Below are positions 1-64,000 of a stretch of DNA of 64,000 nt, one piece after another. Source of the stretch: Methanosarcina sp. 2.H.T.1A.6 (lineage in GTDB: Archaea; Halobacteriota; Methanosarcinia; Methanosarcinales; Methanosarcinaceae); contig NZ_JJOY01000023.1 in assembly GCF_000979455.1 (NCBI RefSeq), positions 1 to 64,000 of the forward strand. Reading direction: 5' to 3'. Each line of letters opens with the position of its first letter. The stretch's first letter is position 1. The translations under genes were made by a program, and so were the position numbers. The notes under the pieces are model-generated. The model was given only the letters and a program-made list of their open reading frames with translations, was not told the DNA's origin and ran no database searches.

Positions 1-1445
1 CATTGGTCATCGGTTAAGCGTTAGGGAATCACTCTCGCATGTGTTTTTATAATAATAATCTAAATATTAGTGCATCTATGTCTCCTCGTCCCCCACCTAC
101 TCTTGAAGACTCTCTTCGGGAAATGTTTCCCGAAGAGTGGTTAAGACAAACTGCCAAAGAAACTGGCCTTATAAAACGTGAACGTAAAATTGATCCTGTT
201 GTCATCTTTTGGGTTTTAACTCTTGGTTTTGGTGTACGCTTGCAGCGTACACTTGCCAGTTTGAAAAGAGGATACGAAAAAGAATCAAATAAGACCCTAA
301 GCGATAGCAGCTGGTACTATAGATTCACTCCTGAACTTGTTGAATTTCTTCATCAGTGTGTTATTCACGGCATAGAAGAGCTTGCAAAAGAACCTGGTAG
401 AAAACTTAGCAAAAAACTCGAAAACTTCCAGGATATTCTCATTCAAGACAGCACAATTGTTCGTCTTAACTCATCTTTAGCAGACAAATTTCCAGCAGCA
501 AGAGCAAGAACAGTAGCTGCTGGGGTAAAAGTGGGAGTTATGGTAAGTGCAGTTGCTAATGGACCTAAAACAGTTGCTCTGTATTCTGAAAAAACAGCTG
601 AGATCAAAACATTGAAAATCGGTCCATGGATCAAAGACCGTATTCTTCTTGTTGATCTTGGTTTTTACAAAACTCAAATGTTTGCAAGAGTTGAGGAAAA
701 CGGAGGATATTTTGTCTCAAGAATAAGGAAGAATATGGATCCGATTCTTGTTTCTGTTGAAGAGGGACTTTCTAAGACAAAAAGCAAAGAGTTCGCGGGA
801 GAACCTGTTAGTGAGTGTATTAAACAACTCTCTGGAAAAGATATTGATGCAGTTGTAAAAATATCATTCAAAAGAAGAGCGTATAAAGGCAAACAAAAGC
901 GGGATGAGATGCTTGTACGTCTTGTTGCGGTATATAATGATGAGGATGAAAAGCATCACATATATATCACAAATATTCAGAAAGATGTTTTGAATGCAAA
1001 AGACACTGCAAAATTATATGGAGCAAGATGGGACATAGAACTGCTGTTTAAGGAATTGAAAAGTAAATACGCTCTTGACGTTCTTGAAACAAAGAATGTG
1101 CAGGTAATTGAGGCTCTAATATGGATAGCAATGTTGACACTAATCGTTAGCAGAAGAATTTATTCTCTTGTAAGAAACTCAACAGCTCATCCTGAAAAAA
1201 TGGCTCAATATACGCAGTTACGTTGGAGCACAATATTTGCAGAGAATGCATCAGATTTGTTGACCGTAATTCTGAATAGATGTGGAATTCAAAGAACTTT
1301 TGAAACGATAATGAGTGTATATGAAAGTCAAGCATTGGATCCGCATGTAAACAGAGAAAGGTTTAGAGAAGAATGGTTTTAATGAGAATGAGACATGAAA
1401 AACACTATTGGTAGATGGAAATAAGTTCTTAACCGATGACCAATG
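1..1445 (+). mobile_element. IS4-family insertion sequence, apparently complete
   Basis: The first 18 bases of the window (CATTGGTCATCGGTTAAG) are repeated as an exact reverse complement at 1428-1445, and the two copies bracket a full-length DDE transposase. The left end coincides with the window edge, so the repeat could extend further left and any target-site duplication cannot be checked. The element lies about 170 bp from the 3' end of leuB, which is transcribed toward it, so it does not disrupt a visible gene. Confidence 0.9.
78..1382 (+). CDS. IS4-family DDE transposase
   Basis: The protein would cut and paste the surrounding element. Numbering from an upstream in-frame ATG at 39, the catalytic aspartates are D137 (in IQDSTIVRL) and D206 (in LLVDLGFYK). 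The glutamate is E334 inside the IS4 signature Y-(2)-R-(3)-E-(6)-K, seen as Y327, R330, E334 and K341 in YGARWDIELLFKELK. Length, about 430-447 residues, is usual for the family. The frame has no stops or shifts, so the copy looks capable of activity. ATG 78 (MSPRPPPTLEDS) is the more natural start because the stretch before it is low-complexity, but ATG 39 is not excluded. Confidence 0.93.
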   Translation: MSPRPPPTLEDSLREMFPEEWLRQTAKETGLIKRERKIDPVVIFWVLTLGFGVRLQRTLASLKRGYEKESNKTLSDSSWYYRFTPELVEFLHQCVIHGIEELAKEPGRKLSKKLENFQDILIQDSTIVRLNSSLADKFPAARARTVAAGVKVGVMVSAVANGPKTVALYSEKTAEIKTLKIGPWIKDRILLVDLGFYKTQMFARVEENGGYFVSRIRKNMDPILVSVEEGLSKTKSKEFAGEPVSECIKQLSGKDIDAVVKISFKRRAYKGKQKRDEMLVRLVAVYNDEDEKHHIYITNIQKDVLNAKDTAKLYGARWDIELLFKELKSKYALDVLETKNVQVIEALIWIAMLTLIVSRRIYSLVRNSTAHPEKMAQYTQLRWSTIFAENASDLLTVILNRCGIQRTFETIMSVYESQALDPHVNRERFREEWF

Positions 1446-1486
1446 AAAATGGTTCTGATTCTCAAAAAGAGTCGGAAAATTCCGGC

Positions 1487-1598
1487 AATTCTATGTTAAT
1501 TTGAAAAGAAAATGAATTCTACGTTAATTAGACAAGAAAATGAATTCTACGTTAATTAGACAAGAAAATGAATTCTACGTTAATTAGAAAAGAAAATG
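1487..1598. repeat. 28-bp tandem repeat, four copies
   Basis: Four consecutive 28-bp units start at 1487, 1515, 1543 and 1571. The two middle units are identical and the outer ones differ at a few bases. The array fills the space between the IS element and the 3' end of leuB. Confidence 0.92.
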
Positions 1599-1617
1599 TA
1601 ATGAAGGGAGATTTGAA

Positions 1618-2745
1618 TTATTCTCCCTTTATTATCCTTGCAATGTCGTCTCCGACATCTGAGGTGGTGCTCTTGCCGCCCATGTCGTAGGTTTTGACTT
1701 TGCTGTCCAGGATATTTCTCTGGATTGCACTGACTATGTTGTCTGCAGCTTCCTTTTCTCCAAGCTGTTCTATGAGCATTGCGCCTGCCCAGATTGTGGC
1801 AATCGGGTTGACTTTGTTCAGGCCTTTGTATTTCGGAGCTGAACCGTGGATTGGCTCAAACATGCTTGTGCCGTTCGGGTTGATGTTTCCGCCCGGGGCA
1901 AGGCCGAGGCCGCCCTGGATCATGGCGCCGAGGTCGGTGATGATATCTCCGAACATGTTCGGGGTTACTACCACATCGAACCATTCAGGGTTTTTCACAA
2001 ACCACATTGTAATAGCGTCAACGAAGTTGAAGTCCGTGGTAACGCCGGGGTGCTTTTCAGCAACCGCGCTGAACTCTTCTCTCCATAGGCCGTAGATGTC
2101 GGAAAGAACGTTTGCTTTATCAACAGATGAGACGTGTTTTTTCTGTTTTTCTGCAAGGTCAAAGGCGTACTCGATAACTCTTTTTGTACCTTCTTTGGAG
2201 ATAAGGCCGATCTGGTACCCAATTTCCTCGCTGTCGGTCTCGATATCAAGGCCGAATTTTGCAGAGTATAGTGTCCTTTTGACTTCAAGGAGGTCTTTAC
2301 TCTCTCCTTTTTTTGCCCTGCCGCCGATTCCTACGTAAAAGTCCTCGGTGTTTTCCCTGACCACGACAAAGTCGATGTCTTTTGAGGTCTTATCCTTGAT
2401 TGGGGTCCAGACTCCTTCGAGGAGTTTTATCGGGCGCAGGTTGACGTACTGGTCAAAGTAAAAGCGCGCAGTTAATAAGATTCCCTTTTCAAGAACCCCG
2501 GGGGCAATCCTCGGGTCTCCGATGGAGCCAAGGTAAAGGGCAGGGTAGCCGGATAATTCCTTTAAGGTCTCTTCCGAAATCAGCTCTCCCGTTTCCAGGT
2601 AGTGATCTGCTCCATGCGGGTATTCAATCCATTCTACATCAAAACCGAATCTCTCGCCTGCGGCATCAATTACTTTTCTGCCTTCAGCGATGATTTCTGG
2701 GCCTATCCCGTCTCCGGGAAGGACCGGAATCTTATACTGCGTCAT
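1618..2745 (-). CDS. leuB: 3-isopropylmalate dehydrogenase
   Basis: Beta-decarboxylating dehydrogenase of the isocitrate/isopropylmalate family. It would oxidise 3-isopropylmalate to 2-oxoisocaproate in leucine synthesis. The N-terminus carries [12 protein letters not shown], the central region carries [10 protein letters not shown] and the metal-site loop [14 protein letters not shown], and the C-terminal NAD-binding part carries [13 protein letters not shown]. 375 residues is close to the family size. The start has a good Shine-Dalgarno (AAAGGAG). leuD lies 95 bp upstream on the same strand, which supports leuB over the related isocitrate, homoisocitrate or threo-isocitrate dehydrogenases, though sequence alone cannot fully separate these. 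leuC is not in the window. Confidence 0.88.
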
Positions 2746-2840
2746 GTTTGTACTCCTTTCAAATTTACAGGCAAAACTGCCTTTTTACTGCGAGATGTCA
2801 AACGTGGATCAGGTCTGTCTTTGGACAGGTTTCCTGTTTT

Positions 2841-3329
2841 TCAGCGCTCAGAGACCAGTTTCCGGGCATACTCTATAAGCCCTCCCCCATCTACGATCTC
2901 GCGGACGAAATCCGGGAGGGGGGTTGCCTGGTAGGTCTCTCCTTTTGTTTTGTTTTGAATAACCCCTGTTGCAAGGTCTACTTCAAGTTCATCTCCGTCG
3001 TCGATCTTGTCCGTGTCCGGGCATTCAAGGACAGGGACTCCGATATTGATAGCATTCCTGAAAAAGATCCTTGCAAAAGACTTTGCGATTACACATGACA
3101 CCTTTGACCCTTTAAGGGCAAGAGGGGCGTGTTCGCGCGAGGATCCGCAGCCGAAATTGCTTCCTGCGACCACGATGTCATTTTCATGAACATTTTTTGC
3201 AAAATCAGGGCGTACGCCTTCAAATGTATACTTAGCAAGCTCTCCCGGGGTATTGAAAATCAGGTACCTTCCGGGAATTACTGCATCCGTATCCACGTCA
3301 TTTCCGAATTTCCAGGCTCTTCCTTTCAT
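2841..3329 (-). CDS. leuD: 3-isopropylmalate dehydratase small subunit
   Basis: Swivel-domain subunit of the isopropylmalate isomerase, which interconverts 2- and 3-isopropylmalate with the iron-sulfur large subunit LeuC. The sequence has the small-subunit hallmarks: the start GRAWKFGNDVDTDAVIPGRY, the substrate-loop NFGCGSSREHAPLALK, and the NIGVPVLECP segment. At 162 residues it is the archaeal stand-alone length. It is followed 95 bp later by leuB, probably one transcript. Its promoter region contains, or lies next to, the IS200/IS605-like remnant beyond 3390. Archaeal paralogues act on homoaconitate, so specificity is inferred from leuB. Confidence 0.88.
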   Translation of the reverse strand: MKGRAWKFGNDVDTDAVIPGRYLIFNTPGELAKYTFEGVRPDFAKNVHENDIVVAGSNFGCGSSREHAPLALKGSKVSCVIAKSFARIFFRNAINIGVPVLECPDTDKIDDGDELEVDLATGVIQNKTKGETYQATPLPDFVREIVDGGGLIEYARKLVSER

Positions 3330-3389
3330 GAAATCACCGTAATTTGCTGTAATTAAACGCTGTTGATTAAATGTTCACGATCTCTAAGG

Positions 3390-3765
3390 TAGGATGCCCG
3401 TTACTTCAGTGGCGGGAGGTATTCCTTCCACTTCCAGGTATTCCTTCCACTTTGTTGGATTTCTCCACTCTGCTTTGGAAACGAATTTCCTTTGCAGGTA
3501 ACACGGTTTTGGAAAACCGTCTCCTCTCGCCAATGTTGGACATGCTTGTTGTGTGTAACACATCGCCCCTACCTCTCAGGACTTTTGATGCTACACGATA
3601 GGGAAGTGGACTGAGGAAGCATCCAAATGTATCATGACATATCCAACGGAGTCAATTAAGACTTAGGCTGGTCAATCAAGGCTTGCCGAAACAAGCCTCC
3701 CACTTTAATGGAGGGTTATTGACTGCCTGTGACTCAGCTAAACTCACAGGGTTGAAGTATCACAG
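3390..3765 (-). pseudogene. Degraded IS200/IS605-like element
   Basis: Two hairpins with IS200/IS605-type ends bracket this stretch. One has an 8-bp stem at 3397-3416 (CCCGTTACTTCAGTGGCGGG). The other is at 3696-3714 and is followed by TTATTGAC. Between them, on the minus strand, an open frame reads VASKVLRGRGDVLHTTSMSN and ends at a stop just before the first hairpin, where a TnpB C-terminus would lie. Most of the transposase is missing. I recognise the end structure, but the assignment of the protein fragment is from memory of Methanosarcina elements and is uncertain. Confidence 0.4.
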
Positions 3766-3920
3766 GTAATATTTAAATTATTTTCTGACAGGTTATAAAT
3801 ATGGTTAACAATTCCTACCGTTTTACGGTTACTTTTGCCCGGAAAACTTTAGTAAACAAATACTCTGCCTTAAGCAAATTGCTCCGGGGTTTGAGCTGTT
3901 GTTTCTTCTTTTTCCTCTCT

Positions 3921-5213
3921 TCAGGGCTCAAGAGCACTTGGCTCTCCTCCTCCGTGCCAGCTCCTCCTCGGGTGAATGCGTACCATATGGACAGATTCTG
4001 AGTGGTCATCTACTATCAATGCAGCTCCCCTTTCACTCCCCATTTTCTTCAGGTAAGCCCTGAGGCTTTCCTGCATATATAGGGGCCGGGAGGTTTCAAG
4101 GGCAAGTATATCATCACTTGAGGTGAGGCGGTGGCAGATCAGAAGGTCGCTCTGTGAGACAACATCAGGGTGAAGGCTTGCAGGTCTCTGGGTTGCCAGT
4201 ACCAGGGAGAGACCGGGCTGCCTGCCCTGCCTGAGGCAGCGGTTAATAAGCACTTCCGAAGCGAGGCTTTCCCTCCCCGCGGGAACGAAAATATGAGCTT
4301 CATCTATGAAAAACCAGACCATGGGGAACTCTTCTCCTTCCGTTTTTTCTCCCATCTGCTTTTTTTCATAGGCCCTTCTTGCCTCAAGTCTCTCTGCATA
4401 AAGCCTGCCTGCAAGAATTGATACTGCCGCAGCGCAAACGTTTTCGTTTTCAAGGGCGCTTACATCAAGGACTGTTGTCCTGCCCCCTGATATTAGTTCT
4501 GATAGAGGCGTCCCTTCCTTTGAAAACAGACCCCAGGACTTCACAGCCCTGAAATAGTTTTCAGCAGCCCCCTTAGATGCTGAATCCGAACGCGTATCCA
4601 GGAAGATCTCACTGATAACGTCTTCAAAAGAATATGGTTCGCCTTTTTCCCGGAGGGATTCAATAGTCCTTACGAGCATAATTCCAAGAGGAGAAACCTC
4701 TTCAATCTTGAGGACCCTGCACCACTGGCTTCCGGAGAGCTCCCGGATTGAAATCGAAAAAGGCTTTACCTCTATGTTTCGCCTCTTATAGGCTTCTACC
4801 TTTCCTGCCGGCACGAAAACCTCGATTTCGAGTCCTGTGGGTACAATGTCCCAGTTTTTTAGTCTTCCTGCCTCGGAAGCATTCGGATAACTCATTGTCC
4901 AGAAAATTCCCATGGTATCGATAATAAGGGATGCAAGTTTTCCCTTAATGGCGGGAGGGAGAAGGGCAAGTTCTTCCAGCATGCACCCCATCGTATAGGA
5001 TTTCCCGTACCCTCTTTTCCCACAGATCAAAACAGCATGAGGTTTAAGGGCATCCAGATAAACGGCAGCTCCCCTCGAATGGTCAAGTGCCATATAGTTT
5101 CCAAGAAACAGGAGCCCTTCTCCATCATTTTCTTCGTTACCAAGAATACGCAATGTCCCGCTGAATTTTCCTCCAAAAGCAGGTCTGAACTCTTTATTTT
5201 CCCCTTCAGGCAT
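3921..5213 (-). CDS. HerA/FtsK-like ATP-binding protein (DUF87 type)
   Basis: A P-loop ATPase of the HerA-FtsK superfamily. Walker A is GKRGYGKS at residues 65-72. Walker B is WFFIDEAH at about 300-307, followed by an arginine-rich stretch (INRCLRQGRQPGLSLVLATQRP) typical of the sensor/arginine-finger region. At 430 residues it lacks the longer N-terminal barrel of HerA proper. Such archaeal proteins are thought to translocate or process DNA ends, but nothing next to it (no NurA, Mre11 or Rad50) shows which role applies. No strong ribosome-binding site is seen before the chosen ATG. Confidence 0.72.
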   Translation of the reverse strand: MPEGENKEFRPAFGGKFSGTLRILGNEENDGEGLLFLGNYMALDHSRGAAVYLDALKPHAVLICGKRGYGKSYTMGCMLEELALLPPAIKGKLASLIIDTMGIFWTMSYPNASEAGRLKNWDIVPTGLEIEVFVPAGKVEAYKRRNIEVKPFSISIRELSGSQWCRVLKIEEVSPLGIMLVRTIESLREKGEPYSFEDVISEIFLDTRSDSASKGAAENYFRAVKSWGLFSKEGTPLSELISGGRTTVLDVSALENENVCAAAVSILAGRLYAERLEARRAYEKKQMGEKTEGEEFPMVWFFIDEAHIFVPAGRESLASEVLINRCLRQGRQPGLSLVLATQRPASLHPDVVSQSDLLICHRLTSSDDILALETSRPLYMQESLRAYLKKMGSERGAALIVDDHSESVHMVRIHPRRSWHGGGEPSALEP

Positions 5214-5612
5214 CCTTGATAGTATCGGACTGATAACTACTTAAAATAATTTGTTTAGATTGGGTAAAATAAAAGTCTCTATCTTTAAGTTTTTCAGGCT
5301 TGGATCTCGTTTTGAGGATCCTTTTTAAAGCTCTTCGCTGTTTTGTATGGATTGAAAATAATTGTTCAGTTGGGAAGCAACCACACCAGAAAGATAAACA
5401 TTTATCTTGAATGTGATTTCCCACTATAAATTTTTTCAAATATTATCTGTGTTGCATCTCCGGATTCAGGAAGTGAATATAAATTATCCACTTGAAATAG
5501 TGATGAACCAAAAAATCTTCTATTTGAGAAAAAGGGGTAATCAGGGATTGAAAGACCATTCCAACCCTGAATATCTAATGAAAAATTGAATCATTTGAAA
5601 GTTTCTGAAGAT
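5214..5612. other. AT-rich intergenic region, no supported gene
   Basis: About 400 bp upstream of the ATPase and downstream of purP. Short frames exist on both strands, but none has a ribosome-binding site, a recognisable motif or coding-like composition. TATA-like stretches (for example CTATAAATTTT near 5425) are the only regulatory hints. Confidence 0.5.
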
Positions 5613-5664
5613 TTCAGTAACTTCAAAATACTTCAGTAACTTCAGAATACTTCAGTAGCTTCAG
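5613..5664. repeat. 19-bp tandem repeat at the purP 3' end
   Basis: Nearly three units of TTCAGTAACTTCAAAATAC type begin at 5613, 5632 and 5651. They run up to and slightly into the purP stop codon region on the opposite strand. Confidence 0.75.
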
Positions 5665-6731
5665 GTTATTATCTTATCCAGCTGGTTTGTCTGGGCTGCC
5701 TTTTTGATTTCCTGAGCTATTCTCCGTCCGGTCGAGAGGTCTTCCTGGATCAGGTCTGCGTAAGGGGAACCTGAAACGTAAAGGTTTGTTCCTGCAACAA
5801 TCCTGGCTGAAATCTCAAATACCTTAATTTCAAGCTCGTCCGTAAACACCGTTTCAAGGCAGAAAGCCCCTATCATCCCGCCGAAAAGGCCAAGGGATTC
5901 TTCAACCACTCTTTCTCCAAGAGAGAAGATCAGAGGCAAGAGTGACTCCCTTGCGACGAGGGGTACGTTTCCTGTAACCACATATGTCGGGCGGATACCT
6001 GCTTCTATAAGTTCTCTGGGAGAGCCAAGCCTGAAGATCTCATCAGCATTGGATTCTACCCTGCGGTCCATGCTCAGAAGTTCAAGGCTTCCTTCGCTTA
6101 AGGTATATCCTTCGTTTCGGATCGGGGAGTAGAAGTAATGCAGGTAATAGCGAGTTCCTGTAATGAACTCCTGGATAGTGTGTTTCTGCGTGTGGTCAAC
6201 GAGTTCCTCGAATTCCTCGTAGGTTTTTGCAACGAAGAAGCCTTTTCCTCCTCTTGCTCCGTCGTACTTAACCATCACAGGCCCATTGATATCATGAGGA
6301 TCATCTATTTTTCCGGGCATGTGGATGCCTGCCCCAAGGAGCCATTCCCGTTCTTTATTCCGGTCAGACTCCCACTCCAGTACAGCCCTGTTTCCGAAGG
6401 TAGGCACAGCCATCTCTGCAAAATTCTCCGTGCCCAGGTAAGCTACAAATGAACCGTGCGGGATAATGATGGTGTTTCTTTTTCTGAGCTCCTCGGCCTT
6501 ATTCATGATATCTGCATAACTGTCGACAATAAGGTACTCGTCGGGTTTTGCTTTGGGAAATGCCTCGTAGAATTTGGGCGGTTTGCCAACGCAGATCCCC
6601 AGAGTTCTGAAACCTTCTTTTCTAGCTCCATCAAAAATTTGAAGGCTTGAGTGAGAACAGACGGTTGCAATAGTAATGTCTTTTAAATCGTAATTTTTCA
6701 GAAATTCAAGAATCTGCTGTTTTGTGATCAT
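5661..6731 (-). CDS. purP: 5-formaminoimidazole-4-carboxamide ribonucleotide synthetase
   Basis: Archaeal purine enzyme that makes FAICAR from AICAR, formate and ATP, without folate. The N-terminus matches the PurP family (TIATVCSHSSLQIFDGARKEGF), with the histidine-containing loop that binds substrate. The ATP-grasp part carries VMVKYDGARGGKGFFVAK and the C-terminal metal site lies around FEISARIVAGTNLY. 356 residues is the normal length. It stands alone on the minus strand. A TATA-like element (GTATATTC) about 35 bp upstream of the ATG and a shared 200-bp region with the gene at 6930 suggest divergent promoters. Confidence 0.92.
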   Translation of the reverse strand: MITKQQILEFLKNYDLKDITIATVCSHSSLQIFDGARKEGFRTLGICVGKPPKFYEAFPKAKPDEYLIVDSYADIMNKAEELRKRNTIIIPHGSFVAYLGTENFAEMAVPTFGNRAVLEWESDRNKEREWLLGAGIHMPGKIDDPHDINGPVMVKYDGARGGKGFFVAKTYEEFEELVDHTQKHTIQEFITGTRYYLHYFYSPIRNEGYTLSEGSLELLSMDRRVESNADEIFRLGSPRELIEAGIRPTYVVTGNVPLVARESLLPLIFSLGERVVEESLGLFGGMIGAFCLETVFTDELEIKVFEISARIVAGTNLYVSGSPYADLIQEDLSTGRRIAQEIKKAAQTNQLDKIIT

Positions 6732-6929
6732 AATTGCTACCAGCGGAAAATTTAGATTAGAATATACAATGTTATATTTAAGGTTAAGGGAAGGATTCTA
6801 TATATAAATATAGTAGTGGATCTATAATAACCCGCGGAAAATAAAACTTTATATCAAGATCGGTGCAAAGTAAAATATAGAGTATAATTTCAAAACTGAT
6901 AATAAGGTTTATTAACTCAGGAAATACGC
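6732..6929. promoter_or_regulatory. Divergent promoter region purP / winged-helix gene
   Basis: AT-rich interval between two divergent genes. On the minus strand a TATA-like GTATATTC lies near 6765. On the plus strand ACTTTATATC lies near 6847, about 80 bp before the ATG at 6930. No clear operator dyad is seen. Confidence 0.45.
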
Positions 6930-7880
6930 ATGAACGGGCTTGAAGACAGAGAAGGTTTATCTGAAACCGGCGAGCCTCCCCAGGGGCCTGGATCCGGGGA
7001 GCAGGATAACAGGGTGCTTGTTCTCCCTGTAAACGGTGACTCAAGAAAACTTACCCAGATCCTCTCCAACGAAACATCCGTGAAGATCCTTGAACTTCTC
7101 GGAAAGAAAAGCATGTCTGCAACCAATATTGCAGAAGAGTTGAACCTCCCCCTTACTACGGTCAAATATAACCTCGATTCTCTGGCCGAATCCGATCTGA
7201 TTAAAGTCAAACAGATTAAATGGAGCCAGAAGGGGAGGCAGGTCAAAATCTATGAATCAATGGAAAAGCTGATTGTCCTCGTCCCTTCAAGAAATTCTAT
7301 GGACAAACTTTCCATTATAAGTTTGCTGCAGAAATACATGGGAGTAATAGGGGCAGCTTTCTTTGCAGCTGCAGGAATAGAGTATCTCTCAGTCTACCTG
7401 CGGGCAAAAAGTATCATCGATGCCACTGATACTTTGCAGAAGGGGATAACGGGACCCGCAAATGAGGCTTATCCAGAAGCAATGATTATGGGGGACGTTG
7501 AAAACGAAAGCTTGAGCCCTAAAGCAGAGGTTTATGAGTCTACTTTTGACCAGGCAGTGCCAGAAGAGGAGGCAATGAACGCAAGCTATGAGCCTTTTGC
7601 TGGGCAGCAGGTAATGGAAGGCGGGAACGCTGAAAATCTGTCTTCGGGGGCGGAAGTTCTCCAGGAAGAAGTGGTTGCGGAAGTCTCTGTCCCGGAGACT
7701 CTGGACTCAACTCCGGAACTGCCTTCCGTCCCTTCCGAAGGGCTCACACACTTCGGAGGAATCCATGGGCTTTATGATTCCCTTTCTCTTCACCCGGGGG
7801 TCTGGTTCCTTTTCGGGTGCATCTTTGTAATATTTTTGGTGATTTTAAGAGAAGTCTATTATAAGAAAAAAACCAAGTAA
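6930..7880 (+). CDS. Membrane-anchored winged-helix (ArsR-like) regulator
   Basis: Residues about 35-110 form a winged helix: ILSNETSVKILELLGKKSMS, then the recognition-helix segment AEELNLPLTTVKYNLDSLAE, then a wing ending QVKIYESMEKLIVLVP. A hydrophobic segment follows at about 137-155 (GVIGAAFFAAAGIEYLSVYL), then a long acidic low-complexity stretch, and a second membrane helix at the C-terminus (VWFLFGCIFVIFLVILREVY) ending in a basic tail. The DNA-binding domain and the basic tail should both be cytoplasmic, with the acidic part outside. It ends 11 bp before truA and probably shares its transcript. Target genes and signal are unknown. Confidence 0.75.
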   Translation: MNGLEDREGLSETGEPPQGPGSGEQDNRVLVLPVNGDSRKLTQILSNETSVKILELLGKKSMSATNIAEELNLPLTTVKYNLDSLAESDLIKVKQIKWSQKGRQVKIYESMEKLIVLVPSRNSMDKLSIISLLQKYMGVIGAAFFAAAGIEYLSVYLRAKSIIDATDTLQKGITGPANEAYPEAMIMGDVENESLSPKAEVYESTFDQAVPEEEAMNASYEPFAGQQVMEGGNAENLSSGAEVLQEEVVAEVSVPETLDSTPELPSVPSEGLTHFGGIHGLYDSLSLHPGVWFLFGCIFVIFLVILREVYYKKKTK

Positions 7881-7891
7881 TCAGGGATCGT

Positions 7892-8701
7892 ATGAGAGTC
7901 GCTTTAAAGCTTGCATACATAGGCACCGAGTTTCATGGATCCCAGATCCAGCCGAATGTCGAGACCGTGGAGAAAGAACTCTTCAAGGCTCTTCGGAACC
8001 TCAGGATTATAGAAAGCCCCAAATCTGCTAATTATACTTGTGCGGGCAGGACTGATGCAGGAGTTCATGCCTTCGGACAGGTCATCGCTTTTGATACGGA
8101 TAAACCGAACCTGGCAATTCCCAGAGTCGTCAACTCCGAACTTCCTCCAACCATATGGGCATGGGCTCATGCGGAAGTCCCCTGCGACTTTGACGCCAGG
8201 AGGAGTGCGGTTTCCAGGCACTACCGCTACGTGATGAGCGGTGAAGAGTTCGATATTTCAAAGATCAGGGAAGCTTCAAAACTGCTGCTCGGAACCCATG
8301 ATTTTGAAAATTTTTCCCGATCAGACGGAGAAAAAAGTACTGTTCGTACTCTGGAGAGAATCAATGCCCGTGTAGATGGGGAACTTACAACGATTGAAGT
8401 CGTTGGCAATAGTTTTCTCTGGAACATGGTCAGAAAAATAGTGACCGCCCTCTCAATGATCGGAAAAGGGGTGCGTGATAATGACTGGTTGCTCCAGATG
8501 CTAAATCCCGAGATTTATGAAGAAGGAATTGAACCGGCTCCTCCCTATGGATTAACCCTTATGGGAGTAAACTATGGAGGTAATATAGAATGGATTGAAG
8601 ATAATTACTCAATCAAGCGGGCAGGTGAGCAGAACCGCAAACGCATTCTCAGGTACAGGGTAATGGCTGAGGTGCTGGAAGAACTGATTTCCCATGAGTG
8701 A
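7892..8701 (+). CDS. truA: tRNA pseudouridine synthase A
   Basis: Makes pseudouridine in the tRNA anticodon arm (positions 38-40 in characterised members). The catalytic aspartate is in AGRTDAGVHAFGQV. Further family blocks are RRSAVSRHYRYVM, GTHDFENFSR and VVGNSFLWNMVRKIVTAL. The 269 residues agree with archaeal TruA. It follows the membrane regulator after 11 bp, with a GGGATC element before the ATG. A strong hairpin terminator lies directly after its stop. Confidence 0.95.
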   Translation: MRVALKLAYIGTEFHGSQIQPNVETVEKELFKALRNLRIIESPKSANYTCAGRTDAGVHAFGQVIAFDTDKPNLAIPRVVNSELPPTIWAWAHAEVPCDFDARRSAVSRHYRYVMSGEEFDISKIREASKLLLGTHDFENFSRSDGEKSTVRTLERINARVDGELTTIEVVGNSFLWNMVRKIVTALSMIGKGVRDNDWLLQMLNPEIYEEGIEPAPPYGLTLMGVNYGGNIEWIEDNYSIKRAGEQNRKRILRYRVMAEVLEELISHE

Positions 8702-8711
8702 ATAATATTTT

Positions 8712-8731
8712 AAAGGTGAGAAGTCACCTTT
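8712..8731 (+). terminator. Hairpin terminator after truA
   Basis: Perfect 8-bp stem AAAGGTGA / TCACCTTT with a four-base loop starts 10 bp after the truA stop and is followed by a pyrimidine-rich run (TCTATCTTCCCTTC). Confidence 0.75.
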
Positions 8732-8795
8732 CTATCTTCCCTTCTATTTTCAAACAACTTTTACCTTACTTTATTCTATCTCAATAAGGCGTGAG

Positions 8796-8842
8796 GACCC
8801 CTTCCTCGGCGGCTCTCAAGCCGACAGGGAGGAGTAGTTCAC
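8796..8842 (+). mobile_element. Solo IS200/IS605-like end hairpin overlapping a gene 3' end
   Basis: The stem TCGGC (8806-8810) / GCCGA (8820-8824), flanked by CCTTCC and GGGAGG, is followed by TAGTTCAC at 8835-8842. The same layout (hairpin, then TAGTTCAC or TAGTTGAC) recurs at 37649 and 57930. The stop codon of the methyltransferase on the opposite strand (8816-8818) lies inside the loop. Confidence 0.4.
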
Positions 8843-9880
8843 ATCCTTCTGGAAAATAGTTATTATCCGTGTGAGACTCCTGTGTACTCTCTGTACATAA
8901 ATCTCAAGAACCTTAAGTCCTGCCTTCTCTCCGTATTCTAATGATGCCTTGTCCGAGACAACAATCGCGATGCCTCCGGGTTTTAAGACGCGGTGGATTT
9001 CTTCAAGGGCGCCGGAATATAGTTCTTCTAAGGATCCGGCAAGGATTGCTGCCGACCTTCCGTAGGGCGGGTCGGTGACGACGGTATCGATTGTAGAGTC
9101 CTTTAGCGGGATCCTGCAGGCATCTCCCTCCATCAGGATGTAATCCAGTTCATAGGCTTCCAGGTTCATGTGAGCCCCGAGGACAAGTTTTTCCTGGGCA
9201 TCTATCCCTATGACCCTTGCACCCACAAGCCCGGCTTCTACAAGTATGCCTGCAGTGCCGCAGAAAGGGTCAAGGAGGAGCTCTCCCGGCTTTATCCCGG
9301 AAAGGTTTGTAAGGGCGCGGGCAACTCTTGGCATAAGTACGCCAGGGTGAAAAAAAGGCTTGTTCTGGGGGGTCCTGGCTTCATATGCGCTCCTGTCAAC
9401 CGAGGACAATAGAGTCCCAAGTACAGCTTTTTCACTCAGGATGAGCCGGAATTCTACATCAGGGCTCTTCAGGTTTGCCCTGAACCCTTTCCTGTAGATG
9501 AATCCTCCAATTTTCTGCTCAAGGGACTCGCACGGAAAGTCAACGTGGTGTTTGATCCTTTTTGCCCTGACAACAAAACTTTCTCCTTCCTTGATATATT
9601 CTCCAGGTTCAAAGGCTTCCGCAAGCTTCATGACCGCATCAGGATTGTTTTCGGTAATCCCTACAACTTTCAGTATATGGTGGGTCATTGCCAGTCTTTC
9701 AGTTACAGGACCTTTAAGGGCTCTTTCAACATCCTCTTCTCTGCCTGCGATATCCACTACAAGACACTGGTCGACTCTTGCATGGGGCCGGAAATCAAGC
9801 CTCTCAATTTTGAGGCAGGCAAGGATTTCGGCAGCTGGCAGTTCTTCGTGCTCTCCAGAGAGTTCAAAAGCGTATAACAT
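8816..9880 (-). CDS. THUMP-domain tRNA guanine-N2 methyltransferase (TrmG10 type)
   Basis: Matches the archaeal TrmG10 family, which methylates the exocyclic amine of G10 in tRNA. The N-terminal half is the ferredoxin-like/THUMP region. The C-terminal half is a Rossmann methyltransferase with the SAM motif LLLDPFCGTAGILVEAG, the acidic loop IGIDAQEKLVLGAHMNLEA and the catalytic VVTDPPYGRSA (N6/N2-type DPPY). 354 residues is usual. A TATA-like CTATATTA about 25 bp upstream of the ATG suggests leaderless transcription. Its last codons (DVNYSSLSA) lie inside the IS-end-like hairpin, so its natural C-terminus may have been replaced. Confidence 0.87.
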   Translation of the reverse strand: MLYAFELSGEHEELPAAEILACLKIERLDFRPHARVDQCLVVDIAGREEDVERALKGPVTERLAMTHHILKVVGITENNPDAVMKLAEAFEPGEYIKEGESFVVRAKRIKHHVDFPCESLEQKIGGFIYRKGFRANLKSPDVEFRLILSEKAVLGTLLSSVDRSAYEARTPQNKPFFHPGVLMPRVARALTNLSGIKPGELLLDPFCGTAGILVEAGLVGARVIGIDAQEKLVLGAHMNLEAYELDYILMEGDACRIPLKDSTIDTVVTDPPYGRSAAILAGSLEELYSGALEEIHRVLKPGGIAIVVSDKASLEYGEKAGLKVLEIYVQRVHRSLTRIITIFQKDVNYSSLSA

Positions 9881-10163
9881 TGATGATCAGAAATAAGTTG
9901 ATTAATATAGTTCAAAATGATCTTCAGGCAGATTGAAATAGTCTAACGAAATTCAAAATAATTTCTTGCAGGTTAGGGAACAAAATATAAAATATCATAT
10001 ATTTAAAAGTGTGTTAAGCCTGTGTTTTTATTTAAGTTTGTTTTTTCATTTGTGTTTTAAGAAAAAAGTTTCCTGAACAGGGGGCAGCCTGTAAGAGATC
10101 AATATATGATAGGTCCGCGTGTAAGAGATTACATTCAAGAGGTCTGCCTGTGAAGCAGGTTCT
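9881..10163. other. Intergenic region, no supported gene
   Basis: AT-rich. It holds the presumed promoter of the methyltransferase at its left end and otherwise only short non-coding-looking frames. A 66-residue frame running through the adjacent 12-bp repeat encodes KDIL repeats and is an artefact of the array. Confidence 0.5.
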
Positions 10164-10235
10164 ATCCTTCAAAATATCCTTCAAAATATCCTTCAAAATA
10201 TCCTTCAAAATATCCTTCAAAATATCCTTCAAAAC
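10164..10235. repeat. 12-bp tandem repeat, six copies
   Basis: Six units of ATCCTTCAAAAT follow each other from 10164, the last being partly diverged. The array starts immediately behind, and slightly overlaps, the stop codon of the DUF1805 gene on the minus strand. Confidence 0.93.
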
Positions 10236-10516
10236 ATTTTTTCCAGGGCTTCCCTGCCAGTCATTCCTATCTCAATTCCAAGATCTCCGGCAAACTTTGT
10301 TACCTCGACAACAGTGGCTTTGAGCATATCTTCAAAACTCTGCACACCTTTCACTTTTGCTGCCGTATCCCCGAGTGTCTCAGCGGCACTGACATTAAGA
10401 TAGCCGCACATCAGAAAACCCTTCTCTGCCCTTATAACCAGCAGAGGATATTTCTGCATCTCAAATCGGAGGCCAAGTGCGCACCCGTTTTCAAGTGGAA
10501 TCTGTTCAATGAGCAT
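10229..10516 (-). CDS. DUF1805 (YunC-like) protein
   Basis: A small cytoplasmic protein of the DUF1805 family, which includes Bacillus YunC; no biochemical role is established. The body shows the family pattern around LLVIRAEKGFLMCGYLNV and ETLGDTAAKVKGVQSFEDM. The start is placed at the ATG giving MLIEQIPLENG, the usual family N-terminus. A TTG seven codons earlier (10537) would make 102 residues and is 6 bp from the stop of the upstream gene, so the two are clearly co-transcribed. The gene is last in an operon with map and a secreted protein. Confidence 0.75.
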   Translation of the reverse strand: MLIEQIPLENGCALGLRFEMQKYPLLVIRAEKGFLMCGYLNVSAAETLGDTAAKVKGVQSFEDMLKATVVEVTKFAGDLGIEIGMTGREALEKMF

Positions 10517-10543
10517 GTTTTTCTGAATAAGCTTCAAGCCAGA

Positions 10544-11410
10544 TTAACTTTTGGGCTCGGTTCCGGTTCCGGCTCCGGTTCCGGCTCCGGTCAGGCTCCA
10601 ATTTATTTTTTTGAGGATGTTTTTGAAAAACCCGGAAGGTTGACTGACTTCAGCTTTTTCTCCAGCAGTCAGGGTCTTGTTTTCCCCTGCTCCGTTTTCG
10701 TTCTCCACACTTTTATTCTCCGCACTCTTATCCCTATTCATTTCCATAGCCAGCATTTCGGCTTTAAGGCTTTCATTTTCCGAAAGCCATAGTGTAATGT
10801 TTTTTTCAGGGCCGAAGTTTCCTCTCAGTAATGTACGGTTATTTTCAAATTCAAGGCTTTTGTTCTCAAGACCTTCCGTTAATTCTGCATCAAGGCCCTG
10901 CGGGAGAGTAATCGTAACCTTTGAGTTCGGAGTGCCCATCAGCCATATGTCTGTTCCGGGGCCTGCTTCTTCTTTGAAACTATAGGTTACACTGGCGCGG
11001 TTTGTAATTGACGAGGTTTTATCAGTCCTTCCGAGGGTTTCTTTCGAGACCCAGAACTCAACGTCTCTTAACTCAACAGTATCCGAAGTCGAGTTGAGCC
11101 TTACATCAGGTTCTTCTTTTATGGCTTTCTCCATTTTGTCCCTTAAAAGAACCTCCATTTTATGGATTTCCCAGGCATTAACAAAATTGTCATTGTTGCC
11201 CGTTTCTCTGTCTATGAGATTCCTTAAAAAAATAGCTTCGTTATCTGTAGTTTTCTCGTCGTAATTCCACGTAATCCCGTCCCTTTCCAGTGTGATATTG
11301 TTTCCTGGAATAAAAGCAGCAGAGCAGGGTTCTGCAAGAAGGGCAGGGATGAGGAAAGTTGCCAGTAAAAGACTGGCTAAAAGGAGGTGATGCAGTTTCA
11401 AGGCTGTCAA
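10544..11410 (-). CDS. Secreted protein of unknown function in the map operon
   Basis: A signal peptide is clear (basic start, then LLLASLLLATFLIPALLAEP), so the protein is exported. The mature part is rich in N-x-S/T sites and beta-type sequence, with no domain I recognise. The tail is low-complexity: a glutamate/asparagine-rich stretch, then GTGAGTGTEP coded by an imperfect 12-bp repeat (10558-10590) that may vary in length by slippage. No ATG is available; the start is TTG at 11410 or the next TTG. It sits 57 bp after map and 6 bp before the DUF1805 gene. Confidence 0.65.
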   Translation of the reverse strand: MTALKLHHLLLASLLLATFLIPALLAEPCSAAFIPGNNITLERDGITWNYDEKTTDNEAIFLRNLIDRETGNNDNFVNAWEIHKMEVLLRDKMEKAIKEEPDVRLNSTSDTVELRDVEFWVSKETLGRTDKTSSITNRASVTYSFKEEAGPGTDIWLMGTPNSKVTITLPQGLDAELTEGLENKSLEFENNRTLLRGNFGPEKNITLWLSENESLKAEMLAMEMNRDKSAENKSVENENGAGENKTLTAGEKAEVSQPSGFFKNILKKINWSLTGAGTGAGTGTEPKS

Positions 11411-11467
11411 CTCTTTTTTATTCGTTCTTCATCTTATTCGTTATTCTGTTTTTTCTTTTTCCAGGAC

Positions 11468-12358
11468 TTATTTTGTTGTGACTTCACATCCGTCCTGGGT
11501 TATTATTACCGTATGTTCTGCCTGGGACACAAGCCCTCCGGCACTTTCAATAAGTACGGGATAAGAGTGGATAATTCCGGCTTTTTCAAGCTGGATCAAT
11601 GAAAATTCAAGTTTGTCTGAATTGAGCCAGCGCTTTGCAAAGGGGAGTTCCCTGTACTCTTCTACCTGTTTCAGGACGTTTCTGATTGCTGGCAGACGTA
11701 CAGGCTTTTTCCTTATAAGGCTGTATATCTCTGCCCAGCTGCCGTCGTGTACAAAGCCTGTTCCGTTAGTTGCAAAAGGTTCGATTGCAAGTACATCACC
11801 TTCCTTCAGGACAACTCCACCTTCTACGTGTTTGTTGGGCACTGAGGGGTTGTCATGGGCCTCATACTGAGAAAGCCCATGGCCTGTGAGGTTCATAATA
11901 GGATTTAAGCCGTAGCTGCGGATACTCTCCTCTATTGCAGCTCCTATTTCCCCTGTGCCGACCCCCGGCTTCATGAGGTCAATAGCTGCTGCAAGGGCTT
12001 CTTCCGAAGCTTTTACGAGATCTGAATTGCCTGAAAGGTCCACAGTTACTGCCGAGTCTGCTATGTATCCGTCCACATGGACTCCGAGGTCCAGCTTCAC
12101 TATATCTTTTCCAAAGACATCCTTATCCCCTGCTTTGGGAGTTGCATGGGCAGCTTCCTGGTTTCTTGAGATATTGCAGGGGAAGGCAGGCCTGCCTCCA
12201 AGCTCTATGGTTTTCTTTTCCACAAATTCAGCAACTTCAAGCAGGCTGTTTCCGACTCTCACCATATCTACGGCTTCGGTCCTGACAATCTTCAGAATCC
12301 TGCCTGCTTCTCTGTACTTTTCATGAATATCTTCTCTGTTGTATACATTATCTGTCAT
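11468..12358 (-). CDS. map: Methionine aminopeptidase, type II
   Basis: Removes initiator methionine from nascent proteins. It is a pita-bread fold metalloenzyme. The conserved blocks are CNISRNQEAAHATPKAGD, the double-aspartate metal site DLGVHVDGYIADSAVTVDL, the histidine site LTGHGLSQYEAHD, and the glutamates of LAIEPFATNGTG and SQAEHTVII. The 296 residues include the helical insert that marks type II enzymes, usual in archaea. The ATG is preceded by GAGGTC. First gene of a three-gene operon. Confidence 0.95.
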   Translation of the reverse strand: MTDNVYNREDIHEKYREAGRILKIVRTEAVDMVRVGNSLLEVAEFVEKKTIELGGRPAFPCNISRNQEAAHATPKAGDKDVFGKDIVKLDLGVHVDGYIADSAVTVDLSGNSDLVKASEEALAAAIDLMKPGVGTGEIGAAIEESIRSYGLNPIMNLTGHGLSQYEAHDNPSVPNKHVEGGVVLKEGDVLAIEPFATNGTGFVHDGSWAEIYSLIRKKPVRLPAIRNVLKQVEEYRELPFAKRWLNSDKLEFSLIQLEKAGIIHSYPVLIESAGGLVSQAEHTVIITQDGCEVTTK

Positions 12359-12520
12359 GTTGACCTCAAACTGAATGATTTCTCATAAACGTATCCAGGC
12401 TATATACTGGCTGTAAGCCTTATTATAGCAATATTATGCCATTAGTCCTGGCTATGAAATCCTATCTGTGCAAACCTGAGTTATAACCCCTTATTTTGGT
12501 CGATTTCTGCCGTATTACTT

Positions 12521-12575
12521 CTTATTTCCTGTAATACTACTTATTTTCTGTAATAATGCTTATTTCCTGTATTTC
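12521..12575. repeat. 19-bp tandem repeat, three copies
   Basis: Units of the CTTATTTCCTGTAATACTA type begin at 12521, 12540 and 12559, in the AT-rich space upstream of map and downstream of the M24 peptidase gene. No gene is seen between 12359 and 12619. Confidence 0.75.
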
Positions 12576-12619
12576 CGGGCTATATTAGGCAAATTTTGAT
12601 TACAATCTGGTTGCTTAAT

Positions 12620-13801
12620 TTATATAAATGATTTTAATACAAATTTCTTTTCTAATCCTGTAAGGTTTTCACATCCTGTTTCGGTTACCAGCACCATATC
12701 CTCAAGCCGGATTCCCCCAATTCCGGGATAATACAGTCCGGGCTCGATTGTTATCACATTACCTGCTTCCAGAAGCACACCATTTTCTCCTACGCCGGGA
12801 AGTTCATGGATGTCAAGCCCGACCCCGTGGCCTGTAGAGTGAGTGAATCCGGCTTTTGCCCCGCTTCTGTAAGTATGATAGCCTCGTGCTTCAAAAAGGT
12901 CACAGACGGAACTGTGTATTTCAGCTGCCTTGACTCCGGGTTTAACCATTTCCAGAGCTTTTTGTTGGGCTGCAAGTACAGTTTCATACATTGCCTTTAG
13001 TTTTTCCGAAGCCTCACCCCTGATCACGGTACGTGTCATGTCTGCAAAATAGCGCTTCTTTTTGCTCCTTGGGAAAATATCCAGGATGATCGGAGCATTT
13101 GCCCTGAGAGGTCCATCCGTAGTTCCGTGAGGGTTTGCAGTATTCTCTCCGCAGGAGACAATTGTCTCTTCGGCTTCACACCCAAAATCCAGCAGAGTAT
13201 GGTCAATGACTGAATTCACTTTAGCCCCTGTAAGTACCTGCCCTTCAAGGTAGAGAATGCCGTCCCTTTCTTCTGCTCCTGCTATCAGGGCAATTGCTGC
13301 CTTCATAGCCATTTCCCCTGCCATCTGGGCGTACCTTATGGCTTCAATCTCTTCCGGTCTCTTCAAGCTCCTCATTTTCCTGAATGGGCTTTTTATAGGC
13401 ACTACGGTAAAACCTGCTTCTGTAAGATAGTTTGAATAAAAAACCGGAAAATCGTAGGAAACTGCAACTTTTTTTACCTTTTCTCCAAGAAGCAGTTCGG
13501 ATATGCAGGCTGCATAGGCAATAGATGCATCCTTTTTCTCCTTGATTTTCTCGCGGTACCCAAAGTCCTGAGTGGTTTTTATAGACGAGACCCTTGACTC
13601 GATTTCAGCTCTTCCGCGCTCCATTTCCGAAATGAAAAGAACTTCTTTTCCGGCTCCTGTTTGCAGATAAATGAAATCGTCCGATGCCAGGAAGCGGGTT
13701 GCATAGTAAATATCGGCATTATGAATACCCCCTGTCATCAGGTAAGCATCTGTTCCTGCTTCCTCAAGGGCTTTTTTTATGCTGAAGTCTGGCTCTGTCA
13801 T
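12620..13801 (-). CDS. M24 family Xaa-Pro aminopeptidase-like protein
   Basis: A pita-bread metallopeptidase of the Xaa-Pro dipeptidase/aminopeptidase group. An N-terminal creatinase-like domain (about residues 1-140) precedes the catalytic domain. Metal ligands are seen in PIILDIFPRSKKKRYFADMT (two aspartates), FTHSTGHGVGLDIHE (histidine), NVITIEPGLYYPG and GIRLEDMVLVTE (glutamates). 393 residues is a normal size. It is probably cytoplasmic, as no signal peptide is seen. It is transcribed in the same direction as map but separated by 260 bp, so likely independently. Confidence 0.88.
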   Translation of the reverse strand: MTEPDFSIKKALEEAGTDAYLMTGGIHNADIYYATRFLASDDFIYLQTGAGKEVLFISEMERGRAEIESRVSSIKTTQDFGYREKIKEKKDASIAYAACISELLLGEKVKKVAVSYDFPVFYSNYLTEAGFTVVPIKSPFRKMRSLKRPEEIEAIRYAQMAGEMAMKAAIALIAGAEERDGILYLEGQVLTGAKVNSVIDHTLLDFGCEAEETIVSCGENTANPHGTTDGPLRANAPIILDIFPRSKKKRYFADMTRTVIRGEASEKLKAMYETVLAAQQKALEMVKPGVKAAEIHSSVCDLFEARGYHTYRSGAKAGFTHSTGHGVGLDIHELPGVGENGVLLEAGNVITIEPGLYYPGIGGIRLEDMVLVTETGCENLTGLEKKFVLKSFI

Positions 13802-13952
13802 GCAAGGTAATTCTTGCGTTTGTAGATAAAGTTGTTATCGTCGGCTTGCATGCGTGCATGTATATGGATCCTGAGCATGGGATACAAATTTTCAGGGGGC
13901 ATTGCTCATTTAAGTGTCGGCTTGCTTTCGTTTTTGTATGCTAACTTTTTTA

Positions 13953-14082
13953 TCTTCCCTTTTCATCTCCCCTTTTCATCATCCTTTTTCATCATCCTTT
14001 TTCATCATCCTTTTTCATCATCCTTTTTCATCATCCTTTTTCATCTCCCTTTTTCATCTCCCTTTTTCATCTCCCCTTTTCT
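13953..14082. repeat. 13-bp tandem repeat, about nine copies
   Basis: A run of CATCATCCTTTTT units, drifting to CATCTCCCTTTTT at both ends, lies between the M24 gene and the following minus-strand gene. It overlaps the last codons of that gene, where it encodes a lysine/glutamate-rich tail. Confidence 0.92.
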
Positions 14083-14705
14083 TTATTCTTCTTTTCTATC
14101 TCCTTCAGCCCGTTTCCAAGAACTAAAAGCTCCTCAAGCATCGTGAAATAGCGGTTAAGGGAAGCCGTCATTTCATCCGAAAACCTGAGAATACATACAT
14201 ATTTTCGTTTTCCCCGCTCTTTTACCCACACTCTGTCCTCTGGATTGTCATCTTTCAGGTCGGCGAAAATCTCTGCTGCGCAGCCCAGAATCATTCGAAT
14301 GTTTGATGTCAGGTCCCTCTTTATTCTATCTTTTTTAAACTCAAGGTAGTCGCGGGATATGTCTGTCTGAAGTAGCTGGTTCCTGTGAACCCAGTACTCA
14401 TTGCGGTTGATGTGCTCTTCGACAATATCCTGTATGCGGAAGGGCAAGTCCTCAAGGCGTGACAGTTCATTAACCTTTTTTTTGCCAGTTTCTGCTTTTC
14501 CTGAGTAATCTTCGCTTTTCAGAGGAGGCACGTTTGCTTCTATTTCCCTTTGAATCCATTCCAGAGCGAAACTTTTGGTGGCTTCGATAAAAATGAGAGT
14601 CTCCTCTTCCATTTTTTCTCTGGTACTCTTCATCTTCTTGCAGAGATCGCTAACTCTGCCGGCGCTTTCTTCGGAACAATCTGGAGTATGGGGCCCAATT
14701 CCCAT
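14067..14705 (-). CDS. Unrecognised helical protein
   Basis: I do not recognise this 212-residue protein. It is predicted soluble and largely helical and charged, with heptad-like stretches near CKKMKSTREKMEEETL and at the C-terminus. The central part contains FRIQDIVEEHINRNEYWVHR and the later part LRFSDEMTASLNRYFTMLEE. The start is well supported by GGAGGT nine bases before the ATG, so it is very probably real. Its last residues (KNKEKGR) come from the edge of the 13-bp repeat array, so length may vary between strains. No partner gene is adjacent. Confidence 0.65.
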   Translation of the reverse strand: MGIGPHTPDCSEESAGRVSDLCKKMKSTREKMEEETLIFIEATKSFALEWIQREIEANVPPLKSEDYSGKAETGKKKVNELSRLEDLPFRIQDIVEEHINRNEYWVHRNQLLQTDISRDYLEFKKDRIKRDLTSNIRMILGCAAEIFADLKDDNPEDRVWVKERGKRKYVCILRFSDEMTASLNRYFTMLEELLVLGNGLKEIEKKNKEKGR

Positions 14706-14811
14706 TTTTGTAACCTCCTGCTTCAGCTTTATTCCTTTATTCTTCTTTCTTTACATGTTTTTTTCGGGAAAAGTTTCCAGTGCTTCAGATCATGGTTCTG
14801 ACCGTGAATGT

Positions 14812-14924
14812 GGAAGTTAAAAGGGTGTTCAGAGAAATCATGAGGGCCAGATTAGGAGATAACAGGTAGAAGTTAAAAGGGTTCAGAGAAATCAGGAGGG
14901 TCATAGCAGGAGAATAACATGTAG
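14812..14924. repeat. Imperfect direct repeat of about 55 bp
   Basis: Two similar stretches, starting near 14812 (GGAAGTTAAAAGGGTGTTCA) and 14870 (AGAAGTTAAAAGGGTTCAGA), are arranged head to tail with small insertions. The surrounding 14706-15048 region has no supported gene. Confidence 0.6.
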
Positions 14925-15048
14925 AAGTAAAACAGGTAGAAGTAAGGTCCTCAGGGTCAGGAATTTCAGGATTGATTAACATAAAAGCTGGATCAACTGA
15001 TCAAAATTACACATTATGAAAAGCAGGTTTGGAAAAAGTATATTAAAA

Positions 15049-15123
15049 CAAATTATGTAAAAGCAAATTATGTAAAAACAAATTATGTAAAAGCAAATTA
15101 TGTAATAACAAATTATGTAAAAA
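15049..15123. repeat. 15-bp tandem repeat, five copies
   Basis: Five units of CAAATTATGTAAAAG with one-base variants begin at 15049. The array lies about 25 bp downstream of the tRNA-Asp 3' end. Confidence 0.9.
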
Positions 15124-15148
15124 CAATCTAATTAAAAAAATAAAGAAG

Positions 15149-15221
15149 CGCCCGGACCGGGATTCGAACCCGAGTCGGAGCCTCGACAGGGCTCCATGAT
15201 AGGCCTCTACACTATCCGGAC
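15149..15221 (-). tRNA. tRNA-Asp (GUC)
   Basis: The minus strand folds into a full cloverleaf. The acceptor stem is GTCCGGA/TCCGGGC, the anticodon stem GAGCC/GGCTC, the loop CTGTCGA with anticodon GTC, and the T arm TCGGG TTCGAAT CCCGG. The discriminator is G and CCA is not encoded. No intron. Confidence 0.95.
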
Positions 15222-15332
15222 ACTTCGGTCGTTTTAGTTGCTGTTTTGCCCGCGCTGCGAGCAAACCTTAAATGTCTCTCTAATATATAAATGTTCCCGT
15301 TGACTTGAGTCTGTTCTGGATTAAGTTCCAGG

Positions 15333-15446
15333 TCCCGCCTCCCAGACTCGAACCGGGGACATCGCGGTGCCTGCGCAGAGATGTACGGGGTATTTCCCGC
15401 ACGAACCGAACTACAGCCGCGCACTCTACCACTGAGTTAAGGCGGG
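15333..15446 (-). tRNA. tRNA-Tyr (GUA) with a 42-nt intron
   Basis: Exons give acceptor CCCGCCT/AGGCGGG, D arm ACTC/GAGT, anticodon stem CGCGG/CCGCG and T arm CCCGG TTCGAGT CTGGG, with discriminator A and no encoded CCA. The anticodon is GTA. The loop is interrupted after base 37 by an intron at 15369-15410, the canonical archaeal 37/38 site. The intron contains a 7-bp hairpin (GTGCGGG / CCCGTAC) and would be removed by the splicing endonuclease. The gene lies 112 bp from tRNA-Asp on the same strand. Confidence 0.93.
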
Positions 15447-15668
15447 ACGATGATACTGATCCAGTGTTGCATTGTGCTACACTGCCTCAGTGCACCATCT
15501 CCATATATGGTGATGGTATTTATGTTTTTCGCTGGTGCAGGTGATAATTGCTGACATTTATATCATTTTTCATATTTATCAAAAATACTTTTGTATATTA
15601 CAGCGAACATAAAGCATAATTACAGTAAGAAAATGAACAGATTTCACAATATGGAAGGGGTAGGGAAT

Positions 15669-16007
15669 ATGGTCACCCAAATCTTTACGAACGCCAATAG
15701 TTTTGATACGGTCAGCATCAACCTTGGAGACACTTTTGTGGTAAAACTCAGGGATCAACCCGGAGAGCACCTGTACAGTAAGGATAACCCTGTTGCCGAA
15801 ACTGTATGGAAGATGGAAGCCGAGGAGGGGCTCAGACTGCTCCGGGAACAGTTTACTCCGGATGTCCCGGATACAAAGACTGTTCCAGGGGTTCATGAAT
15901 GGGAATACGAGGCTGTAAAAACAGGCACCTGGGAAATTGAAGGCAGTTATACTATTTTCCGCTTTGGGGGCGAGGAGAAGTTCAAACTAATTGTTAAGGT
16001 TATATAA
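15669..16007 (+). CDS. Chagasin-like (I42 family) protease-inhibitor fold protein
   Basis: About 113 residues. The pattern resembles chagasin-type cysteine protease inhibitors: a beta strand with GDTFVVKLRDQPG near the N-terminus and the C-terminal pair VPGVHEWEYEAVKTGTWEIE and FKLIVKVI, corresponding to the last strands of the immunoglobulin-like fold. The inhibitory loop motifs (NPTTGY, GxGG and the RPWE-type loop) are altered (RFGGEEKF at the last), so inhibition of cysteine proteases is doubtful. ATG 15669 is chosen because GGGGTAGGGA precedes it; earlier in-frame ATGs at 15591, 15633 and 15651 lack such a site. No signal peptide is seen from this start. Confidence 0.6.
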   Translation: MVTQIFTNANSFDTVSINLGDTFVVKLRDQPGEHLYSKDNPVAETVWKMEAEEGLRLLREQFTPDVPDTKTVPGVHEWEYEAVKTGTWEIEGSYTIFRFGGEEKFKLIVKVI

Positions 16008-16332
16008 AAATTTCCTTGAATTAAAATATTTTTATTTTTCGGAGGCTCCCTGAGAATATTAAAAAACTGCCTCGAATGGCTGAAAATATAGTCTTACCAG
16101 TTGAGGATTCTTAAAATACTTGAGTTCGGCAAAATACCTGAAAGGTTGAAATACTCCTGAAAAATCCTATCTGCATGGCAAATCCTGTTTAAAAATCCCA
16201 TTTTAATATCGTGAACTGTTAATGGATTGACTGTTGATGGATTGACTGTTAAGACAGGTACAGTAAAAAAGATGTGAAAAGAACCCGAAGGTCCCCCTCG
16301 ATATTTTTTTGCCTCAGATATTTTTGGTTTTA
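16008..16332. other. Intergenic region between convergent genes, no supported gene
   Basis: About 325 bp between the chagasin-like gene and the S-adenosylmethionine synthetase gene. It has short direct repeats (GGATTGACTGTT twice near 16220) but no frame with a start signal. Confidence 0.5.
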
Positions 16333-17529
16333 TTAGAAGGTGTTCAGTTCTCCCTTGATAACCATTTCTGTGATTTTTGTCACATTGGAAAGCCAGTCGT
16401 CAATTACAACTTCAGCTTCCGATTTGACCGTTGCAAAGGAGGTGCCTTCTTTTGGAATGATCTGAGCGCTTGCCACAAGCGGCTGGTCAATGGGCTTTCC
16501 GATCTGGGAGAGCAGCCTTATATTGACGTCATGTACGTCAGGAACCTGTTTTACTATATCCCGGGCCATCTGTGTCGAGAGGAGGTTGTAGATTTTTCCG
16601 ATATGGTTAATCGGGTTCTTTCCACTGGTTGCCTCCATACTCATAGGCCTGTTAGGTGTGATCAACCCATTGCAGCGGTTTCCGCGTCCTACAGAACCAT
16701 CATCTCCCATTTCAGCTGAGGTTCCGGTGACTGTAAGGAAGATACAGCTCGTTTTCAGGTTATCGCCTGTGTTAATCTGGACCTTCACGTCCCGCTCAGT
16801 ATAGTGCGTTGCAAGCTCTTCCACATAGGTCTTCATTTCTTCAGTCATGCTTATGTAGCTGTCCAGATCGTCAATATACCTCCCTATCATGCCGCTGCAT
16901 ATCGTAAGGGTTATATCTTCCCCATCCCTGAGCCCCATAACCTTCATGTCTTCTCCTATTGCAGGCATGCGGGACTTCAGATCGGTAAGGAGCTGCCTCT
17001 CTGTATTGTAGACAATATTTTCAAGTTCTGAAAATGGGGCATGTCCAACTCCGAAAGAAGTATCATTTGCAACCGGTACCCTATCTCTCTTGAAGACATC
17101 TCTGAGGTCTGAAGACCCTGTCCCGAGTTTGCAGTCCATGATCACGTCTCTCTCAAGATCCATGTTCACCAGGGTATTTTTCAGGTACTTGCGAGCAGCC
17201 TGGAGGGCTACGGACTCGGTGGCAAGCTCGGTGCCTTCGAACTCTTTAGTGGCTCTGCCCACAAGGAGCATATATATGGGCTGCAGTACCTCTCCGCCTC
17301 CGAATCTCGGGCTGGATCTTCCGGCTACAATCTGGGTTTCATCAGTGTTGTGGTGGAGTATAGTTCCACATTTGGTTATGTATTCCCTGCATAGCGCTCG
17401 GCTTACGGCTTCGGCAAGTCCGTCCGATATGCTGTCAGGGTGCCCTATTCCTTTGCGTTCTACAAGCTCTATCCGCTGCTTTTCAATCGGGGTTTGCAAA
17501 AGCTCTTCCACTTTTATATTTCGGGCCAT
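16333..17529 (-). CDS. mat: S-adenosylmethionine synthetase, archaeal type
   Basis: Makes S-adenosylmethionine from methionine and ATP. It belongs to the archaeal family, which differs strongly from bacterial MetK. Recognisable blocks are [32 protein letters not shown], the glycine-rich [31 protein letters not shown], and [20 protein letters not shown]. The 398 residues match the family. GAGGATC lies seven bases before the ATG. The upstream 500 bp are shared with hisG, divergently. Confidence 0.95.
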
Positions 17530-18025
17530 TTGGATCCTCTTTTTTCAAAATGATGGATACTTTTATTACTAGATGTCAATATTACCGCTTTATTAATCTT
17601 TAGTCTGTTGGCGTAAGCAATATACTTTCTTAGTGGTAAGTTTCAAATTAAATACTAATGTAATCACAACATTTATAATATTATTTATATGACTCGATAG
17701 TCTGTTTCTATTAAATTACTACGGCTATATAATAGTTCCCATGTATTCATTACCTGTAGTAATATTCGCTTTATATAGGCTGTCTTTCGGCTTTAACATC
17801 ACAAAATTAGTCTATTTTCATCATATTAAAATTTATTTCACTGTTGGCTGAATTATCCTTATCAACAGGGTTTCAAGAAAAAAGGTTTACATTGAGCTTC
17901 ACCGTGAAGTCTATATTATACAAGAGTATTCTGAATAAATGTTTTATACGGAATGAGCATACCCGGGGTAAGCTTCCCGGCAGATCACTTAGATCACTTA
18001 GATCACTTATTAGAGGACAGAGCAG
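17530..18025. promoter_or_regulatory. Divergent promoter region mat / hisG
   Basis: An AT-rich 496-bp interval with several TATA-like elements on both strands (for example TATTTATATGAC near 17681 and TTTATATAGG near 17771). Three head-to-tail copies of GATCACTTA lie at 17983-18009 just before the hisG ribosome-binding site (GAGGACAG). No gene is supported inside. Confidence 0.45.
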
Positions 18026-18895
18026 ATGATTCGCATTGCAATACCCAATAAAGGGCGCCTTCACGAACCCACAATGTCTCTTTTTAAAGATGCAGGGCTT
18101 CCCATTAGCGGAGGAGCCGAAAGCCGAATACTCTTTGCAAAAACTACGGACCCTGAGATTCATATTCTCTTTGCCAGGGCTGCTGATATACCTGAGTATG
18201 TACAGGACGGAGCTGCAGATGTAGGTATTACAGGAATGGACCTGATTACGGAAAGAGGGGCAGATGTTGAGGCTCTTCTGGACCTTAAATTCGGGAGGGC
18301 AAGCCTTGTTCTGGCGGTCCCTGAGGACTCCACTTTCCAGAAAGCCCAGGATCTTGAAGGCAAAAAAGTGGCAACCGAGTTTCCGGAGATCACGCGCCAG
18401 TACTTCAAAAACCTTGGAGTTAACGTTGAAGTTATAAAGGTCAGCGGGGCCTGCGAAATGACTCCTCATGTGGGAATTGCGGATGCCATTGTAGACATTT
18501 CAAGCTCAGGGACAACTCTCCTGATAAACCACCTGAAAGCTATCGACACAGTCTTTTCTTCCACTGTCCATCTAATCTCTAACAAAAAAAGCCTCAGGGA
18601 AAAGGACAAAATCCTGGATATAAAAACTGCACTAGAAAGTGTGCTCAATGCAAAGAATAAGCGATATTTGATGATGAACGTTCCCGAAGCTTCCCTTCAA
18701 GCAGTAAAAGAGGTCCTTCCGGGAATGTCAGGTCCAACAGTCATGAAGGTCGAGTCCAGCAAATCGTCTGCAGAATCGTTCCTTGCTGTTCATTCAGTTG
18801 TGGATGCAGACCTGATCTTTACCCTGGTAAACAAGCTCAGGAAGGTCGGTGCAAGGGATATACTTGTTGTTCCCATCGAAAGGATCATGCCCTGA
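18026..18895 (+). CDS. hisG: ATP phosphoribosyltransferase, long form
   Basis: First step of histidine synthesis, joining ATP and phosphoribosyl pyrophosphate. The N-terminus IRIAIPNKGRLHEPTMSLF, the segment AADIPEYVQDGAADVGITGM and the PRPP-binding-type stretch VGIADAIVDISSSGTTL are typical. At 289 residues it carries the C-terminal ACT-like regulatory domain of the long form, which binds histidine, so no HisZ is needed. A GAGGACAG site precedes the ATG. hisA and hisB follow on the same strand, but gaps of about 90 and 160 bp leave co-transcription open. Confidence 0.96.
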   Translation: MIRIAIPNKGRLHEPTMSLFKDAGLPISGGAESRILFAKTTDPEIHILFARAADIPEYVQDGAADVGITGMDLITERGADVEALLDLKFGRASLVLAVPEDSTFQKAQDLEGKKVATEFPEITRQYFKNLGVNVEVIKVSGACEMTPHVGIADAIVDISSSGTTLLINHLKAIDTVFSSTVHLISNKKSLREKDKILDIKTALESVLNAKNKRYLMMNVPEASLQAVKEVLPGMSGPTVMKVESSKSSAESFLAVHSVVDADLIFTLVNKLRKVGARDILVVPIERIMP

Positions 18896-18985
18896 AAGGA
18901 AAATTTCCTTGAAAAATTAAAGACATAAAAATAACCGAAACAGAAGGATGGTTTTCTTGCAGATATGCCGGAGATGTGGTTTTCT

Positions 18986-19723
18986 ATGGTTTTTGAAGTG
19001 ATTCCTGCAGTGGATATGAGGGGAGGAAAGTGCGTTCAGCTGGTGCAGGGTGTGCCTGGCAGTGAGCTCGTATCCCTTGAGGACCCTCTTGCAGTTGCCC
19101 TTGACTGGGTCGGAAAAGGGGCAAAGACCCTTCATCTGGTAGACCTTGACGGCGCAATAGAAGGGGAACGAAAAAACGCTCCCATTATCGAAAAGATAGT
19201 CAGGATATGCCGGGAGAAAGGCGTGAGTATCCAGGTTGGAGGAGGCATCAGGAGCTTTGAAGATGCAGCTTCCCTTCTTGAGCTTGGGGTTTCAAGGGTA
19301 ATTCTCGGAACCGCCGCCCTCCAGAATCCTGAACTTGTAAAACAGCTTTCCAGTGCCTTTGGAAACTCATGTGTAAACGTTGCGCTGGATGCAAAGAACG
19401 GGAAAATCTCGATCAAAGGCTGGACTGAGGAGTGCGCGCAAACTCCTGTCGAAATGGGCAGGAAGTTTGAAGAGCTTGGAGCTGGAAGTCTTCTTTTTAC
19501 AAATATCGATTCCGAAGGCCTGATGCAGGGGGTAAATCCCCTCCCGACAAAGGAACTTGTAGAATCGGTCAGCATCCCTGTAATTGCATCCGGAGGGGTA
19601 AGCTCTCTGGAAGACCTTCAGGTCCTGAAGAAGACCGGAGCTGCTGGGGTTGTGGTAGGCAGTGCCCTTTATATGGGCAGGTTCACTCTCGAGGATGCGA
19701 TTAAGGCTGTCCTCGGTGACTGA
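18986..19723 (+). CDS. hisA: ProFAR isomerase
   Basis: Isomerises the fourth intermediate of histidine synthesis. It is a beta-alpha barrel with the two half-barrel phosphate sites and catalytic aspartates visible: FEVIPAVDMRGGKCVQLVQG at the start, then IQVGGGIRSFEDA, LGTAALQNPELV, VALDAKNGKISIKGW and IPVIASGGVSSLEDL. From ATG 18986 it has 245 residues. GGAG about 12 bases upstream favours this start over ATG 18965, which would add seven untypical residues. Confidence 0.95.
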   Translation: MVFEVIPAVDMRGGKCVQLVQGVPGSELVSLEDPLAVALDWVGKGAKTLHLVDLDGAIEGERKNAPIIEKIVRICREKGVSIQVGGGIRSFEDAASLLELGVSRVILGTAALQNPELVKQLSSAFGNSCVNVALDAKNGKISIKGWTEECAQTPVEMGRKFEELGAGSLLFTNIDSEGLMQGVNPLPTKELVESVSIPVIASGGVSSLEDLQVLKKTGAAGVVVGSALYMGRFTLEDAIKAVLGD

Positions 19724-19881
19724 TCAGGCTGCTTGTTTTTACCTCTGAAGAGGCCTTATTCATCAGCCCATTTCCTTCTTTTTTCCGGAGCAAACCGAAT
19801 AATCAGGGACAGGTAAGCAAGGAACAGGTAAGCAGTTAGATACAAAGTATTTAATTATTTTAAAAGAGAATGTGATGGTGT

Positions 19882-20457
19882 ATGAGAACCGGCAGAATCT
19901 CCCGTAAGACAAAGGAAACCGATATCCAGCTTGAGCTTAACCTTGATGGTAATGGCATTGCAGATGTCAGTACAGGGATTGGATTTTTTGATCATATGCT
20001 TACTTCTTTTGCAAGGCATGCCGAGTTTGACCTTAAAGTGCGTGCCGAAGGCGACCTTTATGTGGATGAGCATCACCTCATTGAGGATACGGGAATAGTC
20101 CTTGGAAAGGCTCTTGCCGAAGCTCTCGGGGATATGGCAGGAATAGCCCGTTTCGGGGAAGCCAGAATCCCAATGGATGAAGCTCTTGCCGAAGTTGCCC
20201 TGGATGTCGGTGGGCGCAGCTATCTTGTCCTGAAAGCCGATTTTGTTGCCCCGCAGGTAGGGCAGTTCAGTACCCAGCTGGTGCGGCACTTCTTCGAGAC
20301 GCTCGCCTCAAATGCGAAAATTACCATACACGCCAGTGTCTACGGAGATAACGACCACCACAAGATCGAGGCTCTCTTCAAGGCTTTTGCCTATGCCATG
20401 AAACGGGCTGTAAAAATCGAAGGCAACGAGGTAAAAAGCACGAAAGGAACTCTCTAA
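19882..20457 (+). CDS. hisB: Imidazoleglycerol-phosphate dehydratase
   Basis: Dehydrates imidazole glycerol phosphate in histidine synthesis. The two internal repeats of the fold each carry a metal-binding histidine cluster: [18 protein letters not shown] with [14 protein letters not shown] in the first half, and [18 protein letters not shown] with [16 protein letters not shown] in the second. 191 residues, single-domain (no phosphatase fusion as in enterobacteria). A hairpin follows about 55 bp after the stop, facing convergent fdhD-like gene. Confidence 0.96.
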
Positions 20458-20512
20458 CACCCGAATTGCGCTACCTGAGTTGCGCCACCCGAATTGCGCC
20501 TCGGGAGTACGC

Positions 20513-20548
20513 AGTCCTTTTCACTCGCTTCGCTCGCTCAAGAGGACT
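20513..20548. terminator. Long hairpin between convergent hisB and FdhD-like genes
   Basis: AGTCCTTTTCACTCGC and GCTCGCTCAAGAGGACT form a long imperfect stem around TTC. It lies between the two 3' ends and could act on both strands. Before it are three diverged copies of a GAATTGCGC-type repeat (20463-20502). Confidence 0.5.
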
Positions 20549-20583
20549 AACTTGGCTTAGTTTGGCGGCAATTTTCTTAACGT

Positions 20584-21327
20584 TTAACTCGTTTCACTTT
20601 TTGATTTGTTCGTTTTGACCCGCCACTCATTTGCAAATACCAGCATTGATTCCGGCCTTAGCTGGCCAACAAGGCAAATGTTCGCTGTTTTTGCAGCCTC
20701 GACTCCGGAGTCAAAGGGCATGGCTTTGGTGGCGACAAGGGGGATTCCTGCACGTGCTGCTTTTGTAATCATGTAGGCAGGCTGCCTGCCTGTGGAGAGC
20801 ATATAGAGCTGTGACAGGTCAAGCCCTTTCAGGAATGCGGTTCCTACCACCTTGTCCGCGGCGTTGTGTCTTCCGATATCGACAATCTGCGCTGCAAGCT
20901 TTCCTTTTCTGTCTATAAGGGCTGCAAGATGAGTTCCTCTGGTTAGCTTGTATGTCTCAGATTCGAGATGATCCGTACCAGCAAAAAGGGCTTCTGGATC
21001 AAAAACAGCATCCGAATCTACGAAAATCTGTGCCCTGGCTGCTTTGTCTCGCGGGGTTCGGCTTTCCTTTTGAGTCAGGATATGGACCTCATTACCTTCC
21101 ATCCCAATTCCCGCAATCTCTCCGTAACTGATAGCCCCCTCTGTTATCAGGTGTCCGACTGCGAGTTCTTTTAGCTCAAAAGGAGAGGAAAAAAGGGTCG
21201 TAAATGGTTTCCCGTCCAGAAAAAGTTTAACAGGGACTTCCCTTGCAAGCAATACTTTAGTGTCTTCGGCCCTGCCGTCGGAATGGATTCTTCTGGCAGG
21301 GTAAGGAGTGGTGTATCTCTCAGGCAT
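20584..21327 (-). CDS. FdhD-like protein lacking the sulfurtransferase cysteines
   Basis: The fold is FdhD/NarQ: KLFLDGKPFTTLFSSPFELK and LAVGHLITEGAI near the N-terminus, the signature IVDIGRHNAADKVVG, then STGRQPAYMITKAARAGIPL. FdhD proper moves sulfur from a cysteine desulfurase to the molybdenum or tungsten cofactor of formate dehydrogenase, using a CxxC loop. Here the loop position reads FVDSDAVFDPEALFAG with no cysteine, and the only cysteine of the protein is in ANICLVGQ. A cofactor-binding or chaperone role is possible, sulfur transfer by the known mechanism is not. No formate dehydrogenase gene is nearby. Confidence 0.8.
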   Translation of the reverse strand: MPERYTTPYPARRIHSDGRAEDTKVLLAREVPVKLFLDGKPFTTLFSSPFELKELAVGHLITEGAISYGEIAGIGMEGNEVHILTQKESRTPRDKAARAQIFVDSDAVFDPEALFAGTDHLESETYKLTRGTHLAALIDRKGKLAAQIVDIGRHNAADKVVGTAFLKGLDLSQLYMLSTGRQPAYMITKAARAGIPLVATKAMPFDSGVEAAKTANICLVGQLRPESMLVFANEWRVKTNKSKSETS

Positions 21328-21439
21328 TTTCTTTCTAATATTCCGATACGTTTTCCAGACTTATTATTTCATTGATAGGAATCCATTGTTTATTGCCTGT
21401 TTACCCTTTAGAATGCCCCTGCAATTTCTTCTTTTTCTC

Positions 21440-22942
21440 TTAATTGCTTATTATTTCATAATCTCCACTGCAGTCAAAGTACGTTTCATCAGTATCGAAT
21501 GTCATTGTTAGGAAGTTATTATTGGTAGGCGATGGTCCTATATTGTAAAGGTTTACTGCTGAGTCGTTATATGGCCACCAGCTAATCAGGGTATTTCCGT
21601 CAACCTGTAATTGAGTGCCGGATAAGTATGATGGAAGTTTGTAAGTTAAAGTTGATTCATAGCCTGAATAATCTTTTACCCATATTCCTGTGACTTTCCC
21701 TTCATCCTCTAATTTCTCATTAATATACATTTTAACATTAAATCTGAAGTTTGTGATCTGGTTAGCGCTCATATCTGCAGTTCCGGACGTCTGGTCTCCA
21801 TCTATTACAAGCTTTACAATGTCATTCTTTTTAAGTTTCGTTTCCGAATCATCAATTTTAATCCAGTAATAGTTATTATTTCCACTATTTCCATTATTTT
21901 TAAATTGAATGTAAGTTCCCGAGGAAATAACTCCCCCCTTCTCATTTTTGTTTAATATTATTCGTCTTCCATGAATCCGTTCACTCCCTGATTCATCCTC
22001 ATCTTCATCGGATTCAGAATCGTCAGCCTCTCCAATGTCCAGACTGCCTCCAGCTCCAAGTTCCGCACAGAGTACAGTTTTATTGACGTAGATGCTGTAA
22101 TTATTGCCTGTGGGGAAGAAAGAAAGGCACACGTAGTCATCCGTGGAGTTTATGGTGTAATCAATGCCATATTCAAGTTCTTTTTTTGCCGTATTGTTAA
22201 GGTAAGTGGCCCAGGCATCCGTATAGTGGGTACAAATGGTCAGGTTGAAAGAGTCTATGGGTCCGTCAGCTACGGTGTACACGTCACTGTTGAGGACAGT
22301 GTCTATTGAGTATCCGGTAAGGCGCAGGGCAGTGGGGGTGCTGGATGATATTGATTCAGGTTCTCCTGTAAGGTTTATGGCATTAATGGTAACTGTATAA
22401 TTATCGTTCGTTTCATTTTTCTGTATCTCGAAGGAAGGTTTTCTTTTCATCTGAGAATTCTCTCCCTGAGCGAGAATAAGGGCCCCGTTCTCATATCTGA
22501 AAACCTGATCTGGGTATTGCCTGTTTTCTGAATAATAGGTAACGCCCCCACAGTCAACTGTGTGGGGGTCATCAGGATGCTTGGCAAGAGTTATATTCAT
22601 TGTACACTCTTCGGTGTTTACTGCAAGCTTACCGTTAGATTTAGAGGGTTCGAATACCGGGACATCTCCCCCTCCCATGCTGAAAGGAACAGTTGCGGAA
22701 AGACCATATGGATAATTGATGTCCGAACTCATGAACCGGGTGAATATGTCTGCCCTGGTTTTCACGTCCTCCATATTGCTCCATGCATCATAACTATAGT
22801 CTCTTTCCGCATCAATTTTCCATTCCGGGACATGGCTTAGTTTGACCACAGAGATTATAGTGAATGCAAGCCCCAAAAGCAGCACAGCTGCAATAGCAAT
22901 TGCAGCTGCGGATTCGGATTTCAATAGGCTTTTCCGAGACAT
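21440..22942 (-). CDS. Large pilin-like protein (SES family), pilus locus
   Basis: Exported surface protein with a pilin-type N-terminus: a short basic leader, KSESAAAIAIAAVLLLGLAF as the hydrophobic helix, then the motif HVPEWKIDAERDYSYDAW that is shared with the products at 22980 and 26938. The outside part shares SMGGGDVPVFEP and YENGALILAQGE with them, but carries an additional domain of about 170 residues after an acidic linker (SESDEDEDESGSE). The start is ATG 22942 with AAGGGGAAAGGAAG before it; a TTG ten codons upstream is less likely. It is last in the pilin block on this strand. Confidence 0.7.
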   Translation of the reverse strand: MSRKSLLKSESAAAIAIAAVLLLGLAFTIISVVKLSHVPEWKIDAERDYSYDAWSNMEDVKTRADIFTRFMSSDINYPYGLSATVPFSMGGGDVPVFEPSKSNGKLAVNTEECTMNITLAKHPDDPHTVDCGGVTYYSENRQYPDQVFRYENGALILAQGENSQMKRKPSFEIQKNETNDNYTVTINAINLTGEPESISSSTPTALRLTGYSIDTVLNSDVYTVADGPIDSFNLTICTHYTDAWATYLNNTAKKELEYGIDYTINSTDDYVCLSFFPTGNNYSIYVNKTVLCAELGAGGSLDIGEADDSESDEDEDESGSERIHGRRIILNKNEKGGVISSGTYIQFKNNGNSGNNNYYWIKIDDSETKLKKNDIVKLVIDGDQTSGTADMSANQITNFRFNVKMYINEKLEDEGKVTGIWVKDYSGYESTLTYKLPSYLSGTQLQVDGNTLISWWPYNDSAVNLYNIGPSPTNNNFLTMTFDTDETYFDCSGDYEIISN

Positions 22943-22979
22943 TTCTTCCTTTCCCCTTGTTTCCTGGTTCAATATCAGC

Positions 22980-23924
22980 TTAGATTCCTATTCCCGGTTC
23001 TACATTTACGATTGTCTTACTCACATAGAGCCTGTTCAGGTTCTTTCCACCTGACTCGGAAGGGAAGGTTAAACTCACGCTGTTATTTGTTGGTCGTTTA
23101 AGGTCATAGTTTTTTATCCTTGCATCTATTATTGTTTCATTGAGATACAGCTCCCAGGCATCAGGGTGGTCAGTATTAATCGTCAAAGTGAAGGAGCTTA
23201 TGTTGCCTAAACTGTCCTTATCGCTGTCATAGAGGGGCTTAAACTTTTTGCCAGTGAGGCGCAGAAAGCATCCTGTATTCGAGGATATGACGTCGGCTGG
23301 TGAATTTATACTTTTAGCGATCTCCACAAAGTGTATCGACACATTATATCCATTTGCCGGCGCTCTGGAGAAGCGAATCGAAGGGTAAAGCATCATCGAA
23401 GACCTTTCCCCCTGGGAAAGGATCAGAGCTCCTCCTTCGTAAGTAAAGTCCTGGTCTACATAATACCTGTTTTGTGAAGAGTAGCTTACAGTACCGTATT
23501 GGGTTGTATTGCTCCAATTCCCCGATTCGGATACTGCAGTTACCTTCATTTTGCATTCTTCCTTGTTTACTACCGAAAGAGTCCCGCTGGACTTTATAGT
23601 CCCGATAAGCGGGACATCTCCCCCTCCCATATGGAAAGGTACGTTCATAGTAATAGTGTTCGAGGAATCTGGGTCTGATGCCAGGACTATGGTCATTAAG
23701 TCAATTTTTGATTTGAGATCTGCCATGTCCTCCCAGACATCGTTCATATGGGAATACTCTGCATCGTTCTTCCATTCCGGGATGTATCCAATCCTGACTA
23801 CCGAGAATACGCTAACTATGATTGCCAGTAGCAACACTGCCCCCACAACGGTTGATGATGCAGATTCCGAACGGAGAAAAACGGGATTGCTTACCTGTGA
23901 ATTTTTTGAATTTTTTTCTTTCAT
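22980..23924 (-). CDS. Pilin-like protein (SES family), pilus locus
   Basis: 314 residues with a leader ending in FLRSESASSTVVG, a hydrophobic helix (AVLLLAIIVSVFSVVRIG), then YIPEWKNDAEYSHMNDVWED. The outside part is beta-rich, with HMGGGDVPLIGTIKSSGTL and YEGGALILSQGERSSM, blocks shared with the products at 21440 and 26938. It is probably processed by an archaeal prepilin peptidase and incorporated in, or associated with, the pilus. GGGGG lies 10 bases before the ATG. It is 37 bp from the next gene and 41 bp from the previous one, so it is in one transcript. Confidence 0.7.
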   Translation of the reverse strand: MKEKNSKNSQVSNPVFLRSESASSTVVGAVLLLAIIVSVFSVVRIGYIPEWKNDAEYSHMNDVWEDMADLKSKIDLMTIVLASDPDSSNTITMNVPFHMGGGDVPLIGTIKSSGTLSVVNKEECKMKVTAVSESGNWSNTTQYGTVSYSSQNRYYVDQDFTYEGGALILSQGERSSMMLYPSIRFSRAPANGYNVSIHFVEIAKSINSPADVISSNTGCFLRLTGKKFKPLYDSDKDSLGNISSFTLTINTDHPDAWELYLNETIIDARIKNYDLKRPTNNSVSLTFPSESGGKNLNRLYVSKTIVNVEPGIGI

Positions 23925-23965
23925 ATGACTTCAAACCCCCTGATTCGGATGCCCTTCTTCATGAA

Positions 23966-24961
23966 TTAATACTCTAGGTGGATACCTATGAAATCAATCC
24001 AGCCCTCTTTATCAGCTTGATTAGCCGCATTCGGTGTAGTTGATATCTTTACTACGAGATTTTCTAGATCCGTGGCGTTTTTCACGTATGGAGTTATGTC
24101 GAATTCTTTTTCTACAAATTCGCCGTAATCGAGAGATACGTCGCCCTTTTTAGTGAGATTAAAAGTGACCGCTGGAGATCCATTATTAATTTCCATTTCC
24201 AGTTTCGCACTCTGGTCATGTATTCTATAGACAATTTTCAGGAGAACTTTGGAAAATAATGTGTTTTCTGGAATGTATAGATCATCTAAACTTCCAAATG
24301 TAAAATTTTCATATATATATTGCTTTTGTGGAAAGTCGTTCACTGTAAACTGTCCATCACCGGTTTTATCAACTAATTCCTGATCCAGCCATTTCCCCGT
24401 GTAACTATCATATACACTTCCATAAGGATAAGGGGTTATCCAATCGGGGAGATCCCCGAAATCTCTCCAGAGTATTGTCTTCTGAATCGCCTGGCCGGAT
24501 GCCGTGTGCACGAAGTAGAGGTCGATGGCATCTGCATCTGTAATCTCAACCTTACTGCTGGTGTCGATTACAATGCAATCCCTGAGAGATAAGACGGTAT
24601 CAGAGGAGTTTTTGCCTTCGGGGTCAAGGACTTGGAATTCAGACATATTGAATTCTACATGCTGTCCGTCAACGTTGAGTATTATCTTGATGTCTTCAAG
24701 ATCAATTGGCTCGCCCCCACTGTGGAAGATCTGTATGGTGTCTTTTGATCTGTCGATGCTTTCCTGTAGGTTGGTATGTGGAGTATGCGGGGGGTCCATT
24801 GATCCCTCATCCGAAAACACTGTAAGAGCGACTGCAGAAAAAGCTAGCACAACAATAGCTATCATTAACACCGCTCCCATTACCTCTGAGACTGCCCGGC
24901 AGTCCTGACCAAGTGCCCTGCACTTTTTATTCCCCCCCGCGATAAAAGTCACCCTCTTCAA
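23966..24961 (-). CDS. Archaeal type IV pilin-like protein with a C-terminal beta domain
   Basis: The N-terminus is an archaeal type IV pilin signal: basic leader, then CRAVSEVMGAVLMIAIVVLAFSA-type hydrophobic helix (residues about 20-45). The next 110 residues (IQIFHSGGEPIDLEDIKIIL onward) form the DUF1628-like pilin domain. A second domain of about 170 residues follows, ending in an IDFIGIHLEY strand, resembling a carbohydrate-binding-type jelly roll. It pairs with 28640, which has the same two-domain plan. Start is TTG 24961 or GTG three codons on, the latter with GAAGAGG upstream. Confidence 0.72.
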   Translation of the reverse strand: MKRVTFIAGGNKKCRALGQDCRAVSEVMGAVLMIAIVVLAFSAVALTVFSDEGSMDPPHTPHTNLQESIDRSKDTIQIFHSGGEPIDLEDIKIILNVDGQHVEFNMSEFQVLDPEGKNSSDTVLSLRDCIVIDTSSKVEITDADAIDLYFVHTASGQAIQKTILWRDFGDLPDWITPYPYGSVYDSYTGKWLDQELVDKTGDGQFTVNDFPQKQYIYENFTFGSLDDLYIPENTLFSKVLLKIVYRIHDQSAKLEMEINNGSPAVTFNLTKKGDVSLDYGEFVEKEFDITPYVKNATDLENLVVKISTTPNAANQADKEGWIDFIGIHLEY

Positions 24962-25064
24962 AATTATACACTGTCTCCTGCATTGTTATTTATTGGATAT
25001 TAACTTGTCTCTTAAATGACCTCTTAAAAATAGCAAGAAATTTTTAACAATCCCCTAACTTTCT

Positions 25065-25556
25065 TCAGAGTATTGCCTTCTTAATCACCTGTCTGGACTC
25101 CGTGTGCACGAAGTAGAGATCGATGTCATCCCCACTTTTGAGATCTATTTTACTGCTGGTATTGATTTCGATGTAATCCCCGAGCGTAAAAACATCTTTA
25201 GAAGACAGCCTGTTGCCTTTGTGGTCAAAGACTTCGACAATGGGGTCAGACATATTGAACTCAGCCTGCGTTCCATTGACGCTGATTATGACCTTGATGT
25301 CTTCAAGATCAATGGCTTCCCCTCCGCTGTGAAAGATCTGCACCGTATCTGCACTTGTATTGATCCTCTCCTGCAAATCAGTACGAGGAACATGCGGGGG
25401 ATTCATTGCCCCATCATCTGAAAACACTGTAAGAGCTATTGAAGAAAAAGCCAGCACAACTACAGCTACCATGAGCACCTGCCCTATTACCTCTGAAACT
25501 GCCCGGCAGTCCTGACCAAGTGCCCTGTATTTTTTACCCTCCACGATAAAAATCAC
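25065..25556 (-). CDS. Short archaeal type IV pilin-like protein
   Basis: 163 residues: leader and hydrophobic helix (CRAVSEVIGQVLMVAVVVLA), then the pilin domain with VQIFHSGGEAIDLEDIKVII and DDIDLYFVHTESRQVIKKAI. It is closely similar to the first half of the product at 23966. Its stop falls exactly where 23966 has tryptophan (KKAIL-stop against QKTILW), and the following bases still resemble the paralogue for about 15 bp. It therefore looks like a two-domain pilin shortened to one domain. Whether it is functional as a short pilin is open. The start is GTG, with AGAAG before it. Confidence 0.7.
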   Translation of the reverse strand: MIFIVEGKKYRALGQDCRAVSEVIGQVLMVAVVVLAFSSIALTVFSDDGAMNPPHVPRTDLQERINTSADTVQIFHSGGEAIDLEDIKVIISVNGTQAEFNMSDPIVEVFDHKGNRLSSKDVFTLGDYIEINTSSKIDLKSGDDIDLYFVHTESRQVIKKAIL

Positions 25557-25716
25557 CTTCTATAAATTTCTTGCCTAACTTCCTATAATGTTGTTGATTG
25601 AATATTAATCTGACTGTCTTAAAATAATTATTTTTGCCCGTTGAGCTCTTCAGGAAACATTTATAAAAAACAAGTAACATAGTTACTGAATAATATATGA
25701 CAGTCTCGGAAAAAAA

Positions 25717-25724
25717 TTTATATA
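25717..25724 (+). promoter_or_regulatory. TATA box of the plus-strand pilin gene
   Basis: TTTATATA preceded by an A-rich stretch (GGAAAAAAA), as in archaeal BRE/TATA promoters, about 120 bp before the pilin ATG. This implies a 5' leader of about 100 nt. Confidence 0.6.
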
Positions 25725-25846
25725 CGAATGAAGAATATCTTTGAGTGCAGTTATAAAAAGTATTAATTGTAAATATGTGTATTAAAGTGTTAAAATTCAG
25801 ACAGGCTGTCCTGTCTGGATGTCTTTAATTCAGGAGGGAGTAACAT

Positions 25847-26290
25847 ATGGATCTCAAAAAAATATTTAGGAACGATAGGGCAGTGTCCCCGGTAATCGGT
25901 GTCGTGCTGATGGTTGCAATCACCGTCATCCTCGCCGCCGCAATCGGCTCATCTGTCTTTGGCCAGGGACCTGCCAAATCAGCACCACAGGCGAACATAG
26001 ATATTAAGGCAATAAACGCCACAAGCAATGGGTGGATAAAATTCGAACACCTTGGTGGCGATCCAATTCATTTCGAGAGTGGTAACTCTACAACAAAGGT
26101 CATGGTGTCTGTTAATGGAGGGAACTCTATTGACTTGAATGCTACCGCCATTGGTACTTTTGATGTCGGTGACATACATGTGATGAATCTCAATACGAAC
26201 ACTTCTGTGAAGTCGGGTGAAAGTCTCAACGTCAAGATCATCGATGTACAGACCAAGCAGCTGATCTGCGACAAGACTGTAAGGTTCTAA
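25847..26290 (+). CDS. Archaeal type IV pilin (DUF1628 signature), probable major pilin
   Basis: 147 residues with the textbook archaeal pilin N-terminus: basic leader MDLKKIFRNDR, then AVSPVIGVVLMVAITVILAA, and a compact beta-rich globular part containing WIKFEHLGGDPIHFESG. Cleavage is expected between R and AVSPV. It is the only pilin gene on the plus strand. It has its own promoter, a strong ribosome-binding site (GGAGGG, 8 bases before ATG) and its own terminator, all signs of high independent expression. It lies between the two minus-strand pilin blocks and is the best candidate for the main filament subunit. Confidence 0.85.
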   Translation: MDLKKIFRNDRAVSPVIGVVLMVAITVILAAAIGSSVFGQGPAKSAPQANIDIKAINATSNGWIKFEHLGGDPIHFESGNSTTKVMVSVNGGNSIDLNATAIGTFDVGDIHVMNLNTNTSVKSGESLNVKIIDVQTKQLICDKTVRF

Positions 26291-26302
26291 ACTCAAATGG
26301 AA

Positions 26303-26345
26303 AGCACCTTCTTCAGGTGCTATCCTTTCTCTTTTCTTTTGTTAT
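26303..26345 (+). terminator. Hairpin terminator of the plus-strand pilin gene
   Basis: The 7-bp stem AGCACCT / AGGTGCT with loop TCTTC is followed by a pyrimidine-rich run, 12 bp after the pilin stop. Confidence 0.75.
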
Positions 26346-26937
26346 TTTTTCTGGATTAAGCTTCCTTTTGTGCCTCATCAGATTTTTGAAGGTCTGATTG
26401 ACGGCCTCTGGGAAAATATTGTGAAACATCATATTGTGATGGCTGAAAGCCTTTGTTTTCAGAATTACAGACTGCCGCAGAATGTATGAAGATTATTTTT
26501 GGTTCTTCGTGGGATCTCAGATCTTTGATTGTGATAATAAAATGTTTAATCCTGTGTAGCTGCCCGTTTTAAAATCACTTTCCTGAGCACAGGGGCACTT
26601 TCTTTGGTGCAACAGTATTCTAAACTTCTTTTGTAGAGAACAAATGGCGGGTTAAAATACTCAAATCCAAATAAAATTAAAATCGCGCATATATTTTGTT
26701 AATAAGTGAGTGTTCTTTTTATACTCCTAAGTAAAGCCTCGTTAGTCTATCTATCAATTTTTCACATGTTTACTTATATTATATATTAATCCAAAAATAC
26801 TCCTTCTTTCAGTAACTTCTAGCGAATGATACATAATATTGGATCTTCAATATATAACGTTTACAAAAAACATTCTAAAAATATAAATAATAATTTTCTT
26901 TTTTTAACTGAAAATTTTTAAGTATGTTCTCAACTTA
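26346..26937. other. AT-rich intergenic region, no supported gene
   Basis: About 590 bp between the convergent ends of the plus-strand pilin and the minus-strand gene at 26938. It becomes very AT-rich after 26690. No frame has a start signal or recognisable product. Confidence 0.55.
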
Positions 26938-27867
26938 TTAAATCCCGGATTCGATTTTTATCATGGCATTATAGGCTTTAAAATTGATAGTTCTATTATT
27001 TTTCGGGGGGAGTGAAAAGGTGACCATGTGGGGGTCGGTGCTGAGGTCGTAGTCCGTGCCTTTCTGGAGGGTATTCTCTTTGGCTAAATCTTCAAAATAC
27101 TTTTCCCAGGCTTCTGTGTTTTCTGTGTAGATTGTAAGGTTCACGGAGGTGACGTTAGCTTTTAAAGTTTCGTTTCCATTAGTAAATAAGTCGTCAGAGT
27201 CATGGAGGTTTACGAAGTCTTCGGAAGTCAGCCTTATGTCCTCTATGGTGTTACTGGCCATTACACCGCGTTTTCCTTCGAGGGTCACAGCCCGTACTGA
27301 AAGATTTACGGAGGAGATGCCGGTTCCATTTTCGAGCACAATTCCCGGAGAAAGTTTCATCATGGACCTGTTGTCTCTGGCGACGATCAGGGCTCCATTT
27401 TCGTAGCAGTAAGTTTCGTCCACGTAATGGATGTTAGTCGGATGGTATGAGACCGAGCCGGTATAAGATAGAGTATTATTGCTGTTGTATCCCACCTGAT
27501 CATCAGTCACGACTATCCACATGCCTGACACGTCGTTGTTTACGGCAAGGGTCCCGCCTGTTTTCATGCCTCCTATAAACGGCACATCAGCCCCTCCCAG
27601 CTGGACAGGGTTGTTCAGCACGATCCTGGCATTAGGGTTCATCTCGAGCCCTGCTGCCAGAATGTCAACGTTAGACTTGAACCTGGTCATATCCTGCCAG
27701 ACGTCGGACATGTGGGCGTATTCTGCGTCCTCTTTCCAGACGGGCACATAGTGGAGCTGGATTGTTGTCATAGCGGCAACTATAATCCCGAGCAGCAGGG
27801 CTGCGGCAACAGCGGCTGCAATTCCTGATTCGGACTTTTTAAATGCTTCAAAACCCCTCGTTTTCAT
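26938..27867 (-). CDS. Pilin-like protein (SES family), first pilin block
   Basis: 309 residues with leader ending FKKSESGIAAAV, a hydrophobic helix (AALLLGIIVAAMTTIQL), then YVPVWKEDAEYAHMSDVWQD. The outer part has QLGGADVPFIGGMKTGGTLA and YENGALIVARDNRSMMKLSP, blocks common to the family. Of the three family members it is closest in plan and length to 22980. GGAGAAGGGG lies before the ATG. It ends the block that starts with the secretion ATPase and is downstream of the pilin remnant at 27896. Confidence 0.7.
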   Translation of the reverse strand: MKTRGFEAFKKSESGIAAAVAAALLLGIIVAAMTTIQLHYVPVWKEDAEYAHMSDVWQDMTRFKSNVDILAAGLEMNPNARIVLNNPVQLGGADVPFIGGMKTGGTLAVNNDVSGMWIVVTDDQVGYNSNNTLSYTGSVSYHPTNIHYVDETYCYENGALIVARDNRSMMKLSPGIVLENGTGISSVNLSVRAVTLEGKRGVMASNTIEDIRLTSEDFVNLHDSDDLFTNGNETLKANVTSVNLTIYTENTEAWEKYFEDLAKENTLQKGTDYDLSTDPHMVTFSLPPKNNRTINFKAYNAMIKIESGI

Positions 27868-27895
27868 TCTTTCCCCTTCTCCAGTTTATTTTTTA

Positions 27896-28085
27896 ATTTA
27901 CATACAACGCCATGTAGTCTACGTTAAGGTCATTTCCGGAATTTTCAGTTCCTGTAGTCACCAGTTTTACCTTGAAAATTGCCCGGTCTGTGGTGTTATT
28001 TATACATGCAGATATGTCGGTTTAATAAGCCTTGATTGAATCATGCTTCGAAAGGCTCTCTTCATACCATTTTTCTGAGTTTTTC
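27896..28085 (-). pseudogene. Remnant of a pilin C-terminal domain
   Basis: In one minus-strand frame this stretch reads PEKNSEKWYEESLSKHDSI, KAY, an in-frame TAA, then TDISACINNTTDRAIFKVKL and finally NVDYMALYVN and a stop. This follows the C-terminal end of the product at 28640 (YYKEDLPEHNSIFEPELINL, TDYIYTPTDLANFKVRIEAV, IDYMGLWVEED) block by block. It sits directly behind the short pilin at 28086 but in another frame. I conclude that a two-domain pilin lost its middle part and then decayed. Confidence 0.75.
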
Positions 28086-28538
28086 TCAGGGCGATAGCTG
28101 CAAGTTCTGGATAACTTCTTTTGAAGGAGTATCGATAAGGTACACATTTATTTCATCTCCTTCTTTGATGTCGACTCCCCATTCTCCCGATGTGTTAATC
28201 TCTATTTCGTCTCCCAGCTCCCATATGCTCCGGTTTCCCAGATTCGCATATATCTGGGACGAGTTGTAAGTGTGCCGACTCCCATTGATGTTTACCGCTA
28301 TTTCAAGAGATTCAGTATCGATAAACTCTCCTCCGTTGTGTTCCAGGTAGATTGTATCGGCCTGTGCATCCATCCATTCTTTAACCTGAGTGTGGGGGAC
28401 GTCAGCCGGGCCGTCGTATGAAAAAATGGACACGGCAATTGAACTGAGAAGGATAACTGCTATTGTCGTCATCAGCACCTCCCCCAGAACATCCGAAACA
28501 GCACTGGAGTTTTCAAAGAGTTTTTTTACATCTGACAA
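28086..28538 (-). CDS. Short archaeal type IV pilin-like protein
   Basis: 150 residues: leader MSDVKKLFENSS, helix AVSDVLGEVLMTTIAVILLS, and the single pilin domain (DTIYLEHNGGEFIDTESLEI, EGDEINVYLIDTPSKEVIQN). The sequence is very like the first half of the product at 28640 and stops about where the second domain would begin, in front of the remnant at 27896-28085. It has a TTG start with GGTGGAAT before it. As with 25065 it may work as a one-domain pilin or may be a damaged gene. Confidence 0.68.
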   Translation of the reverse strand: MSDVKKLFENSSAVSDVLGEVLMTTIAVILLSSIAVSIFSYDGPADVPHTQVKEWMDAQADTIYLEHNGGEFIDTESLEIAVNINGSRHTYNSSQIYANLGNRSIWELGDEIEINTSGEWGVDIKEGDEINVYLIDTPSKEVIQNLQLSP

Positions 28539-28639
28539 GCCGATTCCACCATCCCATATTTTTTAATTTTTTTAAATCGTAATAAGTCTCTTTTTTCAAA
28601 GCCCCGTTTAAATCCGGTCTCGAAATTCTGTCAAGAATC

Positions 28640-29701
28640 TTACTCACTTTCTTTGTTATCTTCTTCTACCCATAACCCCATGTAATCGATCATTATTTCT
28701 TTCTCCGAATTTGCCTGGTTATCATCTCTTACGGCTTCAATCCGTACCTTGAAATTAGCCAGGTCGGTTGGGGTGTAGATATAATCTGTCAGGTTGATAA
28801 GCTCGGGCTCAAAGATAGAATTGTGTTCTGGAAGATCTTCTTTGTAGTATACCCATTCCCCATGTCCATGCTCGTCGGTGTCATAGAATTTGAGTTTAAA
28901 ATTTGAATAGGAGGCGTCATGTGTATAGTAAACGATAATAAGGGTCACGTTTACGAAAGTGTCCCCTGGCCTTATCCCATAGGCAGTGGGCTTGATCCCG
29001 AAATCAAATTCTTGATATATGCTGGTGTTTATCTCTCCCTCCATAGGAGGATAATAAGTTGTGCAATTTCTGTTTTCTTTGTCTTTTTGTATCTCTTTAT
29101 TTGGGTTACTCTCGCCATCTGGAATACGACTCTGCCATTTTTTGCCATACCCTTTCTTTGATTCGTCTTTTGCTGATGAGGATGTATCCGTTATTTCTCC
29201 CATCGGGGTGAGTGTCATTGCGAATTTTGGCTCTTTTTGAAACCTTGTCGTAAGCCTGCTTTTCTGGATCAACTCATTTGATGGGGTATCGACCAGAAAT
29301 AACTCTACCCGGTCGTTATTTTGTAGGTTAACTGTCCATGTGCTCATCGTATTGATTTCGATAGTGTCCCCAATTTTCCAGACGCTGTTGTTTCCCAGGT
29401 TTTCGTAAATTTGTGAGGAGTTGTATTCATACTTCCTGCCGTTAATATTTACTATTATCTCGGCATCCTTAGTGCTTATGGGTTCTCCTCCACTGTGTTT
29501 CAGGTAGATCGTGTCAGTGGAAATGTCCATAATTTCCTGTACATTCGTATGGGGGACATCGTCAGGCCCATCCTGTGCAAAAACAGAAACACCCAATACG
29601 CTGAGCATGATCACTACTATGCCTACGAGAAGGACCCCCCCCATTACTTCCGAAACCGCCTGCTCGTCAGATGTCATCTTTTTTTCAGTTAGGTTAAGCA
29701 C
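28640..29701 (-). CDS. Archaeal type IV pilin-like protein with a C-terminal beta domain
   Basis: 353 residues. The leader is followed by EQAVSEVMGGVLLVGIVVIM as helix, then the pilin domain with DTIYLKHSGGEPISTKDAEI, a charged lysine-rich linker around residues 180-210, and a second beta domain ending DYMGLWVEEDN. It shares its two-domain plan with 23966. The start is GTG 29701, with GGGGG nine bases upstream; the first ATG eight codons later has no such signal. The gene comes 5 bp after the platform gene and is probably translated from the same transcript. Confidence 0.74.
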   Translation of the reverse strand: MLNLTEKKMTSDEQAVSEVMGGVLLVGIVVIMLSVLGVSVFAQDGPDDVPHTNVQEIMDISTDTIYLKHSGGEPISTKDAEIIVNINGRKYEYNSSQIYENLGNNSVWKIGDTIEINTMSTWTVNLQNNDRVELFLVDTPSNELIQKSRLTTRFQKEPKFAMTLTPMGEITDTSSSAKDESKKGYGKKWQSRIPDGESNPNKEIQKDKENRNCTTYYPPMEGEINTSIYQEFDFGIKPTAYGIRPGDTFVNVTLIIVYYTHDASYSNFKLKFYDTDEHGHGEWVYYKEDLPEHNSIFEPELINLTDYIYTPTDLANFKVRIEAVRDDNQANSEKEIMIDYMGLWVEEDNKESE

Positions 29702-29718
29702 AGAAATCCCCCTTCCCT

Positions 29719-31707
29719 TTATACCATGAATGTAAAGACCGCGTAGGTAATTATCATCATACTGACACTGTACTTCAGGCCCATGTATACTGAACCCTGC
29801 CCCATTTTTCCGGCAATAAGCCCGGAAGCAAAAGCCTGGACAAGAGCTGAGTGGTACATGAGCATCGTGTACTCCTCTATGTTGAAGTAGCCGTTTCCTA
29901 TTCCTCCGTATCCCACTCCCTGAGATGAACTTTTGAATGATGCACTTTCCGGGAAGAAGTATACAGCCAGGACGTAAACGATGAAAAGGAAGACGAAAAA
30001 GGCTACGTAGATGGTGACGACGTAGACCACCATTTCCGAAGAGCGCTCTTTTTTCAGCCTCTCATCACCTTTTACCTGTTCTGCGGTAATGGAGAGCACA
30101 CTTTTAAGGTCGCTTGTAGATTCGTTTGCTTTTATAAGAGTATGGAGAACCCTGGTAGATGTAGCGGTCCTGATGCTGTTTTCCAGCTTCATGAGGGCTC
30201 TTGATGTAGAAGTTCCCCAGGCGAGGTCTTCCTTCAATTTTTTAAGCTCCTTGCTAAGGATGCCCATCTTGGATTCTGCCATTATTTTTAAGGAATTTGA
30301 GAGCAAGATTCCCGATTCGTTCATGCTTGAAAGGTTCCTCAGTAAATCAGGCATTCTCTCGTCAATCTTACGCATCCTCCAGGCCCTTATCTCATAAAAG
30401 ATGATAAAGGGAATCAGGGCAATGACAATAAAGATAATAATGTAATCATCAATTCCGGTAATTAGCTGGATGCTGGTGTCGCTGATATGGGAAAAATTCG
30501 GATTAAAGTGGAAGTTAAAACTTAGTTTGTCCTTTATTGTCTCCGGCAGATGGGCAAGATAGTAAAGTCCAAAAGGAACTCCAAAGAAAAATGTGTATCT
30601 GGGTTCTTCCCGGATAGTCCTGTAAGGGTTGAACACCAGGTCTCTGATATTGTAAAGTTGTCTGTATAACTGGAATTTTTTGTTCCTTTCTTTCTCTTCT
30701 TCGACGCTGAGCCCGGAGTCTATCTCTGGAATATCGGATATGTTCATGGAAAATCCGGATGTGCCGGACTTTTCCGGGCTCATGGAGAGTTCTCCCACGG
30801 TATCAAGGAGCACCACAAAAAGCAGACTTGAAAGAGGTATTATCACGTAAATAAGCATGTAAAGGATCTGAGCTGAAGCCGGCCGGAAAAACTGCAGCAC
30901 TACAAGGGTTGTCATTATGAATAATGGGCCTGCGACAAGCACGGTCACATAGACTTCTGCAAGGACATCCAGCCTCTTTAACAGGTTACGGTTTGCCAGT
31001 TCCGCCATATCCTGGTACTGCTCGGACTTATTTCTTATGTATTCGGTTATGATCCCGCTGCTTGAAACAAGGATCAAGCCGTCAATAAAATCCTTGAAAC
31101 GGTCCGAAGGGGTGCGTTCCTTTGCTTCCTTAAGGGCACTTATAAAATCCTTTCCCAGGTAGTCCATATCCCGCACAATGTAGGAGATTTCTTCCGCGCT
31201 TGTGCCAAATATATGGGTATACTTACTCAGAGACCTGAAAACATCATAGATTGACATTCCGCCCCTTGTCAGGGCGTACATGTAAGTTACCGCCGGCAGC
31301 ATGGACTTATCTATACAGGCGTTCCGGATATCTGCCTGAAAATAAGGATATATGTATGCCACACCAAAGACTGTAAGACAACTTATAATAAATACCAAAA
31401 TAGCGACTAAAATCGCAAGTAAATAAATGTACTCTTCTGCAAATCCTGCCCTTGTAGAATCCACAAAAAGGCTGAGTCGAGAAATAGGGTCCCCAAAGGT
31501 TTTCAGCCCGAGCCATAACCCGAAGATTCCTCCGATTATGCCTGCAAATATCGAATACATGAAGGCGGATGCCAGGTACTGGTCCACTGATATTGGAATA
31601 TGAGATTGGCGTATCTTTGCTTTGAGCTCCCGGAAGCTTTCCTTATTTTTGTAAAAGAAGTTCCCAAAAGTTCTGTATGCCAGTTCGTCCACAGAAGTGT
31701 AAGTCAT
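29719..31707 (-). CDS. Type IV pilus platform protein (GspF/TadC family), double domain
   Basis: Inner membrane platform on which the ATPase works. The protein of about 662 residues has two GspF/TadC-type domains. Each has a cytoplasmic helical bundle (around DMDYLGKDFISALKEAKERT and around LKEDLAWGTSTSRALMKLEN) and membrane helices such as LLAILVAILVFIISCLTVFG, YMLIYVIIPLSSLLFVVLL and YVVTIYVAFFVFLFIVYVLA. This matches the archaeal ArlJ-type arrangement. ATG 31707 has AGAGGGGG six bases upstream and is preferred over the ATG at 31725, which overlaps the ATPase gene. It is followed by the pilin genes. Confidence 0.86.
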   Translation of the reverse strand: MTYTSVDELAYRTFGNFFYKNKESFRELKAKIRQSHIPISVDQYLASAFMYSIFAGIIGGIFGLWLGLKTFGDPISRLSLFVDSTRAGFAEEYIYLLAILVAILVFIISCLTVFGVAYIYPYFQADIRNACIDKSMLPAVTYMYALTRGGMSIYDVFRSLSKYTHIFGTSAEEISYIVRDMDYLGKDFISALKEAKERTPSDRFKDFIDGLILVSSSGIITEYIRNKSEQYQDMAELANRNLLKRLDVLAEVYVTVLVAGPLFIMTTLVVLQFFRPASAQILYMLIYVIIPLSSLLFVVLLDTVGELSMSPEKSGTSGFSMNISDIPEIDSGLSVEEEKERNKKFQLYRQLYNIRDLVFNPYRTIREEPRYTFFFGVPFGLYYLAHLPETIKDKLSFNFHFNPNFSHISDTSIQLITGIDDYIIIFIVIALIPFIIFYEIRAWRMRKIDERMPDLLRNLSSMNESGILLSNSLKIMAESKMGILSKELKKLKEDLAWGTSTSRALMKLENSIRTATSTRVLHTLIKANESTSDLKSVLSITAEQVKGDERLKKERSSEMVVYVVTIYVAFFVFLFIVYVLAVYFFPESASFKSSSQGVGYGGIGNGYFNIEEYTMLMYHSALVQAFASGLIAGKMGQGSVYMGLKYSVSMMIITYAVFTFMV

Positions 31708-31717
31708 GTTCCCCCTC

Positions 31718-33394
31718 TTAAGCAACCATATCCTGTATCATACATTGCAGGGTGTCGTTTTCTATACCTTCCATGACCATTTTCGGATAACTCTGATATG
31801 CCTGCACTACAAGGGATACCTGGATGTAACTCCTCATATTTTTCTCATACAGGTAGGTAAGGATCTTTCTCCGACTCTCGATCTCGTTTCTCAACTGGCT
31901 TGTATCCCATCCTCTTACGTGCATGATGTCCTGCATGAGATAGGAGTCCCCAACTTTCAGGAAGCAGTCTTCAGAAGGTTCCCAGTTGAAAAGCTCGTTT
32001 ATGCCAAGGTCTCCTGTCTCAGTGTCAACGTTAAGGACTTCGACAAGGCTCCTTGTTCTCCTTACCCTTTTCTCTTCTATGTACACCTGTTCCTGGATAC
32101 AGAGCACATCAAGTGACTGCAGCATAATCTGAGGCACATTTATGGGTTCGTGGGTAAGCCTGTTTATAACAGTCTGCACATCTCCTGCGTGCATTGTCGA
32201 GCTTGTTGCATGCCCTGTTGACATTGCCTGGAACAGAGTAAGAGCTTCACTGCCTCTTACTTCACCCACAATGATGAAATCCGGACGCTGTCTCAGGGAA
32301 GCCCTTAAAAGGTCGTACATGGAAACTTCTCCCGTAGCATCTGCGGCAAAGCTTTCCCTTGAAATACCCGAGACCCAGTTGTTGTGGTAGAGTAAGAGTT
32401 CCCTTGTATCCTCTATAGAGACTATCTTGGCTGTGGAAGGCATGAAAAGGGACGTGGCGTTAAGCATTGAGGTTTTTCCTGAAGCCGTCCCTCCTGCAAA
32501 AAGCATATTGTAGCCGTTTTCAATGACCAGCCAGAGGTATACCAGCATTTCCATATCGCACGTCTTAAAGCCGAGCAGGTCGATAGGCGTTATCGGATCT
32601 TTTCTGAACTTACGGATGGTAAACGAACTGCCGCGGGGAGTGATTTCTCTCCCTAACATAGCCTGAAGTCTTGATCCATCATGGATTGTTGCATCAACGA
32701 TTGGCTGGCTGACAGAGATGTGCTTGTTATTCAGCTGGCACATCTTGATTACAAGGGAGTCAAGTTCTTCCTCTTCAAAAGAAATATTACTTTCAATATT
32801 GAGATATCTTGTATGATAAATATAGAGCGGAACTCCTACACCGTCACATGATATGTCTTCTATATAAGGATCATAAAGAAAAGGATTTATTTTTTCATAA
32901 CCAAGCAGGTTTCTTCTGAGGTAATACATTATCCTGTGAATGGTTGAGGCTGAAATTTCAGCTTTATAACGTTCAAGAAGGAAAAGGGTTTTGTCCACAA
33001 GGAGTGCGTCTTTTTCTATTTTAGAGGTTGTAGGGTTCAAAACCAGAATATCCTGAAAATCCTCATAAAGTCTTTCGAGCAGATCTTTTTCAAACTTTGT
33101 GAGGGCAGGTTCAACCAGCCTGTAGTATCTTGTTTTGCGGTCTTCCAGAATCGATACCAGAGCATAAGGTTCTTGAAGCCAGTACCTTTCTATTTCCTTA
33201 AATCCTTCAGGCACTTCAAACACTACAAGAGGTCCGTCTTTTTCCTGGTCGTACGTCGGCATGCTTCTCAAAGGCTTATCAAAATGACTTTTAGCCCTTT
33301 TTAATATCTCTGAGATGGAGTTACTATCGCCTGTTTTCCCGAACAACCCCGAAATAAAACTTTTCTTTTCCGAGATTTCTATTGCTTCATCCAT
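31718..33394 (-). CDS. Type IV pilus assembly / secretion ATPase (GspE/PilB/ArlI family)
   Basis: Hexameric motor that powers pilin assembly. In 558 residues the ATPase core shows Walker A GGTASGKT (301-308), the Asp box SIEDTREL (about 326), Walker B PDFIIVGEVRG (371-381) and the His box GHATSSTMHAG (394-404). The N-terminal 200 residues are the usual archaeal GspE-type N-domain. It has its own AT-rich upstream region (33395-33838) and heads the operon ATPase, platform, pilins. Archaellum ArlI is a homologue, but no other arl gene is present, so a pilus rather than an archaellum is indicated. Confidence 0.92.
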   Translation of the reverse strand: MDEAIEISEKKSFISGLFGKTGDSNSISEILKRAKSHFDKPLRSMPTYDQEKDGPLVVFEVPEGFKEIERYWLQEPYALVSILEDRKTRYYRLVEPALTKFEKDLLERLYEDFQDILVLNPTTSKIEKDALLVDKTLFLLERYKAEISASTIHRIMYYLRRNLLGYEKINPFLYDPYIEDISCDGVGVPLYIYHTRYLNIESNISFEEEELDSLVIKMCQLNNKHISVSQPIVDATIHDGSRLQAMLGREITPRGSSFTIRKFRKDPITPIDLLGFKTCDMEMLVYLWLVIENGYNMLFAGGTASGKTSMLNATSLFMPSTAKIVSIEDTRELLLYHNNWVSGISRESFAADATGEVSMYDLLRASLRQRPDFIIVGEVRGSEALTLFQAMSTGHATSSTMHAGDVQTVINRLTHEPINVPQIMLQSLDVLCIQEQVYIEEKRVRRTRSLVEVLNVDTETGDLGINELFNWEPSEDCFLKVGDSYLMQDIMHVRGWDTSQLRNEIESRRKILTYLYEKNMRSYIQVSLVVQAYQSYPKMVMEGIENDTLQCMIQDMVA

Positions 33395-33838
33395 ACTCTC
33401 GCCTTCAGATTTCTCCTTATGCTATGTATGACTCAACATCTTATAAAATCTTCCTATCATGCCTCTATCTCTTTCTAAATTTTCATCTTTTACTTTCTCT
33501 ATATATATCTCTATTTTCCAATTTTAACCAATTTTTTAGATCTTTTAGTAATCTTCTGATAAATTTATTTGGTATGTATATACTAAACTTTTTTACCAAT
33601 GTATTGGGTTACTTTAAAATAGGGGAAAGTTGGGAGAAGGTTAAAATCCTATACTATCAGAGTCCGAAAATAATTCTAAAATTAGATCTTGCAGGGCTGT
33701 GAAATCTGATCTGTAAAATCTGATCTATAAAATCTGATATAAACTCCTGAACTGCCACAACTCTTTACAAAGGTTATAAATTCAAGAAAAAGATTTTTTG
33801 AGAAAAGGTTTTTAGCTCTTTAAATAGTTCTCAAAAAC
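33395..33838. promoter_or_regulatory. Promoter region of the pilus operon; AT-rich, no gene
   Basis: Very AT-rich interval with TATA-like elements read on the minus strand (GTATATACATACC near 33575, ATATATATAGAG near 33505). Three copies of an AAATCTGATCTGTAA-type 15-bp repeat lie at about 33700-33745. No gene is supported. Confidence 0.45.
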
Positions 33839-34543
33839 TTATTTACCTCTTATCCCTGAAAGAGTAAGCCCAAAGAAGAGCTTTTCGCCGGAGAGATCCG
33901 TACCCCTCATTTTTGTCACTGAAAGCATATGTGATAGTTTTCCGTTTGCAGTTTCTTCTTTTATTTTCAGTTCTATTTTTCCGAACACAAGATAATCTGC
34001 AAAACCTTGATGCTGGTTATGGGCGCGGTCGTCCATGAGAAAAAGAGATGTGCAGCCATGTTTTGCCAGGATGCTGTAGATGGCATCAAACTTACTGAGG
34101 GCTTCATTACCCACACAATTACGTGTTCTGGTAAGAGCTCCAAGGCTGTCCAGGACCACAATGTCTACATTTTCAGCTAGATCTTTGACCCTCCCAACCC
34201 GGTCCTTTTCTGCTACTTCAAGCCCTTTTCCCAGGCGGGAAGAAAAGAGCGTCTCCTGAATCCTGCTTTGAAATACATCTTCTACCACGAGCAACCCGGA
34301 ATCAATAAAAGGTTCAAGGTCCATTCCCAGCGATTTTGACTGAAGGATGACATCTTCCAGAAGTGCTCTTGTAAGGATCAAAAGCCCCCTCTTTCCTGCG
34401 GAGCAGTTGCTGTACAGGAAATGTGTACCCATTATTGTTTTTCCTGAACCTGTAGGTCCTGTGATAAGGATGCCTTTTCCCCTGGGATAGCCCCCTCCAA
34501 GGAGTGAATCAAGGCACTCTATTCCGCTCGTTATTCGTTCCAT
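33839..34543 (-). CDS. KaiC/RadA-fold ATPase next to the pilus locus
   Basis: Single RecA/KaiC domain of 234 residues. Walker A is ILITGPTGSGKT, Walker B is VDIVVLDSLGAL, and the start MERITSGIECLDSLLGGGYP is the KaiC-family hallmark. An ArlH-type regulator has the same size and fold, and its location just upstream of the pilus ATPase gene makes a regulatory or motor-associated role thinkable. Stand-alone KaiC-like ATPases are common in archaea with other roles, however. AGGAGC lies five bases before the ATG. Confidence 0.75.
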   Translation of the reverse strand: MERITSGIECLDSLLGGGYPRGKGILITGPTGSGKTIMGTHFLYSNCSAGKRGLLILTRALLEDVILQSKSLGMDLEPFIDSGLLVVEDVFQSRIQETLFSSRLGKGLEVAEKDRVGRVKDLAENVDIVVLDSLGALTRTRNCVGNEALSKFDAIYSILAKHGCTSLFLMDDRAHNQHQGFADYLVFGKIELKIKEETANGKLSHMLSVTKMRGTDLSGEKLFFGLTLSGIRGK

Positions 34544-34698
34544 TTATCTTGCTCCTGAAAATAGTTCGATTAAAGCAACTTATTTATATTTCGTATTATG
34601 TACTGATATTCTCCAGTACCTGTATTAAAAACAATCTCTTAAAATTAAGGAACATACGCCAGAATGTAGCGTATCTTCTAATTAAATGCCTGATGAAG

Positions 34699-34770
34699 TT
34701 TTCAGGATGCGGCTTTCAGAATACGGTTTTCTGGATACGGTTTTCCGGATACGGTTTTCAGATACCCTTT
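34699..34770. repeat. 14-bp imperfect tandem repeat
   Basis: About five diverged units of the TTTTCCGGATACGG type lie between the KaiC-like gene and sufS, ending close to the sufS stop at 34805. A related AGGATACAGG-type repeat continues to 34815. Confidence 0.75.
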
Positions 34771-34804
34771 CAGAAGAAACCTTTTTTCAGGATACAGGTC
34801 TTTT

Positions 34805-35986
34805 TCAGGATACAAGGGCTTTGAGCGCGTTGACTGCATTTACAAGTATATCTACTTCTTCTTCTGTGTTGTAGAGTGCAAAGGAGGCCCTCACAGTGCT
34901 GTCAACTTCGAGGAAGCGGGTAATCGGGATTGCACAGTGGTGTCCACTGCGGACGCAAATTTTTTTTGTCTGGTCAAGGATCAGGGCAACATCGTGAGCA
35001 TGAAGCCCTTTCACATTAAAAGGCACAATCCCTGCCCGGTTTTCAGGCCCATAAACCTCCACGTGCTCGAGTTCCGAGAGCCTCTTTGCAGCTTCCCCGG
35101 AAAGTTTCGCTTCATGCTTTTCTATCTCGGAAACCCCTATTTTTTCCACATACTCTACTGCTCTCCCAAGCCCGATAACCCCTGGAATATTCGGAGTGCC
35201 GGCTTCAAAACAGGCCGGAGACGGCTCAAGTGTGTATGCAAGCCCGCTGACGTCCGAAACCGTACCTCCTCCTACTGAGGCGCTTTCCAGCATATCAGGT
35301 TGTCTTATATAAAGTACACCAGTTCCCTGCGGGCCAAGCAGCCCTTTGTGTCCTGCGGTTGCAAAAAAGTCACATTCAAGGTCTTTTAGATCCACTGGCA
35401 TATGTCCTGCAGACTGGGCGCCGTCAATAAGTGTTTTTACCCCGTTTCTGCGGGCAATTTTCGTAATCCTGTTAACATTCTGAATAGAGCCGAAAACGTT
35501 TGAGACCTGAGTTACAGCGATGAGTTTTGTCCTGTCAGTGAGGGCATTTTCTATCATCTGAGGATCAATTATGCCTTTGCGGTCCGGGCTTACAACTGTT
35601 ACGTTTACCCCTTTCTTCTGCAGGCGCAGCCAGGGCAGGAGGTTTGAATGGTGCTCGAGCATGGTTGTAATGATGTGGTCTCCTGCCTCCCAGGGATAAC
35701 TGGTTGCAACAAGGTTGACCCCTTCGGTTGTATTTTTTGTAAACACGGTCTTTGAAGGATCTGCATTCAGAAAACGGGCAACAGTCTCCCGTGCATCTTC
35801 ATAGTGATTTGTGGTCTCCCTGGCAAGGCGGTGCGCTCCTCTCCCGTGGTTGCCTGCATACCTGTAAAAGTATTCAACCATGGCTTCAACTGCAGGTATC
35901 GGGGTCTGCGTAGTCGCTGTGCTGTCCAGGTACACAACTTCTTTTAAAACAGGAAAATCTTCACGGACCGCATATACATCGTACAT
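34805..35986 (-). CDS. sufS: Cysteine desulfurase, SufS type
   Basis: Pyridoxal-phosphate enzyme that frees sulfur from cysteine for iron-sulfur cluster assembly. It is a class V aminotransferase fold with VYLDSTATTQTPIPAVEAM, the PLP-phosphate region TKNTTEGVNLVA, the catalytic-lysine block FFATAGHKGLLGPQGTG, and the active cysteine loop ICVRSGHHCAIPITRFL, where the SGHHCA pattern is the SufS type (group II). The 393 residues are standard. A 52-residue protein gene lies 42 bp upstream in the same direction, and both probably share a long leader. Confidence 0.93.
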   Translation of the reverse strand: MYDVYAVREDFPVLKEVVYLDSTATTQTPIPAVEAMVEYFYRYAGNHGRGAHRLARETTNHYEDARETVARFLNADPSKTVFTKNTTEGVNLVATSYPWEAGDHIITTMLEHHSNLLPWLRLQKKGVNVTVVSPDRKGIIDPQMIENALTDRTKLIAVTQVSNVFGSIQNVNRITKIARRNGVKTLIDGAQSAGHMPVDLKDLECDFFATAGHKGLLGPQGTGVLYIRQPDMLESASVGGGTVSDVSGLAYTLEPSPACFEAGTPNIPGVIGLGRAVEYVEKIGVSEIEKHEAKLSGEAAKRLSELEHVEVYGPENRAGIVPFNVKGLHAHDVALILDQTKKICVRSGHHCAIPITRFLEVDSTVRASFALYNTEEEVDILVNAVNALKALVS

Positions 35987-36028
35987 GCTTCTTTTCTAGG
36001 AATGAGAACTAAAAAAAGCTTATGCAGG

Positions 36029-36187
36029 TTATTTACCCTGCACGCCGCCTATCATAAAGCGGTAAAGGTCTAATTCATCTGAGTCAAGGCTATCTGTACA
36101 GCCTTTTACTACAGTGTGGTAACCGTTTTTATGGTTTTTGTATCTATATTCACTTCTCTTTCTGTCTTCGTGATTCGTTTCACTCAT
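36029..36187 (-). CDS. Small protein upstream of sufS, unrecognised
   Basis: A 52-residue frame: MSETNHEDRKRSEYRYKNHK, then NGYHTVVKGCTDSLDSDELD, then LYRFMIGGVQGK and TAA. AGGAGG lies seven bases before the ATG, which is the best ribosome-binding site in the area. The sequence is well-formed and coding-like, with a basic first half, an acidic middle and one cysteine. It precedes sufS by 42 bp, so a role with the desulfurase or sulfur transfer is conceivable. I recognise no family, and its shortness explains why it would be missed in annotation. Confidence 0.7.
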   Translation of the reverse strand: MSETNHEDRKRSEYRYKNHKNGYHTVVKGCTDSLDSDELDLYRFMIGGVQGK

Positions 36188-36357
36188 AAATTTTCCTCCT
36201 GTCTCTTCAATGCTTGCGCTTATCTCAGGGCTAAAATTTTGTTCCTTCCGGATGCAAGCTTCCAGGTTAAGGTAGATCTTCCAGTATTCCTGAATTAAAA
36301 CTCCTCCCGAATGGATTCAAGCTCCGCGCTTCTGAATATCAGCCCTTTTAATGCAGG
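36188..36357. other. Probable long 5' leader of the small-protein/sufS operon
   Basis: If transcription starts from the TATA box near 36450, about 240 nt precede the small gene. The interval holds two purine-rich elements (GGGAGGAG near 36300 on the minus strand and AGGAGG near 36195) but no further gene with a good start. No known riboswitch fold was recognised. Confidence 0.35.
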
Positions 36358-36426
36358 TTAGAATTCCAGTTCTTCCGGCTCTAAACCCCACGGCAGCGCA
36401 GCAAGTGTCGTTCTTACCCACAACAT
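36358..36426 (-). CDS. Possible 22-residue leader peptide
   Basis: A frame beginning MLWVRTTLAALPWGLEPEEL and ending in a stop at 36358. Its ATG lies about 25 bp downstream of a minus-strand TATA box (GATATATATT, about 36446-36455), the distance expected of a leaderless archaeal start. It could be translated ahead of the sufS operon. No database family is known to me, so it may be a chance frame. Confidence 0.3.
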   Translation of the reverse strand: MLWVRTTLAALPWGLEPEELEF

Positions 36427-36569
36427 ACTATTAATTGTAATTCGTAATATATATCTATTCCGGAATTTTTTTAGATTGCTTTAAATTTTTTTTTAGGTCA
36501 TTCAAATTTCAGAGCGGCTGCTCCAGCGATGATTTTTATCCCCCCTACTCCGGAATTTAAACCCAAAGA

Positions 36570-37118
36570 TTACTTCTTTGTTTCCAGGTTTTCCATGAGC
36601 CCTGAAAGATGGGCAGGTATAGCCCCTATTGCAGTGCACGTCTCAAGGGAAAGCCCTTTAGAGGTAATATCAAGATGGTATTTTCCTCTCTCTAAGAGTT
36701 CTTTTGGAAGTCCCTTATGCCCGAGGCCCACAAGAAATAGAAATGAATGGTTGCGTAACGCTTCTTCAGCGATTCTTACGGGCATAACCTGTTTTTTTGG
36801 GTCTGGCTTTGAAGTGGTAATAACTATCTCTCCAAAGTGAGACGGAAAGCCTTTCTTTGGAAGATCGGACACTGAAAGATGGTTTTTTTCGTAAAGGATC
36901 CTGAGATAACTCCCCGATTCTCCTATAGTGGTTTTATCCATTACGAATGCGACCAGCTCTTCTGCGGTCATTTTGAACGGGAAATCATAAAGGGCAAGGT
37001 GGAATCCAAAAGCATGGCAGATTGGTGCGGCTCTGGCAATTGCACGGTAATGCGCATCGAGAACTTTGATCTTGTCGTAGGTATTGACGATTCCAAGGGT
37101 GAGCATAAGCTGCTTCAT
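36570..37118 (-). CDS. DUF531 family protein
   Basis: 182 residues of the archaeal DUF531 family, no function established. The start LTLGIVNTYDKIKVLDAHYR, the middle FGFHLALYDFPFKMTAEELV and the part PSHFGEIVITTSKPDPKKQV are typical of it. The later VGLGHKGLPKELLERGKYHL and the glycine-rich pattern resemble a SPOUT-type methyltransferase C-terminus, so RNA methylation is a guess only. It is followed by no close partner; the GNAT gene is 50 bp upstream in the same direction. Confidence 0.72.
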   Translation of the reverse strand: MKQLMLTLGIVNTYDKIKVLDAHYRAIARAAPICHAFGFHLALYDFPFKMTAEELVAFVMDKTTIGESGSYLRILYEKNHLSVSDLPKKGFPSHFGEIVITTSKPDPKKQVMPVRIAEEALRNHSFLFLVGLGHKGLPKELLERGKYHLDITSKGLSLETCTAIGAIPAHLSGLMENLETKK

Positions 37119-37169
37119 TGTGCTTTTTTGTAAAATAATGTTTCGTTAACCTTTATCAGGTCTGTTTCT

Positions 37170-37631
37170 TCAGGAAACTCGAAAATACCTCATGGCGTGC
37201 TGTGCACACTTCTCAAAATGCTCGCACTTTCTGCAGTCTTCCCAGAGAAGTAATTTTTCTGCGTCCTGCAGTTTTATAAAACCAAGCTTTTCAAAAAAGC
37301 CCGGAGCAGTCGTCCGTACATATAATTCACAGGCAGAGGTTCCAGGAGGCTCCGGAAAATCAATAGTATTTATCAGGTACTCCATAAGCCTGGTTCCGAT
37401 TCCTTTTCCCCGAAGGTTTGGATGCACGGCAATGGAGTGGAGCTCCAGAAAAGTCTTCTCACTTGACGTATCCCTGATAAGGGCAGCACACCCGACCACT
37501 TTTCCTTCTTTTTCAGCCAGCACAAAGTCCTCTGGCTCAAGTTCTTCCATATCCAGAAAATAAGTGGATAGGAGCCTCTGGATTGCAGGCAGGTCTTTTT
37601 TTTCGGCTTTTCGGATTAAAATTTCGGTCAT
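37170..37631 (-). CDS. GNAT-family N-acetyltransferase
   Basis: Acetyl-CoA dependent acetyltransferase of 153 residues. The acetyl-CoA loop is LRGKGIGTRLMEYLINTI, preceded by the beta-strand core KTFLELHSIAVHPN. The end has ATAPGFFEKLGFIKLQ-type sequence and a cysteine-rich tail (WEDCRKCEHFEKCAQHAMRY) that could bind metal. The overall pattern resembles the ArgA-type N-acetylglutamate synthase domain of archaea, but the substrate cannot be set by sequence alone. GAGGG lies before the ATG. Confidence 0.83.
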   Translation of the reverse strand: MTEILIRKAEKKDLPAIQRLLSTYFLDMEELEPEDFVLAEKEGKVVGCAALIRDTSSEKTFLELHSIAVHPNLRGKGIGTRLMEYLINTIDFPEPPGTSACELYVRTTAPGFFEKLGFIKLQDAEKLLLWEDCRKCEHFEKCAQHAMRYFRVS

Positions 37632-37648
37632 AAACCCTCAGCAGGAAA

Positions 37649-37679
37649 CCCCTGCGTCTTTAGCTCAGGGGTAGTTCAC
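37649..37679 (+). mobile_element. Solo IS200/IS605-like end hairpin
   Basis: Stem CCCCTG (37649-37654) / CAGGGG (37666-37671) followed by TAGTTCAC, the layout seen at 8806 and 57930. No transposase gene is near. Confidence 0.4.
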
Positions 37680-37707
37680 ATTTCTTCCGCATTCATTCTT
37701 TTTATTT

Positions 37708-37759
37708 CAGTCGAATACCCTGCTAGCTTGCTGCGGGGTGCGCCAGCGCAACTTTGATT
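37708..37759. repeat. 52-bp dispersed repeat, copy 1
   Basis: Matches 52025-52076 at 50 of 52 positions. It begins CAGTCGAATACCCTGCTAGC and contains a stem-loop (ACCCTGC / GCGGGGT). On the minus strand it ends in GGGTATTCGACTG, an end type known from IS200/IS605-like elements. Confidence 0.85.
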
Positions 37760-37784
37760 TTTTTGAGCTCATTCTCCTTCGGTT

Positions 37785-38618
37785 TCATTCTTCTTTTTCT
37801 TCAGCTTTTTTCCGCATGTGGGGTTCATCCATACTCCCTGAACGGAAGCCCTCAAGATCGAGGGTTACATAGTCAAAACCAAGAGCTTTAAGATGCCTGG
37901 ATATTTTTTCTTTTTTGCGGAATGCGTCCTCAAACTCCTTGTCAGTAACCTCTATCCTGGCAAGGTTGGAATGCATCCTGACCCTGAATTGTGTAAAACC
38001 CAGAGATAATAGATAATCTTCAGCTTTTTCTATTTTCTCAAGAGCTTCGGTGGTAATAGGCTGTCCGTAAGCAATACGTGTGGCAAGGCAAGCTGCGGAC
38101 GGCCGGTTGGCTGCGGAAAGGGAGAGATTCGTGGCAATCTCCCTGATCTCTTCTTTTGTAATGTTAAACTCCACAAAGGGGGACAAAATCTTTTCACCTG
38201 CTTCCTCAATTGCTCTGTACCCGGGACGGTTTTCCCCTTTTATTTCAGAAGCATTTGTCCCTTCAAGCACGACATTATATCCGGCTTTCTCCGCGAACTC
38301 CACCAGGGTTTCAAGAAGGGCTTTTTTACAGAAGTAGCACCTGTTAATTGTATTTGCGGAAAAATAGGGCACGCTGGTAAGGGAGAACGGGAGGATTTTA
38401 TGCTGAATACCTATTTCACAGGCTGTCTGGGCAGCTGTTTCGAGCTGCTGCCTGGGAAAAAGTGGAGAATCTATAGTTACGGCAAGGGCTTTTTCCCCAA
38501 GTACCTCAAATGCAAGGGCTGCAAGAGTTGAACTGTCCACTCCCCCTGAAAATGCAATGACTGCACTTTCTCTGGCTCTTATGGTCTCTCTTATCATCTC
38601 GATCTTTGCAATGTCCAT
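37785..38618 (-). CDS. larE: LarE-like ATP-dependent sacrificial sulfur transferase
   Basis: PP-loop ATPase. Bacterial LarE donates the sulfur of its own cysteine to the nickel-pincer cofactor of lactate racemase. The PP motif is AVIAFSGGVDSSTLAALAFE, and further family blocks are FSANTINRCYFCKKALLETL (with the sulfur-donor type cysteines) and RPSAACLATRIAYGQ. ATG 38618 is preferred: a TATA box (ACATATATC, about 38645) lies 27-30 bp upstream, giving leaderless initiation, and the longer frame from 38690 would start ahead of that promoter. larB and larC are not in the window. Confidence 0.85.
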   Translation of the reverse strand: MDIAKIEMIRETIRARESAVIAFSGGVDSSTLAALAFEVLGEKALAVTIDSPLFPRQQLETAAQTACEIGIQHKILPFSLTSVPYFSANTINRCYFCKKALLETLVEFAEKAGYNVVLEGTNASEIKGENRPGYRAIEEAGEKILSPFVEFNITKEEIREIATNLSLSAANRPSAACLATRIAYGQPITTEALEKIEKAEDYLLSLGFTQFRVRMHSNLARIEVTDKEFEDAFRKKEKISRHLKALGFDYVTLDLEGFRSGSMDEPHMRKKAEEKEE

Positions 38619-38914
38619 TAATAACCAGTTTTCAGCTAATAAGATATATGTATTTTCCAGCCCAATAGCCAGTTGCCTTACGGCAGTCATAGTAAAGGGA
38701 TATGGTGCGCTTAATCGGTGTTTTTTCCTGAGTTATATATCTTGAAATAACATCATTTCAAAAGCTGCTTGCTTTACTTCAAAAATGCTTTAATTTCTCT
38801 GTACCGAAACTTTGTTTTCCTATCAGGGCTCTGGTTACAATAATAAATCTAATTAGAACCTAATTTCCTTATAATAGTATAATTTTGAAGTAAATGATAA
38901 GATGGAGATCTTAG

Positions 38915-40261
38915 ATGGAATTATTCGGAACTAATGGTGTGCGTGGTATTGCCAATGAATATGTAACCCCTGAACTGGCAGTCAATTTAGCCAAAAGCCT
39001 TGGAACATACATGGGCTCAAAAGGTACGGTTGCAATAGGTTGCGATACCCGGATTTCGGGCCAGATGCTGAAATCTGCAGCAATTGCCGGAGCTCTTGCA
39101 ACAGGCCTGAATGTTATTGATGTAGGGATTGTCCCTACTCCCTCCATTCAATACTATGTGCGCGACTATGCTGATGCCGGGATCGTTATTACGGCATCTC
39201 ACAACCCCAGGGAATACAATGGGATCAAGCTCATTGCAGGAGATGGCTCAGAGTTCCCGAGGGACGGGGAAAGGGAAATTGAAAAAATTTATTTTTCAGG
39301 CAAATTTTCAACGGTTTCATGGGAAAAAACTGGAAATTTCAGGGCTGATCCTTCAGTTAATGATTATTATATACAAAGTATAATCCGGGCAGTTGATGCC
39401 GAAGCCATACGTAGCCGGAAATTTAAGGTAGTTGTGGATATGGGCTGCGGGGCAGGTTCCCTTACTCTTCCTTTCCTGCTCAGGGACCTTGGCTGTGAGG
39501 TACTTACTCTTGGGGCTCAACCTGACGGGACTTTTCCATGGAGAAATCCCGAACCCACGCCTGAAGTCCTGACTGAACTTTCGGACCTTGTTAAAAAGAC
39601 AGGTGCAGCCTTCGGGGCAGCGCATGACGGGGATGCGGACAGAATCGTCTTTATGGATGAAAACGGGGAATTCGTAAATGAAGAAGTTCTGCTTGCCATG
39701 ATGGCGAAATATATGCTTGAGCGTGAAAAAGGGCCTATAGTTACTCCGGTCAGTTCTTCCCAGCGCATGGCTGATGTCGCAAAGGAAGAAGGGGTTGAAC
39801 TTCACTGGACCGCGGTCGGTTCAATCAATGTTGCCCGAAAGATGATGGACGTAGGTGCCGTTTTCGGAGGAGAAGGCAATGGAGGCCTTATTTTCCCTAA
39901 ACACCAGTACTGCCGGGATGGAGCAATGGCATGTGCCAAAATCCTTGAGATCCTTGCCGGGGGAAAAAAGTTTTCCGAGTTAACTAAAAGCGTGCCTGTG
40001 TACTTCAATGCAAAGACCAAAACACCTTCTAGGGATGTTATGGGCACTATGGGGAAAATCCGAAATGAAACTTCAAACCTGGGACTCATAACAGATACCA
40101 TTGATGGGGTCAAGATCTGGTATGACGATGGTTGGGTCCTTATACGTCCTTCGGGTACCGAACCAATTTTCCGGGTCTTTGCCGAGGCAAAAAAACAGGA
40201 GAGGGCAGAAGAGTTAATGCAGGCAGGGCTGGAAATGGTCTTAAAGGCAGAAAAGGCCTGA
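38915..40261 (+). CDS. glmM: Phosphoglucosamine mutase, archaeal
   Basis: Converts glucosamine-6-phosphate to glucosamine-1-phosphate (UDP-N-acetylglucosamine supply). The four domains of the alpha-D-phosphohexomutase family show FGTNGVRGIANEYVTPELA at the start, the phosphoserine loop GIVITASHNPREYNGIKL, the metal loop FGAAHDGDADRIVFMDENGE, the sugar-binding GGEGNGGLIFPKHQYCRDG and the phosphate-binding loop RPSGTEPIFRVFAEA. 448 residues. The GTNGVRG start and GGEGNGG loop fit GlmM, but phosphomannomutase activity is also known for archaeal members. A TATA-like TTATAATAGTATAA lies about 40 bp upstream. Confidence 0.88.
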   Translation: MELFGTNGVRGIANEYVTPELAVNLAKSLGTYMGSKGTVAIGCDTRISGQMLKSAAIAGALATGLNVIDVGIVPTPSIQYYVRDYADAGIVITASHNPREYNGIKLIAGDGSEFPRDGEREIEKIYFSGKFSTVSWEKTGNFRADPSVNDYYIQSIIRAVDAEAIRSRKFKVVVDMGCGAGSLTLPFLLRDLGCEVLTLGAQPDGTFPWRNPEPTPEVLTELSDLVKKTGAAFGAAHDGDADRIVFMDENGEFVNEEVLLAMMAKYMLEREKGPIVTPVSSSQRMADVAKEEGVELHWTAVGSINVARKMMDVGAVFGGEGNGGLIFPKHQYCRDGAMACAKILEILAGGKKFSELTKSVPVYFNAKTKTPSRDVMGTMGKIRNETSNLGLITDTIDGVKIWYDDGWVLIRPSGTEPIFRVFAEAKKQERAEELMQAGLEMVLKAEKA

Positions 40262-40599
40262 AAAGTAATTTTAGCCAGCAGTATCTTTTCGGAATGCAGG
40301 CGAGGCTCAAGTTGAATTGAGCCTTGATCTTCCCCTCTTAATTTTACCGTCTCTGACCTGAAGCCGGAGCCAAAAAAGATGAACTGGTTATGAGTTTCTA
40401 ATAGAATTTTAGTTTTCCATTTAGTGGAATTAGTGATTTGTGATTAGCTTTTGTATAAACTTCATTTCTGTAAATTGCTCTTCTGGAAAACTTACTTCTA
40501 CACATTTTGTTTTTATGGTCTACATTTGCCCTATTATTATTTATTATGTATTAATATAACATAAGTAACAACAAATTATAAATACATTAAAGCATTTCT
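40262..40599. other. Intergenic region behind glmM, no supported gene
   Basis: About 340 bp. There is no frame with a start signal on either strand; a short T-rich run near 40500 may serve termination. Confidence 0.5.
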
Positions 40600-40604
40600 T
40601 ACAT

Positions 40605-40926
40605 ATGGGGATGAAAACAAAATTTATCTCCCTGCCATAAATGTGTTAGTATGAGAGCCTCCTAATCTGAAAAACATACGCCTCCTAAACCGTAAAAAAG
40701 TATCAGAAGGTTCTAAATAACCTGCTAAGATAAATGACACAACAATGCAAGATCGATAAGCATATCTCAAAACGAGAACTAAATAAGGGATCAACAGACG
40801 TCCTTTAAAATATACGAGCCATTAAAGCTAAGAAATCAGTAAAGTAACAGGATCAAAAACAAAGGTCTCCTTGTGCGATTAAATTCAAAAACAGCCTGTT
40901 AGATCAAAACGCAGGATCGGGGTTTA
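40605..40926 (+). ncRNA. Candidate non-coding RNA of about 340 nt
   Basis: A TATA box TTATAAATA at about 40576-40584 is followed by more than 300 bp without any open frame over about 15 codons, rich in A, ending at the GC-rich hairpin 40927-40956 followed by TTTCCTTT. The layout promoter, gene-free stretch, terminator suggests a free-standing RNA. No known RNA family was recognised; the hairpin may instead belong to the opposite gene. Confidence 0.3.
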
Positions 40927-40956
40927 AAAGCCGGAACCGGAATTAATGCCGGCTTT
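40927..40956. terminator. Bidirectional hairpin terminator
   Basis: Stem AAAGCCGG / CCGGCTTT around an ACCGGAATTAATG loop, with pyrimidine-rich sequence on the plus side and A-rich flank on the other. It lies 38 bp after the 3' end of the radical SAM gene on the minus strand and would serve it too. Confidence 0.65.
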
Positions 40957-40993
40957 CCTTTACCCTTTTCTCCTTCTTTTTTTAGGTTTTCTT

Positions 40994-42118
40994 TCAGGTC
41001 TTCCTGTATTTTTCCCAGTAACCTGTTAGTTTTCCCCCATAGGCAAGTTTTCCAAGCTCCCGCCTTACATGGTCGCTCACTTTCGAGGGGACTGCTGATG
41101 CGTACGGAGTGTCCGGAAGTGGGCTCAGGTAATGGGCCCTAACAGTCCCACCTTTTCCGCAGATCCAGCTGACGAGGTCAAGGCTTTTTTCCTGATCTTC
41201 TTCGGTTTCGGTGGGAAGCCCGAAAATGAAATCAACTGCCGGGATAATCTCATGTTCCAGGCAGCATTCAACAGCTGAAATTGTGTCATCAACTGTATGC
41301 CCTCTCCTTATTTCTTTAAGGACGCGGTCACTTCCGGACTGAGCACCAAGGCTAAGGCTGTCGTTTGTACAGTATTTTCTCACAAGTTCGGCAGATTCTT
41401 CGGTCACGAACTCAGGGCGGACCTCGGAGGGGAAAGTTCCGAAAAAGATTTTCTTATCGGGAAGTTCATGCAGGGCAGAGAGCAGTTTTTCTACCTTATC
41501 GAACCTCGGGTGAACTCCATCGCTTCCGTATGCGAAAGCATTTGAAGCTATGAAACGGAGGTCATTATAGTGCTGTGCATTCTTCAGGATGCAATCAATG
41601 CTTCTGTGCCTGACCTCCCTTCCAAAAAGCCTGGGAGTTTGGCAGTACTTACAGCCCCAGGGGCATCCGCGGCTTATTTCAATGGGGGAGCGAAGTTTTT
41701 TCGGGTCAAAACAGGGATATGCATCCAGGTTCACATGAGGCCTTTCAGGAGTTCTGATGACCTTGCCGGTATCTGAGTTTTTGTAAGCAATTCCCTTTAC
41801 CTCTCCCGGATCTCTCCCTTCCTTCAGAACCTTTACAAGTTCCGGAAGCGTTTCTTCACCTTCGCCAATCACCACGTAATCAAAATACTCAAGTGTCTCT
41901 TCGGGGGATCCGGAAGGGTGAGGCCCTCCTGCAATGAAGATTGAGTCAGTCCCTGCATTTTCAACTTCACTGAATATCTTCGCTGCCTGACGTGTGGTTA
42001 AACTATAGATCATGATCCCGTTCAGGGGGATGTCAGTAAATCCGGCTTCAGGAAGTAAAGGTGAAAGAACTGCAAAGCTGTAAGAGTTCTTTTTGCTATA
42101 CCGGAAATGCACGTCCAT
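40994..42118 (-). CDS. B12-binding domain / radical SAM protein (MJ1487-like)
   Basis: 374 residues: an N-terminal Rossmann-type cobalamin-binding-like domain (about 1-120, with FIAGGPHPSGSPEETLEYFD and VVIGEGEETLPELV) and a radical SAM domain with the cluster motif SRGCPWGCKYCQTPRLFG (CxxxCxxC). No B12-ligating DxHxxG is seen, as in many of these proteins. The later part has SLSLGAQSGSDRVLKEIRRG and VDFIFGLPTETEEDQEKS. It matches the archaeal MJ1487 family (TIGR04013), of unknown substrate. Sulfur insertion or methyl transfer on tRNA is a frequent role for relatives, not shown here. Confidence 0.8.
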   Translation of the reverse strand: MDVHFRYSKKNSYSFAVLSPLLPEAGFTDIPLNGIMIYSLTTRQAAKIFSEVENAGTDSIFIAGGPHPSGSPEETLEYFDYVVIGEGEETLPELVKVLKEGRDPGEVKGIAYKNSDTGKVIRTPERPHVNLDAYPCFDPKKLRSPIEISRGCPWGCKYCQTPRLFGREVRHRSIDCILKNAQHYNDLRFIASNAFAYGSDGVHPRFDKVEKLLSALHELPDKKIFFGTFPSEVRPEFVTEESAELVRKYCTNDSLSLGAQSGSDRVLKEIRRGHTVDDTISAVECCLEHEIIPAVDFIFGLPTETEEDQEKSLDLVSWICGKGGTVRAHYLSPLPDTPYASAVPSKVSDHVRRELGKLAYGGKLTGYWEKYRKT

Positions 42119-42182
42119 TATTTTTTCTCCTTTTTTCAGTGCTTTTTTCAGGTGTCGGTTCTCTTCAGATTTTCCAGTTTTT

Positions 42183-43313
42183 TCAGGTTATGGGGTTAAA
42201 AGGAATAAGGGTAAAGCAAAGCAGCCCAAGGATAAAGGTAATTATTCCTATAAGGATACGCTTTTTATCCAGCTTCACTTTATCCTGAAGAGGGGATGGA
42301 TGTCCGGCCGCTGCAAAAACCCATAGAAAGAGAGCCCAGAATATCCAGATAAACCCGTCTCCCTTTAACCCGTAAACCACATAAAAACCTGTCAGGAAAA
42401 GGATACGAGGCATCATCGAAGAGACCCTATCCGCTTTTTTGCCGAGCATTGCCCTGAGCACGTGCCCTCCGTCAAGCTGCCCTGCCGGAAGGAGATTTAG
42501 AAGGGTTACAAACATCCCCACCCAGCCTGCAAAAGCCACGGGGTGCAGGTTGCTCCCTGTAACACCGACAAGCTTCTGGATCATTACAAAAAGAGGCGGG
42601 AGGCCAAGCTCGAACATCAGGGCATCGGGCAATGGTTTGACTGTAGGCGCATTAAGATGTAACCCTATTATGGTGACTGCAATCGAAACCAGGAGTCCTA
42701 CCAGAGGCCCTGCAATCCCCACATCAAAGAGAACTTTCCGGTTAGGAATAGGTCCCCTGTAACGGATTACCGCTCCCATTGTGCCTATGAAAGTCGGAAA
42801 CGGAATAAAGTAAGGGAGGGACGTTTTCATCCCATGGTACCTTGCCATTGCATAATGAGCCATCTCATGAGAGCCGAGAACAGCCATTATTGCAAAGGTG
42901 AAGGGCAAACCCTGGAAAACCTGCAAGGGATCGCTCCAGAGGTCAACCCCGAACATCCAGGCCCCACAGAGCATAGTTGTAAACACTGTTGCTATGAAAA
43001 GTACGAGGTTTACCCAGACTTTTTCCTTTGTCTTCTTTACAGGAGCGACAATAAGAACGTGCTCCCCAAGCTCGTACTTCAGGGTACCTACAAGTCCTCG
43101 CTGTTCGAGGGGAGCCCAGAGTTCTCCCATTACATTTTCAGCATCCGTTTTAGGGGTGCCGAAGAAATAGAAAATCTCTCCGGACTTCTGGATTTCATAT
43201 ACATCAAATACCCTGATTACGGAAGGGTATATGCGGGAAATCATCTCTTCAGTCTCTGACTTACCATTGCCTTTTCTCTGGTCTTCTCGTCCCTGTTTCA
43301 TTTTTAGTTTCAC
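42183..43313 (-). CDS. Site-2 protease (M50) family membrane metalloprotease
   Basis: Integral membrane zinc protease that would cut within the membrane. The zinc motif is AVLGSHEMAHYAMARYHG (HExxH) and the third ligand lies in LLPAGQLDGGHVLRAML, the site-2 protease NPDG-equivalent. Hydrophobic segments include LVLFIATVFTTMLCGAWMFG, VGIAGPLVGLLVSIAVTIIG and the final IGIITFILGLLCFTLIPFNP. The first 100 residues before the membrane part are hydrophilic and carry a ferredoxin-like N-domain. Start is at GTG 43313, but ATG four codons later or MISRIYPSV are alternatives. Its substrate is unknown. Confidence 0.87.
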   Translation of the reverse strand: MKLKMKQGREDQRKGNGKSETEEMISRIYPSVIRVFDVYEIQKSGEIFYFFGTPKTDAENVMGELWAPLEQRGLVGTLKYELGEHVLIVAPVKKTKEKVWVNLVLFIATVFTTMLCGAWMFGVDLWSDPLQVFQGLPFTFAIMAVLGSHEMAHYAMARYHGMKTSLPYFIPFPTFIGTMGAVIRYRGPIPNRKVLFDVGIAGPLVGLLVSIAVTIIGLHLNAPTVKPLPDALMFELGLPPLFVMIQKLVGVTGSNLHPVAFAGWVGMFVTLLNLLPAGQLDGGHVLRAMLGKKADRVSSMMPRILFLTGFYVVYGLKGDGFIWIFWALFLWVFAAAGHPSPLQDKVKLDKKRILIGIITFILGLLCFTLIPFNPIT

Positions 43314-43433
43314 GTCTTTGAAGCTTGAGGTTTTTTAGCGTTTACATTTAAGCAATTTTCACGTTTTAAGCTTAAACGGCACGGTATGCAGGTTTAAAGT
43401 TTGATTTGCATCATTAATGTTTACTTTGCATCA

Positions 43434-43865
43434 TTATTTTTTCTTACTGTCTTCAGGTTTTATAAATTCGATATATCCCTCACTACCGTTTACCCGGACA
43501 ATGTCTCCATCGTTTAAATACTCGTATGGGTTTTTTTCCAGCATATCAACTAAAGGAATTTCAGATAGAATTGCTCCTACCGCTACAATCGGTTCGGTTT
43601 CCAGATTGATAATCGCTACCGGTCCAGCCTCATTTTTCTTCAGCTGGTACATTACATAGGAGCCAACAGTCGATCCCTTCCCATGGGGAAAAACAAGGAC
43701 CTTCCCTTTGATTGATTTTCCTGCGAGAGAGTGTTTTTCTTCGACAACAATTCCTGTTTTAGGGTCCACACTGCCAAGGAAGGATATGGGGTCTCTGGAA
43801 AGCAAAACTTCCCCTTCTGCACATCCCCTGGAAATTGTCCGGCCTTTGAGTTTAATAGGAACCAC
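43434..43865 (-). CDS. Phosphomevalonate dehydratase small subunit (aconitase X swivel domain)
   Basis: Small subunit of archaeal aconitase X, which dehydrates 5-phosphomevalonate to trans-anhydromevalonate 5-phosphate in the archaeal mevalonate pathway. The sequence has [20 protein letters not shown], then [20 protein letters not shown] with the conserved GKGS, then [10 protein letters not shown]-type strands. The start is GTG 43865, overlapping the large-subunit stop (43852) by 14 bp as expected for coupled genes; an ATG at 43961 would extend 110 bp into that gene. About 143 residues. Small and large subunit plus the UbiD gene are in one direction. Confidence 0.88.
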
Positions 43866-45057
43866 CTGCCTTTTTTTCCTTTCTTCCGGTTGCCTCCTCG
43901 ATGCAGGCTTCCATATTCCCGTATACACTTTCAGCCCCGCACATCCCGGGCACGTAGGCAAAGGCTTTTCCAGAATTCACCATGACGCAGGAGTAGTTGT
44001 TGGTTGCCGGAGAGACTACCATACAGGTATCGCAGACAACCTTAGCTCCACTTTCTTCAATGGTCCGGATATAGTCGGGGTAGCGTTTTGCAAGTTCCCG
44101 CGAGGTAAAGATCCAGGTTTCCTTTGAAACGGTTTTTCCTTTCAGGAGTTCAGCCGCTTTCTTAAGTTCGGCTGCAGAGCAGTGAGGGCAGCCGATAGTA
44201 ATCAGTTCCGGCTCTTTTCCAGCTCTTTCTCTGCTCTCATAAACTTCATCCAGCTGGCTTCTCTCGATAATTATTTTTTCTTCCGGCTCTTCAAAGCCCA
44301 GCCTGCAGGCTTCAGGGGTCACTCCTTCGACGTGATAAAGAGCCACTGCTCCGGATGCCGCCATTGCAGCTCCAAGAGCTTTAAGTTCATCATTTTCCGG
44401 AGTATCCTTCAGACGAAAAATAGGTACTCGGCTCCCAATGATTTTGCCTGCTACATATCCAAGTGCTCCATAATCAGAATCTTTAAGTGTGCACTCCACA
44501 CTGACCGAGACTTCAGGAATGCGGTTTTCCTCAAGATGGAGCCCATAGTTTGCCGTTTTTCCCAGAAGAGCTGCCGAAAGGGCGGACGGCCCTCCCTCCC
44601 TGTTTGTCCGGGCTCCTATTACGGAGTTGGCATATGAGATGGCTGAGGATTCACTCCATGCCAGATGGTCGCCGTAGCCCACGGAAAAGCCTTCGAGGTT
44701 ATAAGGAGTGCAGGTACATTCACAGCGGATTCCAAGTTTTTTGTAAGCCTGAATAATCGCTTTCTGCTTTTCTGCAAATTCAGGAGAAATTCTCAGCCTT
44801 TTCCAGTCTTCCAGATCCATTCCAGCCGGGTTCAGGATTGCGGGAACCTTTACCTGCCCCTCAAGGTCTGAGATCCATTCAAGTCCGGCATCACCTATAG
44901 TTTTATAAGAGACACCTGCAATCTGGGCGCTTTTGATGGGGATCAATCTGTCCGCACCATAGATATCCCCTAAAGCCACGAGGATCTCAATTGCCTTCCT
45001 GAGAGTCTCTCCAGCTTCTCCGTTAAGGATTTGTTCTTCTTCTTTTGTGAGGTACAT
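43852..45057 (-). CDS. Phosphomevalonate dehydratase large subunit (aconitase X catalytic domain)
   Basis: Iron-sulfur subunit of the same enzyme. 401 residues match aconitase X: start [31 protein letters not shown]-like region [40 protein letters not shown], and the cysteine ligands in [27 protein letters not shown] and the C-terminal [16 protein letters not shown]. Its product is decarboxylated by the UbiD-like enzyme encoded just upstream at 45309. The genes are 250 bp apart, so the UbiD gene may have its own transcript. Archaeal function was shown in Aeropyrum and in M. mazei relatives. Confidence 0.9.
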
Positions 45058-45308
45058 GAAAATTCACTCTTTAACTGCCAGATAGTAAATACAGGGTGTA
45101 AAATATTAGAGCAAGCATATATTGAGGCAGATATAATAATTGATGTACAAACTATTAAACTAAGTGCAAAACCCTGAGACACGTATAAAATATTAAAGCA
45201 GGGTCCGGGTATTTTCTATCCCGGTTTGCAGTCTCTTAAAGTCTCCTGCTTTTTAAAAGTTCTGTATTTTTAAAAGTCTCATCTCAGTTATTCTTCAGGA
45301 ATCCTCAG

Positions 45309-46577
45309 TTATTCTTCAGGAATCACTGCCCTTTCAAAGTTCTCTTTTTCAATAAGGACCTTTGTAGCATCGATTCCTACTTTAGTAGTCGTTCCGTCAG
45401 GGGCTCCTCTGGGATCAAGGGAACTGCCGCGGACGTTAGGAATAATCATAATATCCATATCCCCTTTTACCCTTGTAGCAATTGCAAATTCTACATCATT
45501 CGGGTCAAAGAGATTTATATCCTCATCCACAACCACTACATGCTTCAGGCTTGTATGGGCTGCAAATGCTGCCATAATAGCGTTTTTAGCATCTCCTTCA
45601 GTCTGCTTTTCTATCTGCACAACTGCATGAAGGTAACAGCATCCTCCCTCTGTTAATACCACGTTTTTGACGGTTGTAACTTCCCCTACAGCCCTGTATA
45701 TCCTTGGTTCATAAGGTACCCCCATCATCAGGAGGTGTTCGGGGCCAGCCGGCAGAATTCCATGATAGATCGGGTCTTTTCTGTGTATCACGCGGGTGAT
45801 GCGGATTACAGGTTCTTTCCTTACTACATCGTATGTTCCCGTAATGTCCACAAACGGTCCTTCATCCACTCTTTCCACAGGGTCAATATACCCTTCAAGC
45901 ACGATTTCGGAGTGTGGTACTTTTATCCCATTTGAGCACTCAAAGAGTTCTACCGGAGCTCCCCGCAGGGCAGCTGCGTATTCAAACTCCTTTCCGACAG
46001 GGACCCTTGTAGAGGTTGCGTAAATAATCGTAGGATCGCAGCCAATAACAATTGCAACAGGCAGAGGCTCGCCTTTTTCTGCAGCTTTTTTATGCAGGAT
46101 GTAGGTATGCCTCGGGGGAACAAGGCGGGCTGCAAGCCTGTCTTTACCAACAAGCATAAGGCGGTGGATCGAAGCATTCATAACGCCTCCGTGCTCGGAA
46201 ACTATAATCCCTGCAGTTATGTAGGGGGCTCCGTCTTTTTCAAAATGGGTAAGGATAGGAAGTTTCGTGAGGTCAACCTCGTTTTCTATGACCTCAAGAG
46301 TAGGAGATTCTGAAACTATCCGGACTTCGCCTTCAGGAGATACTTCAGAAAGCTTCCTTATGATTTCTTCTTTAGGAACTCCGAGCATGGAAGCAAGTTC
46401 GTCCCTTGACCCAAGAAGGTTCATAATGACCTTTGAGCCTGAAATGTCGTGGAAAAGAACAGGAGCTTTTGTTTTTTTCGCAATTCTTGAAGCTTCGAAT
46501 CTCGGAGAAACAGGCTGCTGAACTTCTACCAGTTTTCCGTTTTCTTTTAACAGGTCTATGAAATCTCTATAACTCAT
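45309..46577 (-). CDS. Anhydromevalonate phosphate decarboxylase (UbiD family)
   Basis: Prenylated-FMN dependent decarboxylase that turns anhydromevalonate phosphate into isopentenyl phosphate. 422 residues, UbiD fold: start YRDFIDLLKENGKLVEVQQP, the catalytic region GGVMNASIHRLMLVGKDRLA, GCDPTIIYATSTRVPVGKEF, and the active-site glutamate region EGPFVDITGTYDVVRKEPVI. Position next to both aconitase-X subunits supports the mevalonate role; UbiD itself (4-hydroxybenzoate) is not expected, as methanogens like this make methanophenazine by other enzymes. It requires a UbiX-type flavin prenyltransferase, absent here. Confidence 0.88.
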   Translation of the reverse strand: MSYRDFIDLLKENGKLVEVQQPVSPRFEASRIAKKTKAPVLFHDISGSKVIMNLLGSRDELASMLGVPKEEIIRKLSEVSPEGEVRIVSESPTLEVIENEVDLTKLPILTHFEKDGAPYITAGIIVSEHGGVMNASIHRLMLVGKDRLAARLVPPRHTYILHKKAAEKGEPLPVAIVIGCDPTIIYATSTRVPVGKEFEYAAALRGAPVELFECSNGIKVPHSEIVLEGYIDPVERVDEGPFVDITGTYDVVRKEPVIRITRVIHRKDPIYHGILPAGPEHLLMMGVPYEPRIYRAVGEVTTVKNVVLTEGGCCYLHAVVQIEKQTEGDAKNAIMAAFAAHTSLKHVVVVDEDINLFDPNDVEFAIATRVKGDMDIMIIPNVRGSSLDPRGAPDGTTTKVGIDATKVLIEKENFERAVIPEE

Positions 46578-46898
46578 GGGTATCTGGATATCAAAAAGCT
46601 GTCAGATGATAAAAAGATTCTCTGATCCAAGGGCTTAATAGCTTCATGCCATTTTAACCAATATCAATGGATATATTTCTTAAAATATAAAGAAAGAGGG
46701 ATGCTGTTTCTGAAAACCCAGTTTTCTCTTGAATCCGCGTTCTGCCTATGGGCCTGTTTTGCCTGAAAATCCAGCTTGATCTCTGTTTCTCAATTTCGAT
46801 TTGTCAGATCTGACTCTTATTCTTCTGCCTCTTCTATTTCTTTCCTGCCAGTTTTCAGGCGTAACCAGGTTTTTCCGATAATCAGGTTTTCAAAGAGT
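46578..46898. other. Intergenic region UbiD / citrate synthase, no supported gene
   Basis: Contains a TATA-like TTAAGAAATATATCC (minus strand, about 46665-46680) upstream of the UbiD-like gene. The remainder near citrate synthase has no gene I can support. Confidence 0.5.
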
Positions 46899-47966
46899 TC
46901 AACATTCATCAAGCATGAAAGCTCTTGGCCTTATGATCTTTTTCTTCTCATACTGGTCAAAGCAATGGGCTATCCAGCCTGAGACTCTCCCTATTGCAAA
47001 GATCGAGGTTGCAAGCTGCGGGGGGATTTCCATATATTTGTAGATGACTCCTGAATAGAAATCAACGTTCGGATAAATCGGCTTCCCTCTTTTTTCCACA
47101 AGCTCGCGGACAACAGTATTTTCGATTGCTTCGGCTGTCACGTACCAGTGCATATCTCCCTTGGATTCAGCCAGCTTCTTTGAGAGCTGCTTGAATATTG
47201 TACCCCTGGGGTCATATGTCTTGTACACTCTGTGCCCGAAACCCATTATTTTTTCTCTCTTTTCGATTTTGTCAAGGACAAATTTCTCGGCATTTTCAGG
47301 GCTGTCAATTTCTTCTAGCATATTCATAACCTCTGCCCTTGCTCCTCCGTGAAGGGGACCTTTAAGAGTGCAGAGCCCTGAAACAACTGCTGAATAGAGG
47401 TCGGACAGGGTTGAAGCTGTAACTCTGGATGAGAAGGTGGAAGCATTCAACTCATGCTCGGCACTGAGAATAAAGTCTTTTTCCATGACTTCAGCTTCCA
47501 GTGGGTCTGGCTTGCTTCCTTTTATCATGTACAGGAAATTGGCTCCGTGAGAGAGGGAGGGGTCAGGGGGCACAGGTTCCTTTCCATTTGACACTCTATA
47601 ATAAGCAGCAACAATGGTTGGGATTATGGCAATTAGCCGTGTGGCTTTTCTCATATTTCCTTCCGGAGAGCTGTCATTCAGGTTCGGATCGAATTGAGAT
47701 ATGAAAGAAATGACTGTGCGCAACACTTCCATAGCATCGATATTGAAATTGCACATGCGGATAATGGCCATTACCTCCCTGTTAATTTCACGCTCCGCAT
47801 GCAGGCGGGCTGAGTACTCGGCAAGTTCTTGTTCTCCAGGGAGCTCTCCCCGTATTAGCAGATAGGAAACTGCATCATAAGGAAGTTTCACCAGTTCGTT
47901 GATGTCTACTTCCCTGTATTTCAGAACGCCCTCCAGCCCGTCTATGAAACATATATTTTTACTCAT
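46899..47966 (-). CDS. gltA: Citrate synthase
   Basis: Si-type citrate synthase joining acetyl-CoA and oxaloacetate. The catalytic histidines and aspartate lie in LSAEHELNASTFSSRV, the GFGHRVYKTYDPRGT block and SRALFDQ-type region FYSGVIYKYMEIP (aspartate before it in PNVDFYSG). The 355 residues are a little shorter than bacterial forms, as in archaea. GAGGT sits seven bases before the ATG. It follows aconitase on the same strand (415 bp apart), giving an oxidative start to 2-oxoglutarate, which Methanosarcina uses for biosynthesis. Confidence 0.93.
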   Translation of the reverse strand: MSKNICFIDGLEGVLKYREVDINELVKLPYDAVSYLLIRGELPGEQELAEYSARLHAEREINREVMAIIRMCNFNIDAMEVLRTVISFISQFDPNLNDSSPEGNMRKATRLIAIIPTIVAAYYRVSNGKEPVPPDPSLSHGANFLYMIKGSKPDPLEAEVMEKDFILSAEHELNASTFSSRVTASTLSDLYSAVVSGLCTLKGPLHGGARAEVMNMLEEIDSPENAEKFVLDKIEKREKIMGFGHRVYKTYDPRGTIFKQLSKKLAESKGDMHWYVTAEAIENTVVRELVEKRGKPIYPNVDFYSGVIYKYMEIPPQLATSIFAIGRVSGWIAHCFDQYEKKKIIRPRAFMLDEC

Positions 47967-48161
47967 TTTCTACCTCACAGTTATGCCTCGAGGATTTTCA
48001 AAAAACTTTGAAATTGGGGAATCCTCTGATTATACGTGAAAGATTTAACACGAAGGACCTTTTGGGTCCAAAAATAGGGTGACAATGCAATTGTATTATC
48101 AGCGAATAAGTATATTAAATTTGTTGAAATTGTAAATTTAAATCGTTTTAAATATATTTCC

Positions 48162-48332
48162 CTATGTTAAAACTCCTGCCTCCTCAATTTCTTCACCTAT
48201 TTTAAGTATGGGGTCTAATATTTTTCTTAATGTATCCCTCTTCAAAATACCTATTTGAGCTAAAATAACCCCATATCCAATAAGGATAAAAAGAAAGGTT
48301 CCGGAAAAAAGAAGACACCTTATTAAGGCCAA
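48162..48332 (-). CDS. Possible small membrane protein behind aconitase
   Basis: An open minus-strand frame of 79 codons ends at TAG 48162. From the only usable start, TTG 48332, it reads LALIRCLLFSGTFLFILIGY, GVILAQIGILKRDTLRKILD, then PILKIGEEIEEAGVLT. It has one membrane helix and a charged amphipathic tail. The sequence is well-formed, but there is only a weak AAAAGG site before the TTG, so it may equally be a remnant of a longer gene. It lies between the aconitase stop (48382) and citrate synthase. Confidence 0.4.
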   Translation of the reverse strand: MALIRCLLFSGTFLFILIGYGVILAQIGILKRDTLRKILDPILKIGEEIEEAGVLT

Positions 48333-48381
48333 CGGAACCTTTTGAAGAAACCTTCTTGTGCTATTCTGGATAAGTGACCTA

Positions 48382-51189
48382 TTATTTTTTCTTCACCGAA
48401 TCCCGCAGGAACTTATGCAAAATTCCGCCGTTCCTGTAGTACTCTATCTCCACAGCAGAGTCCAGCCTCAATGCTACCTTGAACTCTGTTTCTCCTCCGT
48501 TATCGTCCTTTGCCCTTACGATAAGCTCTCCGTGGGGTTCCATTTTCTCAATGCCAAGGATATCGTAGCTTTCCTTTCCTGTGAGGTCAAGGGTATCTGC
48601 GTTTTCTCCGTCTTTAAATTGCAGGGGAAGAACTCCCATGCCCACAAGGTTGCTTCTGTGGATGCGCTCAAAGGACTCGGCAATAACTGCCTTTACCCCA
48701 AGGAGGAATGTTCCTTTTGCTGCCCAGTCGCGGGAACTGCCGGTCCCGTACTCTTTTCCTGCGAGTACAATCAGGGGGATATCGTTTTCCGCATAAAGCA
48801 GAGCGGCATCATAGATCGGGATTCCCTCGCAGGCTTCAGGCGGGAAATCTTCCCCTTTAAGGTGAGAGACAGTCCAGCCTCCTTCCCTGCTTACAAGCCT
48901 GTTCCTGAGTCTGATGTTCGCGAAAGTCCCGCGCATCATCACTTCATGGTTGCCCCGGCGCGAGCCGTAGGAATTGAAATCTTTCCGGTCTACACCCCAG
49001 GATATCAGGTATCTGCCTGCCGGGCCGTCTGCCGGGATATCTCCTGCGGGGGAGATGTGGTCTGTAGTGATGCTGTCCCCGAAAAGAGCAAGAACCCTGG
49101 CATTTTGTATATCTCCCGGCAGAGGCAAAGTAAGCGGGAAATCCACAAAATAGGGCGGTTCCTGAATGTAGGTGGATGTCGGGCTCCAGTCATAGAGGGT
49201 ACCCTCAGGCACATCCAGCTCTTTCCAGAGGCTTGCGCCTTCCAGAACACCTGAGTACTCTTTTTTGAACATCGAAGGCGTTACGCTGGTCTTTTCTGTC
49301 TCCCTGATCTCTTCGTTTCCAGGCCAGATATCTCTTAGATAAACAGGGAGCCCGTTCGGGTCATAAGCAAGGGGATCAGTTTCGAAGTTTATGTTCACCG
49401 TACCCGCGATTGCATATGCAACAACAAGCGGAGGGGATGCAAGGTAGTTTGCTTTTACAAGCGGATTGATTCTGCCTTCAAAGTTCCTGTTTCCACTGAG
49501 TACGGCTGCAACTGTAAGGTCTTTTTCTCCAATTTCTTTTGCAACATGTTCGGGCAGAGGCCCGCTGTTCCCTATACAGGTCGTACAGCCATACCCGACC
49601 TGGTGGAAACCCAGAGCTTCCAGATAGGGCAGAAGGCCTGCGGCTCCAAGGTACTCAGTAGCCACTCTTGAGCCCGGAGACAGGCTCGTTTTCACAAAAG
49701 GTTTAACCTTCAGTCCCCTTTCAACAGCCTTTTTTGCGAGCAGCCCGGCTCCTATGAGCACCGACGGATTGGAGGTATTGGTACAGGAAGTAATAGACGC
49801 GATCACTACGGAACCATGGGTGACCCTGAAGTTTCTCTCATGGGAGTCAACCTTTTTTGTCTCTTCCATGCCCGATGCTTCGGATTCTTCTACAGGTGCT
49901 CCCCCTTCTCCCAGCCAGCGCAGATAGGCAGAGTCTCTGGCAAGCTCAACGCCTCCTTCCTTCTTTCTTATAAAGGTCTGCCTCATTGTTTCACGGAAAT
50001 TTTCAGAGACCTCGTTCAGGAAGAGCTGGTCCTGCGGGCGTTTTGGTCCTGCGAGGCAGGGCTTTACAGTACCCATATCAAGATCGAGAGTGCTGCTGAA
50101 AAGAGGTTCAGGTTTGTGGATAGAGTAAAGAAGGTCCTGTGCTTCCAGGTACTTTTTCACAAGGTCAACCTGCTCGTCGCTCCTGCCTGTTCTCTTCAGG
50201 TAATTTAAGGTCTCCACGTCAGGCGGGAAAATCCCGAGAGTTGCCCCGTATTCCGGAGCCATATTTGAAATCGTTGCCCTGTCAGGGAGGCTTAAGGAAG
50301 CCAGGCCGGGCCCGTAGAATTCGACAAATTTGCCGACTACGCCGTGCTTTCTTAACATTTTGGTGATCGTAAGAACGAGATCTGTGGCGGTAACTCCGGG
50401 TCCCGGTTTTCCATAGAGTTTGAAGCCCACAACTTCAGGAACGGGCATATAGTAAGGTTGCCCGAGCATTACAGCTTCGGCTTCTATGCCGCCTACTCCC
50501 CAGCCAAGCACGCCTATCCCGTTGATCATTGTGGTATGGGAGTCAGTCCCGACAAGGGTGTCAGGGAACGCAAATAACTCGCCTTCCTTCTCTTTCAGGT
50601 GCACGAGTGGGGTCAGGTACTCAAGGTTTACCTGGTGGATGATCCCTCTTCCGGGGGGCACGACCCTGAAATTGTCAAAGGCTTTCTGTGCCCAGCGGAG
50701 GACGGTATAACGCTCCCCGTTGCGTTCAAACTCTTTTTTCTCATTTTCCTCAAGGGCATATGCTGTCCCGTAGGAATCCACCTGAACCGAGTGGTCAATG
50801 ACCAGATCAGCAGGAATTACAGGGTTGATTTTAGCAGGGTCTCCTCCAAGGCGCTCCATTGCCGAGCGGAGGGCTGCCAGATCAACTACCGCAGGAACAC
50901 CTGTGAAGTCCTGCATGATTACCCTTGAAGGAATAAACGGAATGTCCCTTTCGTTTATATTTTCAGGGCTCCAGCGGGCAAGGGCCTCTATATCTTCTGC
51001 AGTTATTATCTGCTTTTCAGTATCCGCATGCCGGAGCAGGGATTCCAGCAGGATCCGTATAGAGTAGGGGAGCAGGGAAATCCCTTCAAAGCCCTTTTCT
51101 TCCAGTTTGCCCAATCTGTAAATCGTAGCTTTTCCGGCAGTTGTTTCGATGCTATCTCTTACCCCAAAGGGGTCCAGACCTTCTCTCAT
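48382..51189 (-). CDS. acnA: Aconitate hydratase
   Basis: Isomerises citrate to isocitrate. 935 residues from ATG 51189, the length of AcnA/IRP-type enzymes. Cluster ligands are visible in VVIASITSCTNTSNPSVLIG and GYGCTTCIGNSGPLPEHVAK; the N-terminal active-site part in GTDSHTTMINGIGVLGWGVG; and the swivel domain in GAGEYGTGSSRDWAAKGTFL-type sequence (KEYGTGSSRDWAAKG). The ATG is preceded by GGAGGT; a TTG seven codons upstream would place that site inside the gene. It is followed 415 bp later by citrate synthase. Confidence 0.95.
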   Translation of the reverse strand: MREGLDPFGVRDSIETTAGKATIYRLGKLEEKGFEGISLLPYSIRILLESLLRHADTEKQIITAEDIEALARWSPENINERDIPFIPSRVIMQDFTGVPAVVDLAALRSAMERLGGDPAKINPVIPADLVIDHSVQVDSYGTAYALEENEKKEFERNGERYTVLRWAQKAFDNFRVVPPGRGIIHQVNLEYLTPLVHLKEKEGELFAFPDTLVGTDSHTTMINGIGVLGWGVGGIEAEAVMLGQPYYMPVPEVVGFKLYGKPGPGVTATDLVLTITKMLRKHGVVGKFVEFYGPGLASLSLPDRATISNMAPEYGATLGIFPPDVETLNYLKRTGRSDEQVDLVKKYLEAQDLLYSIHKPEPLFSSTLDLDMGTVKPCLAGPKRPQDQLFLNEVSENFRETMRQTFIRKKEGGVELARDSAYLRWLGEGGAPVEESEASGMEETKKVDSHERNFRVTHGSVVIASITSCTNTSNPSVLIGAGLLAKKAVERGLKVKPFVKTSLSPGSRVATEYLGAAGLLPYLEALGFHQVGYGCTTCIGNSGPLPEHVAKEIGEKDLTVAAVLSGNRNFEGRINPLVKANYLASPPLVVAYAIAGTVNINFETDPLAYDPNGLPVYLRDIWPGNEEIRETEKTSVTPSMFKKEYSGVLEGASLWKELDVPEGTLYDWSPTSTYIQEPPYFVDFPLTLPLPGDIQNARVLALFGDSITTDHISPAGDIPADGPAGRYLISWGVDRKDFNSYGSRRGNHEVMMRGTFANIRLRNRLVSREGGWTVSHLKGEDFPPEACEGIPIYDAALLYAENDIPLIVLAGKEYGTGSSRDWAAKGTFLLGVKAVIAESFERIHRSNLVGMGVLPLQFKDGENADTLDLTGKESYDILGIEKMEPHGELIVRAKDDNGGETEFKVALRLDSAVEIEYYRNGGILHKFLRDSVKKK

Positions 51190-51220
51190 TGTATTTTCTA
51201 CCTCCGGCAAAAATATGAAG

Positions 51221-51305
51221 TAAAGATAATTATGGGTTAAAGATAATTATGGGTTAAAGGTAATTGTGGATTAAAGATAATCATGGATTAAAGATAATCG
51301 TGAAT
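51221..51305. repeat. 17-bp tandem repeat, five copies
   Basis: Units of the TAAAGATAATTATGGGT type start at 51221, 51238, 51255, 51272 and 51289. They lie directly upstream of the aconitase start, in the 5' leader or promoter region, which is unlike most arrays of this window. Confidence 0.9.
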
Positions 51306-52336
51306 AATGTTCTCTCATTAACTCTTTATCTTATGAAACTTCCTCTCTTTTATCCCTGAGACTATTTTATTCCTTCGGGCTTGTTATCTTCCTGTTTTTG
51401 GAGGCCGGAAGTTTATCACCCCTTCCCCCACCTGATGTCCGGTTCTCGGCATTCTATTTCATTTATATATTCAGGATATCTTTTCCAGCGCTCCTTCGTT
51501 TTCAAGCACGTGCAGAACAAAAGGCAAGTTTTAAAGACAAATTTTAAAGACAAGTTTTTTTCTTATTTTTCCTGGAATTATGCTCAATTTATTTATATGC
51601 TATTCAATAATTCCCAATTTAATTATATGCTATCCAATATTATATGTTATCATCTATAATAATGATTGACCGTTTCAGCTTTCAAAAACTTGTCCGTCAG
51701 GGTTCTGGGATATGAAGGTCCGGAATTATGTACCCTCTCATACTGTTGTAGCAGGGGCAGGGGGTGAGATGGGCAGGAAGGGGATTGAAATCCAGGCAGA
51801 GATATATTAAAAAGTTTCTTCAAAATCCCTGAAATAGCCTTTTCTGTATTTTCAGGAGCTGGTCAACAGATTCCGGGCTTTCACAGCGTTCTGACTCTCT
51901 GATGAAGAGGAAAATGAATCTGAAAAAGAATGGGGACCCTTTATAATCTGGGGCATCAAAAAAAGAACGGGCGCCTTTTATAAGGAAATGCCCCAAAAAA
52001 GAATGAATGGGGGCTGTTTATTATCAGTCGAATACCCCGCTAGCTTGCTGCTGGGTGCGCCAGCGCAACTTTGATTAAAGGAAAAAGCCCGTTTTATCCT
52101 TTTTCAATGTTGCTTTTTCTTTCTCAATACGACGTTTCGTTACTATCAGCGGTTAGGTATGACAGTTCAGGATTTGCAATATTCCGCAATCTTCCGGCAC
52201 GATAATTCGGGTTTAGCAGCAATGTGAACAGAAAAAGATATTAAACCCCGGCATGAAACCTGTTTATGTAATTACGAACCATATGTGTGGTAAATATGAT
52301 ACTGAAACCACTTCAGGCTATGAATGGTTTTGGTAG
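51306..52336. other. Gene-poor region upstream of aconitase
   Basis: About 1 kb without a convincing gene. It holds AT-rich promoter-like sequence near 51580-51660, a 32-codon frame at 51712-51810 (MKVRNYVPSHTVVAGAGGEM) without ribosome-binding site that I do not accept, and the second copy of the 52-bp repeat at 52025. A promoter for the plus-strand gene at 52337 must lie at the end. Confidence 0.5.
52025..52076. repeat. 52-bp dispersed repeat, copy 2
   Basis: Two mismatches against 37708-37759. It has the same CAGTCGAATACC start and CGCAACTTTGATT end, so the repeat is precisely bounded. It resembles an IS200/IS605-type end without a transposase. Confidence 0.85.
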
Positions 52337-53119
52337 ATGTTAGGTAATTCTTTCTTCATATCAGGCATGGATGTGATTTTCTTGCTCAAAAACAAACAGG
52401 ACATATTCAGGAGATTCTCAAGCTCCGGCTGCAGGCTCAGGAAAACCCCGGGGTCCGGGAAGGATTCCTTACGCGACTCTCTCATAGGGTTCTGTCCTGT
52501 AATTGATGCCGACTTTGTCGAGGTCCGCGAAGACCCTGCCTCTATCGAAGACGATTCTGTTGAAGATGATTCTGCTGGACTGGACTCCGAACTGATTGAA
52601 AATCTCAGAGAATACCTTAGAATGAGATCTAAGGAGGAAATCACTGAAATCTTTGAAGAAATTCGCAAAATCCTGGAAAGCCGGACTTCCGAAGGCAGAT
52701 TTTCTAAAGACCCAATGGAAGGGTCGCCTGCTTCTGAAAAAGTGCGGATGAAGGATATCCCGGGAAGAGCTTTCAGGACATTTACGAAAACTGCCTCCTT
52801 CGGAAAGGACCGGGTAATAAAAATTTCAAAAACCGTTTCTTCAAAAGCCTCAACAATAGCTTCCGAGGGGAAGGAGTCAGTAAAGGTCTCTTCGAAAAAA
52901 CTCAATGACAGGTGGAGTAATCTAAGTCCCGGCGACCGCAAAATGATTTCTGAGGTCCTGATCACAGTGATCGAGATCGGGCTGCTCAGGAATTCCACCA
53001 AAGGCAGAAAGGCGGCATTTGTTGTTTTGTCAAGCATCTACAGGCATCAGACGCCAGGTAAGAAAGATCTGGAAGAGTTCATAGACGAGGTGAGCAGGCG
53101 TTTTAAGCGCAGGCATTAA
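52337..53119 (+). CDS. Unrecognised charged protein converging on the VWA gene
   Basis: 260 residues without a domain I recognise. It is hydrophilic, with an acidic stretch (DSVEDDSAGLDSELIENLRE), a basic serine/lysine-rich middle (SSKASTIASEGKESVKVSSK) and a helical C-terminal part with DRKMISEVLITVIEIGLLRN and HQTPGKKDLEEFIDEVSRRF. The plus-strand frame has better composition than the overlapping minus frame. Two starts are possible: ATG 52337 and ATG 52369, neither with a strong ribosome-binding site. It converges on the MoxR/VWA pair, and a link to it is only positional. Confidence 0.6.
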   Translation: MLGNSFFISGMDVIFLLKNKQDIFRRFSSSGCRLRKTPGSGKDSLRDSLIGFCPVIDADFVEVREDPASIEDDSVEDDSAGLDSELIENLREYLRMRSKEEITEIFEEIRKILESRTSEGRFSKDPMEGSPASEKVRMKDIPGRAFRTFTKTASFGKDRVIKISKTVSSKASTIASEGKESVKVSSKKLNDRWSNLSPGDRKMISEVLITVIEIGLLRNSTKGRKAAFVVLSSIYRHQTPGKKDLEEFIDEVSRRFKRRH

Positions 53120-53206
53120 CTGTACATCTGCCCCTTTTTATAATGAAGCTGGAGATCTCGGAAATTCCGATCTGTATGGAATTATCCTTTCAATTTACCC
53201 AACCAG

Positions 53207-54955
53207 TTAAAACATCCTCACAGGTCTGCTGATTGCTTTTATAAATCTTGCAGGACTTTCCTCAACCTGCCAGTTTCCGGCATCAGGAATAATATAGGTA
53301 TGGTCTGAGACCTGGTCCAGCCCTCCTGCATCATAGTTTCCTATTATCAGGGAAAAGATGCGGGCTTTTCTTTCTACTTTTATTTCATTCCATTCCCGGA
53401 TAAGGGGTTTTTCTGAGAGTTCGGAGGCACCGTCGGTCAGGAATAGGAGGTCTGCTCCCTGAAAGGTTTTTTCCTCTTTTACTGCTTTGAGCCCTGCCCG
53501 AAGAGCTGTGTTGAAGTCCGTGCCGCCCCCAAAAGTATATTTGAGAAACTCCAGAAACTCTTTGCCCATGCGTTTTTTATCCGTAAGCCCGATCTCAACT
53601 GTCTGCCATTTCGATGAAAACAGAATTACTTTTACACCCCTGTTTTCTCTTAACATCCTCCTTGCAATTGCCAGGACCACGGCTTTTGCAAGAATCTCAG
53701 GGGCTCCCCGCATGGAAGCAGAGGTATCAACCAGGGCGACAACAGGCCCTTTTCTCTTTTTTCCTGCAGAGTTCGAGTTCCAGTTTTTCCCTCTGAGCTG
53801 GTATGTAAGGAGCTTTTCTTCGAGCATGTCAGCATAGAACTTGAGTTTCAGGACCGGGCTTTTGAGTTTTACGGCTTCTATCGGAAGCAGGGTCCGGATT
53901 TCACCTGAAAAGGTAATTGAGTGCACTTCACTTTTGCTGTGCGGCGACAATTGCAGTTTCTTTGAGCCGTACTCAAGCTCAATTCTGCCAACCTGTTCGA
54001 GAATCTCATTCAGGTCATAACTTTTCCTGAGGATTGCCGCATACTTTTCAAGGTTTTCAAAGTATTCCCTGTGCAGAGCCTGTAAGGAGTAGTCCCACAT
54101 TCTTCCCGGAAAGAGCATGGAGAGGATCTCAAGCATTTCTAAGTGGTCTTTAAGGGCGGGGATAAGCTCCTCAAGCTTTGCAGCTATCTTTTCTCCTATT
54201 ACAGAGTCAATCGCTTTTCCAGCTTTTTCGTTGAACATGAATTCCCGGGTAATTGAGGCAAGTCTTTCCGAAGCCGCCGTGTTTTCAGGCTCCTGGGCAT
54301 GGTCCTGGTTATCATCTGCCCGGTTTCCAGCATTTCTAAGATAATTTCCCTTATTCTCTTCTGTTTCCTGGTTGTTCTTGCCTTCTCTCTTTCTGTCCGG
54401 CAATTCGTTCGCATTTCTCTGCCAGTCAGAGTATTTAGGGCTTTCAGCCTTTTCCAGCCTGCTCCTTTCCCATACAGCCTGAGTTTCAATGATCAGCTCT
54501 TTCAGGGCTTTCAGACTCTTTTCCAGTCCTTTCTGGGATTTCCTTAACAAATCCGGTTCTACTTTTTTGTAATCATCAAGAAGCGTAAAAAGTTCTTCCA
54601 GCAGACTTTTCAGGATAAAAATCCCTGCCATCCGGTTGGTTCCTGCAAGGGTTTTTATTTCTTCCCATGCCTGCTGGTTTCTCATGCTAAGGAAGATCGG
54701 ATAAAAAACCCCGAATTTTTCCATAAAGCGTTTTTCGTCCTTTATTTCGTAGTCTTTTCCTGAGAGGAGTTCATAAATAAGTACTTCTGCAATCTCTTCT
54801 CTGAGCCCGTGAGGCACTTTTCGGGGAGTTGCCAGGAATTCCCGCAGTTCAATATTCAATATCGTAGAGGGGTTAAACGCCTGATCAAAAGATAATGCCC
54901 GTTTTGATCCGGAAAGATCTTCGAAATCTCTTCTCGAGCTTTTCAGGTTCTGCAT
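53207..54955 (-). CDS. VWA domain protein (ViaA/CoxE-like)
   Basis: 582 residues. The C-terminal third is a von Willebrand factor A domain with the MIDAS motif VALVDTSASMRGAPEILAKA (DxSxS) and FLTDGASELSEKPLIREW. The N-terminal two thirds are helical with a charged low-complexity part (around residues 190-240, rich in N, E and D). It follows the MoxR ATPase gene by 44 bp. MoxR/VWA pairs such as RavA/ViaA of E. coli act together as chaperone-like complexes that modify or load metal enzymes; the target here is not evident. Confidence 0.85.
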   Translation of the reverse strand: MQNLKSSRRDFEDLSGSKRALSFDQAFNPSTILNIELREFLATPRKVPHGLREEIAEVLIYELLSGKDYEIKDEKRFMEKFGVFYPIFLSMRNQQAWEEIKTLAGTNRMAGIFILKSLLEELFTLLDDYKKVEPDLLRKSQKGLEKSLKALKELIIETQAVWERSRLEKAESPKYSDWQRNANELPDRKREGKNNQETEENKGNYLRNAGNRADDNQDHAQEPENTAASERLASITREFMFNEKAGKAIDSVIGEKIAAKLEELIPALKDHLEMLEILSMLFPGRMWDYSLQALHREYFENLEKYAAILRKSYDLNEILEQVGRIELEYGSKKLQLSPHSKSEVHSITFSGEIRTLLPIEAVKLKSPVLKLKFYADMLEEKLLTYQLRGKNWNSNSAGKKRKGPVVALVDTSASMRGAPEILAKAVVLAIARRMLRENRGVKVILFSSKWQTVEIGLTDKKRMGKEFLEFLKYTFGGGTDFNTALRAGLKAVKEEKTFQGADLLFLTDGASELSEKPLIREWNEIKVERKARIFSLIIGNYDAGGLDQVSDHTYIIPDAGNWQVEESPARFIKAISRPVRMF

Positions 54956-54999
54956 ATTTTTTGTTTCCTGCCTTTTTCGGGTTTTCAGGAACCACCTTT

Positions 55000-56511
55000 T
55001 CAGGCTACTTCTGCTTTTTCGAGTTCTACATCGAATATTTTCGGTTTTTCTAGCAGGGTCCGGATTTCGTTCAGATGGCTTGCAATCTCGTAAATATCCG
55101 TGTTTTTTGAGCGGTATTTCATCAGGATTTCCTTGCTGTCCTGTCCGGAAACCCAGATATTTTCCCTGAGGGTTTCCTCAAGGGCTTTTTCTTCTTCCTG
55201 CACCTGCTTTCTAAAGTAGTTCAGCCTTTCCTCAAGGTTTTCGTACTCTTTTTCGTAGAGCTTCTTGTCTCCGTAGTCCAGGCTGAGCTTGAACTCAAAA
55301 CCGTTCCTCCGGCGGAACTGTTCTGCCACGGCTTCGAAGCTCAGCGCCCCGTTAATGTTGCTGTACTCAAGCCCGAAACTGTAGGTGTGGGTCGGAAATT
55401 CGGTATGGTGTTTTAAAAAATCAAGGGCATTATTGAATGTGAGATTCTTCGGGGCTTTAGCCCCCGTAAACCTGGAAGTCCTCATACCGCCGGTAGTCTT
55501 TTTCTCTTCTTCAAAGCACTTATTGCAGGACACAGGGTCCGGAAGTTCCTGCTGCAGGCAGATGTAAACAGAATTTCTAAGGTCAAGCACATTCTGTTTG
55601 AGCTTTCCGGTATCAGTGCCTCCGTAGACAACTCTATCCAGGATAAGTTTCCTGATAGTTTCCTTCTGTTCGGGGAGGTCCCAGAGCATGTGCTGGAGCA
55701 GGACAACAGTCATCCTGTTTACGCTTGTGTGCCCGTTTACGGCGGAAGCGACCCTGAGCACATTTATAATCTTCTTCCAGCGCCTGTCCGAAACGAAGAT
55801 ATTGGAATTCTTAAGCTCTCTTCTCAGTCCTCTTATAATTGCCCGGACCTCAGGGTCTACACTCATATCCCTTGCTTTTTTCCGGATTTCCCTTATATCT
55901 TCAATTGAGAGTTTTGTTGAAGGCAGGAAATCCTCTGTGTTTTCAAAAATGAGGGCTTCAAGGTTTTCTTCATGCTGAATATAGTCCACGCTATACCTGA
56001 AAAGGAACCTGTCGTAAAGGGCTTCAAGGCTTTCGTCTTCTTCGGGCAGTTCGTTGGAAGCCCCAAATACGGAAAAGAGAGGGACATCCATAACCTCCTT
56101 GCCGTTATGGTATTTCCTCTCGTTCAGAACTGTCAGGAGGCTGTTTAAGATAGAGCTGTTCGCCTTGAAAATTTCGTCAAGAAGGGCGATATGTGCAGTT
56201 GGCAGGTAGCCTTCTACCCTCCGGCTGAATTCGTCCTTCTCAAGCGCCTTTAGAGAAAGTGGTCCAAATACTTCTTCCGGAGTGGAAAAACGAGTAAGGA
56301 GATAATGGAAAAAGTTCCCTCCTTCGATAGTTTCGCAGATTTTGTTTGCAAGCAGGGTTTTTGCAGTTCCCGGAGGACCCAGCAAAAGAATGTGTTCTCC
56401 CGAGAGCAGGGCAAGAAGAGAACCATTGATTTCAGCATCTCGTTCTTTAAAGTAGCCAGAGAATTCCTGTTTTATATTGAGGATATTATTTTTCAAATCC
56501 CGAATTTTCAT
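55000..56511 (-). CDS. MoxR-family AAA+ ATPase (RavA-like)
   Basis: 503 residues. Walker A is ILLLGPPGTAKTLLANKICE, Walker B is HIALLDEIFKANSSILNSLL, and sensor 1 is VPLFSVFGASNELPEEDESL. The C-terminal 200 residues form an extension with a CxxC-type pair (VSCNKCFEEEKKTTGG), as in RavA (LARA-like). The start is ATG 56511; a TATA box TTTATAAAGG about 20 bp upstream suggests leaderless initiation, and a TTG three codons earlier is less likely. Its partner is the VWA gene next downstream. Confidence 0.87.
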   Translation of the reverse strand: MKIRDLKNNILNIKQEFSGYFKERDAEINGSLLALLSGEHILLLGPPGTAKTLLANKICETIEGGNFFHYLLTRFSTPEEVFGPLSLKALEKDEFSRRVEGYLPTAHIALLDEIFKANSSILNSLLTVLNERKYHNGKEVMDVPLFSVFGASNELPEEDESLEALYDRFLFRYSVDYIQHEENLEALIFENTEDFLPSTKLSIEDIREIRKKARDMSVDPEVRAIIRGLRRELKNSNIFVSDRRWKKIINVLRVASAVNGHTSVNRMTVVLLQHMLWDLPEQKETIRKLILDRVVYGGTDTGKLKQNVLDLRNSVYICLQQELPDPVSCNKCFEEEKKTTGGMRTSRFTGAKAPKNLTFNNALDFLKHHTEFPTHTYSFGLEYSNINGALSFEAVAEQFRRRNGFEFKLSLDYGDKKLYEKEYENLEERLNYFRKQVQEEEKALEETLRENIWVSGQDSKEILMKYRSKNTDIYEIASHLNEIRTLLEKPKIFDVELEKAEVA

Positions 56512-56956
56512 AAATTTCAAAACCTTTATAAATATCTCTTTTCCAGCATCTTATCTATAAGCCTGTAAAAGGGCTTTGCAATAATAAGCAGCAGTACCCG
56601 GGTCCAGTAATCTTAAAAATGATCTAACTATTTTTATGGGCCTTGCCTTAATTAATTTTTCCAAAACAAATTTTGATTAGTGACCTCTTATCATTCCTGC
56701 GTTTTATCCCTTCCTTTCAGTGATATATCTTTTTGCCTTAAACACTGGAATCTGGAGCACTCTCTTTAATCAAAGTTTAATCAACTTCAAGGTTTAATCA
56801 AAGCTTCCATTCCTTGCCTTTCCTCGGCTGTCCGAAGAGGTTATGCATTAAGAAGTCAATCACTACTGGAATGGTTTCACCTTCTCTGGAGAATCTCATT
56901 TTCGGAGACTGACCAGCAAAATCAATATTTGAGAAGAATATTCTGGAAGATTTTAC
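56512..56956. other. Divergent region MoxR / ThiF-like genes
   Basis: Mostly AT-rich. On the minus strand 56798-56899 could encode 33 residues beginning MRFSREGETIPVVIDFLMHN and ending QPRKGKEWKL. It looks coding-like but has no ribosome-binding site, and its frame continues upstream as the complement of the ThiF-like gene. I list it as a possible small gene or remnant only. Confidence 0.3.
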
Positions 56957-57700
56957 ATGAATGATTTTGAGCGTGAAAAATATAGCCGACAGATCCTCCT
57001 TTTCGGGGAAGAGGGACAGGAAAAGTTGAAGAATGCGAAAGTACTGGTTGTCGGTGCAGGTGGACTCGGAAGCCCTATTTCCACATATCTCGCAATAGCC
57101 GGAGTCGGGAAAATAATTCTTGCAGATTTTGATTCTGTGGATCTCAGTAACCTGAACAGGCAGTTTCTCCACCATGAGAAGGATATTGGGAGGGCAAAGG
57201 TTGAATCCGCAAAGGAAAAGCTTCTTTCCATGAATCCCGGAATTGAGGTTGAAACCATTGGAGAAATGCTTGCCGAATCAAACATCGAATCCCTGATTCC
57301 TGAATGTGATATTATTGTCGATGCCCTTGATAACCTCGAAACGAGACATCTGCTTAACAGGCTTGCCGTAAAAAGGAGAATTCCATTTATTCATGGGGCA
57401 GTTACAGGGTATGATGGTCAGGTCACTACGATAATTCCTGGAAAAACCCCTTGCTTTTACTGTATTTTTCCGCGAGTTTCCAAAAAAGAAGTTTTTCCGA
57501 TTTTGGGTGCAACTCCGGGTATTATAGGCTCTATTCAGGCAAATGAAGTAATTAAGTTTCTGACTGGAAAAGGAAAGCTTCTGGAAGGCCGCCTTTTGTT
57601 CTGGAATGGGCTTTCAGGACATTTCAGTGAAATCTCTCTCTCGAAGTTAAATAATTGTCCGGTTTGTGGATCTCTTAATGAATTAACTGATAATAAGTGA
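56957..57700 (+). CDS. ThiF/MoeB/HesA-family E1-like adenylyltransferase
   Basis: Activates the C-terminal glycine of a ubiquitin-like sulfur carrier (ThiS, MoaD or SAMP) by adenylation. 247 residues. The nucleotide loop is VLVVGAGGLGSPISTYLAIA, with LADFDSVDLSNLNRQFLHHE and DALDNLETRHLLNRLAV as further motifs. Zinc ligands lie in CFYCIFP and CPVCGSL (CxxC pairs). The conserved catalytic cysteine of E1 enzymes is not obvious in the crossover loop. It stands alone, so whether it serves thiamine, molybdopterin or SAMP conjugation cannot be decided. Confidence 0.88.
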   Translation: MNDFEREKYSRQILLFGEEGQEKLKNAKVLVVGAGGLGSPISTYLAIAGVGKIILADFDSVDLSNLNRQFLHHEKDIGRAKVESAKEKLLSMNPGIEVETIGEMLAESNIESLIPECDIIVDALDNLETRHLLNRLAVKRRIPFIHGAVTGYDGQVTTIIPGKTPCFYCIFPRVSKKEVFPILGATPGIIGSIQANEVIKFLTGKGKLLEGRLLFWNGLSGHFSEISLSKLNNCPVCGSLNELTDNK

Positions 57701-57865
57701 AAATCAATGATAATAAATGAAAATAAGTAATGATAATTGAAAATAATTGAAAATTACTGATAACGAGTGAAAATACGTGAAAATAAGTACAAATAAGTAC
57801 AAATAAGTACAAATAAGTAAAAATAAGTAAAAATAAGTGAAAATAAGTGAAAATAAGTGAAAATG
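57698..57865. repeat. 10-bp tandem repeat array
   Basis: About sixteen units of the AAAATAAGTG or ACAAATAAGT type, regular at 57780-57860 and drifting before. The array begins at the ThiF-like stop codon and continues to about 70 bp before the hairpin at 57930. Confidence 0.85.
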
Positions 57866-57929
57866 AATAAGATCTCTGCCTTTTCTCAGGAAGGATAAAC
57901 CTTTGTTTCAAGATGAAATAAGCAGGATT

Positions 57930-57957
57930 CCCGTCACTTCAGTGGCGGGTAGTTGAC
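57930..57957 (+). mobile_element. Solo IS200/IS605-like end hairpin
   Basis: Stem-loop CCCGTCACTTCAGTGGCGGG (8-bp stem including one G-T pair) followed by TAGTTGAC at 57950. It is nearly identical to the hairpin at 3397-3416 within the degraded element. Confidence 0.5.
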
Positions 57958-58032
57958 TTTCCTGCCTGTTGATCCTTTTTTATATATCCTTAATAATAAT
58001 ATATTATGGAATATATCAGAGGGGGATATTTC

Positions 58033-58971
58033 ATGAAACGAAAGGCTCCGCCAGTTGAGGGCAAAGACGGCAATTGTCAAGACTATTCAGGTTCATTGTC
58101 TAAGGGATTTCACGATCTTAATCCATATGCACCTTATTTCTCTTATACTTCTGTCCCGAACGTTCCCTACTTTGACCTTGGAATCTATCGAGAATCCAGA
58201 GTTAAGTCGTTGATAAAGGCACACAGTAAGGATATGTACCGGCTGCTCGGGAAGGTTAATTTTGATGGAAAATACTACAGGGTAAAGTGTGTCAATTCCG
58301 GGGAATGGGAATGCTGCTGGGACCTGGCGGTCAGGGTTCAGTTTTTCGGAAAAATGCAGGGGATGGTTCTTTATCCCAAACGTCTGGTTTCCCGGAAAGA
58401 AAAAAAGATTATTTACAGGTCCATAATCCTTGTTAACCCCTACCAGCTCTGGGATGAGGCTCTTGTAAACAAATTCTGGAACTTGCAGGAGAGAGTCGAA
58501 TTTCTTATAGCCAGAATCCTTTTTCATGAGTGCATTCATCTTATGATCTCGCTTGGAAATATCCTGCCTTCAGGTTTTGGAAATACGGATATCTATCTTG
58601 AGTTCCGAAAGATGCTTGAGATCTCCAACTCTAAAAAACTGTCATCTGAACGTCATGAGGTGGAGTTCCGCCTCTGGAATCTTGTCCTGTTTGGAACTTC
58701 AGGTTCCGAAAGTGAACAAACATTGCTCGAAAGAGTTCAGGAGATCTATGAATTTCTTATTAATGAAAAATACAGTAACCAGAAGACGGGTAATGTTTTT
58801 CATTTCCCTTCTAACAATGAAAAAATAGCCCGGAAATACATATGGGTGGCAGCTGTCAAAGCCGGAGGGGACGTCCAGGTCAGCAAAAATGTATGGAAGG
58901 TGGAAGTCCGCAGGCTCAGCATGGCACTGAGAGGGCTGTATAATGGGATTGATGCGCTGCTTGGCAATTGA
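58033..58971 (+). CDS. Unrecognised protein with an HExxH zinc-peptidase motif
   Basis: 312 residues. The middle has AYFLI-type hydrophobic residues around RILFHECIHLMISLGNIL, where HECIH is an HExxH motif within a helix, as in zincin metallopeptidases. A candidate third ligand is the glutamate of IYLEFRKM, about 30 residues further on. No signal peptide or membrane helix is seen, so it would be cytoplasmic. The start is ATG 58033: GAGGGGG lies eight bases upstream and a TATA box (TTATATATCC, about 57980) sits 25 bp before the implied transcript start. ATG 58006 precedes the ribosome-binding site. I recognise no family. Confidence 0.65.
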   Translation: MKRKAPPVEGKDGNCQDYSGSLSKGFHDLNPYAPYFSYTSVPNVPYFDLGIYRESRVKSLIKAHSKDMYRLLGKVNFDGKYYRVKCVNSGEWECCWDLAVRVQFFGKMQGMVLYPKRLVSRKEKKIIYRSIILVNPYQLWDEALVNKFWNLQERVEFLIARILFHECIHLMISLGNILPSGFGNTDIYLEFRKMLEISNSKKLSSERHEVEFRLWNLVLFGTSGSESEQTLLERVQEIYEFLINEKYSNQKTGNVFHFPSNNEKIARKYIWVAAVKAGGDVQVSKNVWKVEVRRLSMALRGLYNGIDALLGN

Positions 58972-59030
58972 ACCGGAAGGTTTGATTTTTCCCTCCTTTT
59001 TCCTCTCTGGTTTTCTTATGGGGATTGATC

Positions 59031-59492
59031 TCATTTTTCCAGGATTTTTGCTATTTCATCCATATCGGGAAGTTCATGAACCAGATATCTTTTGAAGAAT
59101 ATCACTCTACGTTCCTCATCAATAATTATGTTCGCCCTGTCAGAGACTCCTTCTTTTTCTCTGAATATGCCATATTTTTGGGCAACCTCACCATGTGGCC
59201 AGAAATCCGAAAGAAGTCTGATGTGTTTAATCCCCAGTTCCATAGCCCAGGCTCTCTTTGATGGTATGGGATCCACGCTTATACCAAACGCCACGGTGTT
59301 TAGTCTGGTAAACAACTCATGGTTGTTCTCCAGGGATCTTATCTGTTCTGCACAGACGTTTGTCCAGGCAAGAGGATGGAACGATAAGAGCACCTTCCTA
59401 TCTCTTAATTCATAGAGATGCACTTCTTTCTCCTTATGGTCTCTTAACCTGAAATCCTGAATTTTATCTCCGATTTTTATCTCATTCATCAT
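59031..59492 (-). CDS. Peroxiredoxin-like (AhpC/TSA) protein
   Basis: About 153 residues, thioredoxin fold. The peroxidatic-cysteine loop is LSFHPLAWTNVCAEQIRSLE (P, T and C in the order PxxxTxxC). The later VAFGISVDPIPSKRAWAMEL and the block FWPHGEVAQKYGIFREKEGV are usual for 1-Cys or 2-Cys peroxiredoxins. There is only one further cysteine-free tail, so a 1-Cys mechanism is likely. ATG 59492 is chosen, with GGGGGA six bases before it; ATG 59504 lies inside that site. It stands alone. Confidence 0.87.
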   Translation of the reverse strand: MMNEIKIGDKIQDFRLRDHKEKEVHLYELRDRKVLLSFHPLAWTNVCAEQIRSLENNHELFTRLNTVAFGISVDPIPSKRAWAMELGIKHIRLLSDFWPHGEVAQKYGIFREKEGVSDRANIIIDEERRVIFFKRYLVHELPDMDEIAKILEK

Positions 59493-59587
59493 AAAATCCC
59501 CCATTTAATAAAATCATTTAGTTTAATAATATCTTTTTTTATTAATATCTTTTAGTTATAAAATTTTTATGTGTTTGCCGACATTGA

Positions 59588-59941
59588 TTAGTTATTCCGG
59601 AAATCATGAAAAAAGGAGCAAAAAGGGCTATTATTGTTTTCTCTCTTATGCTCAACATATTCGATCAGTTTCAAAACATCTGATCTGTTTGACCGCTCTT
59701 ACTTCGAAATGAGTATAAAAAGATCTTTTTTTCAACTTTATCAAAACCAGGCTGAATATTCAGACCGAGAACTTTTAGATCTGAGATATATTTTAAAATA
59801 CGGTGTAGACTTAATCTCTCTGTAAAAACAGTAGTCAATAAAATCAAAAATTAGTTACTTATTAACGTCAGATATTGGCGCATCTTTCAATGAATCCAGA
59901 CGCTTCTGAACACTCATATTTTCATAAATGCCTATTCCCAT
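59588..59941 (-). pseudogene. Decayed tyrosine-recombinase (integrase) fragment next to tRNA-Thr
   Basis: Read on the minus strand from ATG 59941 (AAGGAG just before it): MGIGIYENMSVQKRLDSLKD, APISDVNK, an in-frame TAA at 59855-59857, then LIFDFIDYCFYREIKS. After a frameshift it continues SLHRILKYISDLKVLGLNIQ and GFDKVEKK, then after another shift VLKLIEYVEHKRENNNSP and a stop at 59588. The order of blocks fits the N-terminal core-binding domain of archaeal integrases, as I remember them from Methanosarcina. The catalytic half is missing. It starts 46 bp behind the 3' end of tRNA-Thr. Confidence 0.65.
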
Positions 59942-59986
59942 CAAACAGACTCCTTTGGAAATAGGCTCCGAACAAAATTAGTACAA

Positions 59987-60060
59987 AGCCTCGTGCGTGA
60001 TTCGAACACGCGACCTAGTGATTACAAGTCACTCGCTCTACCGGGCTGAGCCAACGAGGC
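59987..60060 (-). tRNA. tRNA-Thr (UGU)
   Basis: Complete cloverleaf on the minus strand: acceptor GCCTCGT/ACGAGGC, D arm GCTC/GAGC, anticodon stem AGTGA/TCACT with loop CTTGTAA (anticodon TGT), T arm GCGTG TTCGAAT CACGC. The discriminator is T. CCA is not encoded and there is no intron. The integrase remnant directly behind it suggests that it served as an integration site. Confidence 0.96.
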
Positions 60061-60241
60061 GCAATGAAACTGACAGCAAACTTATCTAAATACAATACTC
60101 ACAGATAAACTTTATGGCAGAATCCCCCTTTCGGGAGTTTGTCGCAATGTTTTTACTGTCTGCCTTTTCCCTGGTTTTGTTGTTTTCAGAATGTTGCGGC
60201 GCATAAACCTTATGGCATTCTTTCTCTATATCTCACATAAG

Positions 60242-60802
60242 ATGTGGCAGGAAATGGCAAAATATGGGCGCAAGCTGGTAGAACACGGGCTTGTGGAATC
60301 AAATTTTGGGAATATCAGTGTCAGAGCCGGGGATAAGATGCTTATTACCCGGAGCGGAACTGCCCTTGACGAGATCACCGGCGATAATATTGTTGAGGTC
60401 GATATTCAGGATACTTCGTCCCTGGATATAATTGCATCTTCCGAGACGGTAGTGCACAGGGAGATCTACAGGAAGACCTCTGCTCTTGCAATAATTCACG
60501 CCCACTGTCCTTATGCAGTGGTGGAGTCCCTGCTTGCCGGCCCCGGAGAGGTGATCGTTCCTGTGGATAGTGAAGGGCAGTACTTCCTTGGGAATATCCC
60601 TGTGGTAGGCGGCGGGATCGGGAGCCCGGAACTTGCCGATAATCTGGCAGATGCGCTTTCAGGGCACAGGGGGGCTGTGGTCTTCAGCCATGGGACTTTT
60701 GCCATCGGAAGGACTTCCGGAGAGGCGTATATTGTGACAACGCAGCTTGAGCACTCCTGCAGAATAAAGTACCTTTATGAGCTTGCAGCTGTAAAAAAGT
60801 GA
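60242..60802 (+). CDS. Class II aldolase (fuculose-phosphate aldolase-like)
   Basis: About 186 residues. Zinc-dependent class II aldolase/adducin fold with GLVESNFGNISVRAGDKMLI, the zinc histidines in AIIHAHCPYAVVES, and FSHGTFAIGRTSGEAY. The acid residue is in ASSETVVHREIYRK. In Methanocaldococcus the related MJ1418 makes lactaldehyde from fuculose-1-phosphate, feeding coenzyme F420 synthesis, so a similar role is plausible. ATG 60242 (MWQEMAKYGRKL) gives the usual length; upstream ATGs at 60191 and 60212 cannot be excluded because no start has a clear ribosome-binding site. Confidence 0.83.
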   Translation: MWQEMAKYGRKLVEHGLVESNFGNISVRAGDKMLITRSGTALDEITGDNIVEVDIQDTSSLDIIASSETVVHREIYRKTSALAIIHAHCPYAVVESLLAGPGEVIVPVDSEGQYFLGNIPVVGGGIGSPELADNLADALSGHRGAVVFSHGTFAIGRTSGEAYIVTTQLEHSCRIKYLYELAAVKK

Positions 60803-61017
60803 AAATAAACAGTAAAAAGTGAGTTAAGTAAGTATTATCTATGGAGTGCACTGATAATCAAACATACAGCCTTAAGTATAAATATCAAAAGGCAGGTAAA
60901 CAAGGAAATAATATAAATAAGTAGATTCAAATCGGCATAAGACGCAGGATAAGCTGTTATTCTTTCAGGCCTGTCTTCTATAACGGATATACAACTAAAA
61001 GGAAGATCCCAAGTACC

Positions 61018-61629
61018 ATGACATTTAATGCCCTGAGACCCGTTGCCTCGAGAGTTATTGACCCGCTGGCAGATTTTTTCATAAAATATGAGGTCTCACC
61101 TGATACGATTTCCATAGTTTCCCTGATCTGTGCTTTCTTTGCGGGGCTCAGTTTTTATTATTCTCCTGTATATAACGAACTCACCCTATTAGCAGGCATC
61201 CTGGTAGTGTTTAACTCGCTTTTCGATGCCCTTGATGGGGTAATTGCACGCAAATCCAACAGGGCAACACCGAGGGGTGATTTCCTCGACCATGTAATTG
61301 ACCGCTATTCGGACGTGTTTATTATCTGCAGCATTTTTTTTGCAGGTTATGTGTCCTGGCAGATAGGGGTTGCGGCAATCGTGGGCGTGCTTCTTACGAG
61401 TTATCTCGGGACTCAGGCCCAGGCACTCAATCTCGGAAGATATTACGGAGGGATCATGGGCAGGGCTGACCGTCTTGTGGTCATAATCCTTGCCGCCTTC
61501 GCCAATTCGTTTTATCCTGCTTCGATTGTAGGTTTTACCATCCTTGGCTGGGCTGTTATCCTGATTGCTGTGACCAGCCACATTACTGCAGTCCAGCGGA
61601 TTATTTATATCTGGAATAGGCTGGACTGA
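61018..61629 (+). CDS. CDP-alcohol phosphatidyltransferase, probable archaetidylinositol-phosphate synthase
   Basis: Membrane enzyme of polar-lipid synthesis that moves the CDP-archaeol headgroup site to an alcohol, probably myo-inositol-1-phosphate. The signature is FDALDGVIARKSNRATPRGD FLDHVIDRYSD, i.e. DGxxAR with GxxxDxxxD further on. The six expected membrane helices are suggested by IVSLICAFFAGLSFYYSPVY, LLAGILVVFNSLF, VFIICSIFFAGYV, IGVAAIVGVLLTSYLG, LVVIILAAFANSFYPASIV and TILGWAVILIAVTSHITAV. 203 residues fit the archaeal AIP synthases. Serine or glycerol use is less likely but not excluded. Confidence 0.82.
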   Translation: MTFNALRPVASRVIDPLADFFIKYEVSPDTISIVSLICAFFAGLSFYYSPVYNELTLLAGILVVFNSLFDALDGVIARKSNRATPRGDFLDHVIDRYSDVFIICSIFFAGYVSWQIGVAAIVGVLLTSYLGTQAQALNLGRYYGGIMGRADRLVVIILAAFANSFYPASIVGFTILGWAVILIAVTSHITAVQRIIYIWNRLD

Positions 61630-61762
61630 TACCTTTCAGCGTTTTTTGATTTTAGCTGGTTTCAGGGTTCAGCCGGCTAAATCGTTTTTAAATCTTTTTG
61701 ATGCCTGAAAACAGGCTCCTGAGGCGGATAGGTTAATGTAAGACAAAACCCAATACTGGACT

Positions 61763-62203
61763 ATGTCGTCTCAAGGAAAAAAGTATGAGTATCTGGAACA
61801 CACTGCAGATGTAAAGTTCCTTGCCTATGGAAATACTCTGGAAGAGGTATTTGAAAACTCAGCTCTTGCTATGTTCAATGTTATAATTGATACGGGGAAG
61901 GTTTCAGGAGAGACGGCTAGAGATGTTTCCCTTAAGTCCCCTGATCTGGAATCTCTGCTTGTGGACTGGCTTTCTGAGCTTTTATATCTTTTTGAGGTCG
62001 ATGAGATTGTTTTCTGGAAGTTCCGGGTAGAGGAAATCAGGGAAGAAGAAGGCGAGTACTCAATAAAAGCCCTGGCATCAGGTGAAAAATACTATCCTGG
62101 AAGCCATCCCTTTGAAACTGAAATTAAGGCTGTCACTTATAATCAGCTGGAACTCGAGAAGACTGCCGCCGGCTGGAAGGCTCAGGTTGTTGTTGATATT
62201 TAA
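61763..62203 (+). CDS. Archease
   Basis: Activator of the RNA ligase RtcB, helping guanylylation and multiple turnovers. 146 residues with the conserved YEYLEHTADVKFLAYGNTLE start, SALAMFNVIID, the metal-binding LLVDWLSELLYLFEVDEIVF, and AVTYNQLELEKTAAGWKAQV. It lies 540 bp before rtcB, in the same direction, a common pairing. There is no strong ribosome-binding site before the ATG. Confidence 0.94.
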   Translation: MSSQGKKYEYLEHTADVKFLAYGNTLEEVFENSALAMFNVIIDTGKVSGETARDVSLKSPDLESLLVDWLSELLYLFEVDEIVFWKFRVEEIREEEGEYSIKALASGEKYYPGSHPFETEIKAVTYNQLELEKTAAGWKAQVVVDI

Positions 62204-62214
62204 GGAGCAGTAGT

Positions 62215-62292
62215 TTTTGATTTCTTTACGTATGGCTGGAATGCATAGCTGCTTTTTGATTTCTTTATGTATGGCTGGAATGTATGGCTGCT
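62215..62292. repeat. 39-bp direct repeat, two copies
   Basis: 62215-62253 and 62254-62292 are adjacent copies (TTTTGATTTCTTTACGTATG and so on) that differ at three positions. The pair starts just behind the archease stop codon. Confidence 0.85.
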
Positions 62293-62401
62293 ATGCATGA
62301 CTCTCATGTATGCTTCTTGTTTATTTCTATTATTTTGCGCCATACATATCTTCATGTACGTGAATTATTATCCTATTCTGCACTTAATCTGGGGTGAATT
62401 T

Positions 62402-62443
62402 TTTATATGCTAAATTTACCTATCCCACTTAACCGGTTAAGTG
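62402..62443 (+). promoter_or_regulatory. TATA-like element and 18-bp perfect palindrome upstream of rtcB
   Basis: CACTTAACCGGTTAAGTG at 62426-62443 is an uninterrupted palindrome. It lies 24 bp behind the TATA-like TTTATATG (62402-62409), so exactly where transcription would begin, an ideal place for an operator. About 300 bp remain to the rtcB start. No regulator is known to me for this site. Confidence 0.5.
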
Positions 62444-62648
62444 AGTTTTAACAGCCAAATTTAAGTTAACTCGCTATATTAACTAATTAATTCAATCAGG
62501 TTCTGGCGGCTTGTTATTATCGAGCTATACTCTTTCCAGGCATTTTGTAAAATTCCTGGTCTTTAATGCAGTCTGAAACAGTGTATCTTATTTGTGTTTC
62601 CGGAGTAATTTGTAGATCATCAAGGAAACGTAAGGTAAATGGGTAATT

Positions 62649-62716
62649 TCAGGATTATATTCATATCGGGATTATATTAATATCAGGGTTATATTAATAT
62701 CAGAATTATATTCATA
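62649..62716. repeat. 17-bp tandem repeat of TATA-like units before rtcB
   Basis: Four units of the TCAGGATTATATTCATA type begin at 62649, 62666, 62683 and 62700. Each contains ATTATATT, like a TATA core. The array ends 28 bp before the rtcB ATG and 8 bp before its ribosome-binding region. Confidence 0.85.
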
Positions 62717-62744
62717 ACAAGTAAAGGAGCAGGGAGTATCAATT

Positions 62745-64000
62745 ATGGTAGAGAGTGAAGATATCGGTACTGAGGAATTGGGTACGGAAAATGTACACCG
62801 AGACATAAATAGCATGGTCCGGAAGCTTTCCGATAATAGCTGGGAAATCCCGAGAGGGCACATTCCTAATATGAGGGTTCCAGGGCGCCTGTTTGTATCT
62901 GAAAATTTACTTGGAAGCATTGAGCCCGGTACTATCGACCAGATTGCAAACGTTGCAACTCTTCCTGGCATTCAGAAATATTCCATGGCAATGCCTGATG
63001 CCCACCTCGGCTACGGTTTTGCTATAGGAGGCGTTGCCGCTTTTGATGCAGAGGAAGGAGTTATCAGCCCCGGTGGAGTGGGTTTTGATATCAATTGCGG
63101 GGTACGGCTAATCCGCACAAACCTTCAAAAGGAAGATGTAGTTCCTGAAATAAAAAGGCTGACTGATGAGCTTTTTAATAATATACCTTCAGGTGTCGGA
63201 TCCAAAAGTCGGTTCAGGGCTTCTGACCGGGAACTTGACAGTGCGTTTCTTGAGGGTGCAAAGTGGGCAGTAGAAGCCGGGTATGGTGTGGAAGCGGATG
63301 TGGAACACTGCGAGGGGAATGGCTACCTGGAAGGAGCAGATATTTCTCATGTGAGCGCAAAGGCAAGGACCCGCGGAAAACCTCAGATAGGAACTCTCGG
63401 GAGCGGCAACCACTTTCTTGAAGTCCAGTATGTGGACGAGATTTATGACAAAGAAGTGGCTTCCGCCTTCGGACTTGAAGAAGGCCAGGTTACGGTAATG
63501 ATCCACTGCGGGTCAAGAGGCGCAGGGCATCAGGTCTGCACGGACCATCTAAAAGAGCTCTCTCAGGCTGTGAAAAAGTACGGGATTGAAATTCCGGACA
63601 AGCAGCTTGCCTGTGCTCCGGCTCAGTCAAGGGAAGCACAGAACTATTTCAAAGCTATGCTCTGCGCTGCAAACTATGCCTGGGCAAACAGGCAGATGAT
63701 CACTCACTGGACACGCGAGTCTTTTGAAAAGGTATTTGGCAGGGACGCCGATGACCTGGGAATGAGCCTCCTGTATGACGTTGCTCATAATGTAGCAAAA
63801 CTGGAAGAACATACTATTGACGGCAGGAAAAAAGAGGTTTACGTGCACAGAAAAGGGGCAACAAGAGCATTTCCCTCCGGACACCCGGAAGTTCCAGCTG
63901 CATACAGGGATGTGGGACAGCCTGTTTTAATTCCCGGAAGCATGGGGACGCCTTCTTTCATACTCTGCGGTGCAAAAGAGGCTATGGACGTTTCTTTCGG
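62745..64000 (+). CDS. rtcB: RNA-splicing ligase RtcB, truncated by the window end
   Basis: Joins RNA 2',3'-cyclic phosphate and 5'-OH ends, as after tRNA intron removal. Of the expected 480 or so residues, 418 are present. Metal ligands are visible in [10 protein letters not shown] (cysteine), [24 protein letters not shown] and [10 protein letters not shown] (histidines), and [12 protein letters not shown] is the usual later block. The window stops in KEAMDVSFG, just before the SACHGAGR-type block that holds the guanylylated histidine. The start has AAAGGAGCAGGGAG upstream. Archease precedes it; the intron-containing tRNA-Tyr at 15333 would be a substrate of this pathway. Confidence 0.93.

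Follow-up and report, generated by a model that had tools for sequence, protein, structure and literature searches.

An integrase relic of chimeric make-up behind tRNA-Thr(TGT) in Methanosarcina sp. 2.H.T.1A.6

Archaeal tyrosine integrases are divided into type I, whose gene is split on integration, and type II, whose gene remains intact (PMC8371274). Here, we describe an integrase relic behind a tRNA-Thr gene of Methanosarcina sp. 2.H.T.1A.6, in a stretch of 64,000 nucleotides (contig NZ_JJOY01000023.1, positions 1 to 64,000), hereafter the window. The intact Methanosarcina relatives of this integrase behave as type II. Similar to pNOB8-like and lambda-like integrases, they keep a whole gene at the tRNA, match the profile PF00589 (E 3e-17 to 5e-18), and possess R/HxxR/Y by inspection. 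In a related genome, Methanosarcina sp. KYL-1, the complete gene lies between the tRNA and a far tRNA copy. Unlike type II integrases, the copy in the window is a pseudogene that lacks the catalytic residues, and the intact relatives carry HxxR in contrast to the YxxR of the pNOB8 type (PMC8371274).

An N-terminal integrase fragment beside a tRNA gene also resembles the int(N) remnants of the SSV type (type I, suicidal). However, in the SSV type the integration itself splits the gene, whereas here the intact relatives at the same site are unsplit and the fragment is due to decay. An int(C) piece was absent from the far tRNA copy in KYL-1 and in another relative, G043 (labels with G denote genomes in our set).

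The nearest named viral integrases belong to pleolipovirus-like elements of Archaeoglobales, ThalV2 and Geoglobus acetivorans pleomorphic virus 1 (37-38% identity over 81-88% of the protein). They are distant from the Methanosarcina family, whose members share about 55-83% identity, and the Methanosarcina elements gave no evidence of being such viruses. IMG/VR contained no free viral contig with this integrase, phage and plasmid records yielded distant relatives only (below 60% identity), and no description of the Methanosarcina element family was found in the open-access literature. The relic is of a known, common kind, of which it is a new example.

The relic behind tRNA-Thr(TGT)

A broken tyrosine-recombinase gene occupies approximately positions 59610-59941 of the window on the minus strand, behind tRNA-Thr(TGT). 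The relic of the integrase front end is about 330 bases long, and is followed by host sequence. The features of the locus are:

59987 to 60060, minus strand: complete tRNA-Thr gene (anticodon TGT; ARAGORN), the integration target, identical or nearly identical across the genus
59942 to 59986, minus strand: element-derived leader of 45 bases that separates the tRNA from the integrase start and contains a ribosome-binding-like AAAGGAG; the G043 element at the same tRNA has a leader 96% identical to it
59824 to 59941, minus strand: apparently younger part of the fossil, integrase codons 1-39 with one nonsense change (CAA in G043 to TAA) and no indel, 97% (114/118) identical to G043 and 63-81% to other relatives
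59610 to 59823, minus strand: apparently older part of the fossil, spanning the N-domain and reaching the start of the catalytic domain, interrupted by frameshifts and a stop and missing about 45 codons internally, 65% identical to G043, 78% to G009 and 73% to G006
59505 to 59575, minus strand: host region upstream of a peroxiredoxin-like gene, marking the end of the scar, conserved at the corresponding place in ten relatives
59031 to 59504, minus strand: peroxiredoxin-like gene, the next host gene behind the scar, in an order shared with relatives

The integrase starts with ATG at 59941-59939, 45 bases from the 3′ end of the tRNA, and reading from 59941 gives MGIGIYENMSVQKRLDSLKDAPISDVNK, a stop, and then LIFDFIDYCFYRE. 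The sequence-only reading of this DNA had reported four integrase fragments, in order and in two frames, behind tRNA-Thr, and all four were found in place on the minus strand. MSVQKRLDSLKD (59917-59882) and LIFDFIDYCFYRE (59854-59816) share one frame; SLHRILKYISDLK (59811-59773) and GFDKVEKK (59748-59725) share a different one. Further along, KKDLFILISK, a stop and ERSNRSDVLKLIEYVEHKREN, together with REKTIIALF, match sequence on either side of the internal deletion. Aligned with intact genes, the relic comprises codons 1 to about 87, then lacks about 45 codons, and resumes with DVLKLIEYVEHKREN and REKTIIALF at the start of the catalytic domain. The final 70 bases or so ahead of the peroxiredoxin-like gene are conserved host sequence.

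The same reading had described the remnant as N-terminal only, with the catalytic part gone. The catalytic R, HxxR and Y are indeed absent from the window copy; however, the relic runs past the internal deletion into the start of the catalytic domain, of which (PF00589) only the first residues are left. The window copy is a relic without catalytic residues and no working member of the family.

Chance frames, or a conserved small gene belonging to a different family, could be considered, as the fragments are short and G+C is low (30% in the scar stretch vs 44% in the window). Nonetheless, a tblastn search with an intact relative as query matched the scar with 66 bits (E 9e-16), while the best of 1000 dinucleotide-preserving shuffles reached 24 bits, which confirms the proposed tyrosine-recombinase identity. 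The locus also matches G011 with 82% DNA identity over 418 bases, tRNA included, and stops and frameshifts interrupt the frame. By the shuffles, the G011 match and the interruptions, this explanation is refuted.

Related integrases, empty sites and the missing far end

The tRNA together with the 482 bases behind it was used as a DNA query against related genomes. The arrangement of tRNA and integrase was found in several Methanosarcina species. By our count, integrase sequence, whole or broken, lies directly behind this tRNA in eight of the 27 genomes showing the tRNA. In other species the site is empty or holds shorter remnants; G004, G008 and G016 have an empty site, where host genes follow the tRNA at 83-285 bases.

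The sequence-only reading had pointed to related strains as a place for an intact element, and KYL-1 holds one. Its intact integrase of about 355 amino acids lies behind tRNA-Thr(TGT) inside a 7.5-kb element, and carries the R, HxxR and Y motifs by inspection (ARIGE, HLFRHSR, VYVHLSG). Further genes of the element encode a DUF927 protein, a ParB-DUF488 protein and a DUF488 protein. A second tRNA-Thr copy 7.5 kb away marks the end of the element, followed by the DUF and thiF-like host genes, which also lie behind the window's scar; the opposite side of the site carries aldolase-like, pgsA-like and archease genes. Since host genes are shared on both sides, the KYL-1 element is at the orthologous site.

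Broken versions of the integrase were found in further relatives. G011 has the tRNA, then the integrase in two frames (116 and 239 amino acids, one frameshift) with the second half matching PF00589, and a 64-base tRNA-Thr copy 17.5 kb away. In the complete chromosome of G043, a 16-kb element with a broken integrase lies at the same tRNA, delimited by another tRNA-like copy and then the same host genes. Integrases of one family, intact or broken, behind the same tRNA-Thr, and another tRNA copy where the element ends, bear out the earlier view of the locus as the scar of a lost element.

The G043 element (L130:2660-18790) is a decaying, composite island; besides two transposase genes, of IS66 and ISAZ013 type, it contains another integrase fragment and gives an Rfam match to PYLIS. 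Separately, G001, G041 and G035 possess two or three tRNA-Thr(TGT) copies, almost complete and spaced by 2-12 kb (L033:5569-5642 and 8820-8893; L133; L134). No match to the scar-type integrase was found between these copies, which perhaps belong to other elements at the same tRNA.

tRNA-Thr(GGT) in G006 and G011 and tRNA-Ser(CGA) in G035 are likewise followed by full-length members of the family, and G009 has the duplicated tRNA part for tRNA-Thr(GGT). Methanosarcina sp. DH2 (L024:11791-11862) has a broken integrase behind tRNA-Thr(GGT) and, at a distance of 5.3 kb, still a tRNA copy of 50 bases. In Methanosarcina, tRNA-Thr genes serve frequently as integration sites.

A partial tRNA-Thr duplicate had been expected near the relic. 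This expectation failed: no second tRNA-Thr 3′ copy was detected in the window or in the rest of the strain's own genome, so the far side of the element is gone too. No element stands in the window now, only the stump. A short hit at C11:137070 was rejected as a tRNA-Thr 3′ duplicate, being another tRNA-like sequence that shares the T-arm. No integrase fossils were found behind the tRNA-Thr(GGT) of the strain's own genome. One apparently intact, distant integrase is encoded elsewhere in that genome (G000:C10:67087-68067, L049; frame of 398 amino acids, 34% identity).

Composition and probable history of the relic

The two parts of the relic differ in their nearest relatives. Over the 163 bases next to the tRNA, the window and G043 are 96% (157/163) identical, which exceeds the identity of the host flanks of the two genomes (intergenic 88%, aldolase-like gene 90%); exchange or acquisition of the proximal piece therefore probably postdates the separation of the two species. 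Beyond about 59823, identity to G043 falls to 65% (71/109; Fisher p 6.6e-12), the segments compared being short (163 and 109 aligned bases). The distal part is nearest to GGT-type integrases, those located behind tRNA-Thr(GGT) (G009 78%, G006 73%), including a DNA match of 79% to G006 at 59621-59684. No comparable drop was found in other pairs of family members. The AU test rejected a grouping of the window with G006 and G009 for the proximal part (p 0.0001) and, with moderate support, the grouping with G043 for the distal part (p 0.013). On these alignments, the relic is chimeric, its two parts coming from integrases that differ in age. Decay is likewise unequal, with a single nonsense change and no indel proximally, and frameshifts, a stop and a deletion distally; indels confined to the distal part fit two ages. 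The sequence-only interpretation is supported as largely right, although it missed the chimeric nature of the fossil.

The simplest history would be a single element with a single integrase, degraded at its site by point mutations plus a deletion extending from the integrase beyond the far end, and the family, site and orientation agree with it. Such a decay leaves unexplained why identity to G043 drops from 96% to 65% inside a single pseudogene and why the nearest relative switches, and we regard it as unlikely.

We consider it probable that the locus is the scar of elements at the 3′ part of tRNA-Thr(TGT), the younger of which was lost by recombination between integrases next to an older fossil. 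In the history that we infer, an older element with a GGT-type integrase would have integrated at this tRNA and decayed to an integrase fossil. A younger, G043-like element would then have integrated at the same tRNA, landing between it and the earlier fossil. The two integrase genes would next have recombined in common sequence near ACTACTGTTTT, an event that would have deleted the younger element and its far tRNA copy, and fused the young front to the old rest. This history accounts for the chimera, the missing repeat and the unequal decay. With its start about 45 bases from the tRNA, the lambda-like integrase gene keeps its front end on the tRNA when the rest is lost. Both elements side by side at this tRNA were present in no genome found.

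The main rival to the two-element history is an integrase that was already mosaic on arrival, or whose front was overwritten through gene conversion by an incoming element, with deletion and decay later or as a separate event. It predicts the same chimeric sequence, and related integrases are frequent in the genus. Nonetheless, it sits poorly with the absence of indels in the first 163 bases against several in the next stretch, and an intact mosaic of this type was not found. We hold it to be a tentative second choice, clearly less probable than successive integration and recombination between integrases.

If the latter history holds, even short stumps would be assignable to successive elements. 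The chimeric stump suggests that a tRNA site can lose an element without leaving the usual repeat, and surveys keyed on tRNA duplicates would therefore miss such events. Evenly balanced, in our judgement, is the wider proposal that elements stacked at one tRNA may be lost when their own integrase genes recombine, without integrase-mediated excision, so that the younger element goes with its far att copy and a chimeric stump would be the footprint.

tRNA-Thr copies with an altered T-loop

In the far tRNA-Thr copy of KYL-1 and G043, the T-loop is replaced by about 34 bases able to fold as a hairpin (GCCGTAAGGCCAAAGCAACGCAGTTGCGCCTGAG in G043). The far copies in G011 and G009 have a normal T-loop. 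The insert was found in eight of 31 Methanosarcina genomes (KYL-1, G043 and six more) and was absent from the other genera searched within the order. tRNA-Thr copies with the insert are located at:

L095:17464-17574
L130:2554-2659
L131:298-402
L132:196-333
L028:5527-5617
L080:3616-3719
L153:2600-2661
L154:5803-5864

In the consensus structure, both partners change in one pair of the T-stem and in one pair of the insert hairpin. One possibility is that the insert is part of the att site of the element. It occurs once on a tRNA-Thr(GGT)-like body adjoining an integrase fragment. In G040, G034, G014 and G035 (L156, L157, L028, L153), the insert-bearing tRNA-like sequence has a decayed tRNA body and lies within a conserved stretch of several hundred bases, which may be a repeated or orthologous non-coding element.
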